Below are positions 1 to 64,000 of a stretch of 64,000 nt of DNA, piece after piece. The DNA comes from Archangium violaceum (GTDB lineage Bacteria; Myxococcota; Myxococcia; Myxococcales; Myxococcaceae), in contig NZ_CP069396.1 of assembly GCF_016887565.1 (NCBI RefSeq), forward strand, positions 4,942,001-5,006,000, read 5' to 3'. Below the pieces are notes generated by a model that saw only the letters and a list, made by a program, of their open reading frames with translations, was not told the origin of the DNA and did no database searches. Positions within the stretch are counted from its first letter, which is position 1, and the number at the start of each line of letters is the position of its first letter. Made by a program: the position numbers and the translations under genes.

Positions 1-359
1 AGCTCCAGGAGACGGCGCGCAACTACGTGTCCAGGGCGCGCGGCTTCTACGAGCGCAGGGACGTGGGCCCGGAGAACCTCTTCCTCGCCTGGGAGAACTA
101 CCGCTCGGCGTGGATTACACTCGAGGCCCTGGACGACAAGCCGGACCTCTACCAGGACGTCCAGTTCATGCTGGGCCAGGTGGCGGCCGACCTGGACCAG
201 AAGTGCGGTCAACTCATGCTGGATTTCCAACGGAACATCCAGTTCAAGGACACCAAGAGGGCCGTGCAGGTCCTGGAAGAAGTCAACAGGCGCTTCCCTA
301 CACCGGCGCATCGCTGTCACAATCTGGCGCTCGAAAAAGCCAACGAGTACGGGCTGTGA
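1..359 (+). CDS. Hypothetical protein, 5' end outside window
   Basis: The reading frame is open from base 3 to a TGA ending at 359, so the true start lies to the left of the window. The visible 118 residues are charged and helical, rich in Leu, Glu, Asp and Arg, without a membrane segment. The pattern (aromatic residues at the start of one helix, then small residues in the next) resembles a tetratricopeptide-like helical repeat, but I do not recognise a named family. It ends 38 bases before the FHA/TPR gene in the same direction, so the two are probably co-transcribed and may act together in a signalling or secretion complex. That functional link is inference. Confidence 0.6.
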   Translation, partial: LQETARNYVSRARGFYERRDVGPENLFLAWENYRSAWITLEALDDKPDLYQDVQFMLGQVAADLDQKCGQLMLDFQRNIQFKDTKRAVQVLEEVNRRFPTPAHRCHNLALEKANEYGL

Positions 360-397
360 GGCCCGTACCCGCGCACGAAATGAAGTGGTGACTTCCC

Positions 398-2212
398 ATG
401 TCGAACGGTTCTCCTCCCGCACGCCGTCGTCCGACGACGGGCTCCCCCTCGGGTGGCGCCACCTCTCAGCGTCCCTCGGTGCGCAAGACGTCCACGGGCG
501 CGTCGTCTCCCGCCGTCCGCTCCGAGTCCGTCCCGGTGACGGGCACGAAGCTGGTGTGCTCCGCGGGCCCCCGCGCCGGTGAGGAGTTCGGGCTGGAGGA
601 TGGCGAGTACGTCGTCGGCCGCGCCAACGACAACCCCATCTGCATCCCGGACACCTCGGTGTCGCGCAAGCACGTGCTCATCCGCCGCGTGGGCGGTGGC
701 TGGGCGGCCAGCGACCTGGGCTCCGGCAACGGCACCCTCCTCAACGGCGAGCCCCTCACCGACGAGATGCCGCTGTCCCACGGCGACGTCCTCACGCTCG
801 GCGACACGGAGCTGACGTTCAACGACAGCTCCAACGCCACGATGATGATGCCGGCGCCGTCGGCTCCCCCGTCACGGCCGGCCCGGAGCGGCTCGAGGTC
901 CTCCGCTCCCGCTTCCGCCCCCGAGGCCGCCGATACCGTGGACGAGGGCGCGGCGCCCGTTCCGCGCCGTCCGCCGCCCCGGCCCGATCGCGTCCCGCGC
1001 GGAGGCCGCTCGGCGGCGGCTCCGGATCCGGCGGCGCAGCAGCGCAAGAAGCGCCTGCTGATCCTGACCGCGGGCGTCTTCGTGATGCTGGTGGGCCTGC
1101 TGGTCGTCATGAAGGTGCAGCAGCAGAACAAGGCCGAGGCCGCCGCCCTCCAGGCGCGCCAGGTCCAGGAGCGGCGCGAGGCGCTCGACGCGCTCTTCCA
1201 GGACGCCAAGAACCTCATCCGCGAGAGCAACTGGGTGGGGGCCAAGGCGAAGCTGCTGGAGCTCCAGGAGGCGGAGCCCGAGTACCTGCAGCTGCAGGAC
1301 TACCTGGCGCGCGTGGAGAAGGAGATCCCCAACCAGGAGGCGATCAACACGGCCAAGGCGGCGCTCGACAAGGGACAGCTCGCCACGGCCTCGGCCGCGC
1401 TGGCCAAGGTGAGCAAGGACACCCAGCTCTTCGAGTCGCTGCGCACCCTCAAGACTTCCATGCAGGACAAGGCCGACAAGCGCGTGCGCGAGGCCCAGGC
1501 CCTGCTGGAGCAGAGGCAGCTGGACCCGGCCCGGCAGGCCAAGGCCATCACCGACGACGTGCTCGCGGCCTTCCCGGAGCACCGCGACGCCAAGGTCATC
1601 GCCGAGCAGGTGGATCTCTTCATCGAGAACGCCACCCGGCCCGCCCCGGTCGTCAAGGGTCCCGAGGCTCCCAAGCCCTGGGATCAGGCCGTGGATCTCT
1701 TCCGCGATGGGGACCTGCGCGGCGCGGTGGCCATGGCCAACTCCTGCGCGGGCAAGAACCCCCAGTGCAAGACGCTCATCGCGCAGATGACGGACTTCGA
1801 CAGCCTCTACAAGAAGCTGGAGGACCTGGACGCCAAGGGGCTGGCGCGCCTGTTGGATCTGGACAGGAAGATCACCAACGGCCGTGGCAGCAAGCTGTCG
1901 CGCAACGCGGGCACGCGCGCGGCCAACATCTTCTTCAAGAGCGCCTCGGCGGCGAAGGCGGCTGGCCAGTGGGGCCGCGCCATGGAGAACGCCCAGCGCG
2001 CCCTCCAGTCCGACCCCAGCCACGCCGGCGCCAACAACATCGTCACCGAGCTGCGCCAGAAGGCGAAGGATCTCTACCTGCAGGCCTACGCCCTCAAGGA
2101 CACCAATCCCGAGGACGCCGTGCCCAAGTTCCGCGAGGTCATGGCCATGACCCTGGCGGACGACGAGACGCACCAGAAGTCCAAGTCCTGGATCGAGAAG
2201 CTCCAGCGATGA
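398..2212 (+). CDS. FHA-domain membrane protein with TPR-like tail
   Basis: The protein has 604 residues. A basic, Ser/Pro-rich leader (1-48) precedes a forkhead-associated domain at about 50-142 with the expected landmarks GR (74-75), SRKH (89-92) and NGT (111-113). FHA domains bind phosphothreonine peptides and so are usually partners of Ser/Thr kinases. A Pro/Arg-rich linker leads to a single membrane helix at about 219-240, followed by a long helical, coiled-coil and TPR-like region (245-604) on the far side of the membrane. The FHA domain should be cytoplasmic. The stop overlaps the xseA start (ATGA), which suggests translational coupling. The kinase partner is not in this gene block. 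Domain calls are firm; the role as an adaptor or scaffold is inferred. Confidence 0.88.
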   Translation: MSNGSPPARRRPTTGSPSGGATSQRPSVRKTSTGASSPAVRSESVPVTGTKLVCSAGPRAGEEFGLEDGEYVVGRANDNPICIPDTSVSRKHVLIRRVGGGWAASDLGSGNGTLLNGEPLTDEMPLSHGDVLTLGDTELTFNDSSNATMMMPAPSAPPSRPARSGSRSSAPASAPEAADTVDEGAAPVPRRPPPRPDRVPRGGRSAAAPDPAAQQRKKRLLILTAGVFVMLVGLLVVMKVQQQNKAEAAALQARQVQERREALDALFQDAKNLIRESNWVGAKAKLLELQEAEPEYLQLQDYLARVEKEIPNQEAINTAKAALDKGQLATASAALAKVSKDTQLFESLRTLKTSMQDKADKRVREAQALLEQRQLDPARQAKAITDDVLAAFPEHRDAKVIAEQVDLFIENATRPAPVVKGPEAPKPWDQAVDLFRDGDLRGAVAMANSCAGKNPQCKTLIAQMTDFDSLYKKLEDLDAKGLARLLDLDRKITNGRGSKLSRNAGTRAANIFFKSASAAKAAGQWGRAMENAQRALQSDPSHAGANNIVTELRQKAKDLYLQAYALKDTNPEDAVPKFREVMAMTLADDETHQKSKSWIEKLQR

Positions 2213-3957
2213 AGAAGCGGCGAGGGACGCAAGAAGCCCCGCCGAGCACCCCCGCCGGACAGGGCGACCTCTTCGGCGGCTCGTTGGCGGCACCGGCACC
2301 GGCGCCGAAGCGGGCCACGGCGGCCGCGGCCTCCAAGCCGCCGCCCGAGCCTCCTCCCGCGCCCGCCGCGCCCCCGGCTCCCTCGGAGCTGAAGGACGTG
2401 TCCGAGGCCCTGCCGTCGCTGCCTGGCGCCCCCACGCGCACGGCACCGACGCGCACGGTGCTCACCGTGGGCGAGCTCACCCAGCAGCTCAAGGCGACGA
2501 TCGAATCGCGCTTCCCGCGCGTGTTGGTGCGAGGCGAGGTGTCCGGCTTCCGGGGCCCCAACGCCCGCGGCCACCTGTACTTCACGCTCAAGGACGCGGA
2601 GGCCTCGCTCGACGTGAAGATGTGGGCCTCGCAGGCGGCGCGGCTACGCTTCGCCCTGCGCGACGGGCTGGCCGTGGTGGCCGAGGGCAGCGTGGACCTC
2701 TACGCGCCGGCCGGCCGCTACAGCCTCATCGCCTACAAGCTGGAGCCGGAGGGGGAGGGCGCGCTGGCGCTCGCCTTCGAGCAGCTCAAGGAGCGGCTCG
2801 CGGCCGAGGGGCTCATCGGCGACAACCGCGTGCGCCCTCCGCGCCCGCTGCCCTTCCTGCCCCGGCGCATCGGCGTGGTGACGAGCCGCACCGGCGCGGC
2901 CTTGCAGGACTTCCTGCGCGTGCTGCACTCGCGCCACCCGCGGCTGTCCGTGCTGCTGTGCGACGCGCGCGTGCAGGGCGAGGGCTCCGCCGAGGAGGTC
3001 GCCCGGGGCATCGAGCGTCTGTCGCGCACGGACGTGGACGTCATCGTGGTGACGCGCGGCGGCGGCTCGAAGGAGGACCTCTGGACGTTCAACGAGGAGC
3101 GGGTGGCTCGTGCCATCTTCGCCTCGCCCGTGCCGGTGGTGTCCGCCATCGGGCACGAGATCGACTTCTCCATCTCGGACTTCGTGGCGGACTGGCGCGC
3201 CCCCACCCCGAGCGCGGCGGCCGAGCGACTGGCGCCGGTGCTGAGCGACCTGGAGTACGGCCTGGCCACCCAGAAGGTGCGCCTGCGCAGGGCCGCCGAG
3301 CGTCAGGTGCTGGAGCTGCGCGAGCGTCTGGGCTCCCTGCGCGGGCAGGTGGTGGATCCGCGGCGGCTGCTGTCCACGGAGCGGCTGCGCCTGTCCGATG
3401 CCGAGGACGCGATGACGCGGGTGCTGCGTCAGGTGCTGCGGGAGAAGCGCGAGGAGCTCAAGGGTCACTCGGAGCACTTGCAGCGCCAACGTCCCCAGGC
3501 CCGGCTGGCCGAGCAGAAGGCGCGGCTGGTGCAGCTCTCCGCCCGGTTGAAGGACGCGGTGCGGGCGGACGTGGCGGACCGGCGGGCGAGGGCCGCCCAG
3601 AACCGGCTGGAGCTGGAGCGGGTCTCTCCCATCGCCCGGGTGGCGGAGCTGCGCGCCCGGCTCGCCCACCGGCAGGCCCGGCTGGTCGCCCTGCAGAAGG
3701 ACACCCTGGCGTCCGCCCAGCGACACTTCCAGCGGCTGGAAGGCCGGCTGGACGCCATGAGTCCGCTCAAGGTCATGTCCCGGGGTTACGCCGTCGCCTT
3801 CCGGAAGCAGGATGGGGGGGTGGTGCGCTCCATCGCGGACGTGCGGCCCGGCGAGGTGCTCGGTATCAAGTTCGCCAGCAACGGGGCGAAGACGCTCCAG
3901 GGTTGTGAGGAAATCGAAGCGACCGTCACCGCCGTGAAGGGACCGGTGGATTGCTGA
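2209..3957 (+). CDS. xseA: Exodeoxyribonuclease VII large subunit
   Basis: XseA is the catalytic large subunit of exonuclease VII, which degrades single-stranded DNA from both ends. The start is the ATG of the ATGA overlap with the FHA gene, giving 582 residues against about 450 in typical enzymes. The excess is an N-terminal Pro/Ala-rich, probably disordered extension of about 85 residues. The OB-fold follows (about 86-185, with the landmark GHLYFTLKD), then the conserved catalytic region with VVTRGGGSKEDLW, GHEIDF and DWRAPTPSAAAE, then long coiled coils, and a final segment with RGYAV that fits the family C-terminus. Residues 18-22 of the extension read QGDLF, close to the sliding-clamp-binding pentapeptide. 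The small subunit xseB follows 82 bases downstream. Confidence 0.96.
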   Translation: MKKRRGTQEAPPSTPAGQGDLFGGSLAAPAPAPKRATAAAASKPPPEPPPAPAAPPAPSELKDVSEALPSLPGAPTRTAPTRTVLTVGELTQQLKATIESRFPRVLVRGEVSGFRGPNARGHLYFTLKDAEASLDVKMWASQAARLRFALRDGLAVVAEGSVDLYAPAGRYSLIAYKLEPEGEGALALAFEQLKERLAAEGLIGDNRVRPPRPLPFLPRRIGVVTSRTGAALQDFLRVLHSRHPRLSVLLCDARVQGEGSAEEVARGIERLSRTDVDVIVVTRGGGSKEDLWTFNEERVARAIFASPVPVVSAIGHEIDFSISDFVADWRAPTPSAAAERLAPVLSDLEYGLATQKVRLRRAAERQVLELRERLGSLRGQVVDPRRLLSTERLRLSDAEDAMTRVLRQVLREKREELKGHSEHLQRQRPQARLAEQKARLVQLSARLKDAVRADVADRRARAAQNRLELERVSPIARVAELRARLAHRQARLVALQKDTLASAQRHFQRLEGRLDAMSPLKVMSRGYAVAFRKQDGGVVRSIADVRPGEVLGIKFASNGAKTLQGCEEIEATVTAVKGPVDC

Positions 3958-4039
3958 CGTCCGGGTGAAGTCCCCCTGGCACCCGGGCGGGCGCCTCCTC
4001 TAGAGTCCCGCGGCTTTTTCTCGGCGAGGTGGACCGGAA

Positions 4040-4399
4040 GTGGCGAAGGACAGCAAGGGCAAGGCGGCGGAGGAAGTCCCCGAGCAGTACGGGGACGTGG
4101 TGCAGCGTCTCGAGGACGTGGTGGCGCGCCTGGAGGGCGGCACCCTGACCCTCGAGGATTCGCTCAAGTCGTTCGAGGAGGGCATCAAGCTGGTCCGTCG
4201 CGGCGAGCAGCTCCTCAACGCGGCGGAGAAGCGCATCGAGGAGTTGTTGAACGAGGAGGGCCAGGACGTGGTGGTGCCCCTGCAGGCGGGCGTGAAGCCG
4301 CCGGCGCTGCCCTCCGCTTCCACGCCAGCCCCGGCCTCGCGGGGGAGCTCGGGCGCATCGCGCTCCACTCCACCCCCCGAGGACGACGTGCCGTTCTAG
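4040..4399 (+). CDS. xseB: Exodeoxyribonuclease VII small subunit
   Basis: The protein has 119 residues and a GTG start. The family core lies at about 12-75, with VVQRLEDVVARLEGGTLTLE and the following helix EEGIKLVRRGEQLL, as in other XseB proteins, which are two-helix proteins of about 70-80 residues that bind several copies per large subunit. The extra 40 residues are a Pro/Ser/Ala-rich tail ending in an acidic DDDVPF. The gene sits directly downstream of xseA in the same direction, as expected for subunits of one enzyme. The GTG start is chosen because it leaves a family-length N-terminus and no in-frame ATG precedes the core. Confidence 0.94.
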   Translation: MAKDSKGKAAEEVPEQYGDVVQRLEDVVARLEGGTLTLEDSLKSFEEGIKLVRRGEQLLNAAEKRIEELLNEEGQDVVVPLQAGVKPPALPSASTPAPASRGSSGASRSTPPPEDDVPF

Positions 4400-4429
4400 C
4401 CCCTCGCGTGTAGACGTACCTGTGTACTC

Positions 4430-4819
4430 ATGCCGAAGCCCAAGGTCACCATCGTCGACGATGACCGCGATACGCGGGAGCTGCTCTCGCTCGCCCTGGA
4501 GTCCGAGGGCTTCGAGGTCACCGCCGCGGCCAATGGGCTGCGGCTGATCGCCTCCCTGCAACTCAAGCGGCCGGACGTCATCCTCATGGACGTGAACATG
4601 TCCTGGATCGACGGCTTCGAGCTGTGCAAGGCGGTGAAGAAGAACGAGCAGTTCCGGGACATCCCCGTCATCTTCATCAGCGGGCGCGGGGAGCTGGAGG
4701 ACAAGCGGCGCGGGCTGGAGGCCGGCGCCGCGGATTATTTCGTGAAGCCCCTGGATCTCAACGCGCTCATCAATCGGCTGCGTGCGCTCATCCCGTCGCC
4801 CGCCCCCGAGGTGCCCTGA
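4430..4819 (+). CDS. Single-domain response regulator (CheY-like)
   Basis: The protein is 129 residues and consists only of a receiver domain. The acidic pocket is D10-D11-D12, the phosphoacceptor is D54 in VILMDVNM, the conserved Thr/Ser is S84, and the lysine is K106 in FVKPLD. There is no output domain, so signalling must pass through protein contacts, as in CheY-type regulators. No histidine kinase is adjacent. It lies between xseB and the polyprenyl synthase gene with only one base between its stop and the next start, so it is likely co-expressed with isoprenoid genes. The link to that pathway is positional only. Confidence 0.9.
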
Positions 4820-4820
4820 C

Positions 4821-5711
4821 ATGTCGTCCTTTGACCTGGATTCGTACCTGCAGACCCAGCAGGAGCGGGTGGAGAACCTGCTGCGCGCCCGCTCCGACGA
4901 GATGGGCGTCCACGTGCCGCCGCGCCTGCTGGAGTCCATGCGCTACTCGCTGCTGGCCGGAGGCAAGCGGCTGCGGCCGGTGCTGTGCCTGGCCTTCGCG
5001 GAGGCCGTGCTGAAGAAGAGCACCGTGTCGCGCGTGGTCGAGGACGCCGCGTGCTCGCTTGAGTTCATCCACACCTACTCGCTGGTGCACGACGACCTGC
5101 CGTCCATGGACGACGACGATCTGCGCCGCGGGCGGCCCACCAACCACAAGGTCTACGGCGAGGCCATGGCCATCCTGGCGGGTGACTCGCTGCTCACGGA
5201 CGCCTTCGCCCTGGTGGCCGGCGGCCCCGAGCCGGTGCGCGGGCTGCTGTGCCGCGAGCTGGCCGTGGGCGCGGGCTCGGCGGGCATGGTGGGCGGCCAG
5301 GTGCTGGACATCGCCGAGGACCGTCCGGCGCACATCGACTACATCACCCGCATGCACCGGCTGAAGACGGGGGCGCTCATCCGCGCCGCGTGCCGCATGG
5401 GCGTGCTCGCCGCGGGTGGGGACGCGGAGGAGCTGGATCGCGCGGACACCTACGGGGACGCGGTGGGGCTCGCCTTCCAGATCGCCGACGACATCCTGGA
5501 CGTGACGGGGGATGCCTCGTCCCTGGGCAAGCCGGTGGGGGCGGATGCCGCCGCCGGACGCTTCACCTTCCCGGCGGTGCTGGGACTGGAGGAGTCCAAG
5601 CAGCTCGCGGCGCAGAAGGTGGCCCAGGCCATCGCCGCCGTGCAGACGCTGGAGCCGGGGGATGGCCCGCTGGCGGCGCTCGCGCGCTACTCGGTGGAGC
5701 GGCGCTCGTGA
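4821..5711 (+). CDS. ispA: Polyprenyl (farnesyl) diphosphate synthase
   Basis: This is a short-chain trans-prenyl synthase that condenses isopentenyl diphosphate with allylic diphosphates to make farnesyl or geranylgeranyl diphosphate in the cytoplasm. It has 296 residues, the usual size. The first Asp-rich motif is visible as DDLPSMDDDDLRRGRPT and the second as DDILD, with GGKRLRP near the N-terminus (substrate phosphate binding). The start at 4821 is chosen over an in-frame upstream ATG because it begins with the normal family N-terminus and is one base after the response-regulator stop. Its stop overlaps the dxs start (GTGA). Product chain length cannot be read with certainty from the sequence. 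Confidence 0.93.
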   Translation: MSSFDLDSYLQTQQERVENLLRARSDEMGVHVPPRLLESMRYSLLAGGKRLRPVLCLAFAEAVLKKSTVSRVVEDAACSLEFIHTYSLVHDDLPSMDDDDLRRGRPTNHKVYGEAMAILAGDSLLTDAFALVAGGPEPVRGLLCRELAVGAGSAGMVGGQVLDIAEDRPAHIDYITRMHRLKTGALIRAACRMGVLAAGGDAEELDRADTYGDAVGLAFQIADDILDVTGDASSLGKPVGADAAAGRFTFPAVLGLEESKQLAAQKVAQAIAAVQTLEPGDGPLAALARYSVERRS

Positions 5712-7462
5712 CGGAGCGGCTCCTGCCGCGAATCCAATCTCCTGGGGACGTTCGGGCGCTCCCCGAATCCGCCCTGCCTCACCTGTGTGAGGAGTTGCGC
5801 GAGGACATCATCGCCCTGTGTGGCCGCGTGGGCGGTCACCTGGGGGCCTCGCTCGGCGCGGTGGAGCTGATCGTCGCCCTGCACCGTGTCTTTCATTCGT
5901 CCCAGGACGCGCTCGTCTTCGACGTGGGCCATCAGGCCTACGCGCACAAGCTGCTGACGGGCCGGCGCGAGCGCATCGGCACCTTGCGCCAGGCCGGAGG
6001 CATCGCGCCCTTCCTGGACCCGCGCGAGAGCCCTCATGACGCGGTGGCCGCGGGCCACGCGAGCACCGCCGTCTCCGCGGGGCTGGGCATTCTCGAGGGC
6101 CGGCGTCTGCGCGGCCTGCCCGGGCACGTGGTGGCGGTGGTGGGGGATGGGGCGCTCACGGGCGGGCTCACCTTCGAGGGGCTCAACAACACCGGGGGCA
6201 CGCACCTGCCGCTGGTGGTGGTGCTCAACGACAACCAGATGTCTATCTCGGCCAACGTGGGGGCGATCCCCGCGCTGCTGCGCACCCGCGAGGCCCGCGC
6301 CTTCTTCGAGGGGCTGGGCTTCACGTACCTGGGGCCGGTGGACGGGCATGACCTCGGGGCGCTCATCCGGACGCTGCGCGAGGCCCGTGCCTCCACGCGT
6401 CCGGTGGTGGTGCACGCGCTGACGCAGAAGGGCAGGGGTTTTCCGCCGGCCGAGGCGGACGCGCAGACGCGCGGCCACGCCATGGGGCCGTACGAGTGGC
6501 GGGATGGCAAGCTGGTGCGCTCGCGCGGAGGCCAGCGCACCTTCAGCGAGGCCTTCGCGTCCGCGCTGGAAGAGGCGATGGCGAGGGACGCGCGTGTGGT
6601 GGCGGTGACGCCGGCCATGCTGGAGGGCTCGGCGCTGGTGGGCCTCAAGGAGCGTTACCCCGAGCGCGTCTTCGACGTGGGCATCGCCGAGCAGCACGCC
6701 GTCACCTTCTGCGCGGGCCTGGCCGCCTCGGGGCTACGACCGGTGTGCGCCATCTATTCCACCTTCCTGCAGCGCGCGTATGACCAGGTCATCCACGACG
6801 TGTGCCTGCCGGGCCTGCCCGTGCTGTTCGCGGTGGACCGTGCCGGGCTGGTGGGCGCGGATGGCGCCACGCACCAGGGCACTTATGACGTGGCCTCGCT
6901 GCGGCCCATTCCGGGGCTCACCCTGATGGCGCCGGTGACGGGCGAGGATGTGACGGCGATGCTCGCCACGGCGCTCGGTTTGCCCGGGCCCTCGCTGATG
7001 CGCTTCCCTCGGGGAACCCTGCCGTCGCTGCCGCCGGAGCTGCACCCGGGCACGGGTCCGGTCCAGGGGGCGCGCTGGTTGAAGCGGGCCGAGCGGGCGC
7101 GGGTGTGCTTCATCACGCTGGGGCCGCTGGGGCTGGCCGCGCTGGAGGCCGCCGCCGGGGAGCCGGGCTGGAGCGTGCTAGACGCGCGCTTCGTCACCCC
7201 GCTCGACGAGACGGCGGTGCTGGAGGCCGCCGCATGCGGGCGTGTGGTGGTGGTGGAGGAGGGGACGACGCACGGCGGGCTGGGCAGCGCGGTGCTGGAG
7301 GTGCTCGCCGCGCGAGGCGTGATGGCCCGGGTGAAGCTGCAGGGGATGCCGGACACCTTCGTGCCCCATGGGGACGCGCGCGTGCAGCGAGCCGAGCTGG
7401 GCCTGGATGCCGCGGGCCTGCGGCGCGCCGCGCAGGGGCTGCTCGGGGAGGGGACGCCGTGA
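5708..7462 (+). CDS. dxs: 1-deoxy-D-xylulose-5-phosphate synthase, short linker
   Basis: DXS is the thiamine-diphosphate enzyme that starts the MEP pathway by joining pyruvate and glyceraldehyde 3-phosphate. It starts at the GTG overlapping the ispA stop and has 584 residues. The cofactor motif GDGALTGG, DVGHQAYAHKLLTGRR, the GIAEQHAV segment with the catalytic glutamate, and GATHQGTYD are all present. The stretch between NVGAI and GPVDGHD is 33 residues in all, against about 71 in Escherichia coli, so the flexible surface linker between the N-terminal domain halves is almost absent. This explains most of the length difference from the usual 620 or so. The gene is tightly coupled to ispA and tlyA by 4-base overlaps. 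Confidence 0.95.
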   Translation: MTERLLPRIQSPGDVRALPESALPHLCEELREDIIALCGRVGGHLGASLGAVELIVALHRVFHSSQDALVFDVGHQAYAHKLLTGRRERIGTLRQAGGIAPFLDPRESPHDAVAAGHASTAVSAGLGILEGRRLRGLPGHVVAVVGDGALTGGLTFEGLNNTGGTHLPLVVVLNDNQMSISANVGAIPALLRTREARAFFEGLGFTYLGPVDGHDLGALIRTLREARASTRPVVVHALTQKGRGFPPAEADAQTRGHAMGPYEWRDGKLVRSRGGQRTFSEAFASALEEAMARDARVVAVTPAMLEGSALVGLKERYPERVFDVGIAEQHAVTFCAGLAASGLRPVCAIYSTFLQRAYDQVIHDVCLPGLPVLFAVDRAGLVGADGATHQGTYDVASLRPIPGLTLMAPVTGEDVTAMLATALGLPGPSLMRFPRGTLPSLPPELHPGTGPVQGARWLKRAERARVCFITLGPLGLAALEAAAGEPGWSVLDARFVTPLDETAVLEAAACGRVVVVEEGTTHGGLGSAVLEVLAARGVMARVKLQGMPDTFVPHGDARVQRAELGLDAAGLRRAAQGLLGEGTP

Positions 7463-8199
7463 AGCCGCGCAAGGAACGCCTCGACGTGCTGGTGGTGGAG
7501 CGGGGGCTGGCCGAGTCCCGGACCAAGGCCCAGGCGCTCATCCTCGCCGGGCAGGTGGTGGTGGCGGACCAGCGGGTGGACAAGCCCGGGGCGCTGGTGC
7601 CGGTGGAGGCCGAGCTGCGACTCAAGGGCGAGGTGCTGCCCTACGTGTCTCGTGGCGGGTTGAAGCTGAAGGCGGCGATCGAGCGCTTCGGCCTGGACGT
7701 GCGGGGCAAGGTGGCGGCGGACATCGGCGCCAGTACGGGAGGCTTCACCGACTGCCTGTTGCAGGAGGGGGCCACGCACGTGCACGCCATTGACGTGGGC
7801 TACGGGCAACTGCATGAGAAGCTGCGCACGGACCCGCGCGTCCGCTCGCGGGAGCGGGTCAACGCCCGCTACCTCACGGCGGAGGATCTGCCCGAGTCCG
7901 TGGACGTGGTGGTCATCGACGTGAGCTTCATCTCGCTGACGCAGGTGCTGCCGGCGGTGCTGCCCTTCCTGAAGCCGGGAGGACTGCTGGTGGCGCTGGT
8001 GAAGCCCCAGTTCGAGGTGGGGCCCGACAAGGTGGGGAAGGGCGGGGTGGTGAAGGATCAGGCGGCCCGGCAGGAGGCGATCGACACCGTGACGGCCTTC
8101 GTACGGGAGCGGGGCCTGACGGTGCGAGGGGTGATGGACTCGACGGTGCCCGGTCCCGCCGGAAACGTAGAGGCGCTGCTCGTCGCGGACAAATCGTGA
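7459..8199 (+). CDS. tlyA: TlyA family rRNA 2'-O-methyltransferase
   Basis: The protein has 246 residues. An N-terminal S4 RNA-binding domain (about 5-65) is joined to an FtsJ/RrmJ-like methyltransferase domain with the SAM-binding segment DIGASTGGFTDCLL and the KPQFEVG segment near the C-terminus. TlyA enzymes methylate ribose 2'-OH groups of 16S and 23S rRNA, and in mycobacteria their loss gives capreomycin resistance. Homologues are often called haemolysins, which is misleading. The GTG start overlaps the dxs stop, the third coupled junction in this operon, and the gene closes the block. A partial relic copy of dxs and tlyA occurs near 18.1 kb. Confidence 0.93.
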   Translation: MKPRKERLDVLVVERGLAESRTKAQALILAGQVVVADQRVDKPGALVPVEAELRLKGEVLPYVSRGGLKLKAAIERFGLDVRGKVAADIGASTGGFTDCLLQEGATHVHAIDVGYGQLHEKLRTDPRVRSRERVNARYLTAEDLPESVDVVVIDVSFISLTQVLPAVLPFLKPGGLLVALVKPQFEVGPDKVGKGGVVKDQAARQEAIDTVTAFVRERGLTVRGVMDSTVPGPAGNVEALLVADKS

Positions 8200-8200
8200 C

Positions 8201-8317
8201 GTGGTGAGCGAGCCCATCCCCGAGGTGATGCTGTACGCGGGCGATATCCTCTTGGTTGCCGGACGGGGAGCGCGCGTGGCGTCACTGGCCCAGTTGTTGT
8301 GCGAGCCGGAGCGTTAG
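8201..8317 (+). pseudogene. Short ORF after tlyA, possible truncated gene
   Basis: A 38-codon ORF begins two bases after tlyA with two adjacent GTG codons (8201, 8204). The peptide contains AGDILLVAGRG, which resembles the start of permuted NlpC/papain-like proteins, where a Gly-Asp-Leu-Leu segment precedes the catalytic region. Here the frame ends at a TAG inside a hairpin (8299-8332), before any catalytic residue. I read it as the remaining 5' end of a gene that once followed tlyA and was cut when the accessory DNA to the right arrived. The family resemblance is weak, and it may be a non-coding chance ORF. Confidence 0.35.
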
Positions 8318-8371
8318 AACTCAGGCTCGCACGGCACGACGAGGCGGCGGGTTCGATTCCCCGCCTCTTCC
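8299..8371 (+). other. tRNA 3'-end-like hairpins, possible attachment-site relic
   Basis: Two hairpins lie side by side. The first has 9-bp arms at 8299-8307 and 8324-8332. The second has arms GAGGCGG (8341-8347) and CCGCCTC (8361-8367) around a loop containing GGGTTCGATTCC, the classic T-arm loop of tRNAs, and is followed by TTCCA. A normal T-arm would need one base fewer, and no acceptor, D-arm or anticodon partner is visible upstream, so this is not an intact tRNA. The 3' ends of tRNA and tmRNA genes are common integration sites, and this one lies exactly where the conserved dxs-tlyA block ends and accessory genes begin. Confidence 0.35.
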
Positions 8372-8435
8372 AATAGAGGTTGCCCGCCGCCTGCGTCGAC
8401 CCCACCCCAAACGAGGAGGCTCGGATCGTCTTAGG

Positions 8436-8471
8436 GGTCCAAATCGGTTCTTGTCGGACCAAATTTGGACC
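8436..8471. repeat. Inverted repeat with central palindrome, no gene nearby
   Basis: The arms GGTCCAAAT (8436-8444) and ATTTGGACC (8463-8471) form a perfect 9-bp inverted repeat with an 18-bp spacer, and CCAAATTTGG (8459-8468) is itself a 10-bp palindrome. The pattern could be a regulator site, a recombinase core or a mobile-element end. The rest of 8372-8590 holds no gene that I can support. Confidence 0.45.
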
Positions 8472-8591
8472 AAGTCCGGAGGCATATGTGTATAGGAAAG
8501 ATGGGGGCGCTTTTGAGGGGACTGGCTGGTGCAGGTGCAGAGGGGCCGATGAGGGCTGCTGACGGGGCTGTGCGCCAAGCCGGTGGACAGG

Positions 8592-9218
8592 CTACATCTC
8601 GGCGTTGATGACGCCAGAGTCAGTCCAAGGGTTGATGACAGGGGAGGGGACGGCATCCTTGAGATAGCACCAGCCCTTGTGGTTGCCTGGCTTGACGTAT
8701 GTAAAGGCCTTGCATTTATTGTCAGCTGATTTGAGGCAGGCCTCCCGGCAGAGCTCCGGCCGTGCGTCCTCTAACTCAAAGCTGTCGTAGTCATGGCCGG
8801 GACGGTCGAGGTTGGTCTCCACCAACCCACTGATGAGCCCGGCGTTGCGAGGTGCCTGGGTCGTGCCAGAGACGGCGTTAGAGTCGAGTACGGGCTCGGG
8901 AACACCCTCTTTGAGGTAGCACACTGCATGAGAGCCGGAATTCAAGGGCCTGATGTACGTGAAAGATTTGCACTTCGGAGAGTTGTTGAAGCAGGCCTCC
9001 CGGCACAGCTCTGGTCGCGCCTCTGGCAATACGATGCTCGCGTAGGTGGGGCCTGGGCGGTCAATGCCCAGTTCGAGGGTCGTACTCTTGTTGTCCAGGT
9101 GGCTGGCATCGAGAACCGGCTCTTGCGCGGCGGCAAAGCGAGCCGGAGTGAGCAATGCGAGGAAGAGCAGGATGAGCGGATGGACGTGGGAGTCATAGAG
9201 GAAACGGAGCAACGCCAT
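8592..9218 (-). CDS. Secreted protein with two PAN/Apple domains
   Basis: The protein has 208 residues from the ATG at 9218; an in-frame GTG at 9230 is possible. A signal peptide (HPLILLFLALLTPARFAAAQ region) precedes two tandem modules of about 70 residues. Both contain the pattern ARPELCREAC, then a short loop with one Cys, CK.FTY, and a final CYLK, followed by P(S/E)PV. This is the four-cysteine PAN/Apple layout, a protein- or carbohydrate-binding fold found in secreted proteins. The two copies are similar enough to be a recent internal duplication. It stands alone between the tRNA-like sequence and transposase remains, so it is probably accessory DNA. The ligand is unknown. Confidence 0.8.
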   Translation of the reverse strand: MALLRFLYDSHVHPLILLFLALLTPARFAAAQEPVLDASHLDNKSTTLELGIDRPGPTYASIVLPEARPELCREACFNNSPKCKSFTYIRPLNSGSHAVCYLKEGVPEPVLDSNAVSGTTQAPRNAGLISGLVETNLDRPGHDYDSFELEDARPELCREACLKSADNKCKAFTYVKPGNHKGWCYLKDAVPSPVINPWTDSGVINAEM

Positions 9219-9392
9219 GGTGGGCCTCACAGGTCAACAGATAGCCTTCAGCAAGGGCGGTTTGGGGCTGTCCTTGTGTCACGAACGCTATCCACAATCC
9301 CTCAGGGGCTGTGAAAGACCTCACTCAGGAGAGGAGAAGTGCATCACACCTTTCCCAGTCGCCACAGCAGCAGCTTGGACAGATCGGCAGGA

Positions 9393-9540
9393 ATGAGGCT
9401 CAGCCTGGGTAATTGGGTGAAGGAGGCTGACGGTGGGAAGGCCAAGACGGCAGGCGCGCTCTCAGCAGACGAGCGGGAGGAGTTGGTCCAACTGCGCAAG
9501 GAGGTGCGCCATCTGGAAATGGAGCGTGACTTCCTAAAAA
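9393..9540 (+). pseudogene. IS3-family OrfA remnant
   Basis: The frame reads LGNWVKEADGG, then SADEREELVQLRKEVRHLEM and ERDFLK, which is the C-terminal half of an IS3-type OrfA: the end of the helix-turn-helix followed by the leucine zipper that normally leads to the frameshift into OrfB. The helix-turn-helix start is missing on the left, and after DFLK the sequence switches to unrelated DNA with no OrfB. It is therefore a truncated, inactive piece, probably cut by arrival of the next transposon. Confidence 0.7.
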
Positions 9541-9644
9541 CTACGCCGGCAAATAAGACCCGTCTTCTGCGGTGTTGTCGGAGTAGAGACACCGGCGGTA
9601 GTGCCAAGGCCCGCACCACGAGCCACCCGCCGGCAAGCAAGCAG

Positions 9645-10661
9645 ATGGGATTGGAGAACCAGCGGAGGAGGTGTGCCGCATGCGGTAGTCTGGCACGAGC
9701 GGACTACCGGGCGCGCCGCAGCGTCGTGACGCTGGATGCCGTGGTGGCGCTCAAGGTGCAGGTGCGAGTGTGCCACCGGGAGGGCTGTGTGCTGTACCTC
9801 AAGGCGGTACGTGCAGAGGAGGAGGGACGGTGAGTACTGCCAGAACACGAGCTCGGACTGGACGTCATCGCCTTCATTGGCGCGCTGCGCTATCAGGAGC
9901 ACCGCAGCGTGCCGGAAATCCACGCCGCCTTGCGTGAGCGGGGCGTGCCCATTTCAGAGCGAAGCGTCACCAATCTGCTCGACCGTTATGACGAGTTGCT
10001 GGCCTTGCGCTTGGCCGACAGTCAGCGGCTGCGCGAGGTGACAGGCAAGCAGGGTCGGGTGGTGCTGGCCATTGACGGGTTGCAACCGGACGTAGGGCAC
10101 GAAGTGCTCTGGGTAGTGCGCGACTGCCTGTCGGGCGAGGTGCTGGCGGCCAGAAGTTTGTTGTCCTCGAGCGAGGACGAGTTCGCCGCGCTCTTTAGGG
10201 GGTTACTGGCGGCGCTCGATGTGCCCGTGGCGGGCGCTGTCTCCGACGGCCAGCGCTCCATCCGCAATGCGGTCGCCTCGACCTTGCCCGGCGTGCCGCA
10301 CCAGTTGTGCCGCTTCCATTACCTGCGGGAGGCGGCGCGCCCGCTGTATGAAGCGGACCGGCATGCGAAAAAGGAGTTGAAGAAGCTGGTGCGAGGCGTA
10401 CGCCCCCTGGAGCAGGCCGTGGAGGGACGTGACGATGTCGAGGCCCGGGTGGTGCGTGGCTACTGTGCCGCCGTCCGGAGTGCCCTCACCGATAACCGCC
10501 GACCTCCTCTCAAGCCCTTTGGTCTGCCGGCCGAGATACTCAAGAACGAGCAGGGAGCGGCAGGGGCACACGTGCGCACACGCATGAGCGACCTGCTCTC
10601 CTACGACGTGAAGGGACTGCCCCGGACGAACAACGACTTGGAGCACCTCTTTGGCAGTTGA
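9645..10661 (+). pseudogene. Broken DDE-type transposase (stop codon and 3' truncation)
   Basis: From the ATG at 9645 the frame encodes two Cys pairs (CAAC and CHREGC, a zinc-ribbon-like N-terminus) and continues to a TGA at 9831-9833. The same frame continues without loss of similarity through LPEHELGLDVIAFIGALRY, AIDGLQPD (first catalytic Asp region), VSDGQRSIRNAV (second Asp), HQLCRFHYLREA, and NNDLEHLFGS, then stops at 10661. The internal TGA would stop translation. The 3' end is cut where the MITE at 10660 begins, so the stop codon lies inside the inserted element. I do not assign an IS family with confidence. The two defects together make it inactive. Confidence 0.8.
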
Positions 10662-10799
10662 GCCTGCCCCCGGTTATGTGACTCTCCCGCAGTTTGTGTG
10701 GCTCTTGGGCGCATGCGGACTGCTGGTCACGTGAGGCTCGTTTGCTCGTTGCCGCTGAACCACAAGATGTGCGGGAGAGCCACGTAATCGGGGCAAGCC
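10660..10799. mobile_element. MITE-like element, 140 bp, with 5-bp target duplication
   Basis: The left end (10660-10704) and right end (10757-10800) are imperfect inverted repeats of about 44 bp. I count 34 matches in 44 aligned positions, including the identical run CTCTCCCGCA. The outer flanks are the direct repeat CAGTT (10655-10659 and 10800-10804), consistent with a 5-bp target-site duplication. The centre is about 52 bp with no ORF. It is inserted into the 3' part of the transposase pseudogene. The element carries no transposase and must have been moved by one encoded elsewhere. Bases 10800-10987 downstream hold no gene that I can support. Confidence 0.7.
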
Positions 10800-10987
10800 C
10801 AGTTCTACAGAGCTGTGATGGTCTTCACCTTCTACGGATGAAGCGGTTTACAGCGTCCGTTCTGTTCCTGAGGCACCTTGCCGGCCACGGGTCTGCACAC
10901 GAGGGCCCTTAAGGTCCTGGCGGGGTGGACACCTTGCTGAGTCTTCTGCTCTCCTATGGAGGGACTTCCCAGTCCTCACTCCGGTTT

Positions 10988-13657
10988 ATGCCCATGTGGA
11001 AACTACTCCTGACCGCGATTTCGTCCAGCACGGGCTGGCAGTTCCGCTGTCCACCAAGTGCTCTGGCGTCACTGCTCGTTGTTCTCGTGCTCGGCGTGTC
11101 CGGTGGTGTTGAAGCCGCGCCAAAGCAGCGTTATCAGAACGACCTGTGCGGCGACTTCACCATCATCGGCAATACGCTCGCCCAGGACTGCCGCTACACC
11201 ACTCCCGTGCCGCTGATCGGCAAGATGCCGCCGGTGGGGACGTACGTCCCCGGAGAGCGCGCGTGCTACCAGCGTGACGGCTCGCCGGACTTCTTCTGGA
11301 CCCTGGATGATTGGACACACGAGGGTACCGGAGCCACCACTCAACCCCATCTCCCACTCGATGGGAGTTCGCCAACTCCCGCAGATCCTTTGTACGCCCG
11401 CAGCCAAGCGGTGCTCTCCCTCCCTCCAGATGCCAGCGTGGTATACGCGCGCCTGTATTGGGCGGCCACCCGTTTCAACGCCTCGGCGGGCGATATGGTC
11501 GCGTCGCCGGACCTCACCGTCCAGCTGTTCCGACCGGGCGTCGCTGGCTTTGAGCTGTCTCTCATCGCCGATGACTACGCCGTCCAGTACGTGGTGGGCG
11601 CGGAGTACCAGTACCAGTCCTCTGTGGACATCACGGAACTGGTGAAGGGCTTCGGTTCGGGGGCCTACCAAGTCAGTGACGTGCTGGCATTTCCCCTGGA
11701 CAGAATTTCCGGCGATCGCCTCTTCGACGCTTGGTGGATGGTGGTCTTCTATGTGCAGCCGGAGCAGTCCAAGCGCCACGTGGTGCTCTTCGACGGCATG
11801 GACGTAGTGGCGGGTCCTTCCGTCGAAGTCACTCTCGACGGCTTCACCGTGCCGCTCACGGCCTACGATGCGAAGCTGGGTGTGGTGGCTTTCGAGGGTA
11901 ATGCTCCTGAACCTGACATCAACGACATGCTCGAGATCAACGGCGTGGCGGTAAGCAATGCGCTGAACCCGGCCAACAACTTCTTTAACAGCACGCGGAG
12001 TTACCTGGGCGCCTCGTTCACCTCGGAGCGGGATCGCCCCTGGTTGAACGGCGAACCGGGAAGCATGTCCGGCATGGACCTGGATGTGGTGGGCGTTCCC
12101 GTGCAACCCGGCGACACATCCGCCAGCGTTTCCATCAAGACTTCCAGCGATCTCTTCTGGCTGGGTGGCCTCGTTGCCTCGATCTCCACCGAGCGCGGCA
12201 CGACCTGTGCCAGCAGCCATGGTCCGAATCTCAGCGACACCATCAAGAAGGTCACTAACTTAGATGCTCCGTCAGGCGAGATGGGCTGGGCACGTCCGGG
12301 CGACATTCTTGAGTACACCCTCACCGCGATGAACACGGGCTCGGATCACGCCATCCTGACAGTGCTGGAAGATGCATTGCCTCCGGGGATGGAGTACGTG
12401 CCCGGCTCCTTGCAAATAAGAATGGGAGGGCCGCTGACGGATGCCGCTGGCGATGATACGGGCGAGTACGACGCCGCCCGCCGCACCCTCCGGGTTCGTC
12501 TGGGTTTTGGTGCCGATAGCAGTCAGGGGGGCACGCTGCCTAGCGCTACCTCTGTCGACGTGGTCTTTCGAGTGAAGGTGAACCCCGATGCCCAGGGGAG
12601 CTTGAACAATCAGGCCACCATCACGGCCTTTGGCCAGTCGGACTCGCGGAAGTTCTATGCGGAATCCCGGCCCGACAGATTCTCCCCGGCTGGCCCCACA
12701 TCCATCAGCATCATGGCCTCGCTCCCTCCAGTGCCTACCATCAATTCGCCTTTGCCGGGTGCCTATGTCAATACCCAACGGCCGTCCTACGGAGGCACAG
12801 CGCAGAAGGGCGACACGGTCTTCGTGAGCCAGAACGGCGACCAAGTGTGCAGCGTGAAAGCCGATGCCCTCTCTGGCTTCTGGTTCTGTGTCTCCACCCT
12901 GACGCTGGCGGAGGGAGGGCCCTACGTCGTCAGTGTCTATTCCAAGGACTCGAACAGCAATCCCAGCCCAACGGCGAGCAGGAACTTCTACGTCGATACC
13001 GTTGTACCCACTCCCTCCCTTTCCAGCCCCGTCCAGGATGGCCTCGTGAGTACCAGAACGCCTCTCTTCGCGGGTAACCTGGAGGCCTATGCCAGTCTGA
13101 CCCTCACCGTTGATGGCAGGGCGTATGGCCCCATCGACGTGGGCCTCGACGAGACCTGGAGCTTCACTGTGCCCGACCCGCTGCCGGATGGGAGCCACAC
13201 CCTGACCGCGACAGCCATTGATCGCGCCGGGAACACGGGTCTCACCTCCCTCTCCTGGAGCCAGGACACCAAGCCCCCAGACGTGCCGGTGGTACAGGAG
13301 CCGGCGCCAGGGGCCCGGCTCTTCACGCGTACACCAACCTTTTCCGGAAGCACCGAGCCAGGGAGCATCGTGCGGGTCTTTCTCGATGACACCGAGGCAG
13401 GTAGTGCACGGGCAGATGAGAATGGCTCCTGGCGCCTAGTATCCTCCACCCGATTCAAAACAGGGTCACATCGTGCCTGGGCCGTAGCCCATGACGCGGC
13501 CCGTAACACCAGTGGCCGGTCGCCCGAGGTCGCCTTCTCCACCTCGCTGGGCAGTCCCTATGGCCCGGGCTGTACGGCCTCTCCCTCCGCCACGGTATGC
13601 TGGCCCTGGGCCTTGCTGTTGCTCGGACTGCCGCTGCGTCGCCGGCTCTCCAGGTAG
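10988..13657 (+). CDS. Secreted Ig-like/DUF11 surface protein with MYXO-CTERM tail
   Basis: The protein has 889 residues from ATG 10988; an in-frame ATG at 10994 is possible. A signal peptide (LASLLVVLVLGVSGG) is followed by a large beta-rich N-terminal part, then a DUF11-like conserved-repeat domain (about 430-560, with RPGDILEYTLTAMNTG and PPGMEYVPGS). Three Ig-like repeats follow, each with a P.SG(S/T/A) turn and AxDxAGN or equivalent motifs. The C-terminus has GC, then a hydrophobic stretch WPWALLLLGLPL, then RRRLSR: the tripartite MYXO-CTERM arrangement processed by myxosortase for surface sorting. Similar proteins are often annotated AgmC-like adventurous gliding proteins; I do not assert that role. 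It is flanked by transposon debris and a kinase gene. Confidence 0.82.
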   Translation: MPMWKLLLTAISSSTGWQFRCPPSALASLLVVLVLGVSGGVEAAPKQRYQNDLCGDFTIIGNTLAQDCRYTTPVPLIGKMPPVGTYVPGERACYQRDGSPDFFWTLDDWTHEGTGATTQPHLPLDGSSPTPADPLYARSQAVLSLPPDASVVYARLYWAATRFNASAGDMVASPDLTVQLFRPGVAGFELSLIADDYAVQYVVGAEYQYQSSVDITELVKGFGSGAYQVSDVLAFPLDRISGDRLFDAWWMVVFYVQPEQSKRHVVLFDGMDVVAGPSVEVTLDGFTVPLTAYDAKLGVVAFEGNAPEPDINDMLEINGVAVSNALNPANNFFNSTRSYLGASFTSERDRPWLNGEPGSMSGMDLDVVGVPVQPGDTSASVSIKTSSDLFWLGGLVASISTERGTTCASSHGPNLSDTIKKVTNLDAPSGEMGWARPGDILEYTLTAMNTGSDHAILTVLEDALPPGMEYVPGSLQIRMGGPLTDAAGDDTGEYDAARRTLRVRLGFGADSSQGGTLPSATSVDVVFRVKVNPDAQGSLNNQATITAFGQSDSRKFYAESRPDRFSPAGPTSISIMASLPPVPTINSPLPGAYVNTQRPSYGGTAQKGDTVFVSQNGDQVCSVKADALSGFWFCVSTLTLAEGGPYVVSVYSKDSNSNPSPTASRNFYVDTVVPTPSLSSPVQDGLVSTRTPLFAGNLEAYASLTLTVDGRAYGPIDVGLDETWSFTVPDPLPDGSHTLTATAIDRAGNTGLTSLSWSQDTKPPDVPVVQEPAPGARLFTRTPTFSGSTEPGSIVRVFLDDTEAGSARADENGSWRLVSSTRFKTGSHRAWAVAHDAARNTSGRSPEVAFSTSLGSPYGPGCTASPSATVCWPWALLLLGLPLRRRLSR

Positions 13658-13761
13658 GGGGGACCCCCGCGCGCTGGCCAGCCCGGACGCCTCCTCTCGG
13701 TCCCTGGGTCTGCGAACACTGTGGGGATGTGCTACGACAGCAGTTGTGAGGACTCCGGCGG

Positions 13762-15510
13762 ATGAGTGTGCGCACATCCCTTCCCTGCTCTACCTGTGGC
13801 ACGCTCATTCCCGATGGGGCGGTGGCTTGTCCTCGTGATGGAACACCTGTGTCAGGCAAGGGTGAATCCCCTAGCACGCAGACCCTTTCGCCCCGCTCGC
13901 CTCAGCAGGAAGCCCCGCAGGCACAAGCCCCTGCGCCCACACAGGATGCGCTGTTGGGCCAGCGGCTCGGCGAGTACTTGGTGCGCCGATGCATCGGCAG
14001 TGGCGGCATGGGGGTCGTCTACGAGGGCGAGCACGTCGTCCTGGGCCGCAAGGTGGCGCTCAAGCTTTTGCGCGAGGAGCACGCGAAGAGCACTCACGTC
14101 CGTGATCTGCTGACCGAGGCCCGTGCCGCCAGTGCCATCCGGCACCACGGCATCATCGACATCTTCGGCTATGGTGATCAGCAGGGCATCGGCCAATACC
14201 TCGTCATGGAGCTGCTTGAGGGTCAGCCGCTCAACGAGATCATCGAGGCGCGGGCGCCCCTGCCTCCCGCCGAGGTCTTCAAATTGCTCGGCGAGGTGCT
14301 CGACGCGCTTTCGGCCGCGCACGCCGAAGGGGTCATCCACCGCGACCTCAAACCGAGCAACATCTTCGTCGTCCGGCAGTCGGATGGCTCGCAGCACGTC
14401 AAGGTGCTCGATTTCGGGCTGGCCAAGCGCAGCAGCATGCCAAACGGCACCACGCCGCAGACCCACTCGAACATCATCGTCGGCACTCCTCAGTACATTG
14501 CCCCGGAGCAGGCCCTGGGCGAGGAGGTAGGGCCCCGGACGGACTTGTATTCCCTGGGCGTCATCGCCTTCGAGATGCTCACGGGGGAGCGGCCCTTTTC
14601 GGGCCGCTCTCATATGGAACTGGTAGCCCATCATCTGAAGAACCCAGCGCCAGCACCTTCTTCGATCGTCGCGCTGCCCCGTCAGGTCGATGAGTTCATC
14701 CTTCGGCTGCTCGCCAAGCAGCCTCAGCAGCGGCCTGCCTCGGCCAGCATGGTGGCCGACGAGATGCGGACCCTAGCGCGGGGGCTCGGGGGGGATGGCA
14801 AAACTCCGCCAGCGCGCCGTGGAACCGGCTCGGAGTCTTCTTCCATCGCTGCGGTGGTGAATGCTCCGACGTCCACCGTGAATTCCCCCGCGGCCATGCT
14901 GGGCGTCGGCGCGGAGGTGCTCCAGCCGGCCCGGCCACGTTCCTCTCGGTGGCGTTGGGGCGCGGCTGCTGGTGGGCTGATGATTCTGGCCGGCGGCGTG
15001 GGCTTGGTGGTGGGGCGCGGGCCGTATGAGGACGCGGCCCTAGACCCACTCCCCCAGGTCCAGGTCCCCGTAGTGGCTGTCTCCCTGTCCCCCTCCAGCA
15101 CGCGCGAGCCCGAGCCGGAAGTCTCGTCGGCTCCCATGCCCGTGCGGAAGCCTGCTTCCAAGGTGACGGCTCCGGTTTCCACCTCTTCGAAGAAGAAGGC
15201 TCCCAGGCGCGAGCAACCTGTCCTCACGGCTCCCATGGAGGTGCCGACATCACGGGAAGGCACGGCGAGTGGCACCCTCCATCTTATCATTCGAAGCGCC
15301 TGGGCCGAGGTCTGGGTGGATGGGCAGAAGCTCGGGAGCGCGCCTCCCCAGCACCGCTACACTCTGGCCGCGGGTGAGCATGTGCTCGAACTGCGCAATC
15401 CTGCCTTTAAGCCCTACCGGCGCGTTCTCGTCGTCCCTTCCCATGAGGTCCTGTCCCACGAGGCCCTCCTGGAGCCCACGGCACAGGTGCCGCTCTCCCC
15501 ATCTCCATGA
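13762..15510 (+). CDS. Transmembrane Ser/Thr protein kinase with PEGA domain
   Basis: The protein has 582 residues. An N-terminal zinc-ribbon-like motif (C9, C12, C23) precedes a complete Hanks-type kinase domain at about 71-335: glycine loop GSGGMGVVYEG, K101 in VALKLL, HRDLKPSN with catalytic D195, DFG at 217-219, and GTPQYIAPEQ in the activation segment. A Pro/Ser-rich linker and one membrane helix (about 395-415) lead to a Pro/Lys-rich stretch and a C-terminal PEGA domain (about 504-563, with WVDGQKLGSAP and AAGEHVLELRNPAFKPY). The kinase should be cytoplasmic and the PEGA domain periplasmic. Its stop overlaps the next gene (ATGA), so the two are a translationally coupled pair. Confidence 0.93.
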   Translation: MSVRTSLPCSTCGTLIPDGAVACPRDGTPVSGKGESPSTQTLSPRSPQQEAPQAQAPAPTQDALLGQRLGEYLVRRCIGSGGMGVVYEGEHVVLGRKVALKLLREEHAKSTHVRDLLTEARAASAIRHHGIIDIFGYGDQQGIGQYLVMELLEGQPLNEIIEARAPLPPAEVFKLLGEVLDALSAAHAEGVIHRDLKPSNIFVVRQSDGSQHVKVLDFGLAKRSSMPNGTTPQTHSNIIVGTPQYIAPEQALGEEVGPRTDLYSLGVIAFEMLTGERPFSGRSHMELVAHHLKNPAPAPSSIVALPRQVDEFILRLLAKQPQQRPASASMVADEMRTLARGLGGDGKTPPARRGTGSESSSIAAVVNAPTSTVNSPAAMLGVGAEVLQPARPRSSRWRWGAAAGGLMILAGGVGLVVGRGPYEDAALDPLPQVQVPVVAVSLSPSSTREPEPEVSSAPMPVRKPASKVTAPVSTSSKKKAPRREQPVLTAPMEVPTSREGTASGTLHLIIRSAWAEVWVDGQKLGSAPPQHRYTLAAGEHVLELRNPAFKPYRRVLVVPSHEVLSHEALLEPTAQVPLSPSP

Positions 15511-16358
15511 GCCTGAACTCCTTGCTAGTGCTGCTGGTGCTGCTTTCCTCCTTGCCAGTCCGGGCGGCGACGACGGGCCTCCAACTCTACGAAAGTGGTG
15601 AGTACGAGGCAGCGGCCCAGGTCTTCGCGCAGGTGCTGACCGCATCCGATAGCACTCCGGAGGATCGGGGGCGGTCGCGCGTCTACTTGGCTGCCTCGCT
15701 GCATGCGCTCGGGCGGATGGAGCAGGCGGGGGAACAGCTTGAGCTACTCGCGCGCGAGCACCCGGAGCTGCGGTTGGATGCGGCCCGCTTCCTCCCGGAC
15801 TTGGTCGCGCTGGCGGAGACCATTCGCCAGCGAGTGGAGTCCGAGCGGAGGGACCTTGAGTTGCGGGCCGAGCGCGAGCGCGTGGCACGTGAGACTCCGC
15901 TCCAGCCTTCACTGCAACCGGTCCCCACCACTTCGCCCTCGCTGCCCGTGCTTGGGGCTCGCCTGCGGCCGGAGGCCTTCGGGTTCGCAGATACCCTTGG
16001 CTTCCTCGACTCAAGCCAGCGCTCCTGGCGGTGGGGGGCGGGGCTCGCCTATGGCCAGGGAAGTCTGGAGGGCAGCGCGCGCGTGTGGCTTGGCGGTGTG
16101 CCCGTCTTCCACGTCCAGGGCGGAGTCCTGTTGGGCCACGGCACCGCCCAGCCCTACCTGGGTCTGCGGGCCGTTCTCATCCCTGGCGGTGGACGTTACG
16201 GAGGGGGCGCGGTGGTGGGGGGCCGGGTCTCGCTGCCTGCGGGGTTCGTGGCGCTGATGGATGTGGGCGTCGAGTATCTCCCTGGCGCTGACGACTCCAT
16301 CCGCCCCCTGGCTCTCACGGCGGTGGTGGGCCTGGGCTTCGACGTGCAACTCCAGTAG
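15507..16358 (+). CDS. Secreted TPR-like protein with predicted beta-barrel C-terminus
   Basis: The protein has 283 residues. The signal peptide (SLLVLLVLLSSLPVRAA) is followed by one TPR-like hairpin unit (YESGEYEAAAQVFAQVL and a following helix), a charged helical segment (105-130), a Pro/Ser linker, and a C-terminal third of alternating hydrophobic and Gly-rich strands ending in FDVQLQ, as in outer-membrane or surface beta structures. The start overlaps the stop of the PEGA-domain kinase gene by four bases, so the two proteins probably function together at the envelope, for example as a kinase and its envelope partner. I do not recognise a named family; the barrel is predicted from pattern only. 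Confidence 0.78.
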   Translation: MSLNSLLVLLVLLSSLPVRAATTGLQLYESGEYEAAAQVFAQVLTASDSTPEDRGRSRVYLAASLHALGRMEQAGEQLELLAREHPELRLDAARFLPDLVALAETIRQRVESERRDLELRAERERVARETPLQPSLQPVPTTSPSLPVLGARLRPEAFGFADTLGFLDSSQRSWRWGAGLAYGQGSLEGSARVWLGGVPVFHVQGGVLLGHGTAQPYLGLRAVLIPGGGRYGGGAVVGGRVSLPAGFVALMDVGVEYLPGADDSIRPLALTAVVGLGFDVQLQ

Positions 16359-16359
16359 C

Positions 16360-17010
16360 CGAACTCACGAGCAGCAGCACCCACCAGCGGAGCGTCCCCG
16401 GAGGTGTTGCAGCCACGGTCGCTGACGAGGAGGTCGTCCGTACCGTCCAGCGGATTGCTGCGGCGATTCAACTCATCACCGATTCCGCCGTGATCCATGT
16501 CCCCGTCTCTTGGGTCGGTCTCACCGGAGTCGAAGAGGCCATCGTGGTTCGTGTTCTCGTCACCGTCATCGAGTTCATCTCCGTCAGTGTCGGCCTGCTT
16601 CGGATGGGTGGTGGGGGGTCCTCGTCAGGCACGAAGTTGAGCGAGTGGGAATGGGTGCATGCGGGAGCGGTGGCCTGCGTCACGCCAAACTCGGTCCCGT
16701 CCGCGAGCCCATCGTTGTCACTGTTCGCGTCTTGTTGGGGTTGGTCTCGCCCAGGTCAACGCGACCGTTGTGGTTTCTGTCCTCGGTGCCATCGGACACA
16801 CCGCCACCGTCCGTGTCGGCATCCTTCTCTTTCGTGGTGGAGGAGGGGTCCGTGTCGGTGAGAAGACGGACGCGTCAGTGCTCAAGTCGTGGGGGAGAGG
16901 CAAAGCCCCGCTCGGTGTCGTCCTGGCGGCTGTCACCATCGGTATCGAGTTTCGTCAGGTCGGTCTCGCCGTCATCCACGGCGCCGTCGTGGTCGGTCTT
17001 CTCGGCGGCT
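16360..17010 (-). pseudogene. Frameshifted thrombospondin type-3 repeat protein
   Basis: No intact frame exists here, but the minus strand carries a run of calcium-binding type-3 repeats spread over different frames: DHDGAVDDGETD, DTDGDSRQDDTERG, then a stop; DADTDGGGVSDGTEDRNHNG and DLGETNPN; DSDNDGLADGTEFG; DTDGDELDDGDENTNHDG and SGETDPRDGD; and DELNRRSNPLDGTDD near the 3' end. At least two frameshifts and one stop interrupt them. The end has a Gly-Cys that may be the start of a lost MYXO-CTERM anchor. The gene would have encoded a secreted, Ca2+-stabilised surface protein. It fills the otherwise empty stretch between the TPR/barrel gene and the next minus-strand gene. Confidence 0.78.
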
Positions 17011-17084
17011 CATAGGATAGGCAAGGGGCTGATTGAGTGGGGAGTGAGCCTGCCCTGGGCGCGCGGCACGCGGATCCCACACAC

Positions 17085-17894
17085 TCACTGCCCGAGCGAT
17101 TGGGGTGGCGGCCTGGCGCTGAAGATGGGCGCATAGCACTCCCCCTGATGTTCGAAGAGCTCGTCCGGGCACGGGGCCGTGAGTTTGTGAGGCCCCCAGC
17201 AGGCGCCGACGAGTTCGACCTCGACGCGGCGAGTGCAGGGAGGGCGCTTCTGTCCTTTGAAGGGCTCGCGAGGAAGAGGGCGGGCGAGCACGGATTGCCA
17301 TTGGGGCGTGGTGTTCTCGAGCCAAGCACTGTAGCGAGGGTCAGGAGTCTCGGTCATCGCCAGGACGTCGTGGCGCATGAGCGGTGGCGGGGCGTTCGCC
17401 ACAAGCCCCGGGCCGCTCGGAGGTTGGAACACAGGGGCCAGATGAACCAGGGCGAAGAGCAGGGCACCCGCTGCGGCGGCACCCGACAGTCCCAATCCCG
17501 GGTGCCACCAGATGCGGCGAGGTCCGGACACGGCGGAGAATGCGCGAGCCATGCGCCCCACGGCCTCGTGTACATCCTCCAGGGTGGACACCAGCGACTC
17601 CACCGATTGCCTGTCGGGAGCCACGGACCACGGGGTTTGCTCTACCTCCATAGCGTCGTAGCCAGGTGTGGCCGAGGAGATGATGCGGACCCGCAGATCG
17701 GTCAGCGGCCCTGTCCTCTCCTCCTTGCTGGCGGCGGGCTTGAGCACCAGGGCTGGCGCCCCGCTCGTCTCGTGCGTGGCCCGGTAGAGTTCCCCCTGGC
17801 TGTACTCGTCCTGCGGCACCTGCTCCTGGAGTTGGTACGGCCCCAGCTGCTCCGCGTCCTCCCAGCGTGACCCGGACTTCTCCTGCTCGTCCAT
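17085..17894 (-). CDS. Kinase-derived membrane protein lacking a catalytic domain
   Basis: The protein has 269 residues. The start resembles the first strands of a Hanks kinase (LGPYQLQEQV and GELYRATHETSGAPALVL, compare GEVYRA), but the glycine loop is gone and no HRD or DFG motif follows. A membrane helix is present at about 139-160. The C-terminal domain has Cys residues in pairs (PPCTRRVEVE, GACW, APCPDELFEHQGECY), a module that I recall at the end of many Archangium/Cystobacter kinases. It is probably a pseudokinase-like membrane protein, or a decayed kinase now retained for its external Cys-rich domain. Short ordered parts of this gene recur near 36.1 kb. Confidence 0.7.
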   Translation of the reverse strand: MDEQEKSGSRWEDAEQLGPYQLQEQVPQDEYSQGELYRATHETSGAPALVLKPAASKEERTGPLTDLRVRIISSATPGYDAMEVEQTPWSVAPDRQSVESLVSTLEDVHEAVGRMARAFSAVSGPRRIWWHPGLGLSGAAAAGALLFALVHLAPVFQPPSGPGLVANAPPPLMRHDVLAMTETPDPRYSAWLENTTPQWQSVLARPLPREPFKGQKRPPCTRRVEVELVGACWGPHKLTAPCPDELFEHQGECYAPIFSARPPPQSLGQ

Positions 17895-18054
17895 GCGTGC
17901 TCCTCACGGGCCTCTCCTCCTGCCCGAGACCCTGATCCGCTACTTGCACAGACCCGAGCCCATGCACCAGGAGGTATGCAGTTTCCCGAGGGGCTCCCTA
18001 CTGCACAGGAGACGCTTCCGGCGCTCTCGGTAGCGGAGAAGTCACCGTCTCGGT

Positions 18055-18147
18055 GCCGCCGGGGAGCCGGGCTGGAGCGTGCCGGACGCGCGCTTAGGCC
18101 GCCGCGTGCGGGCGCGTTGAAACCGGGAGGCCTGCTGGTTGCGCTGG
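18055..18147 (+). pseudogene. Abridged relic copy of dxs and tlyA
   Basis: Three blocks match the dxs-tlyA operon in the same order and strand. 18055-18095 matches dxs 7151-7191 (39 of 41 bases), 18096-18114 matches dxs 7224-7242 (18 of 19), and 18118-18147 matches tlyA 7970-7999 (27 of 30). The intervening sequence (32 bp, then more than 700 bp) is missing. It cannot encode either enzyme. It closes the accessory region that begins just after the intact tlyA. The rest of 17895-18160 shows no other gene. Confidence 0.8.
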
Positions 18148-18161
18148 ACCAGGGGGTAGCG

Positions 18162-18188
18162 GCCGATATATCACTCTGATATATTGGC
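18162..18188 (+). promoter_or_regulatory. Dyad upstream of padR-like gene, likely autoregulatory operator
   Basis: GCCGATATAT (18162-18171) and ATATATTGGC (18179-18188) form a near-perfect inverted repeat (9 of 10) with a 7-bp spacer, ending just before the ribosome-binding site of the PadR-like gene. PadR proteins are homodimers that often repress their own operon from such AT-centred dyads. The AT-rich core stands out from the surrounding DNA and may also contain the promoter. Confidence 0.6.
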
Positions 18189-18203
18189 GTGGAGGAGGCA
18201 GTC

Positions 18204-18806
18204 GTGGCGAGAGAGAGCACCTGTCAGTTCGCCATCCTGGGGATGCTGTGCCGGGAGCCGATGAGCGGATACGACCTGCGTGGCGCCATCGAGCGGTCGG
18301 TGGGGCACTTCTGGCAGGAGAGCTACGGCAACCTGTACCCGACGCTGGAGCGGATGGGGGAGGAGGGCCTGGTCGAGCTCGACCGGGAGGAGCACTCGCG
18401 GGGCGGACGGGTGCGGAAGGTGTACCGGGTGACGGCGAGCGGGCGGAAGGCGCTCGCGGAGTGGTTGAGGCGGCCGGTGCTACCCCACGTCGAGCGCAAC
18501 GAGCTGTTGCTCAAGCTCTTCTTCGGAGCCCAGGTGGGGCCGGAGGACTCGCTGGCCCATGTGGAGCGCAGCCGCGCCGAGGCGGAGGGGTTGCTGGCGG
18601 CGCTGCGTCTCATCGACGAGGAGGTCCGCCACTCCCGGGAGGGCCACCCGGAGCTGCCCTACTTGCACCTGTCCATCCGCGCGGGGCTGCTCGGACTGGA
18701 GGCGCACCTGCGCTGGTGTGACGAGGCTCGAGACGCGTTCCAGCGGCTCGCCCGGACGAAGGTTTCGACGAAGAAGAGGGAAAACGATGAGCGGTCATCC
18801 GGATGA
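18204..18806 (+). CDS. PadR-family transcriptional regulator
   Basis: The protein has 200 residues from GTG 18204, chosen because GGAGGAGG (18191-18198) sits at the right distance. An earlier in-frame GTG at 18189 overlaps the ribosome-binding site. The winged helix-turn-helix fills about 5-90 (AILGMLCREPMSGYDL, GNLYPTLERMGEEGLV, and the wing VYRVTASGRKAL), followed by a long helical C-terminal region (about 95-185) typical of the Vir-like/PadR-S2 type used for dimerisation. The gene overlaps the next gene by 20 bases, so they form an operon. PadR regulators commonly control membrane or efflux functions; here the obvious target is the downstream acyltransferase-like gene. Confidence 0.88.
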   Translation: MARESTCQFAILGMLCREPMSGYDLRGAIERSVGHFWQESYGNLYPTLERMGEEGLVELDREEHSRGGRVRKVYRVTASGRKALAEWLRRPVLPHVERNELLLKLFFGAQVGPEDSLAHVERSRAEAEGLLAALRLIDEEVRHSREGHPELPYLHLSIRAGLLGLEAHLRWCDEARDAFQRLARTKVSTKKRENDERSSG

Positions 18807-20367
18807 AGGAGCGCGGCGCCTGCCGGCGTTCGTGCCGTGGCTCGCCCTGTTGGGGGGAACCGGGCTGTTGATGTTGCTGAACACGGAGTGGGCCCTGCTG
18901 CCCGGCTGGCTGATGGGGGCGCTGTTTCTCCTCTTCTCCCGGCAGCGTCGTCCCTGGGTGGGCTTCGTGGGCCTGCTGGTGGCGAACACCGTGGCCGCCG
19001 GCGTGGCGAACCTGCAGGTGTTCCCGGGCTCCGCCGCGAGCGCCTTCGGGATGGCCTTCGGTGGAGCCGTGGTCGTCGCGCTGGTGTACCTGGCGGACCG
19101 GCTCATCGTGGGGCCGCGGGCCTCCTTCGCGGGGACGCTCTTCCTGCCGGCGGCGATGACGGGGTTGGAGCTCTTCAGCAGCATGGGCAACCCGTTCGGC
19201 ACCTGGGGTGTGCTGGCCTACACCCAGGCCCGGGCGCCGGTGTTGGTGCAGCTCGTGTCGGTGACGGGGTTGTGGGGCCTGACGTTCGTCATGGCGTGGT
19301 TCGCCTCCGTGGCCAACTGGGCCTTCGAGCACCGGGACGAGCGGCGCCGAGTCCTGCCCGGGGTGACGGTGTACGCGGGGGTGTTGGTGGCCATCCTCGC
19401 CTTCGGCGCGCTGCGGCTCGCGGGGGCGGGGAGCGTGGGCGAGCGCGTCCGGGTGGCGGGCATCACCGTGGCGGGGGAGGTGGCCAAGGGCCGCGAGGCG
19501 GGGCTGTCCCGGCTCATCAAGGGCGAGGCCTTCGGCGACGAGGACTGGCGCGCATTCGCCGAGGCCTCGCGCGCGGCGAACGAGGAGCTGCTGCGCCTGT
19601 CGGAGCGGGAGGCCGCGAGTGGGGCGAAGCTCATCCTCTGGTCCGAGGGGAACGCGGTGGTGCTGGCCGGGGAGCTGGAGGCCCTCATCGCGCGGGGGAG
19701 CGCACTGGCGCGCGAGCGGGGTGTGTGGCTCGGCATGTCGGTGGGGAGCTTCACGCCCTCGGAGGAGCGGATGCTGCGCAACGAGATCATCCTGGTGGGG
19801 CCGGACGGGGCGGTGGCGTGGCGCTACGTGAAGTCCCGGCCGGTGCCGGGTTGGGAGGCGGAGCACTCCATCCCGGGCAGCACGGAGCTGCCGGTGAGCC
19901 AGGCCCCGGGAGTGGGGATGCTGGGGGGAGCCATCTGCTTCGACGGGGACTTCCCCGCGGTGTTCGCCAGCGCCTCGGCGCGAGGACTCGAGCTGCTCCT
20001 GCTGCCGTCGAGCGACTGGAAGGGCATCAGCCCGCTGCACACGCGGCAGGCGGTGTTCCGCGCGGTGGAGCGGGGCTTCAGCATGGTGCGGCAGGTCAAC
20101 CAGGGGCTCTCGGTGGCGGTGGACGGCTACGGGCGCGTGTACGGCGAGCTGGACCACTTCACGGCGGAGGAGCGGGTGCTGCGCGCGGAGCTGCCGGTGG
20201 GGCGGGTGCCCACGCTCTATGCGCACCTCGGGGACTCGGTGGGGCTGCTCTCCGGGCTGGCCGCGCTGGGGTGGGTGCTCGTGGCCGCCGTCCGCGGGCT
20301 CGTCGTGAGGTGGCGAGGCCCCGTCAGGGGAGTCGAGGCGAGCCGGGCCCAGCGGCCAGCGGGGTAG
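18787..20367 (+). CDS. Apolipoprotein N-acyltransferase-like membrane enzyme
   Basis: The protein has 526 residues from ATG 18787, which lies inside the end of the padR-like gene. Six or more hydrophobic helices cover about 12-215, followed by a nitrilase-fold domain to about 470 and a last membrane helix. The carbon-nitrogen hydrolase triad is recognisable: Glu in LILWSEGN, Lys in RYVKSRPVPGWE, and Cys in GGAICFDGDFP. In Lnt this fold transfers an acyl chain from phospholipid to the N-terminal Cys of lipoproteins in the inner membrane. Spacing and helices fit Lnt, but local motifs deviate from the housekeeping enzyme, and a PadR-controlled copy suggests an accessory paralogue with a specific substrate. 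Confidence 0.82.
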   Translation: MSGHPDEGARRLPAFVPWLALLGGTGLLMLLNTEWALLPGWLMGALFLLFSRQRRPWVGFVGLLVANTVAAGVANLQVFPGSAASAFGMAFGGAVVVALVYLADRLIVGPRASFAGTLFLPAAMTGLELFSSMGNPFGTWGVLAYTQARAPVLVQLVSVTGLWGLTFVMAWFASVANWAFEHRDERRRVLPGVTVYAGVLVAILAFGALRLAGAGSVGERVRVAGITVAGEVAKGREAGLSRLIKGEAFGDEDWRAFAEASRAANEELLRLSEREAASGAKLILWSEGNAVVLAGELEALIARGSALARERGVWLGMSVGSFTPSEERMLRNEIILVGPDGAVAWRYVKSRPVPGWEAEHSIPGSTELPVSQAPGVGMLGGAICFDGDFPAVFASASARGLELLLLPSSDWKGISPLHTRQAVFRAVERGFSMVRQVNQGLSVAVDGYGRVYGELDHFTAEERVLRAELPVGRVPTLYAHLGDSVGLLSGLAALGWVLVAAVRGLVVRWRGPVRGVEASRAQRPAG

Positions 20368-20520
20368 AGGAGGAAGGGGGGCCCTGTCGAGGGGGCGGCT
20401 CGGAGCGCCGCACGGGACGGGCATGCGATTGGAGGCCTGACTTCCCAGCGCCAGTTGCCATACCCGGGGCGCGACAACAGCGTTCGAGGTGCGGCTCCCC
20501 CTTTTCTGGAACCTGCGCCC

Positions 20521-21858
20521 ATGCGCCCCCTGCTCCGCCTTCCGCCCCGTTTTCGTCGACCTCGAGGCCGGAGCCTGGAGCCTCCACGCCAGGCAGCCCA
20601 GGAGGCAGCGCCCCGTGCGGAGCCATCACACCTCGACAGACAGGAGCTCGGGGAAGTGCTCGGCGTCGCGCTCCGGGCCGGACAGGTCATGGTGGAGAGC
20701 GGCGCCAACGCCGCCCGGGTGGAGGAGGCCATCATCCGTTTCGGCAACGCGCTCGGCGCCGAGCGGATGGACGTATTCGCCACCCCCAGTGGCATCGTCG
20801 TCTCCGCCATCTGCGGAGAGCAGCACCGCACCCGGGTCGTGCGCGTGGTGAAGACCGGGATCGATCTCAATCGCGTGGCCGCCATCAGCAGGCTCGCGGA
20901 GCGCGCCAGCTCCGGTGATCTCTCCCGGGCGCGGATCCGGGCGGAGCTGGAGCGCATCGCCACCCAGCCCCGCCTCTACGGGCACCTCACCACCACCGTC
21001 TCGGTGGGCGCCGCCTGCGCGGCCTTCGCGCTCCTCTTCGGAGGCTACCCCCTCGAGGCCCTGCTGGCGGGGGGGGCCGCCGTCGTGGGGCAGGCCGTGC
21101 GCGAGCTCCTGGTCCGCTGGCACTTCGGCCGGCTGACGATGACCTTCCTGGTGACGGTGCTGGCCGCCAGCTTGGCGCTGCTGGGCTCGCGCCTGCTGAG
21201 CGTCCCCGCGCCAGGCCTCGCCATGGCCTCCGCGGTGCTGCTCCTGGTGCCCGGCGTCCTCATGGTCAGCTCCATCGTCGACCTGTTCCGCGGGAACATC
21301 CTCTCCGGCATCGTACGGGCCACCTCCGCCGTGCTCATCATCGGCACCATCGCGGGCGGACTGTTCGTGGTGCTGCTCCTCTCCGCGCCCCACCTGGCGC
21401 TCACCACCCGGACGCCGCCCCCCCTGTGGGCCGCCACGCTGCTGGGATTCGTCGCCGCCCTCGGTTTCGCCGTGCTCTTCGACGTACCCCGCCGCACGCT
21501 GTGGGGGAGCGGTCTCACCGGGGCCATGGGCCTCGCCATGCGCAACGGCCTGCTACTGCTCTTCCCCGGCGTGCCGCACGAGGCCGCCATGCTCTTCGCC
21601 GGGTTCGTCATCGCCCTGGTGTCCAGGGTCATCGCGCACGTCATGCGCACGCCCACCGGCATCTTCACCATCCCCGGCTTCATCCCGCTCGTCCCCGGCG
21701 TGCTGGCCTTCCGCGCCGTGTTGGGGTTCGCCGAGCAGGACTACTCCGCTGGCACCAGCAACCTGGTGCAGGTCACCTTGCGGCTGGCCGCACTCGCCGC
21801 CGGGCTTGGCACCGCCCAGGCGCTCACCCGGCACGGGTGGTGGCCCTTCGCCCGGTAG
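20521..21858 (+). CDS. ThrE-type threonine/serine exporter
   Basis: The protein has 445 residues from ATG 20521. The soluble N-terminal domain (about 50-160) has GQVMVESGANAARVEEAI and RMDVFATPSGIVVS, the hallmark region of the YjjP/ThrE family. About ten membrane helices follow (165-445), with the second YjjB-like half starting near 300 and containing FIPLVPG. Fused YjjP-YjjB proteins of this size export Thr and Ser, or related small molecules, driven by the proton gradient. The gene stands alone, 153 bases after the Lnt-like gene. Substrate cannot be read from sequence. Confidence 0.85.
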   Translation: MRPLLRLPPRFRRPRGRSLEPPRQAAQEAAPRAEPSHLDRQELGEVLGVALRAGQVMVESGANAARVEEAIIRFGNALGAERMDVFATPSGIVVSAICGEQHRTRVVRVVKTGIDLNRVAAISRLAERASSGDLSRARIRAELERIATQPRLYGHLTTTVSVGAACAAFALLFGGYPLEALLAGGAAVVGQAVRELLVRWHFGRLTMTFLVTVLAASLALLGSRLLSVPAPGLAMASAVLLLVPGVLMVSSIVDLFRGNILSGIVRATSAVLIIGTIAGGLFVVLLLSAPHLALTTRTPPPLWAATLLGFVAALGFAVLFDVPRRTLWGSGLTGAMGLAMRNGLLLLFPGVPHEAAMLFAGFVIALVSRVIAHVMRTPTGIFTIPGFIPLVPGVLAFRAVLGFAEQDYSAGTSNLVQVTLRLAALAAGLGTAQALTRHGWWPFAR

Positions 21859-21871
21859 CTCGCGGCTCCGC

Positions 21872-24800
21872 CTATACGCCGGCCGGCTCTTCCATCTCCG
21901 TCCCTGCGGTGAGCCGCTCCAGCAGGGCCCTCGCGGCCTGGAAGTCGTGGGCGTCCTGGCGCAGGTCGAACCGCTCGCCGAGCCGCTCCAGCAGCCGCCG
22001 GGCCTTCTCCGGCGCTCCATTCTCCAGCAGCAGGCGCGCCAGGCCCACCGACGTGCGCACCTCGAACGTGCCCGCCTCCTGCTGGCGCGCCACCGCCAGG
22101 GCCCGGAAGAAGCAATACCGCGCCTCGTGCGCCTTCCCGCGCGCTCTCAGGAGCTCTCCCCGGAGGCGATGCAGCTCGGCTTCGTAGACGCGCTCGCCCG
22201 TCTTCTTCACTCCGGCCAGTCCCGCTTGCACCGTCTGGAGCCCCAGCCCGGTCTGGCCCAGCTTCAGGTGGATCTCCGTGAGCAGGCTCGAGGTGTAGCT
22301 ACTTCCCAGACGGATGCCGAAGGCCCGCCAGCGCTCGAGCTCCCGTTGGAAGAGCTCCAGTCCCTCCCGGGGCTGTCCCAGCTCGGACAGTGCCCAGCCC
22401 CGGAGGCTGGACGACCACACCCTCCACAGCTCGTAGCTGCGCTCGCTGGCGAGCGAGATGGCGCGCTCGGCCCACTTCAGGGCGCTCGCGGTCTCCCCGC
22501 GTATGCCGTAGGCCACGGCCGTGTACGTCAGGGTATAGGCGAGCGTGTGGGGGTGGCCGAGCTTCTCCGCCTGTTCCAGGGCCAGCTCGCTGTAGCGCCG
22601 GGCCTGCTCCGGCCTTCCCATCAGCGAGAGGGCCACGGGCGCGTAGACCAGGGCGGCGACGCGCGGGTCGACCCATTGCAACTCGGCCTGGAAGTAGGAC
22701 GGCTCGTGGCCGGCCTGGGTGCGGTAGCTCACCGCGCGCTCCGCGTACTCCATTGCAGCGCGAGCCCTGCCCCTCATGAGGAGGTCGTAGGCCATGAAAC
22801 GGTAGCCCTGCGTGAGCAACTCGGGGCTGGAGTGGCGCTCGCCCAGACGCACCAGCCTCTCTCCCAGCGCATGACACCGAGAGATCTCCGCCCGTGCGTA
22901 GTGCCAGGAGAACATTCCCCCATAGGACAGTTGTTGTGGCGGGAGCGCATCGCCCAGCTGCTCGAACAGCTCCCAGATCCGCGTGTAGGTCCGCTCCGCC
23001 TCGGGCGAGCCGAAGCCCTGTTGCTGATAGAGGGGTGGACCCAGGGCCAGGAGGATGCGCAACTCCTCGGTGGCTCGTTGGCTGGCATCCGGCAGACCGC
23101 GCAGCAGGGTCAACGCCTGGGTGAGGTGTGCCACCGCCTCCTGTCCGGCGGAGCGCGTCTGGGCGAGCTGCCCGGCACGCAGCCACCACGAGATGGCCTC
23201 CTCGTGATTCCCCGCCGCCGTGAGGTGGTGGGCGATGAGCTCGGGGCACGACTCCACCTCGTGGCCGAAGCGCTCCAGCAGGACGCGGGCGAGGCGCCGG
23301 TGGTAGTGCCGCCGCTCGCGCCAGGACAGGGACGCGTAGGCCGCCTCCTGGAGGAGCGCATGACGGAACCGGAACATGGGCTCTCGGGCTCGCGTCGGCT
23401 CCCGATGTTCCTGGAACAACCCCCCTCGAATCAGCCCGGCGAGCTCCCGCTTCAGCAGGGACTCGTCGGCCCTCGTGAGCACCAGGAGGAGGGAGAGGGA
23501 GAAGTCGCGCCCCACCACCGAGCACATCCGGACCAGGGCCCGCTGGCGCGTGGGAATCAGATCCAGCCGCGCCAGGAGCAGCTCGTGGAGGGTGGCCGGG
23601 AGGGTGCCCGGCAGCTCCGGCCGGCCGCCCCGCTCCAGCACCATGCGCATCATCTCCTCGATGAAGAGCGGAATGCCATCCGATCTCCTCGCCAGCTCGT
23701 GGACCAGCTCCGTTGGCAGTGCCTTGCCGCCGGCCGCCGCCTTCACCATGTCCGTGGCGAGCTCGGGGCCGAGCCGGTCGAGCACCATCCGGTGGAGCCA
23801 GGGCCGTGGTGGCCAGGGCGGCTGGAACTCGGGCCGGGCCGTGAGGACGATGAGGATCCGCTCCCTCTCGATGTGCTCGAGCAGGTAGTCGAACAGCTCC
23901 AGCAGGAAGGAATCGGCCCAGTGCATGTCCTCCACGGTGACGAGCACCGGGCGGTCCTTCGACATCCGCCGCAGCAGGGTCTCCAGCGCCTCGAAGGTCA
24001 GCTCCCTGCGCCGCTCGGGCGTGAGCTGGCGCACCAGGGCATCCTCGGCCACGGGCAGATGGAGGAAGAGGCCGATGAGCTGCACGTGCTCCTGGCTCAT
24101 GCCGAGCTCTCCCCCCAGCCGTGTCTCCAGCTCCGTCAGCTGGGTGCGAGGGCTGCTCTCCGGGGAGACGTGGAGGAGGTGGTGTTTGAACACCTCGAAG
24201 CCCGGCAGGAGCGCGCCGGAGCTGAAGCGCGGCCAGCACTGGGCTGGCAGCAGGTAGGAGGTCTTCGGCGGTATCCGCTCCAACAATTCCTGGAGGACAC
24301 GGGACTTGCCGATGCCGGCCTCGCCGATGAGCAACACGCAGCCGCCCTGGCCGGCGCGGGCGCGCTCCCACCCATCCGACAGCCGCCGCAGCTCGTCCTC
24401 CCGGCCCACCAGCGGCGTGAGTCCCCGGGCGGTGCGGGCCCGGTTGAAGCGGGACAGGGCCTCGCGCTCGCGCACCACGCGCCAGGTCTCCAGGCTCATC
24501 GTCCCGGCCAGCCCCTCGAAGGAGTGGGAGCCGCGCGGCTCCGTCGCGAAGCTTCCCCCCACCAGCCGCCAGGTGGTGCCGCCGACGAGCACCTCGCCGG
24601 GCGCGGCCTGCCTCGCGAGCCACTCCGCCACCTGCGGGGCCTCGCCCTGGATGGCCACGGCTCGCTCCCGGGGGTCCGGTGCGTGCTCGCCCAGCACCAT
24701 CAGGTCCGTGTGGACACCCACCTTGGCGGCCAGCGAGCCCAGGGCGAGGTGGGGCAGGATCCGCTGGAGGGCTCGGGGGAGGGAGCTGGCCAGGAGCAGC

Positions 24801-26068
24801 GCCGCGCGGACCGCGCACTCCGCGTCGTCCTCGCGCATCTGGGGGCTGCCGAAGGAGGCGAGCACCTGGCGTCCCAGGTACAGGGTGATGGAGCCGCCGT
24901 GCTTGCGGATGATGTCCACGCATTTGCGGTGGAAGGCCGCCTCCAGCTCGCCGAGTGCATCGACATCGAGCGGTTCGGCGGTTCCATTCGTGCCCGTGAG
25001 CAGGCAGCACACCAGCGTCACCTGCCGGCGCCGGGGCACCCGGGCCCGAGGCTCCCCCTGCAGGAAGCCGAGCCGCGTTCGCAGATCCTTCAGCTCCTCC
25101 GCCATCTCCCGTGCCGACTGGAAGCGCTTCTCCGGCTCCTTGGCCAAGGCCATGGCCACGAAGGACTCCAGCTCCCTCGGCAGCTCCGGCTGGTGCGTGC
25201 GCAGCAGGGGAGCGGGCTCGCCCGACACCACCTGATGCCGCAGCTCCTCGAGGGTGGCGTACGGCCAGGGCAGCTCACCGGTCAGCATCTCGTAGAGCAC
25301 CACGCCCGTGGTCCAGAGGTCGGTGCGCGCGTCCTGCGACGTGCCCTCCCATTGTTCGGGAGCCATGTAGGCGGGCGTGCCCGCGGAGGGCAGATGCAGG
25401 GCCTGCGAGGGACCACCCGCCGCGGTGAGGTGCGCCAGTCCGAAGTCGAGCAGCTTCACCGGGCCCTGCCGGGTGAGGAAGACGTTGCTCGGCTTGAGGT
25501 CGCGGTGGATGACGTGGTGGGCGTGGGCGTGTGCCAGGCCCGAGAGGATGCCCTCCAACACCTCCAGCGCGCGCTTCGGCTCAACCCGGCCCCGCCTCAT
25601 CAGCGCGGCCAGCGATTCGCCCTCCAGGCATTCCATGACGAGGAAGGGAATGCGTGTCGTCCTGTGCAGGGGGATCCATTCGCCGACGTCGAAGATGCGG
25701 ACGATGTGCTCGTGGTCCAGCCGGGCGATGGCCCTGGCCTCCAGCAGCGCCAGATCCGCCAGCTGCTCGCGCGGCAGCAGGAACTTGAGCGCTACCACGC
25801 GCTGCAACTCCTGATCCCTGGCTCGGAAGACCTGCCCCATGCCCCCGATGCCAATCTTCTCGAGGACTTCGAACCGGCGGCCCTCCTTGCCTCCCAGCCA
25901 CTCTCCGGGCCTGGGCAACCGCAGCGGCATGGGCGCCTGGGCCACCTCCCTCAGGAAGGAATCGAAGGAGGCATCGATGGAGTCCTCGGCCGCCTCTTCC
26001 TCGGATTCCACGGCCCTGTTCCGGGGCACGACGGGGTCATCACCCGTCTGACTGGCCTCCCTGCTCAT
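21872..26068 (-). CDS. Large Ser/Thr kinase / cyclase-homology / AAA ATPase / TPR protein
   Basis: The protein has 1398 residues from ATG 26068, with GGGAG upstream. A Hanks kinase domain is at about 66-335 (GIGGMGQV, VALKFL, HRDLKPSN, DFGLAHL, GTPAYMAPEQ). A class III cyclase-homology domain follows at about 350-525; its two metal-binding Asp positions are replaced (LLTGTN instead of FADLVGST; YLGRQVLASFG instead of GDAVMAVFG), so it is probably not catalytic. An AAA/STAND-type ATPase has its P-loop at about 575-585 (LIGEAGIGKSR) and Walker B near VTVEDMHWAD. The C-terminal half (about 920-1380) is TPR-like repeats. Such proteins integrate stress or development signals in the cytoplasm. Convergent with the ThrE-type gene, 13 bases apart. 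Confidence 0.93.
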   Translation of the reverse strand: MSREASQTGDDPVVPRNRAVESEEEAAEDSIDASFDSFLREVAQAPMPLRLPRPGEWLGGKEGRRFEVLEKIGIGGMGQVFRARDQELQRVVALKFLLPREQLADLALLEARAIARLDHEHIVRIFDVGEWIPLHRTTRIPFLVMECLEGESLAALMRRGRVEPKRALEVLEGILSGLAHAHAHHVIHRDLKPSNVFLTRQGPVKLLDFGLAHLTAAGGPSQALHLPSAGTPAYMAPEQWEGTSQDARTDLWTTGVVLYEMLTGELPWPYATLEELRHQVVSGEPAPLLRTHQPELPRELESFVAMALAKEPEKRFQSAREMAEELKDLRTRLGFLQGEPRARVPRRRQVTLVCCLLTGTNGTAEPLDVDALGELEAAFHRKCVDIIRKHGGSITLYLGRQVLASFGSPQMREDDAECAVRAALLLASSLPRALQRILPHLALGSLAAKVGVHTDLMVLGEHAPDPRERAVAIQGEAPQVAEWLARQAAPGEVLVGGTTWRLVGGSFATEPRGSHSFEGLAGTMSLETWRVVREREALSRFNRARTARGLTPLVGREDELRRLSDGWERARAGQGGCVLLIGEAGIGKSRVLQELLERIPPKTSYLLPAQCWPRFSSGALLPGFEVFKHHLLHVSPESSPRTQLTELETRLGGELGMSQEHVQLIGLFLHLPVAEDALVRQLTPERRRELTFEALETLLRRMSKDRPVLVTVEDMHWADSFLLELFDYLLEHIERERILIVLTARPEFQPPWPPRPWLHRMVLDRLGPELATDMVKAAAGGKALPTELVHELARRSDGIPLFIEEMMRMVLERGGRPELPGTLPATLHELLLARLDLIPTRQRALVRMCSVVGRDFSLSLLLVLTRADESLLKRELAGLIRGGLFQEHREPTRAREPMFRFRHALLQEAAYASLSWRERRHYHRRLARVLLERFGHEVESCPELIAHHLTAAGNHEEAISWWLRAGQLAQTRSAGQEAVAHLTQALTLLRGLPDASQRATEELRILLALGPPLYQQQGFGSPEAERTYTRIWELFEQLGDALPPQQLSYGGMFSWHYARAEISRCHALGERLVRLGERHSSPELLTQGYRFMAYDLLMRGRARAAMEYAERAVSYRTQAGHEPSYFQAELQWVDPRVAALVYAPVALSLMGRPEQARRYSELALEQAEKLGHPHTLAYTLTYTAVAYGIRGETASALKWAERAISLASERSYELWRVWSSSLRGWALSELGQPREGLELFQRELERWRAFGIRLGSSYTSSLLTEIHLKLGQTGLGLQTVQAGLAGVKKTGERVYEAELHRLRGELLRARGKAHEARYCFFRALAVARQQEAGTFEVRTSVGLARLLLENGAPEKARRLLERLGERFDLRQDAHDFQAARALLERLTAGTEMEEPAGV

Positions 26069-26179
26069 GGCACACTCCCAGCCCCTTCGGGGCTTGCCAT
26101 GAGGGAAGCTGACAATGGAAGTACGGCGCCGCAAATGGAGCCAAGCGGGCCGGCCGCCGTGCTCCTCCCCTCTGTGTCA

Positions 26180-26207
26180 GGGCGCGCGCGTTGCGCGGCA
26201 CGCGCCC
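26180..26207 (-). terminator. GC-rich hairpin downstream of PG-binding gene
   Basis: GGGCGCG (26180-26186) pairs with CGCGCCC (26201-26207), and an inner CGCG..CGCG pair nests inside, giving a strong stem with a small bulge. It lies 15 bases after the stop of the minus-strand gene at 26222 and before the next minus-strand start at 26068. There is no U-run, so an intrinsic terminator in the strict sense is uncertain. Confidence 0.45.
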
Positions 26208-26221
26208 ATGGGTTCGGGTGC

Positions 26222-26932
26222 TCACTTCGGGGCGAAGATGCCAATCACGTAGGTGTTGCCCGCGGGGAAGTTCTGCGAGCCGCCGTAGCCCATTTCGCCG
26301 CCGTTGTAGAACTTGCCGTTGCCATCGGCGACGGCGATGTCCCCGGCGGTTGGGTGGCTGGTGCCTGGAGTGCCGGCGCGCACCACCACGATGGCCCCCG
26401 CGGGAGCCTTGTAGGGGTTGGTGAGGTTCATCTTCTGGATTTCAAGCGTCTGCAGGTTCGCGTTGAGCCACTCCCCGTACCTGTAGGCATAGGGTAGGCG
26501 CGGCGAGTTGCCGTTGCCGATCCGCGCGTAGGTGATGCCGTTCAGCCAGTCGTTCACGTGCTTCAGGCAATACCCGTCGGGCCGCTTCCCGGCACTGTTG
26601 CTCCGGGCGACCTCCAGCAGCCTGCGCATCTGCTCGCGCCCCTGGGTCGAGATGCTGGTGGAGACCGGCGGGAGCGCCGCCAGAGCCCTGTCGAGGGCCG
26701 CGCGGGTGTACTGGCCCACGATCCCGTCCGCATCCAGACCGTTGGCGCTCTGGAACTTCCTCACCGCCGCATCGGTCTGCGAGCCGAAGATGCCCGGGCC
26801 CGTGTCCATCTGGGTCTGGGTCATGTAACCCAGCCGCACCAGATCCTTCTGCAGTGCCTTCACCGCGTCTCCCGTGGCTCCCTTCATCAGCACCGTGGTC
26901 GAAACGAGAGGGATTGCTTCATTGCCTTTCAT
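26222..26932 (-). CDS. Peptidoglycan-binding protein with CHAP-like Cys/His domain
   Basis: The protein has 236 residues from ATG 26932, preceded by GGGGAGA. A PG_binding_1 domain occupies about 12-80 (GATGDAVKALQKDLVRLGY, GIFGSQTDAAVRKFQ, DADGIVGQYTRAAL). The C-terminal part (about 100-236) has DGYCLKHVNDWL with a candidate nucleophilic Cys, then APAGAIVVV and TSHPTAGDIAVA with a candidate His, which resembles CHAP/NlpC amidases. No signal peptide is visible, so it may be a lytic effector exported by another route (for example a contractile or phage-tail system), or a protein that acts after lysis. The wall-hydrolase role is probable, the export route unknown. Confidence 0.72.
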   Translation of the reverse strand: MKGNEAIPLVSTTVLMKGATGDAVKALQKDLVRLGYMTQTQMDTGPGIFGSQTDAAVRKFQSANGLDADGIVGQYTRAALDRALAALPPVSTSISTQGREQMRRLLEVARSNSAGKRPDGYCLKHVNDWLNGITYARIGNGNSPRLPYAYRYGEWLNANLQTLEIQKMNLTNPYKAPAGAIVVVRAGTPGTSHPTAGDIAVADGNGKFYNGGEMGYGGSQNFPAGNTYVIGIFAPK

Positions 26933-27174
26933 GGTGTCTCCCCGCTTTCGGTTGATGGTCCACCAGGACCAAATGGATTGATAGGTCGGGCTTGGTGTGT
27001 GATTGAAACTTATGGGGACGGCGGCCGCCGGGCGGTCGTCCACGCCCTCGTGGTTCCGGCCTACGAGCCGGTGCGTCAGGTCAACCCGCGTTCCATTCCC
27101 GCCTCGCCGTTGAACGCCTGGAGGGCATTCGAGTATCCGAGCGGGGCGGTACGCGGTGTCGGGTACACAGCGGC

Positions 27175-27777
27175 GTGTCCATCTTGCCGGGCATGGCCAT
27201 TCCATTGAGGGAGCGCTGGCCCTTCCGGGGCTACCGCGACGAGGATCAGCGGCCGTTGGGCTCGTACGCGCTGCTGATGACGGCCTGGAATCTCGGCCTG
27301 GTGGGACTGCTCACCCTGGGGCGCCGCCGGCTGAAGCATCGGATGGACCTGGGCGACACCGTGCTGCTGGGCGTGGCCACACACAAGCTGACGCGCCTGC
27401 TGGCTCGTGACCAGGTGACGAGTCCCTTGCGTGCGCCCTTTACCCGTTTCGAGTCGAAGGGGAGTGCTGGCGAAGTCAACGAGACGTCACGCGGCGAGGG
27501 CCTGAGGCGCGCGGTGGGGGACCTCGTCAGCTGTATCTTCTGCCTGGGACCCTGGGTGGGCCTGGGCCTCACCGGACTGTACGTGGCGAAGCCGGAAGCG
27601 GCCCGGGTGGTGGGGTCTGTCTTCGCCCTCACGGCCACGTCGGACTTCCTCCACCGGGGCTATGAGTGGCTCGGCGCGGAGCTGCACCGGGCCGAGGCCC
27701 GGGAGAAGCAGGCTGGAGTCGAAGCCCACCTCGCCGCGCGGCGGCAGGAGACGGAGCGGCCCACCCCCGCGCACTGA
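27175..27777 (+). CDS. DUF1360 membrane protein
   Basis: The protein has 200 residues from GTG 27175; ATG 27193 is an alternative and neither has a clear ribosome-binding site. The DUF1360 signature is present: ATHKLTRLLARDQVTSPLRA followed by FTRFE, a Glu-rich loop, RRAVGDLVSCIFCLGPWVGL and a final hydrophobic segment. Two or three membrane helices are predicted, with the Cys pair C-x-x-C at the second. DUF1360 proteins are small membrane proteins of unknown function, some in spore formers. It lies 16 bases upstream of the GH15 gene in the same direction, so they are probably co-transcribed. Confidence 0.8.
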   Translation: MSILPGMAIPLRERWPFRGYRDEDQRPLGSYALLMTAWNLGLVGLLTLGRRRLKHRMDLGDTVLLGVATHKLTRLLARDQVTSPLRAPFTRFESKGSAGEVNETSRGEGLRRAVGDLVSCIFCLGPWVGLGLTGLYVAKPEAARVVGSVFALTATSDFLHRGYEWLGAELHRAEAREKQAGVEAHLAARRQETERPTPAH

Positions 27778-27793
27778 GTGAGGTCTGAGTGAC

Positions 27794-29677
27794 ATGAGCC
27801 AGCCCTCCATCGCGGACTACGCCCTGCTCTCCAACTGCCGCACGGTCGCCCTCGTCAGCCAGGGCGGCTCGGTGGACTGGCTGGGTTTCCCGCGCCTGGA
27901 CTCGCCCTCCATTTTCGGACGCCTCCTGGACGAGACCGCCGGCCACTTCTCCCTCCAGCCGCTCGACCTGGTGCATGTCCACCGGCGCTACCGTGACCGC
28001 ACGCTGGTGCTGGAGACGACCTTCGAGACGAGGAGCGGCAGCGCCGTGCTGGTGGACGCGTTGGCCGTGGGCCCCCACGAGCGCGACCATTCGCTCGGCA
28101 CCCACTCGCCCCCTGTCCTTCTCCGCCACCTCCGCTGCACGGAAGGCGAGCTCACGGTGTCGTTGGAGTTCGTGCCTCGCCCGGAATACGGGCGCGTGCT
28201 GCCGCTGCTCGAGCCGGTGGCGGGGGGCGTTCTCGCCTCGGCGGGCGTGAGCACCCTGCGTCTCTCCTCGCCTCTGCCGCTGAGGGCTGACGCTGGAGCT
28301 GCTCGGGCCTGGTTTACCCTCCGCGAGGGCGAATCGGTGGCCTTCGCCCTGGAGTGTGGCGCACGCGAGGGGGCGCGGCCGTCGCGGTGGACGCAGCGGC
28401 GGATTCTCCGGCGAATCGAGGACACGGCGAGGGCGTGGGAGAGCTGGTCCTCGCACCACCAGGACTACCAGGGGCCCTGGCGTGAGCTCGTCCAACACAG
28501 TGGCCGTGTCCTCCAGGGGCTCAGCTTCCAGCCCACCGGGGCCATCGCCGCCGCGGCCACGACCTCCTTGCCGGAAGTGACTGGCGGCGAGCGCAATTGG
28601 GACTACCGGTACTGCTGGGTGCGGGATGCCAGCCAGACGATGGAGGCCCTCTGGGTGGCGGCCTGCCCCGACGAGGCGCTCACCTTCTTCCGCTTCCTGG
28701 CCCACGCCCTCCTGCCCCCGTTGCGAAGCCAGGGACACCTTCCGGTCGTGCTCGGCGTGAGGGGCGAGTGCGAGCTGAAGGAGCAGGTGCTGTCCCACTT
28801 GTCGGGCTGGCATGGCAGCCGTCCCGTCCGAGTGGGAAATGGCGCGTGGGACCAGCGCCAGCTGGATGTGGCGGGAGAGCTGCTGGGCGCGGCCCACCGT
28901 CTCCAGGAGCAACTGGAGGACATGGACGAGGACGTGCGCCAGTTGTTGGTGGAGGTGGCCCACTGGGCCGCCGCCCACTGGCGGGAGGACGACCGCGGCA
29001 TCTGGGAGGTGAGGGGACAGCCGCGCGCCTTCCTCCATTCCAAGCTCATGTGCTGGGTGGCGCTGGACAGGGCCGTCCAGCTGGCACCCCGACTGCGCGC
29101 GGAGGCCGAGGCACGCACGTGGCGGAAGGCCCAGGAGGAAGTGCGGCAGGCGATCCTGACGCGCGGCTGGAACGCTCGCGCCAACGCGTTCACGCAAGCC
29201 TTTGGCAGCGAGGCGCTCGACGCCTCCGTCCTCCTCATGCCGGTGGTGGGCTTTCTCCCCGCCAGACATCCGCGCATGCTCGCCACCCTCGAGGCCGTGG
29301 CAACACGGCTCACCGACTCCCGGGGCCTCGTCTACCGCTACGTGAACGAGGATGGCGTCGAGGGGGCGGAGGGTCCCTTCATCCTCTGTACGTTCTGGCT
29401 CGCCCACGCCTGGGCGCTGGCCGGCGAGGTGGAGCGGGCCCGTGACGCCTTCGCACGGGCCGCCTCCTTCATCAATGACGTCGGCTTGCTGGCCGAAGAG
29501 GTGCACCCGAGCCAGCGCGAGCTGCTGGGCAACTTTCCTCTCGCCTTCAGCCACGTGGGCCTCATCAATGCGGCGTGGGCCATTTCCCAAGCGGAAGCGG
29601 CTTGCTCGCGAGCAGCGGGGAGTCCCACTCCTGTGAGCGGTTTTGTCAGGGTTCCCGCAACCCCGGAGAGGCTTTAG
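27794..29677 (+). CDS. Glycoside hydrolase family 15 (glucoamylase/trehalase-like)
   Basis: The protein has 627 residues, the normal size for bacterial GH15 enzymes. It starts with IADYALLSNCRTVALVSQGG and contains WLGFPRLDSPSIFGRLLD, the conserved GERNWDYRYCWVRDA around the active site, and EEVHPSQRELLGNFPLAFSHVGLI with the proposed general base Glu. No signal peptide, so cytoplasmic. GH15 members hydrolyse alpha-glucosides such as maltodextrins or trehalose. In myxobacteria a trehalase role during spore germination is plausible but not shown by the sequence. Its 3' end is 9 bases from the convergent nucleotidyltransferase gene. Confidence 0.9.
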   Translation: MSQPSIADYALLSNCRTVALVSQGGSVDWLGFPRLDSPSIFGRLLDETAGHFSLQPLDLVHVHRRYRDRTLVLETTFETRSGSAVLVDALAVGPHERDHSLGTHSPPVLLRHLRCTEGELTVSLEFVPRPEYGRVLPLLEPVAGGVLASAGVSTLRLSSPLPLRADAGAARAWFTLREGESVAFALECGAREGARPSRWTQRRILRRIEDTARAWESWSSHHQDYQGPWRELVQHSGRVLQGLSFQPTGAIAAAATTSLPEVTGGERNWDYRYCWVRDASQTMEALWVAACPDEALTFFRFLAHALLPPLRSQGHLPVVLGVRGECELKEQVLSHLSGWHGSRPVRVGNGAWDQRQLDVAGELLGAAHRLQEQLEDMDEDVRQLLVEVAHWAAAHWREDDRGIWEVRGQPRAFLHSKLMCWVALDRAVQLAPRLRAEAEARTWRKAQEEVRQAILTRGWNARANAFTQAFGSEALDASVLLMPVVGFLPARHPRMLATLEAVATRLTDSRGLVYRYVNEDGVEGAEGPFILCTFWLAHAWALAGEVERARDAFARAASFINDVGLLAEEVHPSQRELLGNFPLAFSHVGLINAAWAISQAEAACSRAAGSPTPVSGFVRVPATPERL

Positions 29678-29686
29678 ACCTCGTGC

Positions 29687-30493
29687 TCAACGGCAATGCG
29701 CCCCTGCTGCGCACACCTCCGCCAGGTATGCGCGGACGTCAGGCTCCGCCGGTGAGTGCCGAGGTCTGTCCGACTCCTGGAGCTGACTCCGCAGCGCGGT
29801 GTAGACATCGACCGCGGCGGCCATCGCGCGAAGACACTCTTCCGCGTCGTGGCGCGCACAGACCCGCGAGAGCGCCGGCGCATGGCGTGAGGCTTCGAGC
29901 CGCCGTACCCCGCGCCACACGCCACCGTCAATGAGCCGTATCAGCGGAGCCAGGGCCTGGGCCCGCAGAAACGCCAGCATGTCCAGGCACTCGAAGAGCT
30001 CTCCGCGCCGGATCTTGTCGATGCCGTAGTGGATCCACACCCAGATGCGGTCTTCGATCCATTGCGCCGACGGCGTTCCCAGAGGACTCGCCCGTGTCGA
30101 GCCCAGCCGCTCTGTGATGATGCCAGCACGCTCGAAGAGGACCTCCGGCTCCTCGATGCGGGAGCCGAGCTCGGAGACGGAGATGAACTTCAGATCGACA
30201 TGAAGCAGCGGCGGGCCGTAGAGGCAGATCAGCAGGCGGGGCTCGCCAACGTGCTCCCCCGTGAATCCCTGAAGGAGGGGACCCGCGGCGCGGGCGATCG
30301 CGATGCGCTCCTGCTCGATGGCGGCCCGCAGCTCGTCCGAGACAACGAGGATGAGATCCAGGTCGGAGAACTCGTCCATGTTCCGGCTGAGGTACGAGCC
30401 ACCGGCCAGGACCCCCAGGATTCCGGGGTTGGCCCGCCAGGCACCCAGTGCGGAGGTCAAGAATTCACGGTGTCGGACCGGTAGGTGTTGCAT
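29687..30493 (-). CDS. Nucleotidyltransferase-domain protein
   Basis: The protein has 268 residues from ATG 30493, with AGGGCGG just upstream. The N-terminal half has the minimal nucleotidyltransferase signature GGSYLSRNMDEFSDLDLILV (Gly-Ser helix and Asp-x-Asp metal pair). A third acidic residue is likely in LLHVDLKFI (about 95). The C-terminal half is helical and may bind the substrate, as in aminoglycoside or streptomycin adenylyltransferases and their stand-alone relatives. It is divergent from the MocR-type gene, with 67 bases between the starts. Substrate unknown. Confidence 0.82.
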   Translation of the reverse strand: MQHLPVRHREFLTSALGAWRANPGILGVLAGGSYLSRNMDEFSDLDLILVVSDELRAAIEQERIAIARAAGPLLQGFTGEHVGEPRLLICLYGPPLLHVDLKFISVSELGSRIEEPEVLFERAGIITERLGSTRASPLGTPSAQWIEDRIWVWIHYGIDKIRRGELFECLDMLAFLRAQALAPLIRLIDGGVWRGVRRLEASRHAPALSRVCARHDAEECLRAMAAAVDVYTALRSQLQESDRPRHSPAEPDVRAYLAEVCAAGAHCR

Positions 30494-30560
30494 GCCGCCC
30501 TGATAGCATCCTGCCTGGACCCATCCATAGGGCCAGAAACCGCACGAAGCATGGAGCCAG

Positions 30561-32072
30561 ATGCGAAACGGTCGAGCCGATGTCTCACACCCGCTCGTGA
30601 CGCTGCGGCGGGATGCGCCTCTCCAGAAGCAGATCGTCGGAGAGCTTCGAGCGCGAATCCTCAGCGGCGAGCTTCCCGGTGGCGCCAGGCTGCCATCCGC
30701 GAGGCTTCTCGCTCGCGAGCTGCGCGTGGCGAGGATCACCGTCGTCACCGCGTACAACGCACTCGCTGACGAGGGGTACGTCGAGATCGAGGCTCGCCGT
30801 GCTCCGAGGGTCGTCGCCGTTCCTCCCGAGGCTCGCATGAACGTGGAGGCTCACGCGCCCGCGCGGCGGGTGGACCGGGAACCTCCGAGGATCTCCACCC
30901 GTGCGCGCCGCCTGCTCCATTCAGGCCGCGGGGCGTTGCTGTCGTATGACGGAGGCCCCCGTCCTTTTCGGGCGGGTCTTCCACCGCTCGATCTTTTTCC
31001 TCTGGAGGACTGGGCTCGGGCGGTGGCGCGTGCCGCCCGGCGCGCGACGAGGCGTGATCTCGTCTATGGTGAGCCGCAGGGAACGCGCGGGCTTCGGGAG
31101 GCCATCCTCGAGCATGTCTGTGCCGTGCGTGGTGTACGCGCCCATGTAGACCAGGTCTTCGTGACAGCGGGCTCCCAGGCGGGTTTCGATCTCTGTGCCC
31201 GCGTGCTCATCGAGCCCGGCGCGACGGCGTGGGTCGAGGATCCCGGTTTCCCGGGCATCCGAGGTGCGCTCCTGGCGAATGGAGGCAGCGCGGTGCCGGT
31301 CCCCGTGGATGGTGATGGGCTGTGCGTCGGGATTGGACGGGCTCGCGCTCCGGACGCGGCCGTGGCGTTCGTCTCGCCATCGCATCAATTTCCCCTGGGC
31401 GTCCGGCTCTCGCTGTCGCGGCGTCTCGAGCTCCTGGCGTGGGCGCGGGAGAGGCGGCGCTGGATCGTGGAAGATGATTACGAGAGCGAGTACCGATTCG
31501 AAGGCCGCCCCGTGGCCGCACTCGCCGCGTTGGATGCGTCACACCGGGTTCTCTATGTCGGCACGTTCAGCCGGGTCTTCCTCCCAGGCTTGCGTCTGGG
31601 GTACGTCGTCGTGCCCGAGCAGCTCGTCGATGCCTTCGCCGCGGTGCGTGTTCTCGTGGATCGTCACTCGCCGTACCTCACCCAGCTCGCATTCGCGGAG
31701 TTCCTCGAGAGCGGTCAGTTCGCGCGTCACCTGAGACGACTTCGTGCCTCGACGCTCGAGCGGCGTGACCATCTGCTCTCGGCGGTGGGGCGCCTGTTCG
31801 GAGCGCGCCTCCGGGTGGATGTTCCTGATGCGGGGAGTCACATCCTGGGTTGGTTGGAGCGCGGATGGGATGACCGGGAGGTCGCGCGGGCCGCGGCTCG
31901 GGTCGACGTGGACGTGTTCCCGCTCTCGCGGTTCACGATGCGCCGACGCATGCCTCCGGCGCTCGTGCTGGGGTATGGGGCGTATCCTCCCAGCGCCGTG
32001 TCGGAGGCCTTGGAGCGGCTCTCCGGTCAGGTGGGGTTGCGAGTGCCGGGTCGTGTCGCGCGAATCCTTTGA
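30561..32072 (+). CDS. MocR/GntR-type regulator with Lys-to-Arg change at PLP site
   Basis: The protein has 503 residues. The winged helix-turn-helix is at about 10-80 (PLQKQIVGELRARILSGELP, RLPSARLLARELRVAR, YNALADEGYVE), joined to a fold-I aminotransferase domain (about 130-490). Family landmarks are intact: FVSPSHQFPLGVRLSLSR, WIVEDDYESEYRFEG and GLRLGYVVVP. The segment that normally holds the PLP-binding lysine (GTFSK) reads GTFSR, with Arg338 from codon CGG at 31572. The protein probably cannot form an internal aldimine. It could regulate independently of PLP, bind PLP non-covalently, or be decaying. The divergent nucleotidyltransferase gene is the likely target. Confidence 0.9.
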   Translation: MRNGRADVSHPLVTLRRDAPLQKQIVGELRARILSGELPGGARLPSARLLARELRVARITVVTAYNALADEGYVEIEARRAPRVVAVPPEARMNVEAHAPARRVDREPPRISTRARRLLHSGRGALLSYDGGPRPFRAGLPPLDLFPLEDWARAVARAARRATRRDLVYGEPQGTRGLREAILEHVCAVRGVRAHVDQVFVTAGSQAGFDLCARVLIEPGATAWVEDPGFPGIRGALLANGGSAVPVPVDGDGLCVGIGRARAPDAAVAFVSPSHQFPLGVRLSLSRRLELLAWARERRRWIVEDDYESEYRFEGRPVAALAALDASHRVLYVGTFSRVFLPGLRLGYVVVPEQLVDAFAAVRVLVDRHSPYLTQLAFAEFLESGQFARHLRRLRASTLERRDHLLSAVGRLFGARLRVDVPDAGSHILGWLERGWDDREVARAAARVDVDVFPLSRFTMRRRMPPALVLGYGAYPPSAVSEALERLSGQVGLRVPGRVARIL

Positions 32073-32108
32073 CCCCCCTCTCCGGTCGTAGGCTTCCGGC
32101 GTGGGCGG

Positions 32109-34427
32109 TCACCCGTTGCGCACCGTGACAATGATGGGCGGGCTCTTGACGACCGTGCGGGTCGTGCCCACCACCCTGACGACATGGGCTCGGATCTCAT
32201 ACGGGCCGTCGGCCACGGTGGTCGTGTTCCAGACGAAGGCGTATCCGAACCCCCGGTTGACCGTCGAGCCCACCTTCGTCGTCGTCATGGAGCCGACCCG
32301 GTTGACGTGGTACTCGACGCTGGTCACCCTCGCCGGGTCCGGCACGTTGGTGGCCAGGGCCACGGCCGGGCCACGGATCGTCGACCCGTAGGCCGGTGCT
32401 CGCAGTTGCAGCGTCGGCCACGCCAACGCGCCCCGGTCGACGGGTGCCGGGTCAGCGGGCACGCCGATGGCGGCGGCGACAGCGGGCGGCAGCGGGTCCC
32501 CGCTTGCCCGGGCCGGGCTACTGGCCAGCAAGGAGAAGTCGCCGTTCGCCGCGTCGACGAAGAAGGGGTCCGCCGCCTGATCGAACGCCAGGCTGTGATC
32601 TTCGGCCGCGGTGAAAGCCTGCACCGACGCCAGACTGGCGTGGTCGACGTGGAAGGGGCCACCCTGGGCCGTCGGGCGGGGGTGCAGCCATCCGGCGAAC
32701 GTTGTCGGCGTGGGCGGGCCGCCGGCGGCGGTCGACCGGTGGTAGCCGTTGTGATCCATGGCGGTGATGAAGGTGTCGGCGGGCACCCGAGCTGCCGGGT
32801 TCGAGACGCCCGTGGAGGAGTTGAACAGCCGCCTCGAGCCCGCTCCTCCGGTGAGGTTGTTCCTGATCACGATGTTGCGGGTCCGCCACCGCTCGACGCA
32901 CCCCGCCTGGGGGCAACCGGGTCGTTGCAGGTCGAACACGACCAACTCGGCGCCGAACAACTCACCGGGTCGCGTGTCGGAGTTGCCGTACAACGTGTTG
33001 TTGTAGATCTGCACCCCGTCCGCCCCGCCGATGGACAACCCGGCTTCGGTGTTGCCGGTCAGCACGTTGGAGGCGATGATCGCCCGCTGCGAGACCTCGT
33101 AGAAGATGCCGTTCCCGATGTTGTTGCGACTGACATTGCGGGTGATGGTGGCGTTGGCGCAATCCAGGTCACACCAGAAACCGCTGCCGTCGTTGTGGTC
33201 GAAGATGTTGTCCCGAACGGTCAACGGCGAAGTGGAGGTGATCTTGACCCCGGCGGCGCCCTCGGCCTCGCCACCGGTCAGGGTGTCGTGCAGACCCTCG
33301 GTGTTGTTGCGGAAGACGCGGTTGCCGTCGAAGGTCAGCCCGCCGGTGGTACCGGTGATGTTGGCGCCGACATAGCCGTTCTCCGCGAGCACGTTGTCGC
33401 GGATCACCGCGCCGGTGGCCTTCACCGCGGTGAGGGCGGTGGAAGCGGACTGCGTGATGGTGTTGTTCTCCACCCGGGTGTTCGAGACGTTGTCGAGCAG
33501 CACGACGCCTCCCTTCGGCGGGCGCTCCGTCGACTGCTTCGCCGTCTGCTCCTCGGTGGCGTAGTGCTTGAACCCGAGCCCCTGGATGACGGTTCCGCTA
33601 CCGCCGGTTCCCGGATCCCAGCCCGAGACGTGCAGGGCCAGGTCGCGATTCGATGCCTCGATCCTGGCACCGGTCGGCGAGTCACCGATGTAGAGGTGTC
33701 CGAGCGAGGTGTCGACGAAGAACCGACCGGGGCCCACCTCGGCGAGGGTCGCCACCTGGCGCAGCGGTCGATCATCGCGGAACACCATGTCCTGGGCACC
33801 GGCCATGGGATAGGTCGGGTTGTTCAGTGACGGGTTCTTGCAGAACCGGTCGCTGCGGCCGTCGGTCGGTCGCTGGCAGAAGCGGGTGGTCCACCCTGTG
33901 TGGCGCCAGAGGTTGGTCCCGACCGAGGCCCAGCCCGTGACCACGACACTGCCCTTCATCCAGACCTTATCTCTGTGGTAGGGCTGGATCGTGACGGGGA
34001 ATTCGATTTTGTAGGCGCCGGTCGGGCCCGCCGCCGCGGCCCCTTCTTCGTAGATGCCGGCCAGCAGGACGACGGTCGCCGGTCGGGGGCCCGCCTTGGC
34101 CGCGGTCAGCGCTCGGCCCAGGGTCTTGAACGGCGTGGCATCCGAACGCCCGTTGGCGGCGTCGTCACCGTTGTTCGAGACGAAGTACACCGCCCCGACC
34201 GTGGGCACCGGGTAGTCGACGTTCTTGGGGTTGGGTTCGATGGTGGGCGCCTGAGCCATGGCCGGGTCGAAGGGCGCGAGGGTGGCAGCGAGTACCGCGG
34301 GAACGCCGACACTCGCACCGCCATCGACCGCGGCGGTGCCGTGGGCGGCTGGGCTGGTGACAATGGCACCGAACAAGCTGACGCCCAGTGCGGCGGCGCT
34401 GGCCTTGGCTTTCAGGAACTTCACCAT
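32109..34427 (-). CDS. Secreted right-handed beta-helix protein
   Basis: The protein has 772 residues. A signal peptide (KAKASAAALGVSLFGAIV, processed around AHGTAA) leads to a domain that begins with GAVYFVSNNGDDAANGRSDA and TPFKTLGRAL, the start of many parallel beta-helix (pectate-lyase-like) enzymes. A long run of helix rungs follows (about 300-520), with N-rich turns such as NVSNTRVENNTITQ, VLAENGYVGANI and NNIGNGIFYEVS. The C-terminal part has an Ig-like domain (about 670-772). No lyase or hydrolase catalytic set is certain. Start chosen at the first ATG of the signal peptide. Style and composition recall actinobacterial proteins, so acquisition by transfer is possible. Confidence 0.8.
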   Translation of the reverse strand: MVKFLKAKASAAALGVSLFGAIVTSPAAHGTAAVDGGASVGVPAVLAATLAPFDPAMAQAPTIEPNPKNVDYPVPTVGAVYFVSNNGDDAANGRSDATPFKTLGRALTAAKAGPRPATVVLLAGIYEEGAAAAGPTGAYKIEFPVTIQPYHRDKVWMKGSVVVTGWASVGTNLWRHTGWTTRFCQRPTDGRSDRFCKNPSLNNPTYPMAGAQDMVFRDDRPLRQVATLAEVGPGRFFVDTSLGHLYIGDSPTGARIEASNRDLALHVSGWDPGTGGSGTVIQGLGFKHYATEEQTAKQSTERPPKGGVVLLDNVSNTRVENNTITQSASTALTAVKATGAVIRDNVLAENGYVGANITGTTGGLTFDGNRVFRNNTEGLHDTLTGGEAEGAAGVKITSTSPLTVRDNIFDHNDGSGFWCDLDCANATITRNVSRNNIGNGIFYEVSQRAIIASNVLTGNTEAGLSIGGADGVQIYNNTLYGNSDTRPGELFGAELVVFDLQRPGCPQAGCVERWRTRNIVIRNNLTGGAGSRRLFNSSTGVSNPAARVPADTFITAMDHNGYHRSTAAGGPPTPTTFAGWLHPRPTAQGGPFHVDHASLASVQAFTAAEDHSLAFDQAADPFFVDAANGDFSLLASSPARASGDPLPPAVAAAIGVPADPAPVDRGALAWPTLQLRAPAYGSTIRGPAVALATNVPDPARVTSVEYHVNRVGSMTTTKVGSTVNRGFGYAFVWNTTTVADGPYEIRAHVVRVVGTTRTVVKSPPIIVTVRNG

Positions 34428-34514
34428 GGTGTACTTCTTTTCTCGAAGCTTCGTTTTCCTTCACTCAGATAGACGAGGCCCGAAAGAAGTGTGACGGCCA
34501 TGGTGCATGGGAGG

Positions 34515-35249
34515 TCACCTGCTTGGGGGCACGGCCTCGGGCTCGTAGCGCGCGAGGAAGACCTTGAACTGAAGCGAGACGAAGATCGGACGCGGCGCCA
34601 CCATTCCGGCCTGGGCGAGCATCGCGAACAGGGCGGCATCGGACTCGACGGGCTGTAGCGTCGAGAAGGCCTGGCGGCGGCGCTCCAGCTCGTCCGGGGG
34701 GGTTCCATACGCGCGCCATCGCCGGAACTCCACGTTCGTCAGCACGGGGTCCTTGCCGATGCGGCAGCCCACGACGAAGGGCGCCCCGGGCTTGAGCCGC
34801 CGGGCCACCTCGCGCAGCAGCTCGAGCCGGGCCTCATGTCCCTGCACATGGTGCAGCACCCCCATCATCTGCGCGCCGTCGAACGGAGGCCGGGGGGGCA
34901 GGGTGTGCAGCTCCCCGACGTGCAGATGCGTCCGGGAGAGCAGCCCCTCGGCCTCCAGGCGCTTCCGGGCGACCGCGAGCATGGCGTCGGAGGGATCGAC
35001 GCCCGTGAAGCGCCAGCCCGGCACGTCGAAGCGGAGGTAGGGCATCAACTCCGCGCCCGTGCCCATGCCCACGAAGAGCAGGGATGCCGCGTCCTGGCCG
35101 TCCAGCTGGCTCGCGAGAGCGCTGACGCCCACCTCGTACAGCGCCTGGGCGCCGGGGAGGCTGATGGCGGCCTGGGCGTCGTAGTGGGCGGCGCGGTCGG
35201 CGCCAAAGCCCGGCACGATGTGGACGTGGGGCGGGTGGGAGTGCGTCAT
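34515..35249 (-). CDS. Class I SAM-dependent methyltransferase
   Basis: The protein has 244 residues from ATG 35249, preceded by GGAGGAAA at ideal spacing. The SAM-binding motif I is LFVGMGTGAEL, followed by the acidic loop GVDPSDAML, and QMMGVLHHV matches motif II. The rest is helical and carries no extra domain. The small, His-rich N-terminus (HSHPPHVHIVPG) is unusual. Substrate unknown: the fold is used for small molecules, lipids and proteins. No neighbouring gene identifies a pathway. Confidence 0.85.
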   Translation of the reverse strand: MTHSHPPHVHIVPGFGADRAAHYDAQAAISLPGAQALYEVGVSALASQLDGQDAASLLFVGMGTGAELMPYLRFDVPGWRFTGVDPSDAMLAVARKRLEAEGLLSRTHLHVGELHTLPPRPPFDGAQMMGVLHHVQGHEARLELLREVARRLKPGAPFVVGCRIGKDPVLTNVEFRRWRAYGTPPDELERRRQAFSTLQPVESDAALFAMLAQAGMVAPRPIFVSLQFKVFLARYEPEAVPPSR

Positions 35250-35598
35250 GGCGTTTCCTCCAGGGGCCCGCGGCAAGCGGGCGCTACGAGGGGGAAGATG
35301 CGCCGGGAGAGTCCGCCACGGGAGAGCGGGGATTCAGGCCGGATCGGCGGGGATTTCGGTCCCGCCGCCTCGGGCCACGCGGACTGGCTCGAGGAATGGG
35401 TCCGGAAATTCGCCAGGGGCGGTGAGGACCACCTGTCCCGCGCCGACCGGACTCCGGTGGTGTGAGGAAATATGCCTGGAAATTCAGGCGCTTGGCGATG
35501 TCGGGTGGAAATTTGAGGGGCGTGTTGATTTCGCCAGCCCTCGTTCGACGTATGGGTAGAAGGAAGCTCCGCTTCCCCAAACCACAGGAGAGTCGACG

Positions 35599-36024
35599 AT
35601 GCGCTTCATGGTGATCATGTACCCGGGCCCCCAGGCCGAGGCGGGCGTTCTGCCGGACGAGAAGACCCTCGCCGAGATGGGGAAGTTCAACGAGGAGCTG
35701 GTGAAGGCCGGAGTGCTGCTTGGCGGCGAGGGCCTCAAGCCGAGCTCGCAGGGAGTGCGCATCAGGTTCCCCGCCGGTGGCAAGCCCCAGGTCAGCGACG
35801 GCCCCTTCACCGAGGCCAAGGAGCTCATTGGCGGCTTCTGGATCATCCAGGTGAAGTCCAAGGAAGAGGCGGTGGAGTGGATGAAGCGCTGCCCCGCCGC
35901 TGGTGGCGAGATGATCGAACTGCGCCCGGTGTTCGAGACGGAGGACTTCGCTCCCAGCGATCCGTCCGGAGACTTGCGGGCGGCCGAGCATCGCCTGCGC
36001 GAGCAGGTGGCCGCGAAGAAGTAG
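35599..36024 (+). CDS. YCII-related (DGPF-type) small protein
   Basis: The protein has 141 residues. The YCII/DGPF fold is clear: start MRFMVIMYPG, central VSDGPFTEAKELIGGFWIIQV with the DGPF signature, and EWMKRCPAAGGEMIELRPV. Family members are small dimeric alpha-beta proteins with a conserved His or Asp, found near ECF sigma factors or as antioxidant-related proteins; their biochemical role is unclear. It has no sigma-factor neighbour here. It is convergent with the arginase gene, with only 57 bases between the stops. Confidence 0.88.
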   Translation: MRFMVIMYPGPQAEAGVLPDEKTLAEMGKFNEELVKAGVLLGGEGLKPSSQGVRIRFPAGGKPQVSDGPFTEAKELIGGFWIIQVKSKEEAVEWMKRCPAAGGEMIELRPVFETEDFAPSDPSGDLRAAEHRLREQVAAKK

Positions 36025-36071
36025 GGCCAATCCAGTCGCGGCGTCCACGCCGTGGCCAGTGGTGTCGCGAG

Positions 36072-36159
36072 GGGGCGTTCGCTACGAGCCCCGGGTCGCT
36101 CGGAGGTTGGACACCAGCGACTCCACCTCCATGGCGTCGTAGCCAGGCGAGGCCGAGGA
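36072..36159 (-). pseudogene. Abridged relic of the kinase-derived gene, fused to arginase 3' end
   Basis: Three blocks match the gene at 17085-17894 in the same order. 36072-36110 matches 17389-17427 (36 of 39 bases), 36109-36126 matches 17586-17603 (18 of 18), and 36125-36159 matches 17644-17678 (32 of 35). The parts between are deleted. On the minus strand the third block still reads [13 protein letters not shown], as [13 protein letters not shown] does in the source, and it now forms the last 25 residues or so of the arginase-like protein. This is therefore both a relic and a source of new coding sequence. Confidence 0.8.
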
Positions 36160-37056
36160 ACTGGGTGCCGAGGTCCCCAGCGCCTCGGTCAGGGCATCCG
36201 CGAGGCCGCGGCCGGCGGATCCGTCCTCGTCGAGCTTGGGATTGTAGATGGCCACCTCCAGCCCCATCGCCTTGCCGCTGGCGATGGCCACCCGGAGTGT
36301 CGTCGTCAGCTCGTCCCAGGAGAGGCCGCCCGCGAGGTGGTAGTCCACAGCCGGCATGAGCTCATCGTCGAGGCTGTCGGCGTCCAGGTGGATGAAGAAC
36401 CCGTCCAGGCCGTCGCGCGTCAGGTGCTCCACAGCGGCCAGGGCCGCTGTCTCGACGCCCATGCGCCGCACCGTCGCCAGGTCGAATGCGCGGAGCCCGG
36501 GCGGCAAGGGCTGGCTGCCGTACTCGGCCTGCTCGTCGGCGTCCCGGAAGCCGAAGAGGAAGGCGTCCTCGTCGCGCACCAGGGGCCCGCGCCCTTCGAG
36601 GTCGGCCAGGAGCGCGGGGCCGTGGCCGGTGGCGAAGGCGAGGTCCATGGAGGCCGCCTCGCCGTTGGGGTTTACCTCGGGCTGGTAGAAGTCCGCGTGT
36701 CCGTCGATGAACAGCAGGCCGTAACGTCCGCGACGCTTCAGCGCGAGGGTGGGCCCAAGCACCATGGAGCAGTCGCCGCCCAGGACCACCGGGAACTCGC
36801 CGGCGGCGATCACCCCTTCCACCGCGTCGGCCAGCTTCGGCGACCACTCGGCGATCGCCTGGGCGTTGAGGGTCCGGGTCTCCGGATCGCGCTCGAAGCT
36901 GTAAGGTGGGACGTCGAGCCGGCCTGCCCGGCGGGCCTCCAGGCGCTCCGCCAGTCCGTGGCCGAGCAACCGCGCCGGGAGTGTCTCCACACCCGTCGGC
37001 TTCAGCCCCAGGTTCGAAGGCGCCTCGATGATGGCGTAGTGGCGGACGTCCGGCAT
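36082..37056 (-). CDS. Arginase/agmatinase-family ureohydrolase with relic-derived tail
   Basis: The protein has 324 residues from ATG 37056, preceded by AGAAGGA. The metal-binding motifs are intact: [19 protein letters not shown] and [10 protein letters not shown], which carry the His and Asp ligands of the two Mn2+ ions. The enzyme should hydrolyse a guanidino compound (arginine, agmatine, formiminoglutamate or a related substrate); specificity cannot be read. The last 25 residues are not family-like: they derive from a relic of the kinase-derived gene family (see 36072-36159). It is divergent from the Cys-cluster gene. Confidence 0.87.
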
Positions 37057-37170
37057 GGCGAATCCTTCTCTTTGAGAACCCTCTCGGAGACACCCTTTCG
37101 GCCGAGCCCCCCGGGCCAGCCCTCGCCTGCCCCCTCGCGCGCACGGGTGGCTTGGTGGGGTCGTGGCTAT

Positions 37171-37575
37171 ATGAGTTGCGTGACGACTCCTGGCACACCC
37201 GAATCTCCGCTCTCGATCCTCTGCCGCGGCTGCGGCCTGTGCTGCGATGGCAGCCTCTTCAGCCACGTGGGGCTTGAGGCGGACGAGCTGGAGCGTCTGC
37301 GCGCCCTCGGTATTCCCACGCAGCAGCGGGGGAGTGGGAAGGAGGTGCTTGCGCAGCGGTGCCCAGCGCTCAAGGGCCGTGACTGCCAGATCTACAAAGA
37401 CCGTCCGTCGAGCTGCGCCGCGTACCAGTGCTTGCTCGCGGGCTCCCTCGTCGAGGACCGGATCACACTGGAGGAGGCTCAGGCGGTGGTGCGCAAAGCG
37501 CAGCGGCTGATTGCCGACGGCCACGCCCGACGCTTCCTTCGACAGCGCTTCCGTGGACGCAAGGGCCTCGATTGA
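37171..37575 (+). CDS. YkgJ-type cysteine-cluster protein
   Basis: The protein has 134 residues. Conserved cysteines are clustered as CRGCGLCC, then [20 protein letters not shown] and YQC, the pattern of the YkgJ/Zn- or Fe-chelate-binding family (CxxCxxCC and CxxY..RP..C). The cluster probably binds a metal or an iron-sulfur centre. The remaining part is helical and basic, ending RFRGRKGLD. The ATG at 37171 gives the family start; no strong ribosome-binding site is visible. It is divergent from the arginase gene with 114 bases between, so a shared promoter region is likely. Confidence 0.85.
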
Positions 37576-37592
37576 TCGCCGCCGCCTGTTCG

Positions 37593-37709
37593 CCCCGCTC
37601 CGGAGCGCTCATGCCCGTCGTCGACGCCGTGTACCCCATACGCGAAGCCCTCTCCCGGATGGCGCGTAACGAGATCGTGGGCAAGCTCGTCCTCCGCTGG
37701 GAGGAGTGA
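37593..37709 (+). pseudogene. C-terminal relic of a zinc-type alcohol/quinone dehydrogenase
   Basis: Only about 38 codons are left, reading [19 protein letters not shown], then NEIVGKLVLRW and stop. This is the standard ending of medium-chain dehydrogenases (P-V-(I/V)-D-x-V-(Y/F)-P-(L/I)-x-E-A and G-K-(L/I)-V-L). Nothing upstream belongs to that family, so it is the 3' end of a lost gene. It lies 18 bases after the Cys-cluster gene. Confidence 0.55.
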
Positions 37710-37824
37710 ACGGCCTGCCCGGCTGGCCGCTCACCAATCAATCAAGCTAAAAGCCTCCGCATGCGGAGAGGGGGGACACGGCGGTCAGTGTCCCATGCCC
37801 GCCGTGCATGAACAGGGAGGCAAT

Positions 37825-39870
37825 ATGTTCCGACGTGCAGCATTGCTCGTCCTCTTCGCCGCGGCGCTGGCGGCCTGTGGTGGTGATCCCGATGCCGAGC
37901 AGGATGCGGGCACCCCGCCGGATGCGGGCACCTCGCTGGATGCCGGTGACACCTCGCCGGATGCGGGCACTCCGCCGGATGCCGGTGACACCTCGCCGGA
38001 TGCGGGCACCCCGCCGGATGCCGGTGGCTCTCAGGACACCCAGGCGCCCACCGTTCGCTCCACCTCGCCGGGCAACGGCGCGACCGGAGTGCCACGGGGA
38101 AGCGCCATCCTCGTGACCTTCTCCGAGCCGATGGACACCCAGTCGGTGCGGGTGGAGCTGAGCCCCACGGTGAGCCTCGGCAGCGCGAGCTGGAACACGG
38201 ATGACACCGGAGTCAGCCTGACCCCCCTGGCGGAGCTCTCGCCAGGCACCACCTACGTCCTGACCGTGTCGGGCAAGGACGTGGCTGGCAACAGCCTGAC
38301 GGGGACCACCACCTTCAACTTCACCACCGAGGTGCCCGATACCACCGCGCCCACCCTCCGCGGCACCACGCCCGCGCCGGGGGCCACCAACGTGGACCCC
38401 ACGGCGGCGCTCACCCTGACCTTCTCCGAGGCCCTGGACACTGGCACCTTCAAGGTGGACATCTCTCCGGCGGCGGACATCCAGCTCTCGTGGGACGCGG
38501 CCAGCACGATCCTCACCGTGCTGCCTCCAGCGGCGGGCCTGGCCTACGGCACCCAGTACACGGTGACGGTCAGCGGCAAGGACCTGGCCGGCAACGCGCT
38601 CGGTGGCACGACGGCCTTCTCCTTCACCACCGCTACCCCGCCGGACACCACCCGGCCCACCGTGTCCTCCAGCTCTCCGGTCAATGGCGCCACCAGCGTG
38701 AGCACCTCCACCAGCATCTCGTTGTCCTTCTCGGAGAGCATGAACCGGCTCGCGGTGGAGAACGCGTTCAACGTGAGCCCCTCCGTCACCTGCGCCTTCT
38801 CGTGGAACACCGCCAGCACCCTCGTCACCTGCGCCCCCGCTTCGCCGCTGAGCTACAGCACCCCGTACACCGTGACGCTCGGCACCGGGGCGAAGGACCC
38901 GGCGGGCAACACGCTGGCCTCGGATTACAGCTTCTCGTTCCAGACCGCCTCGGCTCCTGACACCACTCCGCCCACCGTCACCGACTCCACCCCGGCCAAT
39001 GGAGCCAGGGGCGCGGCCCGCTCCGACAGCATCACCGTGGTCTTCTCCGAGCCCATGAACAAGGTCTCGGCACAGACGGCCTTCGCCATCACCAGCCCCT
39101 CCGGCTACAACGCGGGCTACTTCAGCTGGAACACCGAGGGCACGGCGATGACCTTCGACCCGGACAACGACTTCTCCTACGGCACGCAGGTGTCCTGGAC
39201 GGTGAGCAACACGGCGAAGGATCTCGCGGGCAATACCCTGACGGCCGACGTCGGCCGCTCGTTCCGGGTGGCCTACCTGGGCACCGCGTCCCTCTACAGC
39301 GTGGCCGCCCTGGACGGCTACGTGAACAGCGACGGGGTGGTCTCCAGCACGGGTACCATCACGGCGCTCGGCGACACCTTCTCCGGCAAGTTCATGAGGG
39401 GCTTCTACAGCTTCAACCTTGGCGAGCTTCCGGGGACGGTGGCCCGCATCAACAGCGCCACCCTCTACCTGTACCAGGCGGCCAAGGTCGGCGCGCCCGA
39501 CACCGAGTTGGGCACCTTCTGGGTGCAGAGCGTGGATTATGGCACCGCGCTCGACAGGGACGACTTCAACACGCCCGTCATCAAGACGTTCTATTGCCGC
39601 CAGATCGGCGACCGCATCTCCTGCGGGACCTTCGACGATCAGGAATCGCTTTCCGTCACTGCGATTGGCCAGAAGTCCCTGGTGGTGACGCGCAAGGTGA
39701 TGGATGACTGGGCCTACCGCACGGTCCGCGGCCTGCGCTCGCAGTTCCGCCTGCGGTTCGGCACGGACGTCTCCACCGACACCACCGATGACTACGTGAC
39801 CATCTACACGCGCGAGAACTCGACCTCGACGAACTGGCCACGCCTGGCCATCGAGTACGAGTACGAATGA
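37825..39870 (+). CDS. Lipoprotein with four Big_5 Ig-like domains and DNRLRE-like end
   Basis: The protein has 681 residues from ATG 37825, with GGAGG in front. The lipobox is LAAC near residue 18. A Pro/Asp/Ala/Gly repeat linker (TSPDAGTPPDAG) follows, encoded by tandem DNA repeats. Four Ig-like domains of the Big_5 (SbsA) type, about 100 residues each, carry the motif (T/S)FSE(P/A/S)(M/L), a W-N/D-T core and DLAGNxL. The last 180 residues have SLYSVAALDGYVNSDG and ARINSATLYLYQA, as in DNRLRE-type carbohydrate-binding ends. It is a surface adhesion or binding protein anchored in the outer membrane. Function inferred from domain type only. Confidence 0.85.
   Translation: MFRRAALLVLFAAALAACGGDPDAEQDAGTPPDAGTSLDAGDTSPDAGTPPDAGDTSPDAGTPPDAGGSQDTQAPTVRSTSPGNGATGVPRGSAILVTFSEPMDTQSVRVELSPTVSLGSASWNTDDTGVSLTPLAELSPGTTYVLTVSGKDVAGNSLTGTTTFNFTTEVPDTTAPTLRGTTPAPGATNVDPTAALTLTFSEALDTGTFKVDISPAADIQLSWDAASTILTVLPPAAGLAYGTQYTVTVSGKDLAGNALGGTTAFSFTTATPPDTTRPTVSSSSPVNGATSVSTSTSISLSFSESMNRLAVENAFNVSPSVTCAFSWNTASTLVTCAPASPLSYSTPYTVTLGTGAKDPAGNTLASDYSFSFQTASAPDTTPPTVTDSTPANGARGAARSDSITVVFSEPMNKVSAQTAFAITSPSGYNAGYFSWNTEGTAMTFDPDNDFSYGTQVSWTVSNTAKDLAGNTLTADVGRSFRVAYLGTASLYSVAALDGYVNSDGVVSSTGTITALGDTFSGKFMRGFYSFNLGELPGTVARINSATLYLYQAAKVGAPDTELGTFWVQSVDYGTALDRDDFNTPVIKTFYCRQIGDRISCGTFDDQESLSVTAIGQKSLVVTRKVMDDWAYRTVRGLRSQFRLRFGTDVSTDTTDDYVTIYTRENSTSTNWPRLAIEYEYE
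37939..38016. repeat. 39-bp tandem repeat in lipoprotein linker
   Basis: Two nearly identical 39-bp units (37939-37977, 37978-38016), with partial units on both sides from about 37900, encode repeated D-A-G-D-T-S-P-D-A-G-T-P-P. Unit number can change by slippage without frameshift, so linker length may vary among strains. Confidence 0.75.
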
Positions 39871-39894
39871 CCACCGCGGCGGCGAAGCAGGTGA

Positions 39895-40293
39895 GGCTCG
39901 GGCGCTATCGCGACCTGCATGCTGTGGGGGTACAAGCCGTGGGACTCGCCTTCCGAGCAGCCGGGACGCGTACGCGAGGACCTCTTTGCTTCCTGCCTGC
40001 ACGCCAAGCGCGCCGCGTACTTCGTCGGCCAGGGTGACTTCGCCAGCTACACCCGCAACGGCACCCGGATCCTCGTCCAGGATGCGTATGGAATCCAGGG
40101 CAAGGGCGCCCGGCTCGAGCACCTGGAGGCCGTCTGGGGACCCCAGGGTGCGGTATGCCTCAATCCGGAGAACCGGCGCCGTCCGGAGGTGGACCTCCCC
40201 ACCCACCCGGGAGTGAAGCCCTGCACTGCCGCCGGGTTGCGTGAGGGCGTGCTCGCCACCGGGCGCCTCTCGATGCATGCGGCCTCTCGCTGA
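39895..40293 (+). pseudogene. ADYC-type secreted protein, N-terminally truncated
   Basis: The frame reads CMLWGYKPWDS, then CLHAKRAAYFVGQGDFASYT, RNGTRILVQDAYGIQ and EAVWGPQGAVCLNPENR, which is the pattern I associate with ADYC-domain proteins of myxobacteria (normally ACxRAxRADYCGdG..yTRNGT). The ADYC motif itself has changed to AAYFVG, the N-terminus with signal peptide is absent, and the frame is closed upstream by a TGA at 39895. The C-terminal cysteine region is also not family-like. I treat it as a decaying copy. The remaining bases of 40294-40421 show nothing. Confidence 0.55.
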
Positions 40294-40421
40294 GGGCGGA
40301 GCGGGCGGCCCTGCTGGTATACCCGGCGCCTGCCTCCACACCAGGCACAGGTCAACAGGGCCCCCATTCGTCTCTGGCCCACCATCGGCCGGGCATTCAC
40401 TCGCGGTGAGTCGCGTGGACA

Positions 40422-43400
40422 TCAGTGCGGGGGTGGCTCGCGGGGCAGCCGCACGATGAAGGTCGTTCCCCTGCCCTGACTCGACTGCGCGGACACGGTG
40501 CCTCCGTGTTCCTCCACCAGGTGCTTCACGATGTACAGACCGAGGCCGATGCTGCGGCTCGCCCGGTCCATTTCCCGGGCGCCACGCTGGAGCGGCTCGA
40601 AGAGGCGGGGGATGAGGTCGGGCGGGATGGGCGCGCCCTCGTTGTGGACCGACAGCACCGCGGCCTCGCCTTCGGCGCACAGGTCCACGCGCACGGGCGT
40701 ATCCGTGGGGCTGTACTTGAGGGCGTTGGTCACCAGGTTGGACACCACCTGGGCCATCCGGTCCGAGTCCCACTCGCCCCAGGTGTTGCCGCGCTGGCTC
40801 ACCTCGATGCGTCGCTCCGGCCAGGCCACTCCCACCTCTTCCAGCACCTGCTGCACGAGCAGCCGCAGGTCCGTGGGCCGGCGCTCCAGCGGGATGCCTC
40901 CGCCCAGGCGGGCCTGGGTGAAGTCGAGCAGATCGCGGATCATCCGCGTGGCACGCTCCGCGGAGGAGAGGATGCGATTGGCGGACTTCACGGCTCGCGC
41001 GTCGAGCCCCTCGCGCCACAGCAGCGTTCGGGCGGCCAGGGTGATGGCGTTGATGGGGTTGCGCAGGTCGTGGCTGACGATGCCGACGATTTGTTGCTCG
41101 AACTCCACGCGGCGGCGCAGTTCCGCTTCCTGTTCCTTCTGCTGCGTCACATCCTGGCAGATGGCGACCCCCGCGATGATGCGGTTCTCGTGGTCCCGGA
41201 TCGGACTGGTTCTCACCCGCCACAGTGCTTGCGTTCCGTCTTGCCGCACCATGAGCAGCTCCTGGTCCACCAACTCCTCTCCGTGGAGCAGCGAGCGCGC
41301 CAGGGGCCACTCCTCGGGCCGAATGGGGCGGCCGTCCAGATGGAAGCCGCGATAGTGGATGAACTCCTCCAGGGAGTTGGTGGTGAACAGAGGGCCGCGC
41401 ATCATCCCCTCCATCTGATGGTTGTGAAATGTCATCCGGCCCGACGGCTCGGTGAGGATGAAGCCGGCGGGCATCTGCTGGAGCACCGAGTCCAGCAGCC
41501 GCTGCTTGGCCTCCATCTCGGCCACGTACTGCTGCTCGCGGCGGAGTGCTTCCTGGCGCATCCGGGCGATGGTGAGCGCGGCACCCACGCGGGCCACCAG
41601 CTCGCGTGCGCTGAAGGGCTTGGTGAGGTAGTCGTCCGCGCCAGCGCCCAGTCCCTCCACCGTGGCTTCCTCGCCCGCGCGGGCGGACAGCAGGATGATG
41701 GGCACCGTGTGGGTGCGCGAGTCCTCGCGCAGGGCACGCAACAGGCCGAAGCCGTCCAGCCGAGGCATCATCACGTCGCTGAGCACGAGGTCCGGCGGGC
41801 GGGCGAGGGCCGCCTCGAACGCTGCGGCTCCGTCTCTCACCGCCTCCACTTCCCAGCCCTGCGCGCGCAGCAACCGCTCCGTGTAGGAGCACATGTCCGC
41901 GTTGTCGTCGGCGAGCAGGATGCGGGCCTCGCGCGGAACGGAACACGGCAGGGGGGCCGCGGCTCTCGGGACGGTTGTGACGGAAGGCGTGCACACGGCC
42001 GCGGGGGATGGAGCCGCCTCCGTCCACCCGGCGGTTTCCTGGAGGAAGGGGCTGGCTCCCACTGCGGTAGAGACCAATGCCCTTGCCGTCCCGAGCCGCT
42101 CGGGTGGCAGGTGCGCGTTTCCCGTGGGAATGCTCACGGTGAAGGTGGTGCCCCGATCCAGCTCGCTCTGGACCCTCACGGTGCCACCGTGCAGCTTCAC
42201 CAGCTCCTGCACCAGCGCCAGTCCGATGCCCGTTCCCTCGAAGGATCGCCCTCGCGCGCCCTCCACGCGGTGGAAGCGCTCGAAGATGCGCGGCAGCTCC
42301 TCGGGGGTGATGCCCGTGCCCGTGTCGCGCACGGTCAGCTCCACGTACGGGCCCCGCCACCGCAGGGCCACCTCCACCTCGCCCTCGAAGGTGAACTTGA
42401 AGGCGTTGGAGATGAGGTTGAGGACGATCTTCTCCCACAGCTCCGGGTCCACCCAGGTGGGGGCAGGCAGGGGCGGGCAGTCCACCACCAGCCTCAACCC
42501 GGCGCGCTCCATCGCCGAGCGGAAGGTGCTGGCCAGGTCGGCGGTGAGGGTGGACAGGTCCGTGGAGACATAGGACGCCTGCATGCGGCCCGCTTCGATG
42601 CGGCTGAAGTCCAGCAACGTGTTGACGAGCTTGAGCAGGCGCACACCGTTGCGGTGCACATGGGATAGCTCCTCACTGGCCAGGCACTTCTGGGGAGAGG
42701 CCAGCGCGTCCTCCAGGGTGGCGAGCATCAGCGAGAGGGGAGTGCGGAACTCATGGGAGATGTTGGAGAAGAAGGTCGTCTTCGCCCGGTTCAGCTCGGC
42801 GAGTTGCTCGGCACGGCGGCGCTCGGCTTCGTAGGCTTGTGCGTTGGCGACGGCGGAGGCCACGTGTTCGGTGGCCAGCTCCAAGAAGCCCCGGTAGGAC
42901 TCGTCCAGCCTGCGGCGCGGAGACACGCCCGCCACCAGCACGCCGTAGGGCTCCTTCTGTCCGGGCTGCGAGATGGGCAGCAGCACCGCCGAGTGCGGTG
43001 ACTCGTCCCAGGCGCCTCCCGGCAGATTTCCGAAGAGCTCGCGCACGTGGGGGACCACCTCCATGCGCCCCGTGGCCACCACGCGTGCCAGCGGCCAGCC
43101 GTGGGCACCTGCTTCTTCGAGGCGCACCTTCCGGGGGCTCGCCGCCCCGCCTTCCTCCAGCCCCGACGCACCTATCAGGGAGGCCTGGGTGCGCCGCTCG
43201 TCCAGTTGGTACATCAGCGTGAAGGGCACGTCCGCCGGGTTGGCCGAGAAGGTGCGCGCGGCCTGCCGACAGGCCTCCTCGGGCGAGCGGGCATCGCCGA
43301 CGTGCTCGGCGAGCTCGCGCAGAGTGCGCAACCTCCGCTCACCAATGACGTGCTCGGTGCTGAAGTTCACCGCGGCGAAGATGCCGTCTACCCGGCCCGT

Positions 43401-43892
43401 CTCGAGGCCAATGGGGCTATAGGAGAAAGTGAAGTACGTCTCCTCCAGGTAGCCGGCCCGATCGAGGACGAGCTGCAGATCGTCCGACCACGTGGCCTGA
43501 CCCGTGGTGAGGACTCCTTCCAGCATGGGCCCGATGATGTGCCAGATCTCCGGCCACACCTCGCGGCTCGGCCGGCCCAGGGCCTCGGGGTGTTTGCGCC
43601 CGAAGATGGGAATGCTGGCGTCGTTGTAGAGGATGAGCAGCTCCGGCCCGTAAAAGAGGAGGATGGGAAAGCGCGAGGCGAGGCTGAGGCTCACCGCGCT
43701 GCGCAGCGGTTGGGACCAGCTCTCCACGGGCCCAAGTGACGTGGCCGCCCAATCAATGGCTCGCATGCTGGCCCCCATCTCTCCGCCGCCCGCGAAGATG
43801 TCATCCGGGAGTATGGACAGCGGGGCGTGTGCCTCCTCGTACGGGCGCGTCTTGGGTGGAATGGAGAGATCCACAGGAAGGTGCTGGCTCAT
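40422..43892 (-). CDS. Hybrid sensor histidine kinase with two kinase modules
   Basis: The protein has 1156 residues from ATG 43892; an in-frame GTG at 43934 is possible. Order: PAS-like (60-170), GAF (200-350), first HisKA with His in SNISHEFRTP (about 379), first HATPase (about 480-615, with NLISNAFKF, DTGTGI and GTGIGLALV), receiver domain (about 660-780) with Asp in LVLSDVMMPR, second PAS with PAC (810-905), second HisKA with His in IVSHDLRNP (about 936), second HATPase (1040-1150; NLVTNALKYSP, IGLGLYIV). No membrane segment, so a cytoplasmic multi-step phosphorelay. The receiver sits between the two modules and could link them. No response regulator is adjacent; upstream 43893-44220 is non-coding. 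Confidence 0.92.
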   Translation of the reverse strand: MSQHLPVDLSIPPKTRPYEEAHAPLSILPDDIFAGGGEMGASMRAIDWAATSLGPVESWSQPLRSAVSLSLASRFPILLFYGPELLILYNDASIPIFGRKHPEALGRPSREVWPEIWHIIGPMLEGVLTTGQATWSDDLQLVLDRAGYLEETYFTFSYSPIGLETGRVDGIFAAVNFSTEHVIGERRLRTLRELAEHVGDARSPEEACRQAARTFSANPADVPFTLMYQLDERRTQASLIGASGLEEGGAASPRKVRLEEAGAHGWPLARVVATGRMEVVPHVRELFGNLPGGAWDESPHSAVLLPISQPGQKEPYGVLVAGVSPRRRLDESYRGFLELATEHVASAVANAQAYEAERRRAEQLAELNRAKTTFFSNISHEFRTPLSLMLATLEDALASPQKCLASEELSHVHRNGVRLLKLVNTLLDFSRIEAGRMQASYVSTDLSTLTADLASTFRSAMERAGLRLVVDCPPLPAPTWVDPELWEKIVLNLISNAFKFTFEGEVEVALRWRGPYVELTVRDTGTGITPEELPRIFERFHRVEGARGRSFEGTGIGLALVQELVKLHGGTVRVQSELDRGTTFTVSIPTGNAHLPPERLGTARALVSTAVGASPFLQETAGWTEAAPSPAAVCTPSVTTVPRAAAPLPCSVPREARILLADDNADMCSYTERLLRAQGWEVEAVRDGAAAFEAALARPPDLVLSDVMMPRLDGFGLLRALREDSRTHTVPIILLSARAGEEATVEGLGAGADDYLTKPFSARELVARVGAALTIARMRQEALRREQQYVAEMEAKQRLLDSVLQQMPAGFILTEPSGRMTFHNHQMEGMMRGPLFTTNSLEEFIHYRGFHLDGRPIRPEEWPLARSLLHGEELVDQELLMVRQDGTQALWRVRTSPIRDHENRIIAGVAICQDVTQQKEQEAELRRRVEFEQQIVGIVSHDLRNPINAITLAARTLLWREGLDARAVKSANRILSSAERATRMIRDLLDFTQARLGGGIPLERRPTDLRLLVQQVLEEVGVAWPERRIEVSQRGNTWGEWDSDRMAQVVSNLVTNALKYSPTDTPVRVDLCAEGEAAVLSVHNEGAPIPPDLIPRLFEPLQRGAREMDRASRSIGLGLYIVKHLVEEHGGTVSAQSSQGRGTTFIVRLPREPPPH

Positions 43893-44220
43893 GGGCAGTG
43901 TCGTGTCGTGGGATGACCCGACCAATCCCAACACGCTCGGAGCGTGCGGAATTCATTCACATGCATCTCTTCCATAAGGATGGCGAATAATCTCCTCGGT
44001 GGCAGGGAGAGCAACCGCAAGGGGCGGATGAAGGGGCGCTTCAGCGGCAGGGGGGATGCGTATCCCGCCGCCTCCACCTGCGGTTCCGCCGTCTGATGCC
44101 TCGGAAGGGTGAACGCTCGTTCCCTCTTTCAGGTGAGTATTTTCCTGGACTTTCGAGTGTTCTTTTCCGAGGTGTGACTCTCTACCCTCGACAGAAAGAA
44201 AGCGGAAAGGGAGGATCTCC
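43893..44220. other. Intergenic region without a supported gene
   Basis: I see no gene in either strand. The right part (about 44130-44200) is lower in GC than the rest of the window and ends with a strong ribosome-binding site (GGGAGG) for the gene at 44221, so a promoter for that gene probably lies here. No convincing -35/-10 pair can be fixed by eye. Confidence 0.4.
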
Positions 44221-44721
44221 ATGCTACGTAGTGCAATGCGCTCGTTTTCTGTCGTCGTCGGGTTGTCCTTCTCGTGGGCGCTCCCCGCGTTGGCGGAGGA
44301 CCAATCGGTCAACCTCGGGAGCCTCGAATGCGAAGGCATTCGTGAGTTGAAAGCGCTGGTCGAGAAGCAACAGTCCATCCTGGCGCAGAACAATGCCTAC
44401 GCGGTCAACATGACGGAGTTGGTAGCAGCGGGATACATGCCCGCGGCGTGTCCGGATGGCTCGCGTGTGCGCGTGTCAGGGTCGAATCTCGTGGGCGGGT
44501 GCCACTTCACCTATGGGCTGGTATACGTCGTGAACAACCCGCAGACCGGTGACTTCACCTTCGAAACCGTGGCCCTGGGTGTCAAGGGGACGCCGTCCGA
44601 GGGGCTCGAATTGTATATCACCCGGATCGTGAATCGTAGTTTTGAATTCATCGAATCCTATATGTATCGCAAAGGGGTGTACAGCGATGTGGATTTGAAT
44701 GCGTGCTCGGAGGCCGGGTAG
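44221..44721 (+). CDS. Small secreted protein, pilin-like soluble core
   Basis: The protein has 166 residues. A signal peptide (SFSVVVGLSFSWALPALAED) precedes a helix (GIRELKALVEKQQSILAQ) and then the segment NNAYAVNMTELVAAGYMPAACP. This resembles the helix-to-loop region of type IV pilin-like proteins (Y/A-E-N-x-x-Y-x-x-x-x-x-E-L). The rest is beta-rich with two Cys pairs. No prepilin peptidase site (GFxxxE) is present, so it is not assembled as a pilin. Start at ATG 44221 is well supported by GGGAGG. Role unknown. Confidence 0.6.
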   Translation: MLRSAMRSFSVVVGLSFSWALPALAEDQSVNLGSLECEGIRELKALVEKQQSILAQNNAYAVNMTELVAAGYMPAACPDGSRVRVSGSNLVGGCHFTYGLVYVVNNPQTGDFTFETVALGVKGTPSEGLELYITRIVNRSFEFIESYMYRKGVYSDVDLNACSEAG

Positions 44722-44769
44722 TGTCAATAGGCGGTGAGTCGCGAGCGCGTTTCTGCTAGGACGCACCGC

Positions 44770-45513
44770 ATGCACTTTCACACGCCTCGCATCGTCCCAG
44801 GGTGGTCCGCTCTGGCTCTCTGCCTTTTGATCCCCGTCGCTCACGCGGCCGAGGTCTCCCCCGCCAGCCAGGTGGAGACCTCCCCCGGCCTCTCTCCCGA
44901 AGCGGTCAAGCGCGTCTTCGACCAGCAGCGGCAGGCGCTGGCCTCCTGCATGCGTCTGCTCACCGAGGAAAGCCCCAAGGAAAACACTCCTTGGAACCCT
45001 CCTCCCGATGTGGATGATCGGGTCTTGCTGAGCTTCGAGGTGGGGCGCGACGGCAAGGTGCGAGAGGACGCGCGCGGCGGAAACGGACCGCGCGTGGAAG
45101 GCCTCTATCTGGACAGACCCTGCGCCCGGATGCTCGTGCGCTCCTGGAGCTTTCCCGCATTTCCCGCCCGTCAGGGCGAGTGGGTGAGGGTGGAGCTCCA
45201 GGCGCGCTTCAGCACCACGGCGGCCGAGCGCAAGGCCGGACTGGCTCGAATCCGCGAGGATTTCGACGCCCTCTGCCGCGCCCTCTCCGCGCTGGGTGGA
45301 GACAAGCCGCCAACGGAGCAGGATGTGACGCGGACCCTCCAGCGCTTCCTCACGGAGCGTCGCTCACGCCTTCATCCGAGCATGCGGTACGGCCTGGAGG
45401 GGCTGTCGGGCGTCAACGTGCGGGACATGGTGACCCTGTACGAGAGCTCCGCCATCGAGCTCCTGGGCACGCCTGCCGCATGCCCTACGGTCCATGGATG
45501 GACTACACGATAG
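44770..45513 (+). CDS. Secreted AgmX/PglI C-terminal-like protein
   Basis: The protein has 247 residues from ATG 44770. A signal peptide (SALALCLLIPVAHAAE) is followed by a domain with QRQALASCMR, then RVLLSFEVGRDGKVRED, DRPCARMLVRSWSFPAFP and WVRVELQARFS. This order (Cys helix, V.G.V strand, C...V..W.FP) matches the TonB-C-like fold called AgmX/PglI C-terminal in myxobacteria. The rest (170-247) is helical. It is probably periplasmic. A relation to gliding motility would be only by name of the fold. It overlaps possible upstream starts of the DinB gene. Confidence 0.65.
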   Translation: MHFHTPRIVPGWSALALCLLIPVAHAAEVSPASQVETSPGLSPEAVKRVFDQQRQALASCMRLLTEESPKENTPWNPPPDVDDRVLLSFEVGRDGKVREDARGGNGPRVEGLYLDRPCARMLVRSWSFPAFPARQGEWVRVELQARFSTTAAERKAGLARIREDFDALCRALSALGGDKPPTEQDVTRTLQRFLTERRSRLHPSMRYGLEGLSGVNVRDMVTLYESSAIELLGTPAACPTVHGWTTR

Positions 45514-45527
45514 CGACTGGCGCCCTC

Positions 45528-46085
45528 ATGTCACTCGATCCGCGTGAACATGTGGCATGGTCTGAAGAGCTCAGGACGAACATGATTGCCATGACGCTTT
45601 CCGCATTGGCGGAGTTTCCCTCGCGGCTGGAAGGATTCTACCACGCGTTTCCGCGCGAACTGACGCGCTGGGTACCCGATTCCTGGGAGGGTTGTCCTAG
45701 CGAGAACCTGACTGCTCTGGAGCAGATCTGCCACGTGCGTGACATCGAGCTCGACGGCTATCACGTGCGCTTCAGCCGGCTGTTGAACGAGACCGGGCCG
45801 GTGCTGGCCTCGTTGGATACCTACGCCCTGGTCAAGGAGCGCGACTATGCCGCCGCGGAACCCCCGGCCGTATTTGCCGCGTTCCGCGCGGCGCGCCGAG
45901 CGACGGTGGAGATGCTCAGGCCGTTGAGCGACGAGCAACTTGCCCGCGCGGGAACGTTCGAGGGCTACGGCCCGGTGACGGTGCGTGGGCTGATCCACTA
46001 CCTCTGCAGCCACGATCAACAGCATCTCGCGGGACTGCAGTGGCTCATGGGCAAGGCGGAATCGGCGCGTTCCCGCACAACGTGA
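45528..46085 (+). CDS. DinB-family protein (putative metal-dependent enzyme)
   Basis: The protein has 185 residues from ATG 45528; in-frame ATGs at 45480 and 45498 would overlap the previous gene. The four-helix DinB_2 fold is recognised by PDSWEGCPSENLTALEQICH, VRDIELDGY and the third helix ending in VRGLIHYLCSHDQQHL. The His residues (ICH, HY, HDQQH) fit the three-His metal site of the family, which includes thiol-dependent transferases and dealkylation enzymes. Substrate unknown. It ends six bases before the convergent HupE relic. Confidence 0.8.
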   Translation: MSLDPREHVAWSEELRTNMIAMTLSALAEFPSRLEGFYHAFPRELTRWVPDSWEGCPSENLTALEQICHVRDIELDGYHVRFSRLLNETGPVLASLDTYALVKERDYAAAEPPAVFAAFRAARRATVEMLRPLSDEQLARAGTFEGYGPVTVRGLIHYLCSHDQQHLAGLQWLMGKAESARSRTT

Positions 46086-46091
46086 CGGCAT

Positions 46092-46469
46092 TCAGCGGGA
46101 TACCGAGCCCTCCGTCCCCGACGTCCGCGTGGAGTCTCTCGGTGCGGATCTGGACTCGCTCGCACGCGCGGCAATCGCGGCGAATGCCAGGGCGATCAGG
46201 AGCACGAGCGGGTGGCGCTCCATCCACGCCACCGCGGGGCCGGTCGGGTTCGGAAGTCCCGCCGTGCGCTCGAGGAGCCAGCCGGACGCGAGAACACCCG
46301 CGGTGAGCGCGCCGCCGATGCGAAACGCGTGGTACGCACGCGTCCGGGCCAGGAGCAGGAGCCAGGGGAGGACGACAGACAAGAGAGCGAGCTGCGCGAG
46401 CTCGATTCCCGTATTGAAGCCCAGGAGCGTCCACAATGCGCTCTTGAAATTACAAAAGTCTCTCCCCAA
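46092..46469 (-). pseudogene. HupE/UreJ-family membrane protein, C-terminal fragment
   Basis: The frame has ATG at 46469, but the family match starts only at about codon 9, with LWTLLGFNTGIELAQLALLS, two or three hydrophobic helices, and a final helix. This is the last third of HupE/UreJ_2-type membrane proteins (normally LxGFNxGVExGQLA in the middle of the chain). The N-terminal helices and the metal-binding signal region are missing, so it is a remnant, perhaps of a nickel/cobalt-related or exported-protein gene. It may still be transcribed but should not be functional. Confidence 0.6.
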
Positions 46470-46511
46470 TCCGTTGCTTGGGGAATGTAGAAGCTTGGGA
46501 GAGCAATCAGC

Positions 46512-47942
46512 TCAGGTCGTGCGCCGCCTCGGGGAACGTCGCCATACGGTCGCGGTCAGGAGCAGTGCCCAGGGGAGTGCCCCCGGGGCGGTCTGGCAGC
46601 CACCAGAGGGTTCCTCGTGCGGAGTCATGGAGGAGATGCGCAGCCGTCCATACCGGCCGTCTCCCTCCGGCCGCCCGTTCACCATCGCCACCACCACGTG
46701 TGTGGCATCCCGGGCGGACACCTGGGCGGACAGGATTCCCGGCCCGTCCGCACGGACGACCCGCAGCACCTCGTGCTCGTTCACCGCCGCGACCAGCAGG
46801 TGGATCGCCGCGCTCTCCGTGCCCTCCCTGGGGTCGAAGGACGCCGAGACGCTCTCCGTTCCGCCCGGTACCTCGAAGTAGCGGGTCGAGGCGGCCGCCA
46901 CCCGCACCGAGGGCTCGTCCACCGGGAGGTCCCTGGCCGCGAGAACGAGACCGGAGTAGTCCGCGCCTCGTGCATACCCACTCCCTTCTCGCGCCCGCGC
47001 TCCCGTGGCCAGGTTCCACTGCGCGAACTCGCGGAACGCGGTGTCGAAGTCCATTCCCCAATCGCGGCGCAGGACCGTCTCCAGCAGTGCCGGCCAGCGG
47101 GCGGAGGGCGCGTGCACGCTCTCCTCCCACATCGACAACACCACTCCCTCTCCCAGGCGCTCGCTCAGGAATTGGAAGAAGAGCGAGGCTCCATAACTGA
47201 AGGACTGCGCCGGTCCGTCTGGATCCACCACCAGGCTGCGATCCGCCTGCGACAGGTACGCCGGAGAGACTCGCTCCAGGTCGTCCAGCTCGGGCTCGAA
47301 CTGTTCGGAGGCCCAGACCGCCGTGCCTTCCTCCGCCACGCGTCCCAGGCCGGTGCGGTAGGCGGCCTGCACGGCGTGGAAGAACTCATGGCTCGCCAAC
47401 GTCGCCACGGCGTGTTCGTAGGAGGGATAGCCATAGCCGGCGAAGTCGTTCTCCTGGAGCATGTACCCGCTACAACCCAGGTCCGCCGTGAGACATCCTT
47501 CCACCCGGAAGGCCCCATCCGCCCGTCCGGCGAAGTCCACCAGGTAGACGTCGAAGCGTTCGTCTCCTCCGTGCTCGCCAGTCCCACCGGAGTCCCCGGG
47601 CGGCAGGCGGTAGCCCATCCCCGAGTAGAAGACAGCCACGGCGTCATAGGTACGTGCCACGGTGTCGACGGAGTCCGGGACGCCGTTCCCATCCGCGTCC
47701 GCCACCGGGACCGCGTTGGCCCCACTCCGAGAGAAGTGGAGCCGGAAGAGGCCTCCGGGAGACACCACCGATTCCACCTGCTCGCCGGGCGCGAAGCGCG
47801 GTGGAGCCGCCGTGGCCTCGGTGGGTCGGCCTCCCTGGAGTTCTGCTCCCAGCTCCCTCCCGAGCGCTTCATGCGGGGGATTGCCGTCCGGACCCCCGCA
47901 CCGGGCGCCCAGGATGAGGAGCAGCAACAGGGAGAGCCTCAC
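46512..47942 (-). CDS. Lipoprotein metalloprotease-like (HExxH), MYXO-CTERM-like tail
   Basis: The protein has 476 residues from GTG 47942, chosen because it forms a GTGA overlap with the upstream hmuY-like stop and gives a clean lipoprotein signal (SLLLLLILGARC). The middle has the zinc motif SHEFFHAVQ (HExxH) and, 25 residues later, AEEGTAVWASE with the probable third ligand. I recall the family as the MXAN_6640-type putative metalloproteases. The C-terminus has GGC, a hydrophobic segment PWALLLTATVW and RRSPRRR: MYXO-CTERM-like. As the last gene of the haem operon it could release haem from haemoproteins; this is inference. Confidence 0.82.
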   Translation of the reverse strand: MRLSLLLLLILGARCGGPDGNPPHEALGRELGAELQGGRPTEATAAPPRFAPGEQVESVVSPGGLFRLHFSRSGANAVPVADADGNGVPDSVDTVARTYDAVAVFYSGMGYRLPPGDSGGTGEHGGDERFDVYLVDFAGRADGAFRVEGCLTADLGCSGYMLQENDFAGYGYPSYEHAVATLASHEFFHAVQAAYRTGLGRVAEEGTAVWASEQFEPELDDLERVSPAYLSQADRSLVVDPDGPAQSFSYGASLFFQFLSERLGEGVVLSMWEESVHAPSARWPALLETVLRRDWGMDFDTAFREFAQWNLATGARAREGSGYARGADYSGLVLAARDLPVDEPSVRVAAASTRYFEVPGGTESVSASFDPREGTESAAIHLLVAAVNEHEVLRVVRADGPGILSAQVSARDATHVVVAMVNGRPEGDGRYGRLRISSMTPHEEPSGGCQTAPGALPWALLLTATVWRRSPRRRTT

Positions 47943-48688
47943 GGCAGGAAGGCCCACCTGACGCGAAACTGGGCCGCTCCGCTGGGCTGGGGCACCTTGC
48001 CCGTCTGATTGCACGTCTGCTGCGGTGCCGGGTCATAGTAGTGCGTCACCTCCAGCTTCACATGCCGCCCATTCGCCAGACGCACCACGAAGATGTCGCC
48101 CGTCATGGCCAGACAGGCCTGGTATGTCCAGAAGCCGCCCAGCCGCGTCTCGGGTGAGCCGAGGGTCGCCTCCCCGGAGATGACCTCGCAGCTTTCGGTG
48201 AAGTAGTTCTCGGTGCGGAACTCCCAGGTGGAGTCCACCGCGTTCACCGAGTCGAAGGTCGTGCCCGCCGGGGTCTGGGCCACCGCGATGCACGAGGGGC
48301 CGGACACACCGCTGTTCACCCGGATGTTGTAGCGGCGGAAGGCGATGTCCCAATCCGTCGAGGCGAGGGCCGCTTGATCATCCACCTCCACCCGGCTCAG
48401 CCCCTCGGGGGTGAAGCGGGTATAGGTATAGGATTGTTTGGGAGTGGCCCCTTCCGCCCGTGCATCCACATAGGTGTGGAACTCGCCCGGGGTCGTTCCT
48501 TCCTCACGGATCTCCCCCGTGGACACCGTGGTGAGCAGCCTCAACGCGTCGATGCTCTGCTCCGCGCAGCGCACGGGACTCGCCTCGCACCGTGGGGCCT
48601 CGGCCTGGGGCCCGGGCTCCGGTGTACCGCAGGCGCCCAACGTCAGGGCGAACGTCAAGAGAGTGGTCTTCCAGAGATTGTTCTTCAT
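47939..48688 (-). CDS. HmuY-family haem-binding lipoprotein 1
   Basis: The protein has 249 residues from ATG 48688. The lipobox is LTLGACG near residue 19. The HmuY fold is indicated by STDWDIAFRRYNIRVNSGVSG, the typical N-terminal domain core (W-D-(I/L)-x-F-x-R-(F/Y)-x-(I/V)-x-(T/V)-N-x-G), and the Cys-rich loops (SCI, SCEV, QACLA) plus FVVRLANGRHVKLEVTHYYD at the end. HmuY proteins are surface lipoproteins that take haem from host or prey proteins and pass it to a TonB-dependent receptor. Eleven bases separate it from the upstream paralogue, and its stop overlaps the protease gene. Confidence 0.87.
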   Translation of the reverse strand: MKNNLWKTTLLTFALTLGACGTPEPGPQAEAPRCEASPVRCAEQSIDALRLLTTVSTGEIREEGTTPGEFHTYVDARAEGATPKQSYTYTRFTPEGLSRVEVDDQAALASTDWDIAFRRYNIRVNSGVSGPSCIAVAQTPAGTTFDSVNAVDSTWEFRTENYFTESCEVISGEATLGSPETRLGGFWTYQACLAMTGDIFVVRLANGRHVKLEVTHYYDPAPQQTCNQTGKVPQPSGAAQFRVRWAFLP

Positions 48689-48699
48689 GAGAAGTCTTT

Positions 48700-49311
48700 C
48701 TAGGGAGTCTGGGATTGGACCGGCGGCTCCACCTGCTTCCACCGGAAGGAGAGCATGGCGGGGGAGCCCGCCTGGTCGTAGTAGCTCTGTATCTGGAGCT
48801 TGAAGTACCGGCCCGCATCGCTCCGGATGACATAGGTCTGGGCGCGCGGCGAGAGCGTGTGGGTGGTCACGTCATAGCTGTACCAACCCCCCTCCGTTTC
48901 GAAGACGTTGTCCGGTTCGCTGTCGGAGTCCGCGCCGTCCGCGACATCCTCCCGGTAGCCCGAGGCGGGCGCCGTGGAGATCGACTCGAAGGGGTCCGCG
49001 ACCACAGTCACCGTGACGCCTCCCGTGCCGTTGACTCCCCCCCGTGTCCGGATGTGGAAGCGCTGGAAGGACAAATCCCAGGCGGCCTGTGTGGAGGCAT
49101 CCACGGTCTGGCTCGTATCGAGATCGAGGGCCCTCCACGCGGCCCCATCGGTTGCATCGACGACCGTGGTCACTGTTCCGTCCGCCTGGGGCGTGTGGCG
49201 GAACCAGTCGGTCGGCGTGCCGTCGATGGGCGCCGGGTCGGGGTCTGGCTCCGGTTGGATGTCTCCACCGCACGCGGCGAGGCAGAGCACCAGGGCAATG
49301 CGTTTCATCAT
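48700..49311 (-). CDS. HmuY-family haem-binding lipoprotein 2
   Basis: The protein has 203 residues from ATG 49311, or from the next codon. A short lipoprotein signal (MMKRIALVLCLAAC) precedes an Asp/Pro-rich linker. The core AAWDLSFQRFHIRTRGGVNG matches HmuY, and the end TYVIRSDAGRYFKLQIQSYY matches the same fold as the neighbouring paralogue. The two share only moderate identity, so duplication is old. Two HmuY copies behind one receptor suggest different haem sources or a relay. It begins ten bases after the TonB receptor gene. Confidence 0.86.
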   Translation of the reverse strand: MMKRIALVLCLAACGGDIQPEPDPDPAPIDGTPTDWFRHTPQADGTVTTVVDATDGAAWRALDLDTSQTVDASTQAAWDLSFQRFHIRTRGGVNGTGGVTVTVVADPFESISTAPASGYREDVADGADSDSEPDNVFETEGGWYSYDVTTHTLSPRAQTYVIRSDAGRYFKLQIQSYYDQAGSPAMLSFRWKQVEPPVQSQTP

Positions 49312-49321
49312 GCGTCCTCCC

Positions 49322-51253
49322 TCACAATTCGAGGATGAGCCCCGCGTGGAAGGCGCGAGGCTGGATGGGCAGGTATTGCGAGTCCCCCGCGTTCAGCAGA
49401 TTGCGGCCGGCGACGAACGCCCGGACCGTCTCCAGCACGCCGTAGGCGAGTCGTGCGTCCAGGGTCGCGTAGGCGGGGGCCATGACCGTTCGATCCGTCC
49501 CATCGGAATCCTGGTAGTAGGGGCGGGGGCCGACCAGCGCTCCCTGGAGGGATGCCTCCAGCCTCCAGGGCCGGTATCGCATCCCGAGCTGGGTGGTGAG
49601 CCGGTGCGTGCTCTGTCCCTCGAGGGGTCTGTCCTCCTCGATATCCCGCGCGCTGATGAGCGTGTAGCCCACATCCAGCCAGGCCCCGAGGGGCAGCCGC
49701 TGCTTCCACCCCACCTCCGCGCCCTGCACGGTCGCGCGAGAGATGTTGGCGTACGTGAAGCGCAGGGTGGGGGAGTGCTCGTCCTGCACCACGGAGATCA
49801 TGTCGGAGAGGTCGTTGCGGAACAGGTTCGTCCACAGCAGGCCGCGGCTCGTGAGCCGCCACTCCGCGGACAGGGTCGCGCCCCGGGAGTGCTCGGGTCG
49901 CAGCGTGGGGTTGCCCGCGACCACGTACCCCACGCTCGGGTTCTCGAAGTCGATGAGCTGCTCCTGGAAGCTCGGTGCCCGGAACGCGTGGCCATAGCTG
50001 GCGCGCACCGTGAGTGTCTCCACCGGCGCCAGCCGCACGGCGATCCGGGGCGTCAGCACCGTTCCGAACTCGGAGTCCACATCCAGCCGCAAGCCGGGCA
50101 CGACGTGGAGCGCCACCGGCAGGGGCGTCTTCCAGGAGTCTTGTCCGTAGAGCGAGACCCGGCCGCGCCGGCCCGCCCCCGCCAGCCGGTCGGAGTCGAG
50201 CGTCTCGCCAATGGCCTCCACGCCCACCACGAGCTGATGCACCTGGGCCAGACCCTGGTCGAGCTGCACGCCCACCCGAGCCATCTGCTCGTGCGTCTCC
50301 TCCACCTGATCCAGGACGGAGGCGTTGCGTTGATCCAACACATAGCGATGGCGGAAGCGCGAGTAGCGACCGGAGAACTGGAGCGTGCCGGTGGGAGAGA
50401 GGACCAGCGAGGGTGACAGCGTCGCCTCGTAGCTCTCGTTCTGACTCGCGCGATCGAACAGCGCGCTGGCCGCGCCCTCGTCGACGCCTCGCTGCACCCG
50501 GCGGGACGCCGCGGCGCTCGCCTCGAGCCGGAACGACTCCGTGGCCCGCAGGTCTCCGCGCAAGGAGGCCTGGTAGCCTTCGAGCGAGCTGCCCGTGGTC
50601 GCGGGAGAGTCAGGGGTCAGGTCGTAGCCATCGCGGCGTTGGAAACCGCCACTGAGCCGCATTCCCGCCCGCTCGCCCCGTGTCTCCACGGAGCCGTCCA
50701 CCTCCAACTGCCACAGGCTGCCGAGCGAGACCTGCGCCGTGGCTCCCAGGGGACGCCGCGCCTTGCGGGTGATGATGTTGACCACGCCCGCCACGGCGTC
50801 GCTGCCGTAGAGGACCGAGGACGGGCCGCGGATGATCTCGACCTGCTCGATGTCCTCCGTGGAGAACCGGGAGAAATCCAGGGCGCCCCCCAGCCGCCCC
50901 GTCACGCGCTCGCCGTCCACCAGGACGAGGGTGTACTCGGAGGACATCCCCTGTACCCGCAGCTCCGTTCCCGCGAAGCTGCGCCGGAGCTCCAGGCCGG
51001 GACGTGCGCCCAGTGCCTCGGCCAGGTCGCGCGCCCCCGTGGCCTCGATGTCCTTGCGGGTGATGACCTCGACGGCCACCGGCGTGTCCTGGAGCCGCTC
51101 CACGGAGCGGGACGCCGTCACCACGGTTTGTGGTGCCGCGGGTTCTTCCGCGACCCCTCCATCCACGGCTGGCGCCTCCCCCTGCGCCAGCGCGGGCGCG
51201 CTCAGGAGCCAGCCAAGAACCCATACGAACCCGCGTATCGCGTTCCCTTTCAC
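49322..51253 (-). CDS. TonB-dependent outer-membrane receptor, probable haem receptor
   Basis: The protein has 643 residues. Signal peptide: GFVWVLGWLLSAPALAQ. The TonB-box-like TVVTASRS is at about 43, the plug at about 50-160 (TPVAVEVITRKDIEATGA, RVQGMSSEYTLVLVDGERV, EQVEIIRGPSSVLYGSDAVA, VNIITRK), then a 22-strand barrel ending in AGLILEL with terminal Leu. Length fits small HmuR-type receptors. No clear haem-ligand FRAP/NPNL motif was confirmed, so the substrate assignment rests on the adjacent HmuY genes and the Fur box. It starts 6 bases after the DUF6607 gene, so the operon is tight. Confidence 0.93.
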   Translation of the reverse strand: MKGNAIRGFVWVLGWLLSAPALAQGEAPAVDGGVAEEPAAPQTVVTASRSVERLQDTPVAVEVITRKDIEATGARDLAEALGARPGLELRRSFAGTELRVQGMSSEYTLVLVDGERVTGRLGGALDFSRFSTEDIEQVEIIRGPSSVLYGSDAVAGVVNIITRKARRPLGATAQVSLGSLWQLEVDGSVETRGERAGMRLSGGFQRRDGYDLTPDSPATTGSSLEGYQASLRGDLRATESFRLEASAAASRRVQRGVDEGAASALFDRASQNESYEATLSPSLVLSPTGTLQFSGRYSRFRHRYVLDQRNASVLDQVEETHEQMARVGVQLDQGLAQVHQLVVGVEAIGETLDSDRLAGAGRRGRVSLYGQDSWKTPLPVALHVVPGLRLDVDSEFGTVLTPRIAVRLAPVETLTVRASYGHAFRAPSFQEQLIDFENPSVGYVVAGNPTLRPEHSRGATLSAEWRLTSRGLLWTNLFRNDLSDMISVVQDEHSPTLRFTYANISRATVQGAEVGWKQRLPLGAWLDVGYTLISARDIEEDRPLEGQSTHRLTTQLGMRYRPWRLEASLQGALVGPRPYYQDSDGTDRTVMAPAYATLDARLAYGVLETVRAFVAGRNLLNAGDSQYLPIQPRAFHAGLILEL

Positions 51254-51259
51254 GGCCGT

Positions 51260-52288
51260 CTACTCGCCAGCGGGAGCCGTGCTGGTACTCACCGCGGTCT
51301 CGAGGAAGCTCTCGAGCGTCGCGCGGATCCGCTCACGCCGCTCGGGGGCCGTCGTTTCCTCGAGCTCGAAGAGGTGCTCGTAGCGTGGCTTGCCCTCGAC
51401 GCTGTCCCGAAGGGTGAAGCGCGGGTGGGATTGGAAGAGGGTCCGCCACTCGTCACGGACCTCGCTCCAGAAGCCCTGCGTCTGCTTCCAGGCGGTGCTC
51501 GCCTCGGTGGAGGCCGCGTCGGCCGGCTGGCGTGTGTAGACATTGAGCCCGTGCTCCCGTGCCAGCGCATGCGGATTGGGGCCGAGCACCACCTTGAGGC
51601 TGTCCTGCTCATGCACCCATCCGGTGGGCGTCAGGGCATGCCGGTTGGTGGTGACGAGCACGTCATAGTCACTGCGCTTGGTGTACTCGCGGCGGGGCAG
51701 GGGACGCCACGACTCCTCGGACTGCCAGGCGGAGACACCGTGGGCGTGGGTCCATCGTCCGTAGCCCTCGTACCGGGGCCCATCGTCCACTTCGTACACG
51801 GCCTGACTCCACGTGCACGTCACCTCGTGAGGCGCCAGGACGCGGCGCTCCCACGTCCGGTGCCCGCGAAACTCCAGCAGCGTGGTGTCCTCGAAGGTCC
51901 AATCCTGCCGCCAGTGCTTCAGGGTCGAGCGCTTGCCGTCCCGCTCCGTCACCAGGACATGTTGGAGCGATATCCGCCGGGGCGTGTCCTCCAACACCTC
52001 CACCCACTCCGTCGCTTTCGCGCGGTAGGGCTCATGAAGCGTGTAGCCCTCGCTCAATCCCACCGTTTCGTCGAAGGCGAACCCGACCCGGTAGTTGCCC
52101 GCCATCTGGAGGATGGCGGCCCGGTCCCGCTCCGGGTCGCACGCGGAGGACGACACGGGGCGCTCCTCGCTCCCGGCGGAGACTCCGGGCCGTGAAGCAC
52201 AGGCCAGCGTCAACGTCAGCGTGGACAGGGCGAGGACACGCCAGGGGCTTTCCTGGAGCGGCCACGAAGGGGATGCGGACAGCGGCAT
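51260..52288 (-). CDS. DUF6607 lipoprotein, first gene of haem operon
   Basis: The protein has 342 residues from ATG 52288, with AGGAGA in front. A lipoprotein-like signal ends in LACAS. The domain has AILQMAGNYRVGFAFDETV, ISLQHVLV, LKHWRQDWTFED, VYEVDDGPRYEGYGRWTH and LPRREYTKRSDYD, which I recognise as the DUF6607 family, seen next to TonB receptors and HmuY genes. Function unknown; its place as first gene under a Fur site suggests a periplasmic or surface accessory role in iron or haem uptake. The Fur-box-like site lies 40-58 bases upstream. Confidence 0.84.
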   Translation of the reverse strand: MPLSASPSWPLQESPWRVLALSTLTLTLACASRPGVSAGSEERPVSSSACDPERDRAAILQMAGNYRVGFAFDETVGLSEGYTLHEPYRAKATEWVEVLEDTPRRISLQHVLVTERDGKRSTLKHWRQDWTFEDTTLLEFRGHRTWERRVLAPHEVTCTWSQAVYEVDDGPRYEGYGRWTHAHGVSAWQSEESWRPLPRREYTKRSDYDVLVTTNRHALTPTGWVHEQDSLKVVLGPNPHALAREHGLNVYTRQPADAASTEASTAWKQTQGFWSEVRDEWRTLFQSHPRFTLRDSVEGKPRYEHLFELEETTAPERRERIRATLESFLETAVSTSTAPAGE

Positions 52289-52327
52289 GCGCGGTCTCCT
52301 GTGACGAAGTGACGGCCTCTTCTAAAT

Positions 52328-52346
52328 GAAATCGATTATCAAAGTC
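52328..52346 (-). promoter_or_regulatory. Fur-box-like operator for the haem operon
   Basis: The minus strand reads GACTTTGATAATCGATTTC, which matches 13 of 19 positions of the Fur consensus GATAATGATAATCATTATC, with an intact centre TGATAATC. It is nested in a larger inverted repeat (ATGAAAT 52326-52332, ATTTCAT 52348-52354). A -35-like TTGACT (minus strand 52348-52343) overlaps it, so Fur with Fe2+ would block the promoter. The site also lies 68-86 bases before the divergent beta-helix gene and could affect it. Confidence 0.7.
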
Positions 52347-52413
52347 AATTTCATCATTTGTGCCCTCACTCCCACCAACAGGTCCAAGCGGGCATCGGGT
52401 AGCCTCGCCGGTC

Positions 52414-53859
52414 ATGCGGATGACCTGCCTCGCCCTGCTCCTCCTGTCGCTGCCCGCCGTGGCCGCGGTGAAGAACGTCTCGACGGTTGCCCAGTTGCAG
52501 TCCGCGCTCGCCTCGGCACGGGCGGGCGATGAAATCGTCCTCGCGGATGGCACGTACGCGGTGAACGTCAACCTGAGCTGCGCGGCGGAGGGCACCGCCA
52601 CCCAGCCCATCACCGTGCGCGCCGCGAACCGGCACGCGGCGCTCATCCAGTTCAACGCGCTCGAGGGCTTCAAGGTGTCGGGCCGGTACTGGACCTTCGA
52701 CGGCCTGACCATCGAGGGGGTCTGCTCCCAGGACAGCAACTGCGAGCACGCGTTCCATGTCACGGGCCACGCGGAAGGCTTCGTGCTGCGCAACAGCCGC
52801 ATCCGCGACTTCAACGCGCAGCTCAAGGTGAACGCGGTGAAAAACGCCAGTGGCGTCTATGAGATGCCCCACCGCGGCCTCGTGGAACGCAATGAGTTCT
52901 ACGATACGCACGCGCGCTCGACCTCCAACCCCGTCAACAAGATCAACATCGATACCGGTGACGACTGGGTGGTCCGCGACAACGACGTGCACGACTTCTC
53001 CAAGGTGAACGGCATCTCCTACGGCGCCTTCATGAAGAGCGGTGGCAAGCGGGGCGTCTTCGAGCGCAACCGCGTCCTCTGCGTGAAGGACTACCCGAGC
53101 GGAGGGACGCGCATCGGCCTGTCCTTCGGCGGCGGAGGAACGGGCAATGCGTTCTGTGCGCCCGCCTTCGATGCGAACGTTCCCTGCGACCCCGAGCACA
53201 CGGACGGGGTCATGCGCAACAACGTCATCATCAACTGCTCGGACGTGGGCATCTACCTGAACAAGGCCGCCAACACGAAGGTGCTGTTCAACACGATCAT
53301 CTCCACCACGGGCGTGGACTTCCGCTTCGCCTCCTCCACCGGAGAGGCCCACGGCAACGTGCTGTCCTCGGTCGTCCGCACTCGCGACAGCGGCAGCTTC
53401 ACTGCCGGCACGAACCACATGAACGTGGCCACGGGCACCTGGACCACGTGGTACCAGGCGCCCCTGAGCGGAGACCTGCGACTCAAGGGCAACGCGTCGC
53501 AGCTCATCGGAGCCGCCGAGGCGCGGGCCACGGTGACGGACGACTTCTGTGCCCGCCCTCGTCCCTCGGCAGGGGCCTATACGCTGGGCGCGCTCGAGCA
53601 CTCGCTGGGAGACTGCGGCGCGGGAACCGGCGCGGACGCGGGAACGGCCTCGGATGGGGGCACCTCCACGGATGCGGGAGTGTCCACGGACGCGGGGACC
53701 GGCGGTGGCCAGCCCGACGCCGGCACCAACCCGGGCACCGACGACGGCAATGGGCAGGTCTCCACGGGCTGTGGCTGCAACGCCAACCCGGGCCTCACGG
53801 CCGGGTTCCTGTTCATCCTGTTGCCGCTGTATGCCGTCTCACGTCGGCGCTGGCGGTGA
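52414..53859 (+). CDS. Secreted right-handed beta-helix protein with MYXO-CTERM tail
   Basis: The protein has 481 residues from ATG 52414; ATG 52420 is also possible. A signal peptide (CLALLLLSLPAVAA) leads to VSTVAQLQSALASARAGDEI and VLADGTY, the start of chondroitinase-B-like (PL6-type) beta-helix proteins, then rungs with RGLVERNEFYDT, NDVHDF, GVFERNRVLC and MRNNVIINCSDVGIYLNKA. A D/A/G/T-rich linker (about 405-450) and GCGCNANPGLTAGFLFILLP-then-RRRWR (MYXO-CTERM) anchor it. It may be a polysaccharide lyase, but the catalytic residues were not verified. It is divergent from the haem operon, sharing the 125-base region with the Fur-box-like site. Confidence 0.82.
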   Translation: MRMTCLALLLLSLPAVAAVKNVSTVAQLQSALASARAGDEIVLADGTYAVNVNLSCAAEGTATQPITVRAANRHAALIQFNALEGFKVSGRYWTFDGLTIEGVCSQDSNCEHAFHVTGHAEGFVLRNSRIRDFNAQLKVNAVKNASGVYEMPHRGLVERNEFYDTHARSTSNPVNKINIDTGDDWVVRDNDVHDFSKVNGISYGAFMKSGGKRGVFERNRVLCVKDYPSGGTRIGLSFGGGGTGNAFCAPAFDANVPCDPEHTDGVMRNNVIINCSDVGIYLNKAANTKVLFNTIISTTGVDFRFASSTGEAHGNVLSSVVRTRDSGSFTAGTNHMNVATGTWTTWYQAPLSGDLRLKGNASQLIGAAEARATVTDDFCARPRPSAGAYTLGALEHSLGDCGAGTGADAGTASDGGTSTDAGVSTDAGTGGGQPDAGTNPGTDDGNGQVSTGCGCNANPGLTAGFLFILLPLYAVSRRRWR

Positions 53860-53920
53860 GCGCATCCGGCGGCGGAGCGCTGAGGGGAGCATCTTCCTCC
53901 GCGCCAGCCCCCTTCGGGGC

Positions 53921-54283
53921 CTACATGCTCTTGCCGTCGACCTGTGTCACCTCGAGCGCGTCGAGCTCGACTCCGTCCAGGCAGCGGACGTTGATGGCGT
54001 ACATCTGGCGGCCGTCGGGCGCCGTACCCCGGCTGAGCGGACGGATGCCGCAGGCCGGGCAGAACTGGTGATGGATGCGCTTCTTGCCGAACTGGTAATC
54101 CCCGAGGGCGTCCGCACCCGTTCGAATCGTGAGCTGGTCCGCCCCCACGAAGGCCAGGAGCGCGCCCGTCTTCGAGCAGAAGGAGCAGTTGCACGAGATG
54201 ATCTGACCGCCGAGATCCACCTTCGCCTCGAAGCGAACCTTGCCGCAGTGGCACCCACCTTCGTACGTCTTGAGATCGTTCAT
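53921..54283 (-). CDS. GFA/CENP-V-domain protein
   Basis: The protein has 120 residues from ATG 54283. The GFA-fold zinc sites are clear: GGCHCGKVRFEA (CxC), SCNCSFCSKTG (CxCxxC) and HHQFCPACGI (CxxC), the spacing known from glutathione-dependent formaldehyde-activating enzymes and their relatives. The protein is small and consists of this domain alone. True Gfa activity is not certain: most family members have no known substrate. It is divergent from the AraC-type regulator (53 bases between), which may control it. Confidence 0.88.
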   Translation of the reverse strand: MNDLKTYEGGCHCGKVRFEAKVDLGGQIISCNCSFCSKTGALLAFVGADQLTIRTGADALGDYQFGKKRIHHQFCPACGIRPLSRGTAPDGRQMYAINVRCLDGVELDALEVTQVDGKSM

Positions 54284-54336
54284 GCGGCGAGCATTCCCCG
54301 AAAGCCCGGCCGCGTATTGTAGAAACGCGTCAGCCC

Positions 54337-55212
54337 ATGCGAGCCCCGAGCGCCAGTCAGAGAGGTGTCCTGAACCCACGTGCGATGGGGACACACTTCC
54401 ATCTCACGCGCTACCCGCCGTCCGAGGACCTCGCGTTCTTCGTCGAGCGTCACTGGACCGTGCGGTGGGACCTCCGCGACCGGGAACCGTTCCCGCAGGA
54501 GGTATTGCCCCATCCGTGCGTGAACCTCGTACTCGAAGCCGGGCGGTCGGCCGTCCACGGTGTGGGGACCCGGAGGTTCTCCACCCTGCTCGAGGGGAGG
54601 GGGCAGGTCGTCGGCACCAAGTTCCGGCCCGGAGCGTTCTTCCCGTTCGTGCGCTTCCCCATGTCCGGGCTGACGGATCGAGCCCTGCCACTCCACGAGG
54701 TCTTCGGCCCCGCCGGGGCGGACCTCGAGCCAGCGGTCCTCGCCCGCCATGACGAGCACGAGCAGATCGCCCTCGTCGAGGAGTTCCTGCGCCAGCGGTT
54801 GCCCCCATGTGACGTGACCGTCGCCACGGTCGTGCGAGTCATCCAGCACGCGCTGGAGCGCCATGAGATCGCCCGGGTCGAGGACCTGAGCGCCCAGGTT
54901 GGCCTCTCCGTCCGGACCCTCCAGCGCCTGTTCCGCCAATACGTGGGCGTCAGCCCGAAGTGGGTGCTTCGCCGCTTCCGCCTGCATGAGGCCGCCGACC
55001 GCGTCGCCGCGGGCGTGCACGTCGATTGGGCGGCCTTCGCCCAGGAGCTCGGGTACTTCGACCAGGCGCACTTCATCCGCGACTTCAAGGCACAGGTCGG
55101 CCGCTCACCGACCGAGTACGCCGCCCTGTGCGCCGCGCACGAGTTTCCTCCCGGCCAGGAGCAGCCTCACCGCGTGCGAGCCAGGGTGTCCGGCGTGCTC
55201 GGACCCGGCTGA
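54337..55212 (+). CDS. AraC-family transcriptional regulator
   Basis: The protein has 291 residues. The N-terminal domain (about 20-160) resembles the DUF6597-type sensing domain: PPSEDLAFFVERHWTVRWDL, LPHPCVNLVLE, GVGTRRFSTLLEGRGQVVG and KFRPGAFFPF. The two helix-turn-helix units lie at about 190-285, with VEDLSAQVGLSVRTLQRLFR and QELGYFDQAHFIRDFKAQVG, a close fit to the family. Ligand unknown. The 3' end overlaps the convergent RNA phosphotransferase gene by 46 bases. Confidence 0.88.
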   Translation: MRAPSASQRGVLNPRAMGTHFHLTRYPPSEDLAFFVERHWTVRWDLRDREPFPQEVLPHPCVNLVLEAGRSAVHGVGTRRFSTLLEGRGQVVGTKFRPGAFFPFVRFPMSGLTDRALPLHEVFGPAGADLEPAVLARHDEHEQIALVEEFLRQRLPPCDVTVATVVRVIQHALERHEIARVEDLSAQVGLSVRTLQRLFRQYVGVSPKWVLRRFRLHEAADRVAAGVHVDWAAFAQELGYFDQAHFIRDFKAQVGRSPTEYAALCAAHEFPPGQEQPHRVRARVSGVLGPG

Positions 55213-55853
55213 TGATCGTGCCTCGTGGTGTCACTCCGTCTTTTCAGCTCCGCGAGCGCTGAGCGTCCCGGGCCATTGCACGCGAGCACGTCCACGATGG
55301 CGGCGGCGGGGATGGCGCGCGCGAGCAACACCCCATTGGGTGCGCGGAAGATGCGCAGCCCCGAGGCCCGCAGGCGCGCGGGGGAGATGACCAGCAGCAC
55401 GTCCACGCCGGCGCGCTTGCCCACCTTCGAGTCCACCGTGGCAGCCAGGTGGACATGGGTGCGCGCCGCGGAATGGACGCCCTCCCCGGAGAGGATGGCG
55501 TGCGCGGCGGCCACGGACGTGCCGTGGTAGAGGGGCGCGTCTCCGGGCACCTCGTCCCAGCTGCGCTCCAGCCCGTCGAGCGTCACGGGGGTTCCCTCCG
55601 GGGAGTGGCCCTGCACGGCACGCACCTGCTTGCCCCGCACCTCGAAGCGTGACTTGTTGTTCTCCGCGACCACCTCGTCGAGCTCCTCGCGAGACAGCCC
55701 CGTCATCCGCAGCACCTCGCCGATGTGGGCAAAGCCCGCGGAGTCCATGGCGAGGCCCATCTCCCGGGCGCCATGGCGCAACAACCATGAGAGCTTCTTC
55801 GATTTCCTGGCGAGTGCCTGGAGTTCCCCCTCCGGGCGGCGTGAGCTGGCCAT
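55167..55853 (-). CDS. kptA: RNA 2'-phosphotransferase (Tpt1/KptA family)
   Basis: The protein has 228 residues from ATG 55853. The family marks are SKKLSWLLRHGA near the N-terminus (Arg-His pair of the active site), VRAVQGHS, LYHGTS, HVHLA and a later Arg in ISPARLRASGLRIFRA. KptA transfers the 2'-phosphate of spliced RNA to NAD+, releasing ADP-ribose 1'',2''-cyclic phosphate. Bacteria lack the yeast-type tRNA splicing that creates the substrate, so its role here is open: RNA repair or removal of 2'-phosphates from damage are options. The C-terminus has about 20 extra polar residues. It is divergent from the LysR-type gene (101 bases). Confidence 0.88.
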   Translation of the reverse strand: MASSRRPEGELQALARKSKKLSWLLRHGAREMGLAMDSAGFAHIGEVLRMTGLSREELDEVVAENNKSRFEVRGKQVRAVQGHSPEGTPVTLDGLERSWDEVPGDAPLYHGTSVAAAHAILSGEGVHSAARTHVHLAATVDSKVGKRAGVDVLLVISPARLRASGLRIFRAPNGVLLARAIPAAAIVDVLACNGPGRSALAELKRRSDTTRHDHQPGPSTPDTLARTR

Positions 55854-55954
55854 GACCGTTCTTCCTTTCTTTCGCGAGGAACATTAGCCGACACCATCGC
55901 CGCCCACGAATCGGGACTTCCTTCCAGCTATCGAAGAAGCGGATAGTTCCACTC

Positions 55955-56815
55955 ATGGAAACGGATGGGCTTCGCGCCCTGGTGGCGTTCGCGGAGGCTG
56001 GCTGCAACCTGACGCTCGCGGGGCGAGCTATCGGGCTTTCCCAGCCAGCGGTGCATGCGCGGCTGCAAGGGGTTGCGCGGGCGCTGGAGACCTCCCTCTA
56101 CGAGCGGCGGGGCCGACGCCTCCAGCTCACCCCGGATGGAGCGCGCGTACTCGCCTGGGCGCGTGACGTCCTCGAGCGTGAGCGCGTCCTGCGCGTGGAG
56201 CTCCGACAGGGAAACGCGGAGGAGCGGGTGGTGCTGGCCTGCGGAGAGGGGGCCCTGGTGCATGTGGTGGCCGAGCGCATCGCTTCGTTCCTTCGCGAGC
56301 GGACCGGAGTGCTCTCCTTCCTCGTGCTGGATGGCCCCGCCGCGGTCGCCGCCGTGGAGCGTGGCTCGGCGCACCTGGCGGTGGTGGCCGGGCCCGCGTC
56401 CAGTCCCCCGGGGCTGCGCTCGCAGCCGCTCGTCACCGCCACGATGCTGGCCGTGGCTTCCCGGCAGCACCCGCTGGCTCGGGCGGGTCGAGAGGTGGAG
56501 GTGGGGGCCCTGCTCGAGCACCGGCTCCTGGTGCCTCCACTCGGCCGAGCCCTGCGCGCCACCCTGGAGGATGCCGCCGCGGCCCATGGACGGACCCTCG
56601 AGGTCGCCGCGGAGGTGACTGGCTGGGAGGCGGTCCGCCGGCTCGCGGCATTGGGGGTGGGGGTGGGGGTGATCAACGACGTGGTGGACACCCCGGATCT
56701 CGCACGCCTATCCGTGCGCGGCCTTCCCCCGGTGACCTACCGGTTGCTGATGCGGCGGGGACGTGGCACTCGGCTCGCGGAGGAGGTGGTGCGGGTCCTG
56801 ACCCGCGAGCGGTAA
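55955..56815 (+). CDS. LysR-family transcriptional regulator
   Basis: The protein has 286 residues. The N-terminal winged helix-turn-helix (about 3-62) has LRALVAFAEAGCNLTLAGRA and QPAVHARLQGVARALE, then LTPDGARVLAWARDVL. The effector domain (about 90-286) is the usual two-lobed periplasmic-binding-like fold, with VVAGPASSPPG and ASRQHPLARAGR loops. Co-inducer unknown. It is divergent from the KptA gene, so that gene is a natural target. Start at ATG 55955 leaves a normal family N-terminus. Confidence 0.88.
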   Translation: METDGLRALVAFAEAGCNLTLAGRAIGLSQPAVHARLQGVARALETSLYERRGRRLQLTPDGARVLAWARDVLERERVLRVELRQGNAEERVVLACGEGALVHVVAERIASFLRERTGVLSFLVLDGPAAVAAVERGSAHLAVVAGPASSPPGLRSQPLVTATMLAVASRQHPLARAGREVEVGALLEHRLLVPPLGRALRATLEDAAAAHGRTLEVAAEVTGWEAVRRLAALGVGVGVINDVVDTPDLARLSVRGLPPVTYRLLMRRGRGTRLAEEVVRVLTRER

Positions 56816-57022
56816 GGATGGCTGCGTGACAGTCGCTCCAGCGCCGCTCCCGCGTTACGCAACGTGCCGGGCTGTCCCGTTCGAGTTCTTTGTTTGGCAC
56901 CTTTGATGGCTTTGCCACGTCCTGGCGTGTGGCCTTCATGATGGACATTCCGATCATTTCCCGTCCAAGCTGTCCGGCCCCTCACACCAACGACAGTTCA
57001 AGAAAATTCGAGAAGGGACGCC

Positions 57023-60000
57023 ATGTCACGCCCTGAGTTCAGGTCGCTCCCCCTGGTCCTGCTGTTACTCTCCTCCGTGCTGATCCACCCCCTGATCGGC
57101 TGCAAGCCACCAGCCCCGGATGAGTCAACGCCGGATGCGTCAATGCCGGATCCGGATGCGTCGACACCGGATGCGTCGACACCGGATGCATCGACGCCAG
57201 ATGCGTCGACACCGGATGCATCGACGCCAGATGCGTCGACACCGGATGCGTCGATACCGGATGAAGTGCACGGTCTCAAGGGCGAGTACTTCCGTATGTC
57301 GGCGCCCGGCGCCCGTGATTTCGCCCAGCTCGGCGCGGTCGCACTGGATCCGAACATCAACTTCTCTGGCCTGGCGTCCATGTTCGAGACGCTGACCGGC
57401 CGCACCGAGCACACTACGGCCCGGTGGACCGGCCGGATCACCGCGCCGGAGACCGGCGACTACACTTTCTTCGCGATTGGCGACAATGGCTTCCGGCTGT
57501 TCATCGACGGCGCACCGGTGATCGACCACTGGGTCGGCGATTGGGATGTCGAGCAGCGCAGCGCGCCGGTGCACCTCGTCGCGGGCGAGGCACACGACTT
57601 CCGGCTGGAGATGTTCCAGGACGTCGGCGGCGCGAACATGTTCCTGCGGTGGTCGAGCGCCACCATCGGCAAGCAGATCGTGCCGACCACGGCGTTCACT
57701 CCGCCGGTCGGCTTCGAGATCTTCCCGGTCGACATCACCGTCGGCGAGGACGGCCGTCGGCTGACGCTCGACTTCGCCGATCCGGTCACCGCGCTCGGCG
57801 ACCCGGTGCCGCACCTGACGGTGGAGGCCGACACCACCCCGATGCCGCTGGCCTCGGCCACCGTCGCCGCCAACGACTCGTCCATCGTGGTGGTCACCCT
57901 CGCCGAGCCGGTCCAGCGTGGCCAGCGCGTCCGTGTCGCCTACGACGGCGACGGCGACCTGGCCGTGGAGGGTGAGGCAGTGCCGCAGCTCATCCGCGAA
58001 GCCATCAACGAGTCGACCCACCGGCTGCGCACCGAGTGGGGCGACCAGCTCGACCCGGCCAACCCGCTGCCCGAGTACCCGCGGCCGCAACAGGTCCGCG
58101 CCCAGTGGCTCAACCTCAACGGCCCGTGGGAGTTCTCCGGTGCGGCCGCGGGCGAGCAGCCGGTGTTCGGCCGGACGCTGCCGGAACACATCATCGTGCC
58201 GTTCCCGGTGGAGTCCCAGCTCTCCGGGCTGGAGCGCCACGAGGACCACATGTTCTACCGCAAGCTCGTCACCGTGCCCGAGTCCTGGCGGATCGGCGCC
58301 GGGCAGCGGCTCCGGCTGAACTTCGGCGCCGTGGACCACCACGCGCGGGTGTGGGTCAACGGCAAGCTGGTCGCCGAGCACACCGGCGGCTACACCGCAT
58401 TCACCGCCGACATCACCGACGCCCTGAGCGGTTCGGGTGAGCAGGAGATCATCGTCGCGGTCACCGATACCACCGGACCCAACCAGCCGGTCGGGAAGCA
58501 GTCGCGCAATCCGGGAGGCATCGTCTACACGCAGTCGTCGGGCATCTGGCAGACCGTCTGGCTGGAGCCGGTGCCCGACGTGGCGATCGACGACGTCGTG
58601 ACCACGCCGGACATCAAAGCAGGCACGCTCGCCGTCGAAGTCCGTTCCGTGTCGGCCTCGTCCGGCGCCAGCGTCACCGCCGTGGCCCGCGACGCCGCCG
58701 ACCGCGTGGTCGGCACCATCACCGGCCCGGCCAATACCCGGCTCACGTTGCCAGTGCCGCAGCCGCACCTGTGGACGCCGGACGACCCGTACCTCTACAA
58801 GCTCGACGTCACCCTCACCGAGGGGCAGAGCACCGACACCGTCGGCAGCTACTTCGGAATGCGCTCGGTGGCGATCCAGGACGTCGGCGGCTTCCCGAAG
58901 CTGGTGCTCAACGGCAAGCCGATCTTCTCCCTCGCCATGCTGGACCAGGGGTTCTGGCCCGACGGGCTCTACACCGCGCCCAGCGACGCGGCCCTGCGTT
59001 GGGACCTGCAGGTGCAGAAGGATCTCGGGTTCAACGCCGTCCGCAAGCACATCAAGGTGGAGCCAGCGCGCTGGTACTACCACGCCGACCAGATCGGCCT
59101 GCTGGTGTGGCAGGACTTCGTCTCCGGCAGCATCACGAACGTGCAGGGACAGCAGGCGTTCCTCACCGAGGGCCTCCGCATGATGGAGCAGTTGCACGAC
59201 TCACCGGCCGTCGTGGGCTGGGTGGTCTTCAACGAGGGCTGGGGCGAGTGGAACCGGGAGGAGACGGGCCGGATCGCCGAGCAGGTCAAGGCCGCCGACC
59301 CCTCGCGGGTGGTCAACGCGCACAGCGGAGTGAACTGCTGCGACTCCAAGGGCGACTCCGGCAAGGGTGACGTCCTCGACCACCACGACTACAACAACAC
59401 CGACCCCGCCTACCCGGACGCCACGCGCGCGGCGATGGACGGCGAGCACGGCGGGTTCACCCTGCGCACGCCGGGCCACATGTGGCCGGGCGCGCCGACG
59501 GTCATCTACAGCGGGGTGGCGGACAAGGCGGCGCTGACCAGGCGGTACGTCGAGAACACCACGACCTTCTACCTGGCCGCCGCCGGGGCGGAGCTGTCCG
59601 GTTCGGTCTACACCCAGGTCACCGACCTGGAGAACGAGCTCAACGGCTTCTACACCTACGATCGGCGAGTGCTGAAGGTCGACCTGGGGCCGGTGCGTGA
59701 GATCAACCTGCGGGTGATCGCCGCGGGCGCCACGGCGGGCGAGGACGCGACGTTCCCCGGCCTCGGGCACTGGCTGCTCGACGAGGGCAGCGGCACGCTG
59801 GGCCGCGACACCAACGGGCTCAGCGACATGACGCTGCGCGGGAACGCCGCCTGGACGACAGGGGTCCTCGGGTCGGCGCTGCGCTTCGACGGGAACGGCG
59901 ACTTCGCCGAAACCGCCGCTCCGGTGCTGGACACCCGCGGCGACCACTCGATCTCCGCGTGGGTGACGCTCGACGCGCTGCCGGGCAACTACGCCACGGC

Positions 60001-60367
60001 GGTCAGCCAGGACGGCCGCCGCAAGGAGAACCCGTTCTACCTGCAGTACGGGCATGGCGCGTTCGCGTTCAGCGCGCCCGGGGGGTTCCGCGCCACGTAC
60101 GTCGTGACGCCGGAGCTCGGCCGCTGGTACCACCTCGTCGGCGTCCGGGCCGGCAACGAACTGCGGCTGTACGTCGACGGCCGCAGGGTGGGAGTCATAA
60201 CGGCGGGCGCCCCGACGGTGAGCACCGGGCCGCTGGCGATCGGGCGTGCGAAGTACGACGGCCGCGACACCGACTTCTGGGCCGGGTCGATCGACGAGGT
60301 GCAGGCCTTCGGCCGCGCGCTCGACGACAGCGAAGTGAGCGCCCTGTACTCCGCGGTGCAGCGCTGA
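57023..60367 (+). CDS. Lipoprotein glycoside hydrolase (GH2) with PA14 and LamG domains
   Basis: The protein has 1114 residues from ATG 57023 with GAAGGGA in front. A lipobox (LIGC27) is followed by a DASTP repeat linker (to about residue 90). A PA14 domain (92-225) has VHGLKGEYFRMSAPG and ITAPETGDYTFFAIGDNGFR. The GH2 part (about 350-900) has LNGPWEFSGAA, QSSGIWQTVWLEPV and VVFNEGWGEW with the general acid/base Glu at about 739. A LamG/concanavalin-like domain (about 915-1110) ends the chain. Substrate likely a beta-galactoside or beta-glucuronide polysaccharide. The body looks actinobacterial, the leader myxobacterial. Confidence 0.88.
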   Translation: MSRPEFRSLPLVLLLLSSVLIHPLIGCKPPAPDESTPDASMPDPDASTPDASTPDASTPDASTPDASTPDASTPDASIPDEVHGLKGEYFRMSAPGARDFAQLGAVALDPNINFSGLASMFETLTGRTEHTTARWTGRITAPETGDYTFFAIGDNGFRLFIDGAPVIDHWVGDWDVEQRSAPVHLVAGEAHDFRLEMFQDVGGANMFLRWSSATIGKQIVPTTAFTPPVGFEIFPVDITVGEDGRRLTLDFADPVTALGDPVPHLTVEADTTPMPLASATVAANDSSIVVVTLAEPVQRGQRVRVAYDGDGDLAVEGEAVPQLIREAINESTHRLRTEWGDQLDPANPLPEYPRPQQVRAQWLNLNGPWEFSGAAAGEQPVFGRTLPEHIIVPFPVESQLSGLERHEDHMFYRKLVTVPESWRIGAGQRLRLNFGAVDHHARVWVNGKLVAEHTGGYTAFTADITDALSGSGEQEIIVAVTDTTGPNQPVGKQSRNPGGIVYTQSSGIWQTVWLEPVPDVAIDDVVTTPDIKAGTLAVEVRSVSASSGASVTAVARDAADRVVGTITGPANTRLTLPVPQPHLWTPDDPYLYKLDVTLTEGQSTDTVGSYFGMRSVAIQDVGGFPKLVLNGKPIFSLAMLDQGFWPDGLYTAPSDAALRWDLQVQKDLGFNAVRKHIKVEPARWYYHADQIGLLVWQDFVSGSITNVQGQQAFLTEGLRMMEQLHDSPAVVGWVVFNEGWGEWNREETGRIAEQVKAADPSRVVNAHSGVNCCDSKGDSGKGDVLDHHDYNNTDPAYPDATRAAMDGEHGGFTLRTPGHMWPGAPTVIYSGVADKAALTRRYVENTTTFYLAAAGAELSGSVYTQVTDLENELNGFYTYDRRVLKVDLGPVREINLRVIAAGATAGEDATFPGLGHWLLDEGSGTLGRDTNGLSDMTLRGNAAWTTGVLGSALRFDGNGDFAETAAPVLDTRGDHSISAWVTLDALPGNYATAVSQDGRRKENPFYLQYGHGAFAFSAPGGFRATYVVTPELGRWYHLVGVRAGNELRLYVDGRRVGVITAGAPTVSTGPLAIGRAKYDGRDTDFWAGSIDEVQAFGRALDDSEVSALYSAVQR
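57155..57259. repeat. 15-bp tandem repeat encoding DASTP linker
   Basis: Seven consecutive units of GATGCGTCGACACCG or close variants lie between the lipobox and the PA14 domain. A few changed units (GCATCGACGCCA) alternate regularly, so a 30-bp higher-order unit is present. Copy number can change without altering frame. Confidence 0.85.
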
Positions 60368-60404
60368 ACGCATGAGGAGGATGGGGCGCTGTGCCCCTCG
60401 GCCT

Positions 60405-60430
60405 GGGGGGCCCTCGCGCCAGGGCCCCCC
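60405..60430. terminator. Strong GC hairpin between convergent genes
   Basis: GGGGGGCCCT (60405-60414) and AGGGCCCCCC (60421-60430) form a perfect 10-bp stem with a 6-base loop. It lies 38 bases after the GH2 stop and 54 bases before the stop of the minus-strand kinase, so it can serve both directions. No U-run follows. Confidence 0.6.
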
Positions 60431-60483
60431 TGAGGCTTGCGCCCCTTCTTCCGCTCACCATGGACCGGGCTTGTCCCGACGGC

Positions 60484-63400
60484 TCAGTCCTGGCGGACGG
60501 GCTCGGAGGGAACCCGACCACTGAGGGGCAACTCCAGGGTGAAGCATGCGCCCCGCCCGCGCCCCTCGCTGGCCACGACCAGACTCCCTCCCATCTCACG
60601 GGCGGTATTGGCCGCCCAGTGCAGGCCGTAGCCCAGGCTCCCCGGCCGCGTGGTGAATCCGAACTGGAAGATGCGCTGCAGGTCTTCCGCGGCGATCCCC
60701 ACGCCGTTGTCCCGGACCATGAGGAGGAAGCGCCCCGGTGGGCAGGGGCGTGCCTCGATGCGGATGCGCTTGTCGGCCTGCTGCGCCTCCATCAGGGCCT
60801 GCTTCGCGTTGCTGATGAGGTTGACCAGGATGTGCAGCACCTTGTGTCGCTCGAGGGAGGCCACGGGCAGCCGCTCCATGTCGCGCTCGATGAGCACCTG
60901 GTGCCGGGACAGGGAGGACTGATGCATGCGCAGCGCGTCTTCCACCAGTGCATCCACGTCCACCTGCTCCACGAGCCGTGGCCCGTGGGCGTACACCTGC
61001 TGCACGTGGATCGTCGCGCCGATCTGCTCGAGGTTGGTCTTCATCGACCGCAGTTCCCCGAGCATGTTGTCGGCGTCCGACCGCAACTTGTCGCCCAGCT
61101 TGTCGAGGTACTCGGGAAGCATCCGCCCCCGGGAATCCTTCTCGAGGAACCCGGAGAACTCCTCATCCTTGCCCGCCAGCAGACGGGCGCTCTTCTTCAA
61201 TTGCTCCACGGGAAGGCGAGCGACGTCGCGGGCCAGGCTCTCGGTGGTGACCACGAGCGAGGTGAGGGAGTTGCCGATGTTGTGCAACACCCCGCTGGCG
61301 ATCTCCGCCATGCCCGCGCGGTGCGCCACCTCGACGAGCTGCTTGTGCGCCGCTTCCAGCGCGCTCGTACGCTCCTGGACGCGCTGCTCCAGGTCTCCAT
61401 AGAGCGCCGCGTTCTCCAGCGAGAGCGCGATCTGCGAGGCGAGGAGCGTCAGGGTCTGCAGGTGCCTGGAGGTGAAGACGCCCGGGGCCAGGTTGTTCTC
61501 GAGGTAGACGACGATCAGCAGCCGGCCCTGGTGGAAGATGGGGAGCGACAGGACGGAGCGCGGAGCATGCCGGTGGACGTAGGGGTCATCGGCCAGGGAG
61601 TCGTCGCGCGACAGGTCCTGCAGCACGATGGGCTGCTGCGTCCGGATCGAGCGGCGGATGACCGAGGCGGGCACGTGCTCGGCGTCGGCGGGCGTGTCGC
61701 TCGAGTGGCGGCGGGTCTCTCCCGTGAGGGCGGTGTGCTCCATGACCACGGAGAGGTGCTGCCGCTCCTCCCGGAGGAGGACACACCGCTGGGCGCCGGC
61801 GTTCTCGCAGAGGATGACCACCACCCTCTCCAGCAACCGCTCCAGGTTCATCTCCGAGAAGAACACCCGTGAGGACTCCAGGACGCTCTGGAGGTCGAGC
61901 AGGTCGAGGCCGGTCCGGGTCTCGTCCGGTGCTCGCGCCTCGGGGTCCCCGGCCGGACGCACGGGCAGTCCCTGCTCGCGGTAGCGGGCGGAGAGGTGGC
62001 GCAGCATGGCGTGCGCCCCCCAGCGCGAATGGGCCTCATGGGCCTCGTGCAGGTGGGGACGCGCGCGGTGCTCCATTCCCCACTCGAGGAAGAAACGCGC
62101 GGTCAGCTCGTGGGCGAGGGCCTCGTCATGAGGATGCTCGTGCTCCCGGGCGAGCGCGATGGCCCGGTCGTAGTGCTCGAGCGCCTCGGCACGTGCGCCT
62201 CGCACCCGGCAGCGCTCGGCCTCCACGAGATGGTACGGGTGGAGGAAGTTCATGGGCGCCGACCGGGCCCAGCGCTCCATCCGCCGTTGGTTCGCGGCGA
62301 TCCGCTCCAGCGTCGTGCTCCGCTCCTCCTCACCGAGCTCGGGCAGGAGGGCGAGCCGCGCCAGGGAGTCGAAGAAGTAGTAGCGGGGGACGAGGAACTG
62401 GGCCGCCACCGCCGGCAGGTACTTCTCCGCCGCGTCGGCGCACTCCACCGCCAGCCGGTACTGCCCGAAGAGGTAGGCCAGCATCAGCTTGTTGACGTAC
62501 GCGATGCAGCTGGCGGTGCCATCGTCGTCCGCCACGTAGCGCGGGAGCAGCTCGTCTTCGTTCCAGGCCCGCCCCACCAGGCGCCAGGGGGTCTCCCCCT
62601 CACCCGAGAGATTCAGCACGGCCTGCTGGTACACCGCATACTGCCTGAGGGTCACTCGACGGTGGTGGTGCTCGAGGACCTTCCGGTACTCGTCCATCTC
62701 CTCGACGAGAGGGCCGAGCGGCCGCCCCAGGAGGAACGAGTGGTGGCAGTAGAAGTCCGCCGACCAACCCATGAACTCGAGGTCTCCCGTCTCGAGCCCG
62801 CTGGCGTACGCGTCCAGCAGTGGCTTCAGGCTCTCCCGCACGTGGCGCTTCCAATGGAGCGTCTTGACGTTGACCACGTAGAGGGTCTTCGCGCGTGGCT
62901 CCCGGACGTTGAAGCGCTCGAGGATCTTCAGCGCCAGTTGACCGGACTGGAATCCCTTGTCGAGCTCGTCGAACATCCCGCAGAGGACGAGCCCGTACAT
63001 CGCGAAGGTGGAGGCGGAGATGGGCGCCACGCCATGCCGCGCGGTCAGCACGATCGTCCGGAAGATGAGCAGTTGCAGCAGCGCGGGCTTCGTCTGGTAG
63101 GCGGGCGGCGCCAGCAGGGTCAGGATTCGAATCTCCGCGAGACACCTGGCATCCGTCATCTCCGGCAGGGAGATGAGCTGCTCCAGGGAGCCGTCACCCA
63201 CCGCGGCCCGGACCTCCTCGCGCCCCCGTTCGATGTCCTCGGACCGGGGAGCCGCGGGGAACTCCACTCCCAGGTCCCTCAGCACGTGGAGTCCGGTCTC
63301 GAGCGCGAAGGCGAGCCGCTCCTGGGCGATGGCCGTCTGGATGCGGATTTCGTAGGCCCGCACCCGCTCCAGCACCGTGCGCGCCTGGGACAGCACCGCG

Positions 63401-64000
63401 TCCACCAGCTCCTCCTGCCGTGCGAAACGCTTGCTGAGCCATGCCGCGCTCGCCGCCTCCTCGTGGAGGGCGAGCGTCAGCTCGTAGTGGGTCCGCCAGC
63501 TCGCCGGTTCCAGGAGCGTCAGACCCATCTCCAGGTACTCCCGGGCCACCTCATACGCGTTGGACGCCAGCGCCTTCCTGCCAGCCCGCAGATTCGCCTG
63601 TGCGAGCTCGTGGCGCTCCTCCACCTCCACCAGGAGCCCCCTGGCGACATTCAGGTGGTTCACGATGTCGAACAGGTGCTCCTCCCGTTCCCGCACCGAG
63701 GCCGTTTCGAGCAGGCGCCTGCCTATCTCGAGGTGGGTCCGCTGCCTGTCCGACTCCGGGATGAGCGAGTGGGCCGCCTGCTGGACACGGTCGTGCAGGA
63801 ACCGGTAGCGCGCCGACAGGGGCTCCATGCCAGCCGCATCCAAGCCCGCGAGGTCCTGATAGAACTTGTAGACTTCCGAGGTGGGGAGGATCAGCCCCTC
63901 CTGCAGCGCGCACCACAGCGCCGCCGCCGTCTCCGCCTCCGGGCACCCGTACACCCGTGAGAGCGTCGCCAGCTCGAACCGGTTGCCGATGCACGCGGCG
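60484..64000 (-). CDS. Large AAA/TPR/GAF/histidine kinase protein, 5' end outside window
   Basis: The frame runs unbroken to base 64000 on the minus strand, so the N-terminus (probably a Ser/Thr kinase and AAA domain, as in similar proteins) lies beyond the window. Visible order: end of the AAA/ATPase region (RYRFLHDRVQQAAHSLI), about 650 residues of TPR-like helices, GAF domain (about 61450-61850), coiled coil, HisKA-like segment with HNIGNSL (His), and HATPase (NLISNAKQALME, DNGVGIAAEDL, SLGYGLHWAANTA) at the C-terminus. Such kinase/ATPase/histidine-kinase proteins sense via GAF and couple phosphorelay to Ser/Thr signalling. The visible part is 1172 residues. Confidence 0.9.
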   Translation of the reverse strand, partial: AACIGNRFELATLSRVYGCPEAETAAALWCALQEGLILPTSEVYKFYQDLAGLDAAGMEPLSARYRFLHDRVQQAAHSLIPESDRQRTHLEIGRRLLETASVREREEHLFDIVNHLNVARGLLVEVEERHELAQANLRAGRKALASNAYEVAREYLEMGLTLLEPASWRTHYELTLALHEEAASAAWLSKRFARQEELVDAVLSQARTVLERVRAYEIRIQTAIAQERLAFALETGLHVLRDLGVEFPAAPRSEDIERGREEVRAAVGDGSLEQLISLPEMTDARCLAEIRILTLLAPPAYQTKPALLQLLIFRTIVLTARHGVAPISASTFAMYGLVLCGMFDELDKGFQSGQLALKILERFNVREPRAKTLYVVNVKTLHWKRHVRESLKPLLDAYASGLETGDLEFMGWSADFYCHHSFLLGRPLGPLVEEMDEYRKVLEHHHRRVTLRQYAVYQQAVLNLSGEGETPWRLVGRAWNEDELLPRYVADDDGTASCIAYVNKLMLAYLFGQYRLAVECADAAEKYLPAVAAQFLVPRYYFFDSLARLALLPELGEEERSTTLERIAANQRRMERWARSAPMNFLHPYHLVEAERCRVRGARAEALEHYDRAIALAREHEHPHDEALAHELTARFFLEWGMEHRARPHLHEAHEAHSRWGAHAMLRHLSARYREQGLPVRPAGDPEARAPDETRTGLDLLDLQSVLESSRVFFSEMNLERLLERVVVILCENAGAQRCVLLREERQHLSVVMEHTALTGETRRHSSDTPADAEHVPASVIRRSIRTQQPIVLQDLSRDDSLADDPYVHRHAPRSVLSLPIFHQGRLLIVVYLENNLAPGVFTSRHLQTLTLLASQIALSLENAALYGDLEQRVQERTSALEAAHKQLVEVAHRAGMAEIASGVLHNIGNSLTSLVVTTESLARDVARLPVEQLKKSARLLAGKDEEFSGFLEKDSRGRMLPEYLDKLGDKLRSDADNMLGELRSMKTNLEQIGATIHVQQVYAHGPRLVEQVDVDALVEDALRMHQSSLSRHQVLIERDMERLPVASLERHKVLHILVNLISNAKQALMEAQQADKRIRIEARPCPPGRFLLMVRDNGVGIAAEDLQRIFQFGFTTRPGSLGYGLHWAANTAREMGGSLVVASEGRGRGACFTLELPLSGRVPSEPVRQD

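Follow-up and report, generated by a model that had tools for sequence, protein, structure and literature searches.

An ordered relic of a multi-copy gene forms the predicted C-terminal tail of an arginase-like protein in Archangium violaceum

The final 25 residues of an arginase-like protein encoded by Archangium violaceum come from a shortened relic of a multi-copy gene, which makes this a well-resolved bacterial case of a decayed gene copy that is, by prediction, again protein-coding, as the tail of an unrelated and probably acquired enzyme. The relic lies in the window, the whole stretch of 64,000 nucleotides that was analyzed, which is part of contig C1 of a 13.2-Mb genome (G000); five other genomes of the genus were used for comparison, including two referred to here as G001 and G005. 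With a probability of roughly 0.8, we consider that a redundant copy of the multi-copy gene downstream of the arginase decayed by ordinary deletions, that the neighbor lost its stop codon, and that the tail thus gained is probably neutral. The features concerned are the following, with positions counted in the window.

36082-37056, minus strand: arginase-family gene of 324 amino acids, ATG at 37056 and stop codon at 36082-36084, with matches to PF00491 and to NCBIfam and PDB arginases
36085-36159, minus strand: part of the relic within the arginase ORF, residues 300-324, a tail found in none of the 80 and 19 homologs examined
36072-36111, minus strand: relic block 1, 37/40 to 17389-17428 (E 2.7e-11), with the present stop codon inside it and a shifted frame
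36104-36127, minus strand: relic block 2, 23/24 to 17581-17604 (E 2.5e-5)
36121-36159, minus strand: relic block 3, 35/39 to 17640-17678 (E 1.15e-9), coding for [13 protein letters not shown]
17085-17894, minus strand: intact member of the source family, 269 amino acids, multi-copy, no known domain
18055-18147, plus strand: second relic, three dxs-tlyA blocks in order, matching 7151-7999
7151-7999, plus strand: source stretch of dxs and tlyA that holds these three blocks, matching 18055-18147

The preliminary description had seen in 36072-36159 three blocks of the gene at 17085-17894, kept in order with the middle removed, and a blastn comparison of 35990-36250 with the window confirms this, the three same-strand blocks being collinear with the gene. 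With the whole 13.2-Mb genome as the target, block 1 retains an E-value of 2.5e-9 and block 3 one of 1.9e-7. Relative to the intact gene, 160 bp are gone between blocks 1 and 2 and 42 bp between blocks 2 and 3. The three-block relic is therefore real and well defined, and its similarity to further genes of the family, collinear as well, bears out that it is the shortened remnant of a multi-copy gene. The gain of about 25 residues by the arginase frame also holds, as residues 300-324, and possibly S299, come from the relic. Through blocks 3 and 2 the arginase ORF keeps the frame of the source gene ([17 protein letters not shown]); it departs from that frame at the 160-bp gap and then hits a TAG inside block 1, half of which lies out of the original frame or past the stop. 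Block 3 is identical to family genes of G001 (39/39) and G005 (38/38), while block 1 is closest to the gene in the window (37/40, with 32/39 for the G005 gene), and this divided affinity suggests that the progenitor may have been another copy, perhaps an unseen one, or perhaps a mosaic.

The source family has many copies. In its own genome, the gene at 17085-17894 is matched 27 times at E <= 0.01, some of these matches being pieces of one gene, and each of six genomes of the genus gives 12 to 30 matches at E <= 1e-5. The sites in the genus that match block 3, at 100% and 92-90% identity, are genes of this family, and the motif in the coding segment that gave rise to the tail recurs within it. 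The family had been labeled kinase-derived, which the searches do not confirm: no Ser/Thr kinase model of Pfam matches any of 24 members at E <= 1, one member has a weak match to HisKA_3 (histidine kinase; E 0.14), and no kinase is listed in a profile search of PDB sequences with the family. No known domain was recognized in it with Pfam, NCBIfam, or PDB sequences.

The arginase-like protein matches Pfam PF00491 at E 1.8e-25, its 90.4 bits exceeding the cut-off of 22, and scores 103.1 bits, below the cut-off of 227.6, with TIGR01229, the NCBIfam equivalog for true arginase. The usual metal-site motif of arginases is GGDHS. In all 22 aligned sequences, the protein and 21 relatives, the His of this motif is replaced by Cys (C96), and in several of the relatives the His of DGHAD is Asn; judged from these residues, the protein and its aligned relatives appear to be a subfamily with an unusual metal site.

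Where such proteins normally end was determined from the best 80 of 116 relatives in named genomes. The end falls exactly at the equivalent of residue 298 in 28 of the 80 and one residue later in 16 (together 44/80), and in 66/80 it lies no more than 5 residues ahead of this position or 2 past it, and therefore the relic joins the arginase at about the native stop codon. The remaining pattern, seen in 14/80, is an unrelated extension of 3-23 residues. The tail is absent from all 80 by alignment and by a six-frame test for GYDAMEVE. It is likewise absent from the 19 homologs of the order that were examined among the 24 matching genomes besides the host's, this search having covered 145 genomes (E <= 1e-20, at most 15 candidates scored per genome), of which 25 match the arginase, the host's included. 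The alignment of homologs that the preliminary description had proposed hence agrees that the tail is missing in other arginases (0/80 and 0/19). In a structure predicted from 22 sequences (mean pLDDT 86.8) the core is confident, and pLDDT falls below 50 in segments 301-315 and 317-324 (counting segments of three or more residues), which amount to most of the tail; the model thus indicates that the 25 residues are probably disordered.

The 80 kept relatives, again the best of 116, share 57-77% identity with the protein over the matched segment, and their record titles are mostly alpha-, beta-, or gammaproteobacterial, the few others including a Myxococcales MAG (68%), an actinobacterium, and a gemmatimonad. 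The best arginase matches in other genera of the host's own family have 40-48% identity. The genus otherwise yields no arginase match at E <= 1e-20 (five other genomes, at most 15 candidates scored in each), and the weak matches in three of these genomes (26-31% identity, E <= 0.001) look like other arginase-family proteins. With relatives of proteobacterial type, such distant matches in its own family, and none at E <= 1e-20 in the genus, the arginase was probably acquired horizontally from other bacteria. In G005, a 5′ fragment of the arginase is found together with the divergent neighbor gene (contig C61, 93% over 537 bp), and the acquisition may perhaps predate the split from G005, with the gene unstable since. 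At this G005 site (L189 1450-4453) the arginase is cut off near residue 43, and the neighbor gene is split by about 2.3 kb, its two matches overlapping by 5 bp (window 37457-37461), which resembles a transposon target duplication. The host genome itself contains a truncated second copy, comprising the arginase 5′ end and the neighbor gene, at G000:C1:7338352-7338826 (93% over 491 bp to window 36849-37339). Around the relic, the flanks of window 34508-38323 match G005, the content at that place does not, and the neighborhood differs from that in G001 as well. No intermediate or empty allele of the arginase locus was found in the five other genomes, nor was an arginase beside a longer family copy, the only trace being the 5′ fragment in G005.

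On the reading we favor, a redundant family copy would have lain just downstream of the acquired arginase in the same orientation. One deletion would have joined the two frames by removing both the stop codon of the arginase and codons 1-72 of the copy. Two further deletions inside the copy, of 42 and 160 bp and probably between short direct repeats, would have shortened the remainder. The 160-bp deletion would also have shifted the frame such that translation ends at the TAG within the remnant, leaving an enzyme that retains its core and carries a 25-residue tail, probably disordered and neutral. The former full copy at this locus and the sequence of the deletions are thus reconstructed from the observed blocks, their order and frame, the ends of the homologs, and the joints.

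The two joints of the relic have overlaps of 8 bp (with one mismatch on one side, and unbroken over 4 bp only) and 7 bp, and the 7 bp are repeated exactly in the G005 and G001 genes that lack the deletion. Simulated random joins in the same gene, with 7% of positions mutated and 20,000 trials, reach 8 bp in 3.9% and 7 bp in 5.2% of cases. Repeated short-homology deletion, which had been suggested as a possible shared process, therefore fits the arginase relic, with its repeats of 7-8 bp at both joints, and the joints probably arose by deletion between short direct repeats, even if two joints are little evidence. Shortened family copies occur at the three further places that were looked at, with mixed joints. 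The copy at 9059225-9059674 of contig C1 retains two segments of a G005 gene (337 bp, 97.6% identity; 237 bp, 95.4% identity); the net loss of 348 bp is clean and in frame, and 6 unmatched bases stand at the joint. A second copy, at 10372837, has lost its N-terminal part beside an upstream flank that shares 99% identity with G005 across 1119 bp; a third, near 9061106, falls short of its nearest relative by about 83 bp. Shortening is hence not rare in this family, and mixed joints are as expected from several ordinary routes of deletion. As side observations, the first of these copies (L015) is still open over 149 codons, and at the second (L010 883-2196) 271 bp stand in place of the lost part with an open frame of 437 codons running across, G005 having an intact gene (L161) at the corresponding place.

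The second relic in the window is also a real ordered, shortened copy, as had been described, with three blocks in order: 18055-18095 matches 7151-7191 (39/41), 18096-18117 matches 7224-7245 (20/22), and 18118-18147 matches 7970-7999 (27/30). Its blocks come from two source genes, and both joints are blunt, with 0 bp of overlap, which does not support short-homology deletion in this case; a repeat shared by both ends of a deletion is found in the arginase relic and not in the dxs-tlyA relic. Directly beside it, at 18141-18169, the downstream neighbor starts to match four of the other five genomes from the genus. The first block is 98% identical to the dxs of G005 and 95% to the host's own dxs. 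A single joint type for both relics was considered and rejected, given overlaps of 8 and 7 bp versus 0 and 0, in addition to the 6 unmatched bases in the further family copy.

The proposal that one shared process produced both relics was also pursued by self-comparison of 864 kb of the 13.2 Mb (464 kb comprising the window and its surroundings, and 400 kb from another place), a scan that sees only sources inside the sampled 864 kb. Out of 1022 short seeds, the 92 that were low-copy and had no longer match nearby were tested, and one pair may count from both sides. This search for further ordered-block relics yielded no third clear case, the two relics of the window being the only clear three-block chains. 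The other strong chain has two blocks of 167 and 47 bp (G000:C1:9036659-9036871, or 36659-36871 of sample B), and the remaining printed chains rest on weak second blocks. The former chain is a multi-copy repeat, ordered, with sources 5.4 kb apart. Differing joints and the lack of a third clear relic in the 864 kb leave the single process unsupported. Finding both relics in a single window is striking, although it was within this window that the findings were selected.

The strongest alternative, which we regard as unlikely, is that a full family copy never stood beside the arginase and that break repair copied short stretches of a family gene there in order, both relics being filler at rearrangement joints. 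The blocks, at 22-41 bp, are indeed very short, and those of the dxs-tlyA relic come from two genes and meet at blunt joints. The sources are on the same strand as the relics, at distances of 11 and 19 kb, and end joining would be possible given that a Ku protein is encoded in the genome. What keeps such repair alive as a rival is that both relics occupy places of changed neighborhood, the dxs-tlyA relic where its neighbor's matches to four other genomes begin and the arginase relic in a stretch that differs from G005 and G001. However, no block of either relic departs from the order or strand of its source, as deletion would predict but copying need not produce. The two relics also have different types of joint, no further clear case emerged from the 864-kb scan, and family copies with ordinary deletions exist. 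We would give very little credence to the broader idea that repair, by copying or keeping short stretches in order, leaves ordered miniatures of nearby genes at rearrangement joints of large myxobacterial genomes, often enough feeding new C-termini to neighbors to matter for protein evolution.

It is improbable, too, that the tail is a functional addition under selection, serving localization, stability, or interaction. Its frame is open, it is joined at the native end with no visible loss of the enzyme, and it stems from a coding segment whose motif recurs in the family, but it is present in only one genome among those examined, has low pLDDT, and includes part of a block of which half is out of the original frame or beyond the stop. 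The unrelated extensions of 14/80 homologs indicate that the end of this enzyme tolerates additions, which counts against a special role for the tail. Chance similarity or a conserved short repeat in place of a relic can be dismissed, since only the shortness of the blocks speaks for it, whereas the E-values in the window range from 2.7e-11 to 2.5e-5, the blocks are collinear, and the genus sites matching block 3 are family genes.

The tail is most likely a clear but ordinary instance of gene decay extending a neighbor, an example and not a new kind. It shows that debris of duplication can lengthen proteins and alone alters no wider picture. Narrow word searches of the literature found no bacterial case quite like this fusion among the papers they brought up, and three known systems offer partial parallels. 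Proteobacterial arginase-family enzymes (PF00491) are homologous to the Archangium protein up to about residue 298 (56-76% identity to the 21 others aligned) and, unlike it, do not have the extra 25-residue C-terminus. In maize fractionation, duplicate genes are lost by deletion, and the deleted stretches are bordered by short direct repeats (Woodhouse et al., 2010; PMC2893956). The Archangium case is similar in that a duplicated gene would have been shortened by deletions flanked by such repeats. It differs in that the family is bacterial and its joint types are mixed, and in that a neighboring enzyme acquired the by-product by fusion. New protein C-termini that arise via loss of the stop codon have been described in Saccharomyces and Drosophila, where they derive from noncoding sequence and are still polymorphic (Andreatta et al., 2015; PMC4494051). 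There, as here, an existing protein is extended C-terminally from formerly foreign sequence through stop loss, whereas in Archangium the organism is a bacterium, the added DNA is the remnant of a gene read partly in its old frame, and the stop codon would have been lost via deletion.
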